DNA of 24,136 nt from a virus: IMG/VR virus record IMGVR_UViG_3300005340_000200, positions 1 to 24,136 of that record. One strand, 5' to 3'. The notes under the pieces are model-generated. The model was not told where the DNA came from. It searched no databases and saw nothing but the letters and a program-made list of their open reading frames with translations. Position 1 is the stretch's first letter. Each line of letters begins with the position of its first letter. Shown piece after piece: positions 1 to 24,136 of the stretch. The position numbers and the translations under genes are program-made.

Positions 1-20
1 CGTCGTCTCATGCCGCGATT

Positions 21-404
21 TTACTCTGATTTGGACGGATTGTCACTTTTCAGCAGCACCCATCGGCATACCTGTGTCCTGTTAGTCAGCCCGGTTTTAG
101 CGAATATCTCGCCGACGTAGACCTTTACCGTACCTTCGGTTAAGCTTAATTTTTCACCGATTTCCTTATTCAAATACCCTTCGGCGATCATGCCAGCGAT
201 CTGCAATTCCCTTAACGAAAGCGGCTTACCTAGAAGGCCAGATATCGCCGGCCGCCCGGTATTGCTCCTCGGCTTCCTGCAAGGCTGGCATATCTTGGCA
301 TCGCGGTTATTGTATTCGTACATCTGGAAATCGTGCCCACATCGGCAGCAATTTTTCCTATATGACGCCGAATAGATCGAGTCCGTCGAATTTAGCGCGC
401 CCAT
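21..404 (-). CDS. Zinc-ribbon protein with LuxR-type HTH
   Basis: A 127-residue putative DNA-binding regulator. The N-terminal part has two CxxC pairs (C19/C22 and C39/C42), as in a small zinc ribbon. Residues 62-117 match a LuxR/GerE-type helix-turn-helix: the LSLRELQIAGMIAEGYLNKE start, then a probable recognition helix near residues 89-105 (TEGTVKVYVGEIFAKTG). There is no receiver or autoinducer domain, so it would not be a classical two-component or quorum regulator. ATG at 404 overlaps the end of the upstream glycosyltransferase gene by 47 bases; this start keeps both zinc pairs, but no good ribosome binding site is visible. It is the last gene of the left operon. It could regulate the phage operons or host genes; target unknown. 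Confidence 0.8.
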   Translation of the reverse strand: MGALNSTDSIYSASYRKNCCRCGHDFQMYEYNNRDAKICQPCRKPRSNTGRPAISGLLGKPLSLRELQIAGMIAEGYLNKEIGEKLSLTEGTVKVYVGEIFAKTGLTNRTQVCRWVLLKSDNPSKSE

Positions 405-1248
405 ATTGTTCGACCAGTTTATGGCACTCCGCTTCCTGCCAAGGCTCCGCATCCACATTAAGATACTGCATCAGATCGGCGTACCCTTCCCACCATTCGG
501 GCGGAACTGCCGTCAAATCAAATGCAGGATCTCCCTGTGATGGCTTCTGTGGGGAACCGTACACTGACCAATTATAGCGCTCGTTGATAACTGCCAGCGT
601 ATCTCGCCCATGCCATCGGATTACCTCCGTCATCTTGTAAAGCGCCTGCTTAGCGAGCAACCGCCGTCGGCTGGAATACTGCAAGTGTAGTATTCCGCCG
701 CCGATATGCTTTACCGGCTGGAATGGCCGCTCCGGTAGACCCATCGGCGCGCGCTGGTGGAAGTCGTACCCGTTGCGCTGCTGCCAGTGAAACCGCGGAT
801 CGTCCTGAAACGCCGCGCTGGCGTGCTGCATCGCCCAGATACCGCTTCGGTGCTGCTGGTAGATGGAATCCCGGCAAGTGATCCAAGGAAGCTGCAGGAC
901 GTGCCCTGGCGGGATGTCTGCCACGATGTCGCGCATATGCGGCACGAGGTTCGCCGAGACCACTTCGTCAGCGTCGATTGTTACGACGTGGGTAGATTGC
1001 CGCATTCGGGCGAAATCAAGCAACCTTTGACGGTGCGCCATCTCCCGCCAGACCGGCTCCCGCTCGTAGATGACGGTCACTCCCTCGTCTATATTTTCAT
1101 CTATAAGGACTTGGCATATTCGCCGCGTGCCGTCCGTCGAACAGTGATCCAGGATCACCAGATGATCCACCCATCGAAGCAGCGCACGCGCCGACAGGCC
1201 GAGTACCCAGTCTTCGTTACGCGCTGGCATGATTGCGACTATCTTCAT
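358..1248 (-). CDS. Family 2-like glycosyltransferase
   Basis: A 296-residue GT-A-fold glycosyltransferase. The N-terminus MKIVAIMPARNEDW is the typical family 2 nucleotide-sugar-binding start, DHCSTDGT (34-41) follows, and IDADEV (91-96) holds the DxD metal/nucleotide-sugar motif. The C-terminal third has many aromatic and basic residues and no membrane segment, so it is probably cytoplasmic. ATG at 1248 is preceded by GGGAGA at good spacing; the frame continues upstream but that part is a shadow of the next gene. It overlaps the DUF7694-like gene by four bases (ATGA), which suggests translational coupling. Donor and acceptor cannot be inferred. It lies in a cluster with other sugar-transfer and methyl-transfer genes. 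Confidence 0.85.
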   Translation of the reverse strand: MKIVAIMPARNEDWVLGLSARALLRWVDHLVILDHCSTDGTRRICQVLIDENIDEGVTVIYEREPVWREMAHRQRLLDFARMRQSTHVVTIDADEVVSANLVPHMRDIVADIPPGHVLQLPWITCRDSIYQQHRSGIWAMQHASAAFQDDPRFHWQQRNGYDFHQRAPMGLPERPFQPVKHIGGGILHLQYSSRRRLLAKQALYKMTEVIRWHGRDTLAVINERYNWSVYGSPQKPSQGDPAFDLTAVPPEWWEGYADLMQYLNVDAEPWQEAECHKLVEQYGRAKFDGLDLFGVI

Positions 1249-1616
1249 ATCGATCTCCCGACATTCTCGACTACCGCGCTGAATTCCGGCAGCACTCTCC
1301 CATCGCCCTCCATGCATGCCCACAGGTGCAAGCAATGCGCGTGGATGTTGACGTACTGCGAACTGGGTGGCATCACCGCATAGGCATATCGCTCTCCAAT
1401 GAAGTCGGCCTTTACCATGACGGTATCGGCGTGCGATGGCGTCCAATCCTTGCGCGAATAGCTAACGTGGAGCCAAGGTTTCCCGTCATCCTTGAATTCG
1501 CAATCAACCAAGACGCGAAGTCCGCCGCCATTTTGCCGAATCTGGAATCCGTCACCCCATCTGCCGATTACCGTCCACCCCTTGGGGCAGATGAATTCCC
1601 ATCGAAACTCCGTCAT
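1245..1616 (-). CDS. DUF7694-like phage protein
   Basis: A 123-residue protein of unknown function. The second half (WLHVSYSRKDWTPSHADT, then YVNIHAHCLHLW at 89-99) resembles from memory the DUF7694 family of small phage proteins, whose mark is an aromatic-His-Cys-Leu-His-Leu-Trp end. The clustered His and Cys (H92, H94, C95, H97) could bind a metal, but that is inference. ATG at 1616 overlaps the stop of the upstream FkbM-like gene by four bases, and its own stop overlaps the next gene in the same way, so it is translated inside a coupled chain of sugar-modifying genes. Confidence 0.7.
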   Translation of the reverse strand: MTEFRWEFICPKGWTVIGRWGDGFQIRQNGGGLRVLVDCEFKDDGKPWLHVSYSRKDWTPSHADTVMVKADFIGERYAYAVMPPSSQYVNIHAHCLHLWACMEGDGRVLPEFSAVVENVGRSI

Positions 1617-2260
1617 AACCGCCCCTCGATCATGTTGGGATTCAGAAGCAGCACGTTGTCGCCGAAGTCTTGCATCAACGTCCACCCGGGCAGCATTTTA
1701 ATCAGATCGTCGCGCAGCGCCTGGCCGCGGTACAGCTCGACATCCTCGACTTCCATGAACAGATACCGCGTGCGCTCTAATGCCCTGCGGCCGCCGACGA
1801 TCATATCCCCCTCGGCGCCCTGGATGTCTACCCACAGCAAATCGATTTTGGTCAGCCAGTCCTTCGCGAAAATGGCATCCAGCGTCCAGGATGGAACGTG
1901 CGCGACTCCGGTAAACTGGACGTCTGGGTATCTGTCGTAATGGCCGGTCGGCCGACGGATCGATCCCGATGTGTGCGACCCGTCCGGAGACTCGCTGATA
2001 AAGAACGCCGATTCGCCGATGAATTCGGACACTACGCCCAGGATTAGCTTTCGGTTCTGGTCCAAACCCCGCGGGTGATCTAGAATCTTCTGCGCGTTCC
2101 ACATGTCCGGCTCGACCATGATGTAATGCGGATCTTCGCCGCATGCCGCGCGGAGCCATTCTTCGTCTTCGCCGGTGCGCGCCCCGAGTTCCACGATACA
2201 TGGACTCTCAATGGTCCGCATTACGCACCGGATTGCCGACTTCTCTGCGTCAGTTGCCAT
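1613..2260 (-). CDS. FkbM-like methyltransferase (second copy)
   Basis: A 215-residue probable SAM-dependent methyltransferase. VELGARTGED (23-32) corresponds to the glycine-rich SAM-binding motif I, and VEPDM (49-53) to the acidic end of the second strand. KIDLLWVDIQGAEGDMIVGG matches the conserved IDVEGAE-type segment of the FkbM family, whose characterised members O-methylate sugars or polyketide products. It overlaps the upstream FkbM-like gene by 11 bases; ATG at 2260 was chosen over an in-frame GTG at 2269. The two neighbouring copies are quite different in sequence, so they are probably not a recent duplication and may act on different positions or sugars. Confidence 0.75.
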   Translation of the reverse strand: MATDAEKSAIRCVMRTIESPCIVELGARTGEDEEWLRAACGEDPHYIMVEPDMWNAQKILDHPRGLDQNRKLILGVVSEFIGESAFFISESPDGSHTSGSIRRPTGHYDRYPDVQFTGVAHVPSWTLDAIFAKDWLTKIDLLWVDIQGAEGDMIVGGRRALERTRYLFMEVEDVELYRGQALRDDLIKMLPGWTLMQDFGDNVLLLNPNMIEGRL

Positions 2261-2861
2261 CGTGCCCACCGTGCCGCGCGAAGATCACGTTCTCGCCGTT
2301 CAAGTGCTCCATGCAGTAGCCCTGCAGCAACGCTAACTTCGTCAATTCAGCTTGCCGTCCGTCGTGCTCGACGCAGAAACATTTAGGCCGGCATTGTGGC
2401 CGAATCTGCATCATGCAGGCGAATAGCTCCGCGCTATTGCCCTCTACGTCGATATTAACGAAGTCGAAATCATGCCCAAACTGTGTGAACAGTTCCTGCA
2501 ACGTGATTGCCGGCGCCCAGAATCTCCCGTCGAACTGCGCTTTATCGCGCCACTTCTGATAGTGCGCGTCATTGCTCGTCCCGACGCCGGCCTCCGAATG
2601 TTGAAAGCGTGTTAGCTTGCGATCGGTTCCAACTGCTGCGCTAACGAGCTCGACGCGATCGCAGTTGCCGTACTCGATCAGCAGATCCAGGAACGGGCCC
2701 GGCGACGCTTCGACCATCACGCCGGACCAGCCGCGCTCGTATAGCGCGCGTGTGTTGGAGAACAGCTTCGGGTTGTAGGCGCCGATGTCGAGAAATCGCC
2801 CTGACTGATCACCAACGATTCGCAGGATGTGCTGCTCTTCGGCGTTCTGTGAATAGCTCAC
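2250..2861 (-). CDS. FkbM family methyltransferase
   Basis: A 203-residue methyltransferase of the FkbM type. YSQNAEEQHILRIV is the usual family start (SQxxEE), FLDIGAYNP (23-31) is the SAM-binding motif, GVMVEASPGP the next acidic strand end, and FVNIDVEGNSAELF the conserved family segment. Length is normal for a single-domain member. Start is GTG at 2861, with AAGG upstream, and GTGA overlaps the stop of the 45-residue zinc protein. Family knowledge suggests sugar O-methylation; the neighbouring glycosyltransferases support a role in finishing a glycan. Confidence 0.85.
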   Translation of the reverse strand: MSYSQNAEEQHILRIVGDQSGRFLDIGAYNPKLFSNTRALYERGWSGVMVEASPGPFLDLLIEYGNCDRVELVSAAVGTDRKLTRFQHSEAGVGTSNDAHYQKWRDKAQFDGRFWAPAITLQELFTQFGHDFDFVNIDVEGNSAELFACMMQIRPQCRPKCFCVEHDGRQAELTKLALLQGYCMEHLNGENVIFARHGGHDGN

Positions 2862-2995
2862 CGGCTTACCTTCTTTTTCTTAGCGCGTAGCTTTGGCGCA
2901 TTTGGACATCCTAATGCGTGGTCATATTCGCCGATCAGTTTCCTGATTCCCTTCGGCTTCATCGGTTGACCGCAATGTTTGCAGAGTTTATACAT
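2858..2995 (-). CDS. Small zinc-knuckle protein (45 aa)
   Basis: A 45-residue basic protein with one CxxC knuckle near the start (CKHCGQ, C5/C8), a further Cys in GCPNAPK, and a lysine/arginine-rich tail (LRAKKKKVSR). Its ATG lies inside the last codons of the upstream glycosyltransferase gene (ATGTATAA, eight bases shared) and its stop overlaps the GTG of the FkbM gene. The fit at both ends supports it as a real gene. It may be a tiny zinc-binding nucleic-acid-binding protein; function unknown. Confidence 0.7.
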   Translation of the reverse strand: MYKLCKHCGQPMKPKGIRKLIGEYDHALGCPNAPKLRAKKKKVSR

Positions 2996-3770
2996 TTCTA
3001 AACCTTGATCCTTCCAGGCTTTTGCCGTTTGCGTGACAGCCGACCTGCGTGAACAATTGCGGGTACAGATCCTGATCTTCGGGCTGCGTCGCCGCGTTCT
3101 GGCAGGCTTCGCGGTATAGCTTGTGGTGATACTTATAAGACAGCAACGTCATGATAGCCTGCTCCGTACGGTGCTCGTGTAGTTCCGGATGATCCTGCCT
3201 TAAATAACTCGCATCGAACGTAGTGGCCACGGGATTCAATGAGTATGTCATCCATTCCATTAGGAACTGTTGGACATTCCACGGGCCTTTCTGGAACAGC
3301 ATAAATCTCGCCACGCCATGTGGAGCATGCCCTTGGTGATGATGTTGGCCCATTACCAAAAAGCAATCGGCCTTACACCAGTTGAGATTATCGCAGCCGT
3401 ACGCGTTGAACAGCATCGTGCCGCCGATCCGCGCACACTCGTCGTATAGCATGCTGAAATCGTGGATCGGGAAGGTGTCGGCGTCAGTGTAGAGCACGAT
3501 GTCGCCCGGCTGGCAATAATGATCGAGCGCATGCAGGATGATAAACGGCTTCCAGCAGAACCAGCCGAACCCGCGCGGCTTGCGCTTCGGGTCCTGCGTA
3601 TCAGGATAGGTCCACAGCCATTTATTCAGGCGGTAGAACTCCTGGTCCATCAGCCAAGAGTCATCGTAGACGCGGACTTCGTCGGCACCGAAGCGCGGAG
3701 CGAACTCGACGATGCGGGATGTCGTCTCATCGTACGCCGCTCCGGAAAAGGTTATGTATAGCTTTTTCAA
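2988..3770 (-). CDS. Putative GT-A-fold glycosyltransferase
   Basis: A 260-residue protein with glycosyltransferase features: the start MKKLYITFSGAAYDETTSRI, an aromatic stretch ending in a cluster of Trp residues (FGWFCWKPF), and IVLYTDADTFPI with a DAD motif for divalent metal and nucleotide sugar. The later half holds His-rich segments (GQHHHQGHAPHG). It resembles hypothetical transferases in bacterial polysaccharide clusters, but I cannot assign a family number. Start is TTG at 3770, whose TTGA overlaps the stop of the preceding gene. Donor and acceptor unknown. Confidence 0.75.
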   Translation of the reverse strand: MKKLYITFSGAAYDETTSRIVEFAPRFGADEVRVYDDSWLMDQEFYRLNKWLWTYPDTQDPKRKPRGFGWFCWKPFIILHALDHYCQPGDIVLYTDADTFPIHDFSMLYDECARIGGTMLFNAYGCDNLNWCKADCFLVMGQHHHQGHAPHGVARFMLFQKGPWNVQQFLMEWMTYSLNPVATTFDASYLRQDHPELHEHRTEQAIMTLLSYKYHHKLYREACQNAATQPEDQDLYPQLFTQVGCHANGKSLEGSRFRNV

Positions 3771-4018
3771 TCTGTGGCCGCCTCAAAAAAAGATACGCAC
3801 CGATCAACATATCTGTCGCTTCCCATTTTCGCGATGTACTCGGACACATCGCACTTGCGAGTCACCACAAAGGGCTGATCTTTAATCATGAACGTGTCGC
3901 CGACATCGACCGGCTTCGGCGAACCGAAAATAAACGGCGGCGGCGTGCGCTGTAAGTACTCAAGCGCTATATCAGCCCCACATCCGGATGCGTCATATCC
4001 CTGGCCCCAATTTTTCAT
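3767..4018 (-). CDS. Hypothetical protein, first gene after promoter P1
   Basis: An 83-residue soluble protein that I do not recognise. It begins MKNWGQGYDASGCG and has a proline-rich stretch (RTPPPFIFGSPKP, 24-36) before a likely beta-rich half (VDVGDTFMIKDQPFVVTR). ATG at 4018 lies only eight bases after a strong -10 box, so the mRNA is predicted to start at or next to the start codon; the in-frame ATG at 4048 would fall inside the promoter and is rejected. Seven T residues near the end (about 3780) form a homopolymer, a place where sequence errors or slippage could occur. Confidence 0.75.
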   Translation of the reverse strand: MKNWGQGYDASGCGADIALEYLQRTPPPFIFGSPKPVDVGDTFMIKDQPFVVTRKCDVSEYIAKMGSDRYVDRCVSFFEAATD

Positions 4019-4026
4019 AGAATCCA

Positions 4027-4055
4027 AGTATCCGCTATACGGATACACTTGTCAA
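4027..4055 (-). promoter_or_regulatory. Promoter P1 with palindromic operator
   Basis: On the minus strand TTGACA (4050-4055) and GATACT (4027-4032) are separated by exactly 17 bases. Palindrome TATCCGCTATACGGATA at 4029-4045 lies over the spacer and the -10 box. The start codon follows the -10 box after eight bases, which predicts a leaderless or one-base-leader mRNA. It drives the left operon (4018 to 21). The same layout is seen at four other sites. Confidence 0.85.
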
Positions 4056-4062
4056 TAGCGGA

Positions 4063-4251
4063 TCATCTGGCATTTTCGGACTCACGCTTAACCATCAATC
4101 TGCATTTCGAGCACACGTTTCCTAAATCTTCTGGCATTTTCTTCGTATAGAAATTCTCGCCATCCACAGACAATCCGCACTTAGTCACCAAAACGCCGCA
4201 ATGCCACAGCGGATTCCGTCCACGCTTTTTCTTCGTCCATCCCATGCTCAT
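4063..4251 (-). CDS. Small Cys-rich protein (62 aa)
   Basis: A 62-residue basic protein with four main Cys: C18 and C25 in the first half (HCGVLVTKCGL) and C47/C50 in the VCSKCRLM segment, spaced so that a zinc site is plausible. The N-terminus is rich in Lys and Arg (GWTKKKRGRNP). ATG at 4251 overlaps the upstream glycosyltransferase stop by four bases. It is the last gene before promoter P1, whose -35 box begins only eight bases after its stop. Function unknown; related in style to the other tiny zinc proteins here. Confidence 0.65.
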   Translation of the reverse strand: MSMGWTKKKRGRNPLWHCGVLVTKCGLSVDGENFYTKKMPEDLGNVCSKCRLMVKRESENAR

Positions 4252-5000
4252 AATGGATCACTACCAGGCCAGCCCGCCGCCTTGCGTTTCACGAACAGAT
4301 TCCCGGAGTCCTGCCAATGCTGGTGGGTGTTAACTGGCTGTAAAAATTCAGGACAATCTTTTATATTCGCGAATTCGTCGCCTGGCCGCCGACCCCAATG
4401 TTGGTGAAGTTGGATAAGATCCGGCCTCGCCCAATAGACGCCCAGCTTTTCAGCCACTTCCTTCAGTTCTTCGTCGGCGTACATGTGGTGATATCCGGCG
4501 AACATCGGGCCGTTGCCTTGATACGCGCGCTTCACCCACTCGCGCCCGAACCAAGGGCTACCTGCGATTCGGTCGATATACGCGCCGCGATTCTCGCCGT
4601 ACTGTCGGCGCGCGGCCGGTGTATCTCCCCAGCGGTCGCCCGTGGGCTGCATGACACCGAAGGTCGTATCGTATGGCGTTGCGTTCGGTCGTCTCCATAA
4701 AATATCCGTAAAGTGGTCGAGACATTCTTCGCCGATCTCGTCCGCAGTCTTCGACCGGTCCGGTTCGTAATCATCGCCGCCGCTAACGATCCATTCCGCG
4801 TGCTGGTCATGCTCAACGACCCACTGCGCCAGAATGTTGACGCTCGGCGCCCAGCCGCGGTATTCGCCGGTCGGGATCTGCACCTCGCAGTCTATCGGCT
4901 CGCCCTGACGCAGAACCGCGACCTTGTAGCCCATCTCGCGCCATAGCGGGATCGTGCCGCCGCCCGGGCGGATGCTTGGGATTACGAACCAAACGCTCAA
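4248..5000 (-). CDS. Glycosyltransferase-like protein
   Basis: A 250-residue protein with a GT-A-like layout: the start MSVWFVIPSIRPGGGTIPLW, then EWIVSGGDDYEPD around residues 68-80, where the acidic run takes the place of the DxD motif. The middle segment FGVMQPTGDRWG followed by YIDRIAGSPWFGREWVKRAY recalls from memory a glycosyltransferase-like family seen in soil phages. A His-rich helix (LIQLHQHWGRR) lies near the C-terminus. Start is TTG at 5000, with GGTGAG upstream, and TTGA overlaps the preceding stop. It is probably a sugar transferase, but activity is inferred from the fold and from neighbours. Confidence 0.7.
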   Translation of the reverse strand: MSVWFVIPSIRPGGGTIPLWREMGYKVAVLRQGEPIDCEVQIPTGEYRGWAPSVNILAQWVVEHDQHAEWIVSGGDDYEPDRSKTADEIGEECLDHFTDILWRRPNATPYDTTFGVMQPTGDRWGDTPAARRQYGENRGAYIDRIAGSPWFGREWVKRAYQGNGPMFAGYHHMYADEELKEVAEKLGVYWARPDLIQLHQHWGRRPGDEFANIKDCPEFLQPVNTHQHWQDSGNLFVKRKAAGWPGSDPL

Positions 5001-5191
5001 GATCTCACCTTATCCCTTTCCGCTATTGCTTCTGCCCTTCCGGCTTCAGACAGCCTGTCCCATTCTGCCCAGCCGTATTCAGGCTCTGGCCAGTCGGCAG
5101 CAGCCATTTCAGCAGCAGTCGCCGCATGCACCGGGCAAGACCACAGCGGCGAGCAAGCATAAGGGAAACACTCCAAAGGCACACCTTTCAT
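4997..5191 (-). CDS. Hypothetical protein (64 aa)
   Basis: A 64-residue protein between two glycosyltransferase genes. It starts MKGVPLECFPYACSPLWSCP, with three Cys among aromatic residues, then becomes acidic and Trp-rich (ADWPEPEYGWAEWDRL) and ends in a charged helix (EAGRAEAIAERDKVRS). No family recognised. ATG at 5191 overlaps the stop of the upstream gene by four bases and has GAGG just upstream; the longer in-frame extension would run through the neighbour and is rejected. Confidence 0.6.
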   Translation of the reverse strand: MKGVPLECFPYACSPLWSCPVHAATAAEMAAADWPEPEYGWAEWDRLSEAGRAEAIAERDKVRS

Positions 5192-5847
5192 AGCCTCATA
5201 GCCTCCCTGCAATGGCCGTCCCATTCCGGAACGCGCGTCCATTCCCGCGCGCCCGCTGCGATCTTCGAGCACGTGTTGCCACCGTGGATCGACGCAATCA
5301 TAAGCGGTTCATCCCGAAATATCCCTGTACCATCAGGCTGCAGGGTCAGAGCTTCAACGCTCGCTATCTTCACGCCCTTATTGAACCAGTACAGATCGTC
5401 GCAGCCTTCCGACCGATCCGGAAACGGATGCCGCTCCCATGTTTCGCGCCAGTAGCACATGCTGGTGCCTATCGCGTAATTCGGGATTGACGCGCGATAG
5501 AGCCACGCTTCGGCGTCGAACGTGCATGGCGCTGATTCGTCCCAGAACAGCATCTCATGATAACCGAAGCAATCCGCGCCACTCGATTGCAGCAGCGCAA
5601 CCTGCTCGGCGATGCGGTTAGGATGGCTCCAATCATCGCTGTCCCAATGGCAGATGATGTCCGGCTTAATCGCGCCGCCTGCGTTGGCTTCATTCCGCAA
5701 TGCGCCTATCGATTTCTGCCCGTGATTGTCGTAACGGATCATGTATCGTTTCTCGTAAGTCTGCGTCTCGAAGCATCGTTCCGCGCGTGCTACCATTTCC
5801 GGCCGGCCGTTTGCCAGCATTACGCAGGCGACTATCGGCGCGCTCAT
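5188..5847 (-). CDS. Family 2 glycosyltransferase
   Basis: A 219-residue glycosyltransferase. MSAPIVACVMLANGRPEMV is a family 2-like start, and IICHWDSDDWSHPNRI (65-79) gives the DxD/DSDD metal motif with the usual WxHPxR continuation. TDSxx-like acidic and aromatic residues (EGCDDLYWFNKG) later in the protein probably form part of the acceptor site. No membrane segment is seen. It begins with ATG at 5847, overlapping the stop of the 39-residue protein. It is shorter than many family 2 enzymes but complete in its catalytic half. Confidence 0.85.
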   Translation of the reverse strand: MSAPIVACVMLANGRPEMVARAERCFETQTYEKRYMIRYDNHGQKSIGALRNEANAGGAIKPDIICHWDSDDWSHPNRIAEQVALLQSSGADCFGYHEMLFWDESAPCTFDAEAWLYRASIPNYAIGTSMCYWRETWERHPFPDRSEGCDDLYWFNKGVKIASVEALTLQPDGTGIFRDEPLMIASIHGGNTCSKIAAGAREWTRVPEWDGHCREAMRL

Positions 5848-5963
5848 CGGTATCCCGCCTCATACGTGCGCAGGCAGCGCCTGCAAGCGTAAACGCCGCC
5901 CATCGGCAAATAGATTGATCTGTGGAAGTGCCTGCACCACCAGCGGCAGATTCGCTCGATCAT
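5844..5963 (-). CDS. Tiny Cys/His-rich protein (39 aa)
   Basis: A 39-residue protein: MIERICRWWCRHFHRS, then a hydrophobic stretch, then VYACRRCLRTYEAGYR. C6 and C10 with H12 and H14, and the closing CRRC pair, make a small zinc site likely. ATG at 5963 overlaps the stop of the upstream zinc-ribbon gene (ATGA), and its own stop overlaps the glycosyltransferase start, so its reading frame is fixed at both ends. Too short for a function assignment. Confidence 0.6.
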   Translation of the reverse strand: MIERICRWWCRHFHRSIYLPMGGVYACRRCLRTYEAGYR

Positions 5964-6238
5964 TTGTCCATCCTCACGTTCTTGGTGATCGCCGGCCCAT
6001 TGCCCTTGCGCGTCGTCTTTTTGACGAGCATTTCCGGCGTACAGTATCGCCATTTGACCGTGCGGCAACCGTCTGCCGGGCAGCGCCTGGGCGACACCGG
6101 GCCCGATTGCGGCCATTCGTGACCGCACTTCTGGCACTTGTTGATCGTGATGCCCATCAGCGCGTTACCTTCGCAGTTAGGGCAACCATGCCGGCCGCAC
6201 TCGTCGCCGAATCGATACCCGCAGAATTCGCATTGCAT
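5960..6238 (-). CDS. Double zinc-ribbon protein
   Basis: A 92-residue protein with eight or more Cys in pairs: CEFCGYRF, CGRHGCPNC, CQKCGHEW and CPADGC. The pattern resembles tandem rubredoxin-like zinc ribbons found in small phage proteins that bind nucleic acid or protein partners. The long start (ATG 6238) is chosen because it keeps the first ribbon; it overlaps the preceding gene by 82 bases. A shorter start (ATG 6157, 65 residues) would begin exactly at the upstream stop with a TGATG junction and keep only the second ribbon. Both forms may be made. Confidence 0.65.
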   Translation of the reverse strand: MQCEFCGYRFGDECGRHGCPNCEGNALMGITINKCQKCGHEWPQSGPVSPRRCPADGCRTVKWRYCTPEMLVKKTTRKGNGPAITKNVRMDK

Positions 6239-6522
6239 ACTTCCACCATGAACCGCTTGGGAACGCGCGCCCCACCGTCGAACTTTTCGGGCAGTTGTCC
6301 GTCTTCGATGTACGCCCATTGCCGATCTGTTAGTCCGTCGATTTCGTTGCCAACGTCGCGCACCAGCCCAACCATCGCCTGCTTTCCTTGCGCACGTAAG
6401 TCCTCAGCGCGTTCTGCCGCTTTACGAAATGTGTCGTAATGAATCATGCTGATCACGTCAACTTCATTCTCGAGGTCTGTATCTTCGACCTCTTCAGTTA
6501 CCCACTCGTAGCCGACGCTCAT
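6157..6522 (-). CDS. Hypothetical protein (121 aa)
   Basis: A 121-residue acidic protein with no recognised domain. The first part, YEWVTEEVEDTDLENEVDV, is strongly acidic; the centre is a likely helical segment (FRKAAERAEDLRAQGKQAM). The last 27 residues are of simpler composition and lie in DNA that also encodes the first zinc ribbon of the next gene, so this tail may be shaped by the overlap. ATG at 6522 overlaps the stop of the small membrane protein by four bases. Confidence 0.65.
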   Translation of the reverse strand: MSVGYEWVTEEVEDTDLENEVDVISMIHYDTFRKAAERAEDLRAQGKQAMVGLVRDVGNEIDGLTDRQWAYIEDGQLPEKFDGGARVPKRFMVEVCNANSAGIDSATSAAGMVALTAKVTR

Positions 6523-6638
6523 CGCGTCACCGCAATCGTGACGAGCTTCGCCACTCTGTTCTGCGCCAGTTCAAATTGCGGCAGCGCGAACACGTAGAAA
6601 ACGATCAATCCGAAACAAACCGGGAAAAGTAGTCTCAT
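6519..6638 (-). CDS. Small single-pass membrane protein (39 aa)
   Basis: A 39-residue protein, MRLLFPVCFGLIVFYVFALP followed by a polar tail. Residues 3-19 form one hydrophobic segment that could be a membrane anchor or an uncleaved signal. The start at 6638 is supported by AGGAG seven bases or so upstream; an in-frame extension to TTG at 6776 exists but would run through the structured leader. It is the first gene after promoter P5 and the 200-base leader. Its first 12 bases equal those of the exported protein gene at 20416. Function unknown. Confidence 0.6.
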   Translation of the reverse strand: MRLLFPVCFGLIVFYVFALPQFELAQNRVAKLVTIAVTR

Positions 6639-6843
6639 ATTGCTCCTAAAGAACCCGCCGCCAACTACCTCCCCCGAGATTTGCCAGCGGCGGGCCGAGT
6701 CGAACACAATGAAGTGAGATTGAGTTGTGTAGGCGTGTTTGGGATGACGCCTCGTTTTTAACTTTATCCGCGCCAAAACGTTTAGGATTGGATCTTGCCC
6801 GCATCAAGGCTAACCCCGGACAAGCTCACATTCAATCTCACAT
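6639..6843 (-). promoter_or_regulatory. Structured leader RNA behind promoter P5
   Basis: No convincing gene lies in these 205 bases, although a 52-residue frame (6646-6804) and an in-frame TTG extension of the next gene are open. The transcript can fold in an ordered way: the 5' end GTGAGATTGA (6832-6841) pairs perfectly with TCAATCTCAC (6714-6723), enclosing CTTGTCC (6818-6824) with GGGCAAG (6794-6800) and AGGCGT (6747-6752) with ACGCCT (6731-6736). A further perfect stem, CCCGCCGC (6687-6694) with GCGGCGGG (6654-6661), sits just before the AGGAG of the first gene. This is the layout of a sensor domain followed by an expression switch, but no known riboswitch class is recognised. Confidence 0.5.
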
Positions 6844-6847
6844 GAAC

Positions 6848-6876
6848 AGTATCCGCCATACGGATGCTATTTGCAA
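6848..6876 (-). promoter_or_regulatory. Promoter P5 with palindromic operator
   Basis: Minus-strand -35 TTGCAA (6871-6876) and -10 GATACT (6848-6853) with a 17-base spacer. The operator TATCCGCCATACGGATG (6850-6866) differs from the consensus palindrome at its last base, and the -35 box differs from TTGACA at two bases, so this may be the weakest of the five. The first two ATG codons downstream are each followed directly by TGA. It drives the operon from 6638 to 4063. Confidence 0.7.
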
Positions 6877-6879
6877 GTA

Positions 6880-7461
6880 TTATTTTAAGGGGATTTCCCA
6901 GCGAACCTTTGCAGATGCATCGGCTTCTATTCCGTTTGTATTCCAGCGATACTTTCTGCTAGTACCTGCCCGGTTTCCGCTGCGGTCTCGTACCCGCGGC
7001 TGTGAAACGTACTCTGCTGTCCATCCGGCTGCTTTATATATCGTGCCCTGATGGACAGCCGTATCTTGATAGGAAATTAGCCGTTCTCGATCCGGCGCGT
7101 TCTTCTTGAACCATCGGACCATCCAGGACAGAAACGCGGAGCATGTATTCTTGGGAACATCTGGCGCGCACGCCATCCGGCGCAGTTCAAGCCAGTGACT
7201 AGGCAAGCATCTCGCGCTTGGACTATTCCACAGAGCCACGGCATAGGTAACCCCTGCATGCTGTGCGCGAAACGCATACTCCCAAGGTCCGTCTTGGCAG
7301 TTGGGTAATCTGGAATGCCACAGACGCACTAAAGCCACAGCATGAGGCCGAGGACATCGCTCGAAAATCAATTGCTTAATTTGGAGCGTGGAGGCCGGGA
7401 TTGAACCGCCTTCTTCCGTTTGGAACAACGGACACACTACCCTAGTGCTATCCACGCTCAT
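6880..7461 (-). CDS. Mom-like DNA-modification acyltransferase
   Basis: A GNAT-fold-like protein of up to 193 residues. The segment WLELRRMACAPDVPKNTCSA, followed by ERLISYQDTAVHQGTIYKAA and GW, resembles the Mom/XF1762-like family, in which ELxRL, PKN, SYxD and GxIYxAxxW are typical. Mu Mom modifies adenines in phage DNA and protects it from restriction. The C-terminal tail is basic and may bind DNA. The start is uncertain: ATG at 7461 is one base after the upstream stop, but codons 1-27 then run through a tRNA-like sequence. If that RNA is real, TTG at 7371 is a better start, close to where family members begin. Family call from memory. Confidence 0.65.
   Translation of the reverse strand: MSVDSTRVVCPLFQTEEGGSIPASTLQIKQLIFERCPRPHAVALVRLWHSRLPNCQDGPWEYAFRAQHAGVTYAVALWNSPSARCLPSHWLELRRMACAPDVPKNTCSAFLSWMVRWFKKNAPDRERLISYQDTAVHQGTIYKAAGWTAEYVSQPRVRDRSGNRAGTSRKYRWNTNGIEADASAKVRWEIPLK
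7382..7457 (-). tRNA. tRNA-like sequence, possible tRNA-Gly (TCC)
   Basis: Seventy-six bases, ending in CCA, with most parts of a tRNA: acceptor strands GCGTGGA and TCCACGC (extendable to nine pairs), a D arm GCAC/GTGT around TAGGGTA, an anticodon stem TCCGT/ACGGA, and a T loop TTCAATC. U33 would be followed by TCC (glycine) and AA, and the discriminator is T, as in many tRNA-Gly. Two defects are seen: the anticodon loop has eight bases, and the T stem GGCGG/CCGGC has a mismatch or a bulged G next to the acceptor. It could be a divergent phage tRNA, a decayed one, or a mimic. Translated, it gives the usual tRNA-derived string EGGSIPAST. Confidence 0.45.
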
Positions 7462-7462
7462 G

Positions 7463-7675
7463 CTAGGCGATCTTAGAACGAACCTTTAGGATAAGGTCTT
7501 TCAGGTCAGTATAACGAGCGTTCCAGATCGGCCGTTGCTCGCCAATCTGGTATCCCCATCGTCCTGTAGTACGGTTGCAGGAACCTACGACGGCGAATAC
7601 TCGCGCCAATTCCGTACCAGTGGAATCGACCCACGAATACTGCATATAGCCCTTAACCAGCTTGAGTTCGTTCAT
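7463..7675 (-). CDS. Hypothetical protein, leaderless start after P2
   Basis: A 70-residue soluble protein, MNELKLVKGYMQYSWVDSTG and onward, with alternating aromatic and polar residues that suggest a small beta sheet. No family recognised. ATG at 7675 begins seven bases after a TAGTAT -10 box, so the mRNA is predicted to be leaderless. Its stop at 7463 lies one base before the ATG at 7461. As the first gene of the P2 transcript, directly before the tRNA-like element and the Mom-like gene, it may assist DNA modification, but that is only position-based. Confidence 0.65.
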   Translation of the reverse strand: MNELKLVKGYMQYSWVDSTGTELARVFAVVGSCNRTTGRWGYQIGEQRPIWNARYTDLKDLILKVRSKIA

Positions 7676-7681
7676 GTCTCA

Positions 7682-7710
7682 ATACTATCCGCGTGGCGGA
7701 TATTTGTCAA
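7682..7710 (-). promoter_or_regulatory. Promoter P2 with palindromic operator
   Basis: Minus-strand TTGACA (7705-7710), 17-base spacer, TAGTAT (7682-7687). The operator TATCCGCGTGGCGGATA (7686-7702) is the longest perfect palindrome of the set (seven-base arms). The start codon of the 70-residue gene follows the -10 box after six bases, which predicts a leaderless mRNA. The -35 box begins four bases after the TerL stop codon, leaving no room for a terminator. Confidence 0.87.
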
Positions 7711-7713
7711 CAA

Positions 7714-9066
7714 CTAAATCGGGCTGATCTGGTACCAGTCGCGCTCGCGCATCAACGTCAATTCCTGCATTTCCGGGTCAACCACCAACTCAGTGACCGC
7801 CCAGACCAGCGCGTCCATGCGATCCGGCGACTTCTGATTATCCAGCCCAGGCACGAATTCGCATAGCTGCCGCTCGAGCGCAGGGAATGCGCCGACGTGA
7901 TGTACCCGCCCCTGTTCGTACAGCGCTGCTACCGGCTCGGCACGCACAGCCTTCCCGCGGCTGGCGCGCAGTGCCCGGAACGGAACCTCCGGCGCCACGG
8001 TGTAGAGGTTCGCTGCCACCAGGTCGCCGCCGTTGTTTACCTCGGCCACGATCCGATCAGCGCGCCGCCGCTTGTAGAGACCGACAGCGACGCGGGCCCA
8101 GCCGAGCGGGCTTTCCTTGCAGCTTTCGTCATCCAGGATCAGCACGTGTCCCGATCGCGTCAGCCCGGCGCAGATGATGCCGGTTTCGTCGCTGTCCTCG
8201 TTCGCCGATACCGCGGGATCGATTGCCACCACCAGCCGCTCGATCATGTCCCAGCGCACCTCGTCCGGCCGGATGCGGCTCGAGTCAATCATGGCAGTCG
8301 TCCAGAGCGCGCCTGGGAAGTCCTCGAGCAATTCGCCCATGAGTTCCTGGCGCCCGATCCGGGTTCCTTCGTATTTCCTGATAACCTCGGCAAAGAACTC
8401 TTTCGCCAAGTTTCTACGATTGTCGTATGTCGAACCGCGGGTAATGGTGACAGCCGGGTTGGATATCAGGTTACGTAGTAGCTGGATTGGCCGCGGCGTG
8501 GTCGTGATTACGCCCCTTAAATGATCCCCAATCCTAAACCCGAACATGAGGTTATCCCATGTTTCGTCTGCACGCTGCCAGGCGGCGAGTTCATCCGCCC
8601 AATACCTGCAGCATTGCGGACCGCGGAGTCGTTCAGGCTCTTCGGCGCTGAACGCGTACGCGATGTTGCCATTCTTCCAGGTCAGCAGATGCCCCTTACT
8701 AGGCTCGTAGAGCGGGCCTTCGCCTGGTGGATAGCAGGACAGAATACCGCTAGGTCCTTCGATCATCACTTTACGGATGTCGGCGGCGGTCGGCGAGATC
8801 AGATGGATTGGCGCTGGCAGCTTCTCGCTTGCCCATTCCCTAACCGTTTCCGCGCCGGTCTTTGTCTTGCCCCATCCGCGGCCGGACAGAATAAGCCAGT
8901 GCACCCAGTCGCCGGGCGGCGTGACCTGGTTCGGACGCGCGATGAACCCGCGCCAATCGTACAGAATCGCTAGCGCTTCGCGATCAGTCAGACTCTGTAG
9001 CAGGCTCGTCCGTTCTGCTTCGGGCAATGAGGCTATCAATTCGAGACGTGAGCAGTTCTTTTCCAT
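7714..9066 (-). CDS. terL: Terminase large subunit
   Basis: A 450-residue DNA-packaging motor, of normal length. The N-terminal ATPase has Walker A SGRGWGKT (61-68), Walker B ending in YWADE (155-159) and the coupling motif TTT (188-190). The C-terminal RNase H-like nuclease has AIDPAVSANEDSDETG with D283, AEVNNGGD with E342, and SPDRMDAL with D418. The start MEKNCSRLELIASLPEAERT, followed by LYDWR and ARPNQ, fits a well-known terminase subgroup, so ATG at 9066 is accepted even though it overlaps TerS by 83 bases. TerL cuts and pumps concatemeric phage DNA into the prohead through the portal, with TerS giving site recognition. No portal gene follows. Confidence 0.96.
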   Translation of the reverse strand: MEKNCSRLELIASLPEAERTSLLQSLTDREALAILYDWRGFIARPNQVTPPGDWVHWLILSGRGWGKTKTGAETVREWASEKLPAPIHLISPTAADIRKVMIEGPSGILSCYPPGEGPLYEPSKGHLLTWKNGNIAYAFSAEEPERLRGPQCCRYWADELAAWQRADETWDNLMFGFRIGDHLRGVITTTPRPIQLLRNLISNPAVTITRGSTYDNRRNLAKEFFAEVIRKYEGTRIGRQELMGELLEDFPGALWTTAMIDSSRIRPDEVRWDMIERLVVAIDPAVSANEDSDETGIICAGLTRSGHVLILDDESCKESPLGWARVAVGLYKRRRADRIVAEVNNGGDLVAANLYTVAPEVPFRALRASRGKAVRAEPVAALYEQGRVHHVGAFPALERQLCEFVPGLDNQKSPDRMDALVWAVTELVVDPEMQELTLMRERDWYQISPI

Positions 9067-9436
9067 GAATGGAGATCTCTAACGGGTTTTCTTTGTCGCC
9101 GGCAATCTCGATTCTGTCGCCGTATTTCTTCGGTGCGAGCTTTGAAAGCAACCACTTCCGGGTGTCTACCCTCACTCTCCGGCTGGCCGGATCGTCGTCT
9201 TTTTCCTCTGATATCTCAATCGTCTCCTCTGCCATCGCATCCAGTCCGAGCGCTCGCGCGTGCGCGTAACGCGCAGAAATCCCGGGCGGTTTATCGTTGA
9301 CAATCCAATTCCTTACAGTGGGATCTGGCGGAAGGTGTTCGGCTTTGCAGATTGCGCGGAGAGATTCTCCGGCGGATAGGCGGGTGAATATTTCTGCTTC
9401 GACTTCTGGTGTGTGGGATGTTGGTCTTCCGGCCAT
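8984..9436 (-). CDS. terS: Terminase small subunit
   Basis: A 150-residue protein just upstream of TerL. MAGRPTSHTPEVEAEIFTRL and the following SAGESLRAICKAEHLPP are the typical start of a terminase small subunit with an N-terminal helix-turn-helix; YAHARALGLDAMAEETIEIS is the central oligomerisation helix, and KWLLSKLAPKKYGDR is the usual third block. TerS rings recognise the packaging site and regulate TerL. ATG at 9436 was chosen; a TTG three codons upstream is possible. A TACAAT hexamer eight bases before the ATG could be a -10 box, but its -35 box is poor. Confidence 0.93.
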   Translation of the reverse strand: MAGRPTSHTPEVEAEIFTRLSAGESLRAICKAEHLPPDPTVRNWIVNDKPPGISARYAHARALGLDAMAEETIEISEEKDDDPASRRVRVDTRKWLLSKLAPKKYGDRIEIAGDKENPLEISIHGKELLTSRIDSLIARSRTDEPATESD

Positions 9437-9480
9437 TGTTGACAATTGTACATCAAATCACATACGCTATCAGCGCGGGC

Positions 9481-9538
9481 AGCGGGGGCGATTCCAACAA
9501 AATACTATATAGTCTTTTCACTGGCTCATCGCCCCGCT
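9481..9538. repeat. Inverted repeat upstream of terS
   Basis: AGCGGGGGCGAT (9481-9492) and ATCGCCCCGCT (9528-9538) are inverted copies with one unpaired base, separated by 35 bases that contain the palindrome ACTATATAGT. The stretch between terS and the 56-residue gene (9437-9562) has no other gene. The loop is too long and the tail not T-rich enough for a normal terminator. Its place next to terS fits a packaging-site or TerS-binding element, but this is inference. Confidence 0.5.
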
Positions 9539-9562
9539 CCGGTCGTCGCTACGTGGGCGAGA

Positions 9563-9733
9563 TTATTTTCGGCCCAGGCCTCCTTTGCGCTTGGATACCG
9601 CTAGGACGTGCTTGTCGAGTTGATCGAGAAGGCTCACCAGATTGGTTCTGGCCTTGCGGATTATCTTGCGAATGAAGGCGCGTTCCTCTTCGGCGCCCAC
9701 ATTCTTGAAGTGGCGAATTTCTGCTGGTGTCAT
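9563..9733 (-). CDS. Small basic protein (56 aa)
   Basis: A 56-residue helical protein, MTPAEIRHFKNVGAEEERAF then a basic centre (IRKIIRKARTNL) and a basic end (SKRKGGLGRK). ATG at 9733 lies four bases after the stop of the exported protein upstream; no clear ribosome binding site is seen, so it may depend on reinitiation. The charge pattern fits a small DNA- or RNA-binding protein. Its location just before terS suggests a packaging or late-gene role, without stronger evidence. Confidence 0.65.
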   Translation of the reverse strand: MTPAEIRHFKNVGAEEERAFIRKIIRKARTNLVSLLDQLDKHVLAVSKRKGGLGRK

Positions 9734-9737
9734 AGGA

Positions 9738-10751
9738 TTATTCTGCGACGAAGTAACAGTTCAGATGAACCACTGGGCGGGTTGTCCACTGGTTAGACCC
9801 GTCTTTGGTGTCTGTCATGGGCAGCCCGGTGTCCGGGTTCAGTTTGCCGAATCGGCAACCAGCGACGAGCACTGATGCCTTGAATGCTAGCCAAGCGTTT
9901 AAGATTTCGGCAGCAGGTCGACCCATTCCACCTACCGTCACGGCTGGATTTTCTACATCCCACTCCATCCCGTATTGGTGAGTTTCTGCCGGGTCGTTCC
10001 TAACAACCCACGATGCGAATAGCGGCGATGTACCGCCAGCACCCACTTCATTGTCTGCCAATCCTCCGTTCGGCAAAGCGCCGCGGAGAATACGCGGGAT
10101 TACATGGTTTGAGTTCAGATTGCTTTGTGCGAAATTTCCCATCGCAACTTTCATCATGTGGACGCCTATTTCCGTTCCATATCGGGAGTATCCGGGCTGC
10201 CCGTTTTGGTCCCAGTGCCGGTTATCTACCGGGCTGGTTAATGGCCCTGTGTTCGCGTTAGGTCGCATCGGGACAAGCGGATAACTGTTGCCGAATAAGT
10301 CGTGGTCGGAAACCTTGAGCCGGTTAAACCACCTGGTAGTTTCCAGCGCCGGATCAGTCGGCGTCATCACTGTATCAATGATCCCGCTGAAGCCAGCATT
10401 CTTGTATACGAAATTAGCGCAGGCTTCTTTTCCATCCGAAGTTAGCACGGTATTAGCGACGATCGGAGTTTTGTATGTCCCGGTCGGCCGCTGGACGGAG
10501 TCGAATATCTGGTGCGTGTGCCAATCTGTACCGGAACGCATGAGCGTAGTTACGCTGATTTCTTTACCAGGAAGCGGGATGTCGGTATAGTACGGGTAAG
10601 TAAATGGAGGTGTGTGCTGAAAGACTCGGCGAACTGCGCAGTATTGATGGCCCATCAATGCCCACGGAAGCCTGTCTGCGCCCTCGACCGGGTCCTGCGC
10701 CAGCGCCGATAAGAGAGAGAGAAGAGTGAGAGTAAGTATTCGTATTGTCAT
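9738..10751 (-). CDS. Exported protein of unknown function (337 aa)
   Basis: A 337-residue protein with a clear Sec signal peptide: MTIRILTLTLLSLLSALAQD, with likely cleavage after ALA (residue 18). The mature part has many Pro, Trp and His residues (for example GTDWHTHQIFD and VDNRHWDQNGQPGYSRYG), four or so Cys, and no recognised catalytic motif. AGGAGA precedes ATG at 10751 at a slightly long distance. It follows another exported protein in the same operon and precedes the terminase genes. An exported protein at this place is unusual for a phage; it may coat the cell surface, block superinfection, or join the virion outside the cytoplasm. Confidence 0.8.
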   Translation of the reverse strand: MTIRILTLTLLSLLSALAQDPVEGADRLPWALMGHQYCAVRRVFQHTPPFTYPYYTDIPLPGKEISVTTLMRSGTDWHTHQIFDSVQRPTGTYKTPIVANTVLTSDGKEACANFVYKNAGFSGIIDTVMTPTDPALETTRWFNRLKVSDHDLFGNSYPLVPMRPNANTGPLTSPVDNRHWDQNGQPGYSRYGTEIGVHMMKVAMGNFAQSNLNSNHVIPRILRGALPNGGLADNEVGAGGTSPLFASWVVRNDPAETHQYGMEWDVENPAVTVGGMGRPAAEILNAWLAFKASVLVAGCRFGKLNPDTGLPMTDTKDGSNQWTTRPVVHLNCYFVAE

Positions 10752-10772
10752 TTTGATTGTCTCCTGAAATGG

Positions 10773-12191
10773 TTACCAGACCGGCGGCGTCGGAAGCCCG
10801 TTCAATCCTACTACCCAGTAAGATACCGCTCCGATATATCCATCTTCATTTACTGGAACAGTAATATGTGGGTCGGTCGCGTTTGGGGTGTTTGCCCCTA
10901 CATAGAAGTGAATAGCCCGGGTGTTCGTGAATGGCTTGATAGTGCTATTGAAGTCAAACGCTCCGCTGGCATTGGTGGTGCCGAGCAGGCATGCGCCATC
11001 CTTAGCGACGACGCCACCATCGTATTCAGGACAGCTAGACGATGACGTCAGGAATTCTTCTACCGGATGCTCAATTGCCCAGACCTGAGTGTTGGGCTTT
11101 GCGAAGCGGATTTGAACCTGAATCGGGTCATTGAAGTGATAGACTTTCAGCGAGTCCGGGGCTTCTCCGGTCAGCTTTAATTTCACCTTAGACATAATCA
11201 CTTCTCCAGGTTCCGGCGCAACTTCAAATTCTCTGGCAATAACCATATTCTTATCCTCTCCGTAAGGTATCGACCACGTGCCGGCGTTATACCAGCCTGA
11301 GTTAAGTCCGTTGTATCCGTACATGATTCCGGCCATCGGGCGAGCTCCGGCGAATGCAGGCTTGAAGGTAATCGTCGCGAAGGACGATGCGCCGTTAGTG
11401 AATAGCGTCTTACCCGCAGTGGATAGTTGGATGCTGCCCTGTGAATTTTCGAGGACGCCGCTAGTTCCAAGAGTAAGTGGAGTGCCCCAGCTTGTTCCCG
11501 CGTCGTTAAGCAGACTCACGCGATTCAAATTCGGTTCGAATAAAAGATTGAACCCGTTCACCGTGCCGCCAAACTGAATCAACTGGTACATCACATTCGA
11601 CGATCCGGCCGGATCAGTTCCGAATATCGTGAAAGTACGGGTTATTTGACTCGATTCAGATCCAGCGTAAACGGAGTTAACTACCGGCGGTCCGCTGTTC
11701 CCGGGAACGGTCCAAGGGGAAGACGCGCTCGCCCATGCCGAAGTGGTTCCGTCAACGCTGTATGCCTGCGCTGAGATTGCGCGTGGTCCAGCAAAAGCGG
11801 GAAGGAAATTCAGAGTTACATGAGCCGCAACCGAATTGCCGGAAAAGGTATAGCCCGCGCTTGCATTGGTAAAGTTGCACTGCGGGTTCGATTGCGTTCC
11901 GCCGCTGCCCATCTGAGCACCTGGCCCCCATGTTGATGCATCGCTGGAAAGCAGAAAGACTGCGTTGGTCGTGAATTGCCACAGCACATTGCAGCCGCCC
12001 GCGATGTCGCCGAATTTCAGCCATACCTGCTTCGCGTTCGACGGGCTGGTAAATGCGGCGGTAACGGAGTAGGTAACCGACGCTCCGGAACCGCCTGGCG
12101 ACATCGATTGAATAACTGGAAGAGATTGTGAGAATCCCTGAACTGCCATCAGGCAGAACAGGAAGAAACTTAGCAAAAGGTGTTTACGCAT
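10773..12191 (-). CDS. Exported protein with duplicated beta domain
   Basis: A 472-residue protein with a signal peptide (MRKHLLLSFFLFCLMAVQGF, cleavage near residues 19-23). Two related domains follow, about residues 24-165 and 168-310: each has a PxFAGxR motif (LPAFAGPRAIS and KPAFAGARPMAG) and ends in a WxxxxxWxxP pattern (ASSPWTVPG and AGTWSIPYG). Similar domains occur in large secreted proteins of Solibacter-type acidobacteria, which is the main clue to the host. Residues 315-472 are different and end in YWVVGLNGLPTPPVW. ATG at 12191 lies six bases after the -10 box of P3, so translation is predicted to be leaderless. Role unknown; adhesion or surface display is possible. Confidence 0.8.
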   Translation of the reverse strand: MRKHLLLSFFLFCLMAVQGFSQSLPVIQSMSPGGSGASVTYSVTAAFTSPSNAKQVWLKFGDIAGGCNVLWQFTTNAVFLLSSDASTWGPGAQMGSGGTQSNPQCNFTNASAGYTFSGNSVAAHVTLNFLPAFAGPRAISAQAYSVDGTTSAWASASSPWTVPGNSGPPVVNSVYAGSESSQITRTFTIFGTDPAGSSNVMYQLIQFGGTVNGFNLLFEPNLNRVSLLNDAGTSWGTPLTLGTSGVLENSQGSIQLSTAGKTLFTNGASSFATITFKPAFAGARPMAGIMYGYNGLNSGWYNAGTWSIPYGEDKNMVIAREFEVAPEPGEVIMSKVKLKLTGEAPDSLKVYHFNDPIQVQIRFAKPNTQVWAIEHPVEEFLTSSSSCPEYDGGVVAKDGACLLGTTNASGAFDFNSTIKPFTNTRAIHFYVGANTPNATDPHITVPVNEDGYIGAVSYWVVGLNGLPTPPVW

Positions 12192-12197
12192 CGACTA

Positions 12198-12226
12198 ATA
12201 CTAATCCGCCACGCGGATAGTGTCAA
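12198..12226 (-). promoter_or_regulatory. Promoter P3 with palindromic operator
   Basis: Minus-strand TTGACA (12221-12226), 17-base spacer and TAGTAT (12198-12203), the same boxes as P2. The operator AATCCGCCACGCGGATA (12203-12219) differs from the palindrome only at its first base. It lies within the last codons of the upstream zinc-protein gene (12201-12605), so one DNA stretch encodes protein and controls the next operon. It drives the exported proteins and the terminase genes. Confidence 0.86.
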
Positions 12227-12605
12227 GCAATTTGTGAAGTCTTTTACTTTTTGCCCACGTGGCGCGGCGTACTGGTACGTTAGCTTCAATGCGGCATTGC
12301 TCGCAGCAGTACTTACGGCGCCTATCTGTCCCGCTGTTGCGGCCGCAATGCAAGCACCGCCGCCCGCGCTTCCGCCCGGGCTTGTGATAATCTCGTTTCC
12401 CAATCGACTCATAAGCGCGCTGGTGGTCCCGGTTGGCCTTAGTGCAGGCTTCGCAACGGCATCCACGGCCGGTATACCCGTAATATTTCCCATGCGGGAT
12501 AGGACCCTTAGTGCGCTTGCGCCGTAGCCCTTTCTCGCGCCGGATCTGATGCGCCACGCGAAGGTTCAGGATATGCTGCGCCGAAAATTTCCGCTTACCT
12601 AGCAT
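12201..12605 (-). CDS. Zinc-binding protein with GCRCEAC motif
   Basis: A 134-residue, strongly basic protein. After a helical start (LGKRKFSAQHILNLRVAHQI) comes HGKYYGYTGRGCRCEACTKA, a Cys pattern common in small phage and actinobacterial proteins, then CLHCG and KYCCEQC, which together form a second likely zinc site. It resembles in part degenerate HNH or Zn-finger DNA-binding proteins, but the His-Asn-His order is not evident. ATG at 12605 shares one base with the previous stop (TAATG). It is the last gene of the replication operon; nucleic-acid binding is likely. Confidence 0.75.
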   Translation of the reverse strand: MLGKRKFSAQHILNLRVAHQIRREKGLRRKRTKGPIPHGKYYGYTGRGCRCEACTKANRDHQRAYESIGKRDYHKPGRKRGRRCLHCGRNSGTDRRRKYCCEQCRIEANVPVRRATWAKSKRLHKLLDTIRVAD

Positions 12606-13081
12606 TACTTCATCCCGCGCGCCCATGCGTCGGCATAATCGTCATAGCCGAGTTCACGCGCCGCTTCGATCATTCCTGCCCATGTGAGTTCTTCCGGATG
12701 ATGCGCCTTGATCGCCGCATAGAGCTTCTTTTCGCGTGCGCGGGTGAACTTCACTTTCTCGGTATCCAGCGCCTTCCAGTCAAACGGCTTCGGCGGTCCG
12801 TACGTCTGGCGCCATTGATGCTCAAGCGATGGTTCCAGCGCCTCCTGCGCCCGCTTCTGCTCGTCGCGGATTTGCTTTGCGACCGTCATCAGATCGAAAT
12901 CAGTTGGGCACCATTCGCTAGTGGTGGCGCATACCATGACGATCTGCTGCGGGTTGGCACCGGTCGCTGCCGCCGCCTGGATCAATCCCTCGGCCAGTCC
13001 GACCAGTCCGGATTCGTCTTTCGGATAGTTTTTGGTGCGCGAAAGCCGCGCTATGAACTGCAAGGATTCATCGAGTTCCAT
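12605..13081 (-). CDS. Replication-associated hypothetical protein (158 aa)
   Basis: A 158-residue, mostly helical protein, MELDESLQFIARLSRTKNYP and onward. The middle includes a hydrophobic helix (LVGLAEGLIQAAAATGANP), and the C-terminus has WKALDTEKVKFTRAREKK then EELTWAGMIEAARELGYDD. I do not recognise the family. It lies directly behind a DUF1376 replication protein, where phages often encode a helicase loader or partner, so such a role is a guess. ATG at 13081 follows GAGG and overlaps the upstream gene by 14 bases; the much longer open frame upstream is a shadow of that gene. Confidence 0.7.
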   Translation of the reverse strand: MELDESLQFIARLSRTKNYPKDESGLVGLAEGLIQAAAATGANPQQIVMVCATTSEWCPTDFDLMTVAKQIRDEQKRAQEALEPSLEHQWRQTYGPPKPFDWKALDTEKVKFTRAREKKLYAAIKAHHPEELTWAGMIEAARELGYDDYADAWARGMK

Positions 13082-13895
13082 TTTTAGCCTCTTTTGCCTT
13101 CCGTATCGCGCTCTCAATTGCCGTTTCCCGGCGTTCTGGGGCTCTCTGTTGCGTCGGCCACCTGGTTTTGAAGGAATCCCTCGCCATCTCGTACAGGAAG
13201 TTGTCCGGGCGGTATCCGTGGCTCGAATCTGAACCGGGTCCAGCGACGTAAGATTGCGCGCATTCCATCGCATCGGATTCCCGGGCGAGCAGCACCGTGG
13301 AGACGTACGCCTGGAACGCATGCGGCCGGTACGCGTTTCCGCGGACGCCTGCCCAGATGGCGAACCACTGCTCAAAGTTCGGCGACGTCTGCCCGTTCAA
13401 ATCATCGGCGTTCGGTTTTCTCAGGCTCGGCAGAGCCGCGCGCACGCAAGGTATTTGTGTGTGTGTTTCTTTCTTTGTATCTGTCTCTGACTCTGTCTCT
13501 GACTCTGTCGCGAGCGCGCGTAGAGCTTCGTTCGTATTACGTTCGTAGCGATGATTTACTGATTCTGCTGCTTTTAGGCTCTTCAGACTTGCCAAGCTCC
13601 TCTCCGTTTCTTGTCGCAAATTGATCAACTGTTCGGGGTACAAAGTCGAATTTACAAAGCACTTTCCTACCCGAACCCATCGCTTATTTGCGGTGTCGAG
13701 ACGTGTACGAAGGACGCGCGCGCGCTCCTTTGGGTCGGCTGGGAGGCTTCCGTTTATCCATGCATGATTCAGGCAGCGGATATAAAATCCGATGTCGGCA
13801 TCGTCCATTGCGCGGAAGTTTTGGTCGCACTCGGCGTCAGCCGGGTACCATTTAAAATACGGTAGGGCCTTCAAGTTTTCCTCTTTTCTCGTCAT
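13068..13895 (-). CDS. DUF1376 replication-initiation-like protein
   Basis: A 275-residue protein with an N-terminal DUF1376 domain: LPYFKWYPADAECDQNFRAM, then the DADIGFYIRCLNHAWINGSL stretch, typical of the winged-helix-like domain in phage replisome organisers. A simple linker of Ser/Glu/Thr follows (ATESETESETDTKKETHTQ), then a C-terminal domain (PNFEQWFAIWAGVRGNAYRP) with the pattern W-x-P-H-x-F often seen in such proteins. It likely binds the phage origin or loads a helicase. ATG at 13895 is annotated; TTG at 13874 follows a better AGAGG and would begin just before the domain. The frame overlaps the small membrane gene upstream. Confidence 0.85.
   Translation of the reverse strand: MTRKEENLKALPYFKWYPADAECDQNFRAMDDADIGFYIRCLNHAWINGSLPADPKERARVLRTRLDTANKRWVRVGKCFVNSTLYPEQLINLRQETERSLASLKSLKAAESVNHRYERNTNEALRALATESETESETDTKKETHTQIPCVRAALPSLRKPNADDLNGQTSPNFEQWFAIWAGVRGNAYRPHAFQAYVSTVLLARESDAMECAQSYVAGPGSDSSHGYRPDNFLYEMARDSFKTRWPTQQRAPERRETAIESAIRKAKEAKNGTR
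13481..13509 (-). repeat. 12-base tandem repeat in the linker
   Basis: The unit CTGTCTCTGACT (plus strand) is present 2.4 times and encodes the SETE repeat in the linker of the DUF1376 protein. A short TG run lies close by (13456-13466). Such a repeat can change copy number in steps of four codons without breaking the frame. Confidence 0.8.
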
Positions 13896-14040
13896 GCCGG
13901 GTCGGCTGGCAGCGGAAAAGAGGTACGCCCCAGCCGAGCCCGACGATCCGTAGTGTCCAGGTAGCTAGCCCGACAACGACACCACGGATATAATACGCCG
14001 ATTCCGGCGTTCTGTCTAGCCTAGATTGTACATGGTTCAC
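13852..14040 (-). CDS. Small membrane-segment protein (62 aa)
   Basis: A 62-residue protein starting at GTG 14040, which overlaps the methyltransferase stop as GTGA. Residues about 17-42 (YIRGVVVGLATWTLRIVGLG) are hydrophobic enough for one weak membrane segment, interrupted by Arg. The basic tail (RHDEKRGKLEG) is encoded in the same DNA as the first codons of the DUF1376 gene. The GTGA coupling supports it, but the composition is not strongly gene-like. Function unknown. Confidence 0.5.
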   Translation of the reverse strand: MNHVQSRLDRTPESAYYIRGVVVGLATWTLRIVGLGWGVPLFRCQPTRHDEKRGKLEGPTVF

Positions 14041-15044
14041 GCGGTCGCCTCAGAGTTAAACATGGGCATGTCCCCGATAATTCGCCGGCGCGAAATCTCC
14101 GCGTACGTCGGGTTTAGTTCGCAGCCGATGAAGTCTCGCCCGTGCCGGAGTGCCACCACCCCGACAGTGCCGCTACCCGCGAACGGATCGAGCACCGTGC
14201 CGCCTGACGGGCTGCCTGCCATCACGCAAGGCTCGACGAGCTGCGTTGGCATGACGGCGAAGTGCGCGTCAGGGTAGGCGTGAGTACCGATCGTCCACAC
14301 GTCCCGCTTGTTGCGCAGCGTGGAGCACTGCTCGGATTTCTCCATTGCATCCCATCGGTCATTGAATCCGGCGTGCCGGCGCCCGTGACCGCGCTGCTTG
14401 TCCGTCTTTCGCGTCCCCGTTTGTGGGGTCTGCCCAGGGGCAGAATATCCGGGGCCCGTCGCGTCGTGCTCGTTAATGGCGACTCCGGGTTCTTTGATGG
14501 CGTCCGCATCGTAGAAATACCGCGCGCTGCGCGTCAGCAGGAATAGATATTCATGCGCCTTCGTCGGGCGATCTGTGACGCTCTCCGGCATCGGGTTGGG
14601 CTTGTGCCAGATGATGTCGCTGCGGAGATACCAGCCGTCCGCTTGCAGCGCGAAGGCGACGCGCCAGGGGATACCAACGAGATCCTTCGGCTTGAGTCCT
14701 TCCGGTTGAGCCGCGCGCCGCGCTTCTTTGATGGCCGTGTGGGTAGCCTGCTTTGAACCTTCCGCCCATGTGCCAAATGAGGAGCGCCCGCCGCTGGTAT
14801 ACGAATCGCCCAGGTTAACCCAACAGGTGCCATCTGCCCGCAGCACGCGCCGCACTTCGCGGAATACGCCGACCATCGCGGCAACGTACTCCTCTGGCGT
14901 GCGCTCTAGCCCCAACTGGCCGACGACGCCATAATCGCGTAGCCCCCAATACGGCGGCGATGTAACGCAGCAGTGGACAGACTCATCAGGAAGCGAGCGT
15001 AGCCCGTCGAGCACATCGGCGCAAATTATCCTGAACGTGCTCAC
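14037..15044 (-). CDS. DNA methyltransferase (TSPPY type)
   Basis: A 335-residue SAM-dependent DNA methyltransferase that methylates the exocyclic amino group of adenine or cytosine. Motif IV TSPPYWGLRDYG (28-39) comes before motif I DPFAGSGT (286-293), the beta-class order; SPPY is more common for N4-cytosine enzymes but TSPPY also occurs in adenine enzymes. IIWHKPNPMP (144-153) is the usual next block. No restriction gene lies beside it, so it is probably an orphan phage enzyme that guards its DNA or marks it for expression. GTG at 15044 overlaps the upstream stop (GTGA). Target sequence unknown. Confidence 0.92.
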   Translation of the reverse strand: MSTFRIICADVLDGLRSLPDESVHCCVTSPPYWGLRDYGVVGQLGLERTPEEYVAAMVGVFREVRRVLRADGTCWVNLGDSYTSGGRSSFGTWAEGSKQATHTAIKEARRAAQPEGLKPKDLVGIPWRVAFALQADGWYLRSDIIWHKPNPMPESVTDRPTKAHEYLFLLTRSARYFYDADAIKEPGVAINEHDATGPGYSAPGQTPQTGTRKTDKQRGHGRRHAGFNDRWDAMEKSEQCSTLRNKRDVWTIGTHAYPDAHFAVMPTQLVEPCVMAGSPSGGTVLDPFAGSGTVGVVALRHGRDFIGCELNPTYAEISRRRIIGDMPMFNSEATA

Positions 15045-15448
15045 TGCGCCAGCGCTTCCAGCAGTGCGACCGATGGCAGAGTCGCCGCCTTGTTGCGCAT
15101 GTAGATCTTATGCTGTGCCGCGCCTTGCTTCAGTTTGCGCCGCGCCACCCGGCACTCTGGGCAACGTGGCGAAGATCCGGAGCAGATCGCCGGGCAATCC
15201 TCGCACTTATGCAGCTTGTGGTGACTCTTCTTGCCGGCGGCAGTAACACCGTAACCCGGGCCCGTGCTGCTCGGCTTTCGGCGCACTTCAGTATGCTCTT
15301 TTTCAATCCCAGGCTGATCGGATAGTTCCGGCTTGGCAATCTCTGGGAGTTCCTTGCGGTACCGTCCGAAGTGAAATTCGCGCACGCTGATGCGCGCTTC
15401 GCGTTCTTCGGCCGTCTCGACGAGTTGACCGTTCGGAAGTTCAATCAT
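15041..15448 (-). CDS. Zinc-finger-like protein (135 aa)
   Basis: A 135-residue protein. The first 60 residues are charged (NGQLVETAEEREARISVREF). A Cys cluster follows, KCEDCPAICSGSSPRCPECR, with two CxxC pairs that fit a zinc finger, then a basic helix (ARRKLKQGAAQHKIYMRNK). It could bind nucleic acid. ATG at 15448 overlaps the previous stop by four bases. It precedes the methyltransferase, so it may help target that enzyme, but this rests on position alone. Confidence 0.65.
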   Translation of the reverse strand: MIELPNGQLVETAEEREARISVREFHFGRYRKELPEIAKPELSDQPGIEKEHTEVRRKPSSTGPGYGVTAAGKKSHHKLHKCEDCPAICSGSSPRCPECRVARRKLKQGAAQHKIYMRNKAATLPSVALLEALAQ

Positions 15449-15630
15449 TTGACCTCCGGGTGATTCGCGTCATAGGCGGCGACGATGTTGGACGCGATTG
15501 ACAGCGGTCTGCCGTACGCATGTATCCGCAGCGCATCCACCGCCGCGCGGAGTTCGGCGCGAAGCTGCGAAATCTCCTTCTGCGCTTCGCATAGCTCAAT
15601 TGTCAGACGGTCAATTGTAGGCTTAAGCAT
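15445..15630 (-). CDS. Coiled-coil small protein (61 aa)
   Basis: A 61-residue protein. Residues about 8-38 (RLTIELCEAQKEISQLRAEL and on) have leucine/isoleucine spacing of a coiled coil, and the end LSIASNIVAAYDANHPEVK is helical. Probably forms dimers or binds a helical partner. No function known. ATG at 15630 lies within the end of the upstream gene, whichever frame that uses. Confidence 0.65.
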   Translation of the reverse strand: MLKPTIDRLTIELCEAQKEISQLRAELRAAVDALRIHAYGRPLSIASNIVAAYDANHPEVK

Positions 15631-15794
15631 TTGGGTAGATCGCCTTTGCCCCGTCCAGAAATTCGCGAGCCCGGACCATGCAGAGTTCGGGAATCGTCCT
15701 CGTATTTCGGCCAGCCGAGCTTATCCATGCGGCGGAACAGCGCCGCCAGTGCATCGCTTTTCTGTATCTCGGAGTCTATCTGCGGCAAGTCCAT
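15603..15794 (-). CDS. Small protein with an apparent frameshift
   Basis: ATG at 15794 follows the VRR-NUC stop at once and has GGAGG upstream. The annotated frame gives 63 residues: MDLPQIDSEIQKSDALAALF and the next 18 or so residues look like a real helical protein, but after KYEDDS the frame turns simple and basic (GPGSRISGRGKG). The +1 frame from there reads ELCMVRAREFLDGAKAIYPN and stops at 15623-15625, exactly overlapping the next ATG as elsewhere in this genome. The likely product is about 56 residues, split by a +1 shift near 15690. Causes: sequence error, mutation, or programmed shifting. The TCC CGA site is not a classical slippery site. Confidence 0.55.
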   Translation of the reverse strand: MDLPQIDSEIQKSDALAALFRRMDKLGWPKYEDDSRTLHGPGSRISGRGKGDLPKCLSLQLTV

Positions 15795-16313
15795 CTATAT
15801 CCTCCCTCGATTTAATCCACTCTTGCGGTAATGCTCCACAAATCCGGCGACCGATGCTGGGAAGTCTTCGCCTGCGATCCACGTAAGTGCGCCGCGTGCC
15901 CGCTCTTTCGTGTGCCATTCGGTCTGATGCTTGGCCGGTTTCTCTCCTGGTCGCTTAAACTCGATCCAGAGAACCTGAGATTGGCTGGCTCTGGCTACCG
16001 TATCGCCGGGGGTTCGTGTGGGTTCTTCTAGCCATTCCTGTGGAGTCGAAAAGCTATACCGGATGTACAAATGGTCTGCCATCCCCGGCTCGCCGAAGCC
16101 CTTGCCCCTGCCGCGGTCGCTTACTGGATCAGTGCGCAGCGCGCGCCAGCCATCCGTCTCGAGCAATCTCGTGCATTCGGCCTCGATCATGTGCTCGGGC
16201 CATTCAACGGACGCGTCGAAGGATTCTACGCCGATATGTGAATCTGGTACGGTTATTTCCCCGCGGTTGATTGCCATGCGTCGCTCCATCTCCCTGAATT
16301 CGTCTTCTGTCAT
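15795..16313 (-). CDS. VRR-NUC-type nuclease
   Basis: A 172-residue protein with the marks of the VRR-NUC/PD-(D/E)XK family: E45 in MIEAECTRLL, GMAD with D80, the core VLWIEFKRPG with E118 and K120, and Q130 before the final Trp-His. Members act as Holliday-junction or structure-specific nucleases. The acidic N-terminus (TEDEFREMERR) is extra. It lies behind the YqaJ exonuclease and ERF protein, so it probably helps to resolve recombination or replication intermediates. The ribosome binding site is weak; an inverted repeat lies just upstream. Confidence 0.8.
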   Translation of the reverse strand: MTEDEFREMERRMAINRGEITVPDSHIGVESFDASVEWPEHMIEAECTRLLETDGWRALRTDPVSDRGRGKGFGEPGMADHLYIRYSFSTPQEWLEEPTRTPGDTVARASQSQVLWIEFKRPGEKPAKHQTEWHTKERARGALTWIAGEDFPASVAGFVEHYRKSGLNRGRI

Positions 16314-16316
16314 AAA

Positions 16317-16472
16317 TTAAATCCCGCCGGACTTCATCGAGCCTCCGGGCATTGGTGGCGTTAGCAGTGGAAGGTCTCCTTGTGCCCTGCTCGAACCGGC
16401 GGGAAACTGGTGGGCGCATTTGGGAATCCTGAAGATTTGAGATAGCCAGGCTCCCAGTAAGTATGCGCCCAT
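16317..16472 (-). CDS. Possible small protein (51 aa)
   Basis: This 156-base frame fills the gap between YqaJ and VRR-NUC: ATG at 16472 is four bases after the YqaJ stop, and it reads MGAYLLGAWLSQIFRIPKCA, then a Pro/Gly-rich end. No ribosome binding site is seen. The same gap holds an inverted repeat, TCCCGCCGG (16396-16404) with CCGGCGGGA (16322-16330) in minus-strand terms, then TTTAATTT, so it may instead be an untranslated regulatory spacer. Confidence 0.3.
   Translation of the reverse strand: MGAYLLGAWLSQIFRIPKCAHQFPAGSSRAQGDLPLLTPPMPGGSMKSGGI
16322..16404 (-). repeat. Inverted repeat before the VRR-NUC gene
   Basis: Nine-base perfect arms, TCCCGCCGG and CCGGCGGGA, are 65 bases apart. 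On the minus strand the second arm is followed by TTTAATTT and then the ATG at 16313. The loop is long for a terminator, but the stem could reduce readthrough or change translation of VRR-NUC. Confidence 0.4.
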
Positions 16473-16476
16473 AACT

Positions 16477-17202
16477 TTAAGATTGCGGAATAATCGCGCC
16501 GTTCTGAATCAGCGCGTCAATATCGTCATCGCTCACGCCCATCCCGTCGAACCGGTCCGGCAGTGGTTTCTTGCGCTCGAATGGCCCATACTCCTGCGCC
16601 AACTTCTCGCGAAGCTTCATCATCGTTTCGGAGAACGCATCCAGCGCGGCAGACAGCGCCTTGATGTACTTCTCGTCGCGCGTAACTCGCACGATGACGG
16701 CTGGCAATTCTTCCGAATAGGAAACCAGATCCCAATATTCCCGCTCGCAGATCCATAAGCATCCCTGCACCTGCGCCTTGTGTGCGTCGGACATCGCGCG
16801 CTCGATCATCGCTTGGACATGAACGCCGATTGCCTGGGGGTGCGTCTTGATCTCCAACCCGCCCGGCGCGCCCACTACGAAGCGATCCGGCGAGCAACCG
16901 AATCGACCGCAATCGGTCGTGACGAAGCCGATCTTTTCTACCGCACATTCGGCCTGGAAGCAGTATGCTTTTACCGCACGATCTTCCAGTTCCTTCCCGA
17001 TCTGCATGTATTCCGTCTCGATCATCTCCTGCGCGTGGCCGGTCATCCACTCGCCCAGCAGGCGGTACATGTAGCCCGGTGCCTGCGAGCTTAACTCTAG
17101 TTTCTTAGGCGTGAGGATCTTCGAGAACTCCGAAGCAGTCGGTACGCCGCATCGCAGTTCATGCCATTCCTGGGTACCCTGTTCGCAATTATGGATAATC
17201 AT
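16477..17202 (-). CDS. YqaJ-type viral exonuclease
   Basis: A 241-residue member of the YqaJ/lambda-exonuclease family. EQGTQEWHELRCGVPTASEF (7-26) is the family start, GKELEDRAVKAY (69-80) the next block, and GCSPDRFV with D106, then GLEIKTH with E117 and K119, is the catalytic PD-(D/E)XK core. HKAQVQGCLWI carries the conserved Gln. It digests one strand of double-stranded DNA ends to yield 3' single strands, which the neighbouring ERF protein anneals. ATG at 17202 overlaps the ERF stop by four bases, which fits co-production of the pair. Confidence 0.92.
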   Translation of the reverse strand: MIIHNCEQGTQEWHELRCGVPTASEFSKILTPKKLELSSQAPGYMYRLLGEWMTGHAQEMIETEYMQIGKELEDRAVKAYCFQAECAVEKIGFVTTDCGRFGCSPDRFVVGAPGGLEIKTHPQAIGVHVQAMIERAMSDAHKAQVQGCLWICEREYWDLVSYSEELPAVIVRVTRDEKYIKALSAALDAFSETMMKLREKLAQEYGPFERKKPLPDRFDGMGVSDDDIDALIQNGAIIPQS

Positions 17203-17972
17203 TTCGCCTGCGCCCTCCGTTTGCTAGCCAGCGCCTGCATGATGTCCTTGTAGCGGCGTTGCGGAATCTCTTCGACCGTGCGAACGTCTGCGAGTTGGAA
17301 GAATGCCGCGCGGCCAGCCGCTGACATTCCGATCTCGCTGATAAGCGAGTTGATATCGTCGACCTGATCCTGTGAGATTGCGCCAGCCCGCATGCCGTCA
17401 TCGTCCGCGCCAACCGTGACGATGTTCCATATCCCGATTGTCAGATACCGCTTGTTGTAGCTGTCGGCGCTGCCCTGCGCCTGCGCATCGTTGCGCCCGG
17501 GCCCACCGTCCGGTGATTGGTACCGCGTCGAGCTTCTGCTATGGCCGCCGCGATGAACCAGCGTAACTGTCATTAGGCTACCCGACTTTTCAAGCGGCGC
17601 GGTCGAGAACGTCCGACAGAATCCGTACTTCTGCTCAATCGGCCGGATGATTCGGTCAAGCTGCTCATAGGAAGCGTAAGGGATAGAACCCTTGCCGCCC
17701 ATGTCTTTGGCTTTGTCCTTCCGAATCGTGGGCATCTCGGACATTGCGCCCGCAAAGTCAATATTGAACTGCCGCTCTGCTTCGCGTGCTTCGGCCCGCT
17801 CCTGCAGCCCCATGAGCGCTGCCAGTTTCTCGACGTTAACGCGCTCGTCGACTGCTAGCGCCTGGATAACCTCGATGACGCTGGGCTGATGGGCGATTGC
17901 CTTCTCTTCGCCGCGCCGGATCAGCCCGCGCACGTCGTCATCTACGGACCGCTTGAATTCTTCCTGCGTCAT
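17199..17972 (-). CDS. erf: ERF-family single-strand annealing protein
   Basis: A 257-residue ERF-superfamily recombinase. The core lies at about 65-185: FAGAMSEMPTIRKDKAKD, YASYEQLDRIIRPIEQKYGF, SLMTVTLVHRGGHSRSS and the QGSADSYNKRYLTIGIWNI stretch, typical of P22 Erf relatives. It anneals complementary single strands during phage recombination, circularisation and replication, together with the exonuclease. The C-terminal 60 residues (DDINSLISEIGMSAAGRAAF) resemble a small helical partner-binding domain. ATG at 17972 overlaps the upstream 58-residue gene. Confidence 0.93.
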   Translation of the reverse strand: MTQEEFKRSVDDDVRGLIRRGEEKAIAHQPSVIEVIQALAVDERVNVEKLAALMGLQERAEAREAERQFNIDFAGAMSEMPTIRKDKAKDMGGKGSIPYASYEQLDRIIRPIEQKYGFCRTFSTAPLEKSGSLMTVTLVHRGGHSRSSTRYQSPDGGPGRNDAQAQGSADSYNKRYLTIGIWNIVTVGADDDGMRAGAISQDQVDDINSLISEIGMSAAGRAAFFQLADVRTVEEIPQRRYKDIMQALASKRRAQAK

Positions 17973-18145
17973 ATCGCCATTACCTCTTGACGCTTCGTCG
18001 CCTCTTCCATGATTTCGCTGGCGAAGTCGATAATTTCATCAAGCGTGCCGTGAATAAATACGCCACCAATCACGGCAATGCATACAGATTCTTCACGGTT
18101 CGTGTCTCCCAAGAAGATACTGACACTTCCGATTGTTCTATTCAT
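17969..18145 (-). CDS. Hypothetical protein (58 aa)
   Basis: A 58-residue acidic protein, MNRTIGSVSIFLGDTNREES then a hydrophobic strand pair (VCIAVIGGVFIHG) and an acidic helix (TLDEIIDFASEIMEEATKRQ). It may form a small alpha/beta fold. Both ends overlap neighbours as ATGA, so the frame is well fixed. It precedes the annealing protein and may modulate recombination; no family recognised. Confidence 0.7.
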   Translation of the reverse strand: MNRTIGSVSIFLGDTNREESVCIAVIGGVFIHGTLDEIIDFASEIMEEATKRQEVMAI

Positions 18146-18429
18146 AACCCCTCCGTCGGTGCGCCATTTCCGGCGAACAGCGCGGTAGCGTCGAAGCCTT
18201 CGGGCGAAAGCGGCGAAGCGGGTTCTGACAGCGTGACCTTCCGGTTCTTGCTGCCGACCGGGCGCCCCCGCTTCGGCGTATTCGGAACAATCTCGGCAGT
18301 CGTTCCGACGTAGCGCTCTCGTTCTCGCTGAACGTGAACAATGGTCGCGTGGAACGTTCGGCGCTGCATGTCGTCAAGCTCGAAATATGCGTCAAGCGCG
18401 CGTTCGATAGGGTCAAGTTTCTTCATCAT
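18142..18429 (-). CDS. Protein with an AT-hook-like motif (95 aa)
   Basis: A 95-residue protein. The first half is a charged helix (KLDPIERALDAYFELDDMQR). Residues about 53-63 read KRGRPVGSKNRK, a close match to the AT-hook core (RGRP in a basic patch) that binds the minor groove of AT-rich DNA. The tail is Pro/Ala-rich. Two consecutive ATG codons begin the gene, sharing TAATG with the upstream stop; GGGAG lies close, and the second ATG at 18426 has better spacing. It may be a DNA-binding accessory of the recombination operon. Confidence 0.65.
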   Translation of the reverse strand: MMKKLDPIERALDAYFELDDMQRRTFHATIVHVQRERERYVGTTAEIVPNTPKRGRPVGSKNRKVTLSEPASPLSPEGFDATALFAGNGAPTEGL

Positions 18430-18830
18430 TACTCCCTTGGCGGGCAGCGATCCGCGCCCGTCTCACTCATTTGATTTTCCAGCCATTGCGCTTCGGCCTT
18501 CTCTTCGGCGTCTGCTTCGGCCTGGTTTGCTGCGGCTGCTTCGTCCGCTTCCTCTGCCGCTGTCTTATAATTTACGAAGGGGGACCCGAATCCCCCCTCG
18601 GCGCGAACATCCGACGTTTGTTCTTCGATCACCTCCTTCTGCATGAACTTCAAAACTAAATCGATAGTGGCTTGGCTGTGCGGCGGATGGCATCCAGCCG
18701 CTTCCGCTGCCATCGCCCATTGTTCCGGCGTAGCGTTGAGTACGTCCTCTTCGGTAGCGCCGCACTTCAGAAGAACTGCGGCCAGCTTCGCCGCTTTCTT
18801 TTCGCGCGCGAACAATTCGTTGGAGTTCAT
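18429..18830 (-). CDS. Hypothetical acidic helical protein (133 aa)
   Basis: A 133-residue protein with two parts. Residues 1-65 form a likely helical domain (LFAREKKAAKLAAVLLKCGA, then LNATPEQWAMAAEAAG). Residues about 88-120 are an Ala/Glu-rich helix (EEADEAAAANQAEADAEEKA). ATG at 18830 overlaps the upstream stop, with AAGG before it. The first half resembles a small nucleic-acid- or protein-binding helical bundle; no family assigned. Confidence 0.65.
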   Translation of the reverse strand: MNSNELFAREKKAAKLAAVLLKCGATEEDVLNATPEQWAMAAEAAGCHPPHSQATIDLVLKFMQKEVIEEQTSDVRAEGGFGSPFVNYKTAAEEADEAAAANQAEADAEEKAEAQWLENQMSETGADRCPPRE

Positions 18831-18997
18831 AACACCTTCAGATATTGCAGGATTAACCCCGCTCCAAACGTGACCAGAGCGGAGAATATGACCGCATATA
18901 GCACGCGCCCGACCGCTTCATGCCTGCGCCGCCGCTCGTAGCGCCGCGCGTTATCCGCCAGATGGTCGACGAACGCCTGCCAGCCTTTACCTTGCAC
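18827..18997 (-). CDS. Small single-pass membrane protein (56 aa)
   Basis: A 56-residue protein starting at GTG 18997. A basic amphipathic first half (DHLADNARRYERRRRHEAVG) precedes one clear membrane segment, VLYAVIFSALVTFGAGLILQ, and a short end. GGAGG lies 9-12 bases before the GTG. Both ends overlap neighbours (11 and 4 bases). Possibly a membrane-associated early protein that anchors replication or alters the host; unknown. Confidence 0.65.
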   Translation of the reverse strand: MQGKGWQAFVDHLADNARRYERRRRHEAVGRVLYAVIFSALVTFGAGLILQYLKVL

Positions 18998-19139
18998 GGG
19001 AGGCCTCCTCGTTGTGGTGTATTTCTCGAATGGCGGCGGTAAGCGCCAGAGTTAACGAATGCTGGATATCCGATAAAGGACGAGCCGCGTTAAGCGCCTC
19101 CATCAGATCGCCCATCAGTTCCTCCAGATTATCTTGCAC
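18987..19139 (-). CDS. Small helical protein (50 aa)
   Basis: A 50-residue helical protein ending NEEASRAR. GTG at 19139 overlaps the previous gene by 11 bases, while ATG at 19115 (42 residues) has a much better GGAGG and may be the true start. The same 11-base junction GTGCAAGRTAA recurs at its own end, where the next gene begins. No family recognised. Confidence 0.55.
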   Translation of the reverse strand: MQDNLEELMGDLMEALNAARPLSDIQHSLTLALTAAIREIHHNEEASRAR

Positions 19140-19374
19140 GGTTCAACTCCATCTTTTTGAGTTCGTCTTTGGCGGATTCGAGGAACGATTCGGCGCGCAT
19201 GATTGCAAGGACAATCTGCCTGCGGTCGGCGGCCGTCTTCGCCCGATGCCGAGTCTGCGCGAATTGCAGTTCCTCGCGCGCGTAGCACATCAGATCATCC
19301 CAGTCCGGCTCAGGTTCGGTGACGTTTGTATCCGGTCCAGCTTCGGTGGGATTTCCTGGAATTTTTTCTAACAT
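19129..19374 (-). CDS. First gene of the replication operon (81 aa)
   Basis: An 81-residue protein. A Pro/Glu-rich start (GNPTEAGPDTNVTEPEPDW) is followed by one long helix (DDLMCYAREELQFAQTRHRA through FLESAKDELKKMEL) with coiled-coil spacing. ATG at 19374 has AGGAG ten bases upstream, so this operon, unlike P1-P3, has a short normal leader of about 14 bases. The role is unknown, but first position in an early operon often goes to a host-interaction protein. Confidence 0.65.
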   Translation of the reverse strand: MLEKIPGNPTEAGPDTNVTEPEPDWDDLMCYAREELQFAQTRHRAKTAADRRQIVLAIMRAESFLESAKDELKKMELNRAR

Positions 19375-19395
19375 CGCCTGCTATCTCCTGATTGA

Positions 19396-19424
19396 AGTAT
19401 CCGTCAGGCGGATATAGATGTCAA
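19396..19424 (-). promoter_or_regulatory. Promoter P4 with palindromic operator
   Basis: Minus-strand TTGACA (19419-19424), 17-base spacer, GATACT (19396-19401), the same -10 box as P1 and P5. The operator TATCCGTCAGGCGGATA (19398-19414) is a perfect palindrome in its six-base arms. It is followed by AGGAG and the ATG at 19374, and drives the replication, recombination and methylation operon. Confidence 0.87.
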
Positions 19425-19438
19425 GGATTATTTCGGGA

Positions 19439-20416
19439 TTATTTTACGTAGTTCGGAATTGGTCGCCAAATCTGATGAGATGCCGGATCATGCGGGCCCA
19501 CGTCCGCCAATACGCCCAGAATGGACAGCCCCGGAAGTTTGGCCCATAGCATCCCAGTGCAATCGGCAACGTACGTTTTGCCAGTTACCGGATCGATGTG
19601 GGAATCGCTGCCGGAGCATTGCAGAATCACGGGTTTAGTGGACTGCCCTGCAACGTTCAAGTTGCCGATTATCCCCTGATATCCGCACGCTTCCCACGTC
19701 AAAGATCCGGATGTTAATTTGCTGAGATCTCCTGGGATTTCCGCGCCGCTTACTGGGTCCTTGGACCACGCATTTAAGGCTATAACCACCGAATACGGCC
19801 CGATGAACTGCCCCGGCGTCGGGCGGGAAGTCCAACATACGGCGTTTCCGCTGCTGTCTGCCATCGGTACATCTGTGCCGGTCATTTCATTGTGATTAGT
19901 CCCAGGTCTGCCCATTGAGGCTGTGACGCGCGTCTGCCCAAGGAATCGATCAGTGATGCAAAGCTGAATCTGCTCCCAGCGCTGGCTTCCGGGCACGTTG
20001 TTCATGATCTCGATTTCCTGCGTCTGCGCCGCGGCCGTGATGTCGGTACCGACCTTGACTATTCCCGACTTACAGGAGATTCTAACGCTTGAATCCGGCG
20101 GCGTATTGCCCTCCGCGCATGCCCAGTTCTCGATCCATTGTTGATAGCTTACATAAGGCACTGCCACGCCGTTGATCGTAGTTGAAAGGGAGAGCCTGTG
20201 CGGAAAAACGACAGAGAACTGGTCACCGATGGAATAGACCAGCGGCGAAACTATCGCCATCTTGCCCGGTGGCCTGCTAAAGGTGAAATCAGCGCCCTGC
20301 CGCAGTAGCCTGCCGTTGCGAAAAACCTGGACAGCACCCGACGCGGAGCCGATCATTTGGTATTGGCACGTCTGGGAATAGGCGCATCCCACTAAAGCCA
20401 GTAGAAGTAGTCTCAT
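19439..20416 (-). CDS. Exported protein or lipoprotein (325 aa)
   Basis: A 325-residue protein with a short hydrophobic signal, MRLLLLALVGCAYSQT. LVGC (8-11) meets the lipobox pattern, so lipidation at C11 is possible; ordinary cleavage after AYS is the alternative. The mature part is beta-rich (QVFRNGRLLRQGADFTFSRP, then GDQFSVVFPHRLSLST) and has several Cys and Thr/Gly stretches, as in surface or fibre proteins. ATG at 20416 overlaps the upstream basic-protein stop by four bases. Its stop lies 15 bases before the -35 box of P4. Third exported protein in the window; role unknown. Confidence 0.75.
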   Translation of the reverse strand: MRLLLLALVGCAYSQTCQYQMIGSASGAVQVFRNGRLLRQGADFTFSRPPGKMAIVSPLVYSIGDQFSVVFPHRLSLSTTINGVAVPYVSYQQWIENWACAEGNTPPDSSVRISCKSGIVKVGTDITAAAQTQEIEIMNNVPGSQRWEQIQLCITDRFLGQTRVTASMGRPGTNHNEMTGTDVPMADSSGNAVCWTSRPTPGQFIGPYSVVIALNAWSKDPVSGAEIPGDLSKLTSGSLTWEACGYQGIIGNLNVAGQSTKPVILQCSGSDSHIDPVTGKTYVADCTGMLWAKLPGLSILGVLADVGPHDPASHQIWRPIPNYVK

Positions 20417-20577
20417 GCCTTTGCCGCCTCTCTCTTCAATTTGCGTTTCTGGTGCTTCCGCTTCCTGCGCTGGTCCGGCTTGTGATGCCGCTTGCGGATG
20501 CGCTTTAATATTTCGTCGATCTCCGCGCGCGTTTCTTCTGGCATTGGCACATCGGCTGCTGTATCTTCGATTCCCAT
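20413..20577 (-). CDS. Small very basic protein (54 aa)
   Basis: A 54-residue protein. An acidic start (MGIEDTAADVPMPEETRAEI) is followed by an extremely basic end: ILKRIRKRHHKPDQRRKRKH and so on, with more than half Lys, Arg or His. GGAGG lies seven bases before ATG at 20577. Such a tail suits binding of nucleic acid or an acidic membrane. It sits between the sugar-sulfo transferase and the exported protein; function unknown. Confidence 0.7.
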   Translation of the reverse strand: MGIEDTAADVPMPEETRAEIDEILKRIRKRHHKPDQRRKRKHQKRKLKREAAKA

Positions 20578-20590
20578 TTGTCATCCTCCC

Positions 20591-21925
20591 TTAAATCTCG
20601 TAGTTCAATACCGCTTTGGCCGCTTCGCTGCGTAGTTCGTGCGGGTATGGGACGCTCGGCGCCGGCCTATCCAGAAACCAGCACAGCTTATTCCAGCCAT
20701 CTCCCAAGTGGTAAGTCAACAGATCCCCAGGACGATCCTTGAAATATTCCCATACCTCTGCGTTATGCCGGTGATAGCGCTTGGCAAATGTCGCCCGGTC
20801 TGGAGTCTTGCAGCCGTATAGAAGCTGGTGCATCTTGTGAGTGAACGGCGCGATGTCCCAGAATTTCCGGTGCGGATTAACTGCCGGGTCCCAGTGTCGC
20901 TCGACGCTTCGTAGCCAGTCGTGCTCAGGCCGAACCGTCAGGATGAACTTACTGCCCGGATAGGCTTTATCAAGTTGGCGAAATAGGATCGTAAACGGTA
21001 GATCGCAAAAGGCATAATGCTGGTCGACCAATGTCGAACGTCCATCGAGCGTAACCTGCTGCCACACATCGCGCGCCCAGTTTGCGGTACCCCAATGATG
21101 CGAATTGATCCCCAGGATGCCGAACGCCTTATCGAGCGACGTCGTCCCGGTCTTATGCATGCCGATCCCGAATACTCTAGTTGGCAATGCGCCAATTACT
21201 CTCTGCTTTCCGGCGATATTGCGGCATACCGTGCCCATGCCCACCTTGCCGAAATTGGCAATCGAGCTCGCCGGATTGCATGCCGACCGTTCGCCGTACG
21301 CCGTTCCAGCTACCTCTGGGTAGTCCTTGAACCGCGCTTTGTCGGTGTGCTTCACGGCGTGTAGAAAGCGGCGGTCAATCTCGGCCGACTCAATCCCTAA
21401 CACGCGAAGCCGGATTTTAAAATCCTCATCATCCGGACCCCATGTGTTGTACCGCTCGTCATACCCGCCAGCCATGAGGAAAGCATTGCGGGTTACCGCC
21501 ATGCGGCCATTGATGCCGCGCGTCATCTCGCCTTTGACCATCCGCGACCACATGAAGTACTCTTGCCCGCAAAACGCCGCAGCAGAAAATTCCTTCTCTA
21601 GGTAATCGGCGAACCCCTTTCCGGCGAAGTTGTCGGCGTCAAGATTAACCAGGACGTCGCCGCCCTCGGCGATGCCCAGCCGGTGCGCCATGTTCTTCGC
21701 GTGCGCCATTGCGAACCGTTCCGGCTCGAATGTCGAATACAGTGCCAGCCGTCCGGATGCCAGATCCGCAGCGTGATGTTCCATGACATACTTGACCAGA
21801 TCGTCGCCGGAGTTGTAATTCAGAAGAACGAATTTCGCGTTTGGATTGTCTGCAAGGTTTTGCGGCAGAGTCTGTTTGACGTGGTGCGCCCGACCTTTAC
21901 AGGTTGTGCAAAATACTATATTCAA
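20591..21925 (-). CDS. Glycosyltransferase-sulfotransferase fusion
   Basis: A 444-residue two-domain enzyme. Residues 1-235 are a GT-A glycosyltransferase: MNIVFCTTCKGRAHHVKQTL start, VLVNLDADNF (91-100) with the DxD motif, GGYDERYNTWGPDDEDF (153-169) at the acceptor end. Residues 250-444 are a P-loop sulfotransferase: RVFGIGMHKTGTTSLDKAF with the 5'-phosphosulfate loop HKTGTTS (257-263), and FILTVRPEHDWLRSVERHW with the 3'-phosphate-binding R and S. It would transfer a sugar and then sulfate, using nucleotide sugar and PAPS, perhaps on one glycan. TTG at 21925 follows GGGAGG at four bases; that site is buried in a hairpin. The fusion is unusual for a phage. Confidence 0.85.
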   Translation of the reverse strand: MNIVFCTTCKGRAHHVKQTLPQNLADNPNAKFVLLNYNSGDDLVKYVMEHHAADLASGRLALYSTFEPERFAMAHAKNMAHRLGIAEGGDVLVNLDADNFAGKGFADYLEKEFSAAAFCGQEYFMWSRMVKGEMTRGINGRMAVTRNAFLMAGGYDERYNTWGPDDEDFKIRLRVLGIESAEIDRRFLHAVKHTDKARFKDYPEVAGTAYGERSACNPASSIANFGKVGMGTVCRNIAGKQRVIGALPTRVFGIGMHKTGTTSLDKAFGILGINSHHWGTANWARDVWQQVTLDGRSTLVDQHYAFCDLPFTILFRQLDKAYPGSKFILTVRPEHDWLRSVERHWDPAVNPHRKFWDIAPFTHKMHQLLYGCKTPDRATFAKRYHRHNAEVWEYFKDRPGDLLTYHLGDGWNKLCWFLDRPAPSVPYPHELRSEAAKAVLNYEI

Positions 21926-21996
21926 GGAACCTCCCAAAGTTTTATTACCGTCGACGGGAACGGCTAAACCGCCCGCTGGAAACTTTGGGAGGAACC
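21926..21996 (-). promoter_or_regulatory. RNA hairpin that buries the ribosome binding site
   Basis: On the minus strand CCTCCCAAAGTTT (21980-21992) pairs perfectly with AAACTTTGGGAGG (21930-21942), 13 pairs, extended by two more after a 2x2 loop. The GGGAGG of the fusion gene lies wholly within the stem, next to its TTG start. The 37-base loop can form an inner stem (CGGGCGG with CCG and CCCG). The 135 bases between 21926 and 22060 have no gene. This fits a translational switch; trigger unknown. Confidence 0.6.
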
Positions 21997-22060
21997 AGAC
22001 GAGCGGCGGCCATCTCCCCGCCGACGGAGCGGCGAACCGCAGAAGCCAGTGTATCAGAAC

Positions 22061-22213
22061 TTACTCTAGATTTTCGCTCTCGACTTCCTGCGCTTTTGCC
22101 TCATCTTCGACCGTTTTTCCCAATGAATCCGCCATGATACGACGCGTGCCGGATGCCGTTTCCGCGTATTGTTTAAGCAGCGCCGCTAATTCCAACAGCT
22201 TCGAAGTTCGCAT
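22061..22213 (-). CDS. Small helical protein (50 aa)
   Basis: A 50-residue acidic helical protein, MRTSKLLELAALLKQYAETA followed by SGTRRIMADSLGKTVEDEAK and an acidic end. ATG at 22213 is eight bases after a TAAAAT that may be a -10 box, so a leaderless start is possible; the -35 box is poor. It is divergent from the membrane-protein gene. Too small for a family call. Confidence 0.6.
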   Translation of the reverse strand: MRTSKLLELAALLKQYAETASGTRRIMADSLGKTVEDEAKAQEVESENLE

Positions 22214-22254
22214 TTGGTGCTATTTTACACTGAATCAACGTGATACGCTGAATC
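22214..22254. promoter_or_regulatory. Divergent start region with direct repeat
   Basis: These 41 bases separate divergent genes. CTGAATCA occurs twice in the same orientation (22230-22237 and 22248-22255), 18 bases apart, close to two helical turns. A TAAAAT serves the minus gene, and GATACG or TACGCT the plus gene. No copy of the 17-base palindrome is present, so this pair may be controlled by a different factor. Confidence 0.4.
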
Positions 22255-23004
22255 ATGTTTGAGTTCCACGCGCTGCGGGCCACACTCGGCCTCATGCAGA
22301 TAGGGATCATCTGGGTACTTTTGCGGCGGGACATCGGGTATCTGTGGCGATTCGGCGTCGTGATGTTCGCGTCCGCGGCAATGAACATCGCGCCATCCTT
22401 CCCGCACGACGCATCCTGGCAAATGTTCGTTCAGATCCCGGCATACCTGATAATCTTCATCCTGACAGCGGAAGCGACGCTCGAGCTATTCGCCTTTCTG
22501 CGGCGTCGCACGTTCATCGAGGAACGCGCCGCGCTGATCGCCTGGGCTGCGATGGTAGGACTGATTCCGGTCTGGATCTGCTGGTGGTGGCCTGGCGACA
22601 ACTGGTATCAGAATGTCCTACTGATCCGGCAATATGCGCTGATGTGGCTGACCGGTGGGTATTGGGCGGCGTGGTTCTGGCTGCGCGCTGCGCGCCCGAT
22701 ACATATGGAATTACAAATCGCGGATCATGGGGAGTTCTGGGGCTTTTGGCTATTGATCGCGACCACGCACGCGTCCACCACAAAGTGGGGAGTCTTCTGG
22801 CGGTTTTTGGAATGGCAAGGAAGCGCCGATCTTTGGAGGATTGCCGGCGACTTCCTCACGCTGACTCAGATCTGCATCTGCTGCGGATTTTTGGTTAATC
22901 TGTGGCGTTGGAAGCAGGACGATGACGCGGCCGCTGTTCCAATCTCATTACCCGATCTTCCAAACCTTGAACAGTCCCGGCCACGCCGTCTACTGCATCT
23001 CTGA
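22255..23004 (+). CDS. Multi-pass membrane protein
   Basis: A 249-residue protein with about six or seven hydrophobic segments, at roughly 8-23, 29-47, 60-80, 92-112, 124-143, 162-177 and 194-214, and many Trp (for example VWICWWWPGD and YWAAWFWL). The last 30 residues are polar and lie in DNA that also encodes the end of a minus-strand gene. No catalytic motif recognised. It is the only convincing plus-strand gene and has its own promoter region, as is common for morons that alter the host membrane or block other phages; it could also be a late-acquired host gene. ATG at 22255 has no ribosome binding site. Confidence 0.75.
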   Translation: MFEFHALRATLGLMQIGIIWVLLRRDIGYLWRFGVVMFASAAMNIAPSFPHDASWQMFVQIPAYLIIFILTAEATLELFAFLRRRTFIEERAALIAWAAMVGLIPVWICWWWPGDNWYQNVLLIRQYALMWLTGGYWAAWFWLRAARPIHMELQIADHGEFWGFWLLIATTHASTTKWGVFWRFLEWQGSADLWRIAGDFLTLTQICICCGFLVNLWRWKQDDDAAAVPISLPDLPNLEQSRPRRLLHL

Positions 23005-23167
23005 TCTGTCGCACTTCTGACAGCAGGAATGCAGAGGAGTGCTCCGTCCGGGCGGGACGCGCGGTCTTAACAAGACGGTCCCATAGCCACTTTGCCGCCG
23101 CTGCAATCACGGCGCCCACGAACACATGAACAAGCCCGCCCGGGTCTGGACTATTGGTCTCCATCAT
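22895..23167 (-). CDS. Holin-like membrane and coiled-coil protein
   Basis: A 90-residue protein. After a short polar start (MMETNSPDPGG) comes one membrane segment (LVHVFVGAVIAAAAKWLWDR), then a coiled coil (LLSEVRQIRDAVDGVAGTVQ and VMRLEQRP) and a basic end. One membrane helix, then a charged helix, is the layout of some phage holins and of phage-tail-associated membrane proteins. Starts at ATG 23167 or 23164, overlapping the preceding gene; no clear ribosome binding site. Its 3' end overlaps the plus-strand membrane-protein gene by 110 bases. No endolysin was found nearby. Confidence 0.6.
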   Translation of the reverse strand: MMETNSPDPGGLVHVFVGAVIAAAAKWLWDRLVKTARPARTEHSSAFLLSEVRQIRDAVDGVAGTVQGLEDRVMRLEQRPRHRPASNATD

Positions 23168-23375
23168 CGCCGGTCGGACCGGGCGGCGGGTCCGTCGGAG
23201 CGCTCGAGGTTTGCTCGTCCGGGTCGCCGGTGGGCCCGGGAGGAGGATCGGCCGGAGCATCGGTATGGGGCTTGTGCTTTTTCTCGTGATCGTTCGGCAT
23301 GTTCAACCTCTGGACTAAACAATACCAAATTGCAATAGTACCCACAACAACGCCTAGTACTGTTTTGAAAATCAA
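23151..23375 (-). CDS. Membrane-anchored proline-rich protein (74 aa)
   Basis: A 74-residue protein starting at TTG 23375, which overlaps the upstream stop as TTGA. MIFKTVLGVVVGTIAIWYCL is one membrane segment; the rest is a polar tail with two copies of DPPPGPTGD (about 42-50 and 61-69). A membrane anchor with a proline-rich outer part recalls spanin or lysis-regulator proteins, but length and motifs do not settle it. It lies between the virion protein and the holin-like protein. Confidence 0.65.
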   Translation of the reverse strand: MIFKTVLGVVVGTIAIWYCLVQRLNMPNDHEKKHKPHTDAPADPPPGPTGDPDEQTSSAPTDPPPGPTGDDGDQ

Positions 23376-24133
23376 TGCCCGGAGTTCGAGAACACCGAAG
23401 ATCCGCCGATACCGCCCGGCGCCGCGATGCATAGCGGGCTTTGTCCTCCAGTTTCGACCACATCCGGATCTGTTGCTACATAAGTCAATCCAGATCCTAT
23501 AGTTAGGGCTGTGGTCAGAGTGATGTGCGTATCGTCGGTGAAGCTCTTTACGATGTACGACGTTCCGCCTATCGTGATCGGCGCGCCGACCATATCGGCT
23601 GTAAATTTCTGGCCGGACACCCACGTCACGCCATCCCCGAACAGGTTTACCGTTCCCGTGCGCGTCGTTCCCTCTGGCGCGCCTGCCGCCATCAGGACCG
23701 TACAGACCGTATAGCCCGGAGTCGTGCCATCGCTGCCGCCCATTGCGAGGAAGGAACGCCCGTCGATTACCGCGGATTCGCCGATGTAGTCCGTCGTCAG
23801 GCAGACGTCCCAGAGCTTCCCGACAACCCATGCCGGCGACGTGTTTCCGGTCTGTTGCCCAAATTGAACGTATGCCCCGTAATGGAACATGACCGCCTGT
23901 GGAGTGAATAGCGCGATGTCGGGCGATCTGTAGGCGAGCAGACGCGCGCTCGGGTTAAATCCGTTAGTGACGAATGGCGCGGCGTCGAGACACATCACGT
24001 CCGGTGCCATAAAGAAATTGTTCCAGGAAGGCGCGCCGCCGATCTGGTTGGGCGCGACGACGAACACGGCATAAGTCGGAACGAAGTTCTCGGACGGCGG
24101 AACAGTCTCAATCGTCGGGAAATATGGTGTCAT
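23372..24133 (-). CDS. Probable virion surface protein (253 aa, may be longer)
   Basis: A beta-rich protein of at least 253 residues. The first half is rich in aromatic and Pro residues (TYAVFVVAPNQIGGAPSWNN); residues about 165-220 form a compact domain (WVSGQKFTADMVGAPITIGG, then TSYIVKSFTDDTHITLTTAL) that resembles small beta domains in phage tail or fibre proteins and in acidobacterial surface proteins. ATG at 24133 is three bases from the end of the window, so the true start may be outside. No signal peptide is seen, unlike the other exported proteins, which fits a cytoplasmically assembled virion part. Confidence 0.55.
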   Translation of the reverse strand: MTPYFPTIETVPPSENFVPTYAVFVVAPNQIGGAPSWNNFFMAPDVMCLDAAPFVTNGFNPSARLLAYRSPDIALFTPQAVMFHYGAYVQFGQQTGNTSPAWVVGKLWDVCLTTDYIGESAVIDGRSFLAMGGSDGTTPGYTVCTVLMAAGAPEGTTRTGTVNLFGDGVTWVSGQKFTADMVGAPITIGGTSYIVKSFTDDTHITLTTALTIGSGLTYVATDPDVVETGGQSPLCIAAPGGIGGSSVFSNSGH

Positions 24134-24136
24134 CGC

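Follow-up and report, generated by a model that had tools for sequence, protein, structure and literature searches.

A probable phage enzyme joining sugar transfer and PAPS-dependent sulfation in one chain, with APS kinase genes beside it in some relatives

The gene located on the minus strand at positions 20591-21925 of the analysed DNA joins a GT-A glycosyltransferase and a sulfotransferase in a single chain and very probably encodes a phage enzyme which adds a sugar and attaches a sulfate. Judged by the families of its two halves, sugar transfer together with PAPS-dependent sulfation of a glycan is its likely activity. The window, that is the whole stretch of DNA under analysis, comprises 24,136 bases and is an entire IMG/VR virus record classed as linear, therefore it is probably a fragment. 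New here is the presence of APS-kinase-family genes beside the fusion in 6 of 63 virus records. It can be proposed, with a confidence which falls a little short of probable, that there is a phage-run sulfated-glycan pathway consisting of the fusion and, in some phages, a dedicated downstream APS kinase for PAPS, the sulfated sugar being placed on the host envelope or on the virion. The gene and its putative functional elements are as follows.

20591..21925, minus strand: glycosyltransferase-sulfotransferase fusion gene of 444 codons and a stop codon, with TTG as start; Pfam matches, fusion kept in 72 other virus contigs
21930..21935, minus strand: Shine-Dalgarno-like GGGAGG, 4 bases 5' of the TTG, read from the sequence
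21311..21925, minus strand: GT-A glycosyltransferase domain, residues 1-205; PF10111/PF02709, AlphaFold/Foldseek matches to heparosan and chondroitin synthases and WrtF
21632..21640, minus strand: DxD motif D96-A97-D98; both Asp in 68 of 68 aligned members
21182..21310, minus strand: linker and C-terminal part of the glycosyltransferase half, residues 206-248, with an NxGxxGxG element; alignment, model confidence, dN/dS
20636..21181, minus strand: Sulfotransfer_4 domain, residues 249-430; PF17784, matches to Schistosoma sulfotransferase, Cpz8 with PAP, and SgdX2
21137..21157, minus strand: 5'-phosphosulfate loop HKTGTTS, residues 257-263; K/R258, T259 and T261 each in 69/69, S263 in 67/69
21002..21004, minus strand: D308, in 69/69; aligns with the hydroxyl-binding Asp of Schistosoma sulfotransferases
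20906..20932, minus strand: 3'-phosphate site R332...S340; R332 in 68/69 (one Lys), S340 in 66/69

Before the choice of the TTG start, mechanical ORF listing gave a frame of 20591..21937 and 448 aa. The TTG at 21925 is considered the better start because GGGAGG lies four bases upstream at 21935-21930, which results in a protein of 444 aa; a GGGAGG-type site also precedes the TTG in the related contigs L002/L006. The preliminary description of this DNA, which spoke of one 444-residue chain with a glycosyltransferase and a sulfotransferase, is thus borne out by the single ORF and by Pfam matches to both halves, and the DxD motif and HKTGTTS phosphosulfate loop named in it are found as D96-A97-D98 and H257-K-T-G-T-T-S263. 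The curated Pfam cut-offs are passed by Sulfotransfer_4 PF17784 (131.7 bits, cut-off 22.8, E 4.5e-38), Glyco_tranf_2_2 PF10111 (28.0 bits, cut-off 27.3, E 1.9e-6) and Glyco_transf_7C PF02709 (26.2 bits, cut-off 23, E 6.4e-6), and the NCBIfam search with the fusion protein gave no match. Structure prediction and search of both halves, a check suggested in the same description, yielded one confident two-domain AlphaFold model (mean pLDDT 89.1, pTM 0.89; 31 aligned sequences as input) with low confidence at residues 210-212 within the linker. In Foldseek the glycosyltransferase half of this model matches GT-A enzymes (heparosan and chondroitin synthases, the WrtF fucosyltransferase, GtrB), and the other half matches PAPS sulfotransferases, namely those of Schistosoma, Cpz8 (one entry with PAP) and SgdX2. 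Residue conservation was counted over 69 distinct fused proteins, in all of which H193 is invariant, and H277 is also invariant or nearly so; H193 may be a metal ligand of the glycosyltransferase half. In the Schistosoma enzyme SmSULT it is Asp91 that binds the accepting hydroxyl (PMC4618941). The preliminary description would have been refuted by a lack of PAPS-binding residues on alignment; these are conserved across the 69 proteins, and the view that the putative active sites of both halves are intact is supported.

The fusion is a recurrent one. In the first scan of viral contigs it was found over its full length, at 84 and 81% identity, in the independent contigs L002 and L003, which have neighbouring genes in common with the window, and a profile scan added members of 46-55% identity over the full length. 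A query with the sulfotransferase half retrieved 77 virus loci, 72 of which hold the glycosyltransferase half in the same open frame; of the others, L088 and L119 are cut by contig ends, and in L121, L122 and L124 the sulfotransferase ORFs, which belong to this family, are unfused and arranged in tandem. As fused proteins were the source of the query (A4), unfused phage sulfotransferases are under-sampled in this count. Together with the window, 73 IMG/VR records carry the fusion, on contigs from many metagenomes. When the sulfotransferase half was compared by tblastn with 50,697 phage records no match was found. Two further full-length fusions lie in genome (MAG) contigs, placed by reading ORF sequences: in L027 the gene adjoins a phage-terminase-like gene in a locus nearly identical to virus contig L104, and in L028 it sits among cellular-looking genes. 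Among 385 genomes of the class to which L028 belongs, the full fusion was detected in the L028 genome only (threshold 1e-20).

The preliminary description had pointed to a frameshift or an assembly join between the domains as the event that would undo it, and such an artefact, uniting two unrelated genes, is now so improbable that it can be practically disregarded. None was found for the window, and a broken frame inside the sulfotransferase half was seen in L120 alone, where the fusion gene L120:3200-4590 has this half split over two frames, owing to a sequencing error or as a broken gene. The artefact was rejected as the frame runs from one domain into the other uninterrupted by a stop codon and the fusion recurs at full length in independent contigs, 72 virus contigs besides the window; evidence of selection and of the model speaks against it too. 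For the three closest members dN/dS, where dS could be estimated, amounts to 0.05-0.08 in the glycosyltransferase half and 0.04-0.09 in the sulfotransferase half, values indicating that both halves are under purifying selection, and the linker (residues 206-248) is the least constrained part (0.09-0.27). In phylogeny the fused glycosyltransferase halves form one clade against 17 unfused glycosyltransferases with a support of 0.965, and the support for the sulfotransferase half is 0.56.

Neighbouring genes were searched in 63 fusion-bearing virus records, the window's among them. Clustering of neighbouring ORFs revealed an APS kinase family gene adjoining the fusion in L053, L081, L101, L105 and L118, with Pfam E values of 2.8e-45 to 2.9e-61, and all five pass the TIGR00455 cut-off. 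In a sixth locus the longer ORF L063:4507-5376, which overlaps the end of the fusion, has an APS-kinase-like N-terminus (E 2e-15); the segment after it bears the nucleotidyltransferase-like motif GRYQPFHDGH. In all, such a gene lies 0-1 kb downstream of the fusion in 6/63 records (gaps from the fusion end of 452, 229, 989, -7, -3 and -87 nt); the APS kinase search matched 7/63, the seventh, G437, being weak. As a background, 5/50,697 phage records match the L105 kinase query, and the contrast with 6/63 is approximate, since the five include a genome contig of Salmonella and searching with one sequence is less sensitive than searching with a profile. The association was noticed in the data and had not been predicted, so that the placement probability of 1.2e-8, computed post hoc, is descriptive. 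APS kinase catalyses the PAPS-making step, and these neighbours support PAPS-dependent sulfation of a sugar. ATP sulfurylase (PF01747) was absent from the 63 records, therefore APS would be supplied by the host.

Genes for sugar metabolism stand beside the fusion in several relatives. L013 has GDP-mannose dehydratase and GDP-fucose synthase, a hint that GDP-fucose is the donor in that phage only, and L010 has an epimerase, a DegT aminotransferase and a glycosyltransferase. Methyltransferase neighbours occur in L007 and L010, and by tally or sequence also in L071 and L077, and a glycosyltransferase-like ORF lies near the fusion in L095. Proteins of ~260-290 aa that share a conserved GDC motif make up a family encoded beside the fusion in 18 loci (e.g. 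L009:5150-5926 and L118:5322-6149); the two members scanned gave no Pfam match, and a papain-like nature is a guess. In L107 an adenylosuccinate synthetase gene (5923-6981, PHROG of the 2-aminoadenylosuccinate type) is located near the fusion.

All the other window genes described here are on the minus strand. The gene directly downstream of the fusion (19439-20416) has a signal-like N-terminus, no family match and a poor AlphaFold model (pLDDT 48), and its product is 46% identical in L002 and L003 compared with about 80% for the fusion. Recombination genes occupy 15795-17972; they comprise those for a RecE-like exonuclease and an Erf-like annealing protein and an ORF that is endonuclease-like. 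An N6/N4 DNA methylase (PF01555, E 1.1e-48) lies at 14037-15044 and a Mom-like DNA modification protein at 6880-7461 (phrog_1384, E 2.9e-20; Pfam Mom PF25680, E 1.6e-13). The stretch from 358 to 5847 contains a pair of FkbM methyltransferase genes (1613-2269 and 2250-2861) and two further genes of GT2 or GT2-like type, with other ORFs between them, which by their predicted functions make a second glycan-related region of the window's record.

It is supposed that the bifunctional enzyme would be produced in the infected cell, where the GT-A domain would move a sugar from a nucleotide sugar, with the DxD motif serving for metal as in its family, and the sulfotransferase domain would use PAPS to sulfate a hydroxyl group, in the simplest case on the sugar just added or on its neighbour. 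This order of the two activities is presumed; the direct hand-over suggested in the preliminary description would be one possibility, and the halves could also act on different acceptor sites. PAPS would be provided by the host, and in a few relatives the adjoining phage APS kinase would raise its supply; the product would be a sulfated glycan. As regards the acceptor, a membrane-bound or lipid-linked glycan of the host envelope, reached from the cytosolic face, is tentatively taken as the most likely one, and its modification may change the cell surface, e.g. against superinfecting phages. C-terminal hydrophobic anchors are present in 3/69 proteins (L064, L095 and L101), and L105 ends in an amphipathic tail rich in Trp, which suggests that these four members work at the membrane; the three anchors mildly favour an envelope or lipid-linked acceptor. 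Extensions of 118-174 residues beyond the sulfotransferase domain occur in L109, L114, L101 and L095, that of L109 being a domain-sized tail. The domain part has no membrane segment and most members look soluble. Both the membrane and the APS kinase arguments rest on relatives, because the window's own record holds no APS kinase gene and its fusion protein has no membrane tail. A point against sulfation of a glycan is that Sulfotransfer_4 enzymes of known substrate use small molecules or drugs and not polysaccharides.

Virion glycosylation is known from other phages, and a virion protein, with the sulfated sugar added to capsid or tail, follows closely as a candidate, albeit a rather doubtful one; a sulfated sugar on a virion or host surface was what the preliminary description suggested. 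A virion acceptor agrees with the soluble appearance of most members and with the position of the fusion near structural or lysis genes in some related viruses, however a C-terminal anchor ties three members to the membrane and clustering of neighbouring ORFs linked no conserved structural gene with the fusion across the family. Putative capsid glycosyltransferases are mentioned in the cited part of a mycobacteriophage note (PMC11256854). An unlikely reading is that both halves work on one compound which is not a polymer, the sulfate going to a small molecule or to the headgroup of a lipid, with a sulfoglycolipid or a metabolite as the product: the solved Sulfotransfer_4 relatives (the Schistosoma enzyme, Cpz8 and SgdX2) do use small molecules and three members have membrane tails, nevertheless the sugar-nucleotide and FkbM-type methyltransferase neighbours fit glycan decoration.

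Phage DNA is known to carry glycosylated bases as well, and it might be supposed that the first half glycosylates a hydroxylated base which the second half sulfates. Such hypermodification would agree with two window genes, the Mom-like one and that for the N6/N4 DNA methylase, and a sulfotransferase-based base modification is mentioned, with reference to Iyer 2013, in the cited statement of PMC10829341. This acceptor is nonetheless quite improbable. It is disfavoured because the genes concerned are nearly absent: Tet/JBP was above the cut-off in 0/63 and the thymidylate-synthase family in 4/63 of the records searched, many of which are fragments, and neither was found in G000. The glycosyltransferase half, moreover, resembles glycan polymerases, and a DNA acceptor fits poorly with sugar-nucleotide neighbours and membrane tails.

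The fusion offers a defined candidate for the making of sulfated glycans by phages; the sulfotransferases listed from phages until now have had an unclear function. Taken with the APS kinase neighbours, the fusion predicts PAPS in and sulfated sugar out. If this is true, a single chain able both to add a sugar and to sulfate it could also be put to good use in glycan synthesis. The preliminary description called glycan sulfation rare in phages, which does not hold well, as sulfotransferases are already listed among viral auxiliary genes, with a function called unclear, in the cited parts of PMC8290583 and PMC10580990, and the fusion itself occurs in 73 IMG/VR records. Predicted sulfotransferases of giant viruses have also been reported in the literature. 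A phage-run route to sulfated sugars seems to have no earlier description; no relevant open-licence paper was found on a glycosyltransferase-sulfotransferase fusion or on an APS kinase accompanying a phage sulfotransferase, which is weak evidence of absence. In BFVD a 412-aa Caudovirales protein, named only as a GT-A protein, aligns over 443 columns, therefore related proteins may already sit in databases under other names.

Among known systems, the auxiliary sulfotransferases of OM43 phages and of glacier-ice viruses are likewise predicted PAPS sulfotransferases in phage genomes (PMC10580990, PMC8290583, as far as the cited parts go), but those of OM43 phages belong to Sulfotransfer_3 (PF13469), and no glycosyltransferase fusion is mentioned in those parts. 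With the Sulfotransfer_4 enzymes (the oxamniquine-activating sulfotransferase of Schistosoma, Streptomyces Cpz8 and SgdX2) the fusion shares the fold, the 5'-phosphosulfate loop, the R...S 3'-phosphate site and the hydroxyl Asp; it differs from these single-domain proteins in being joined to a glycosyltransferase, and the identity in structural alignments is about 21-28%. GT-A enzymes of the chondroitin/heparosan synthase and beta-1,4-galactosyltransferase type have in common with it the fold, the DxD motif, the Gly-Gly-Tyr-Asp-Glu motif and the W..D-D-x-D region, whereas the fusion has a single short glycosyltransferase domain, weakly similar in sequence to those of known structure (best 2z86/2z87, E 0.011). 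Phages also carry genes for O-antigen modification such as GtrB. This phage glycosyltransferase acting at the host membrane, which is a Foldseek match of the glycosyltransferase half, is the nearest functional model for an envelope acceptor; in contrast to GtrB, the fusion has no polytopic membrane part and adds a sulfate step.
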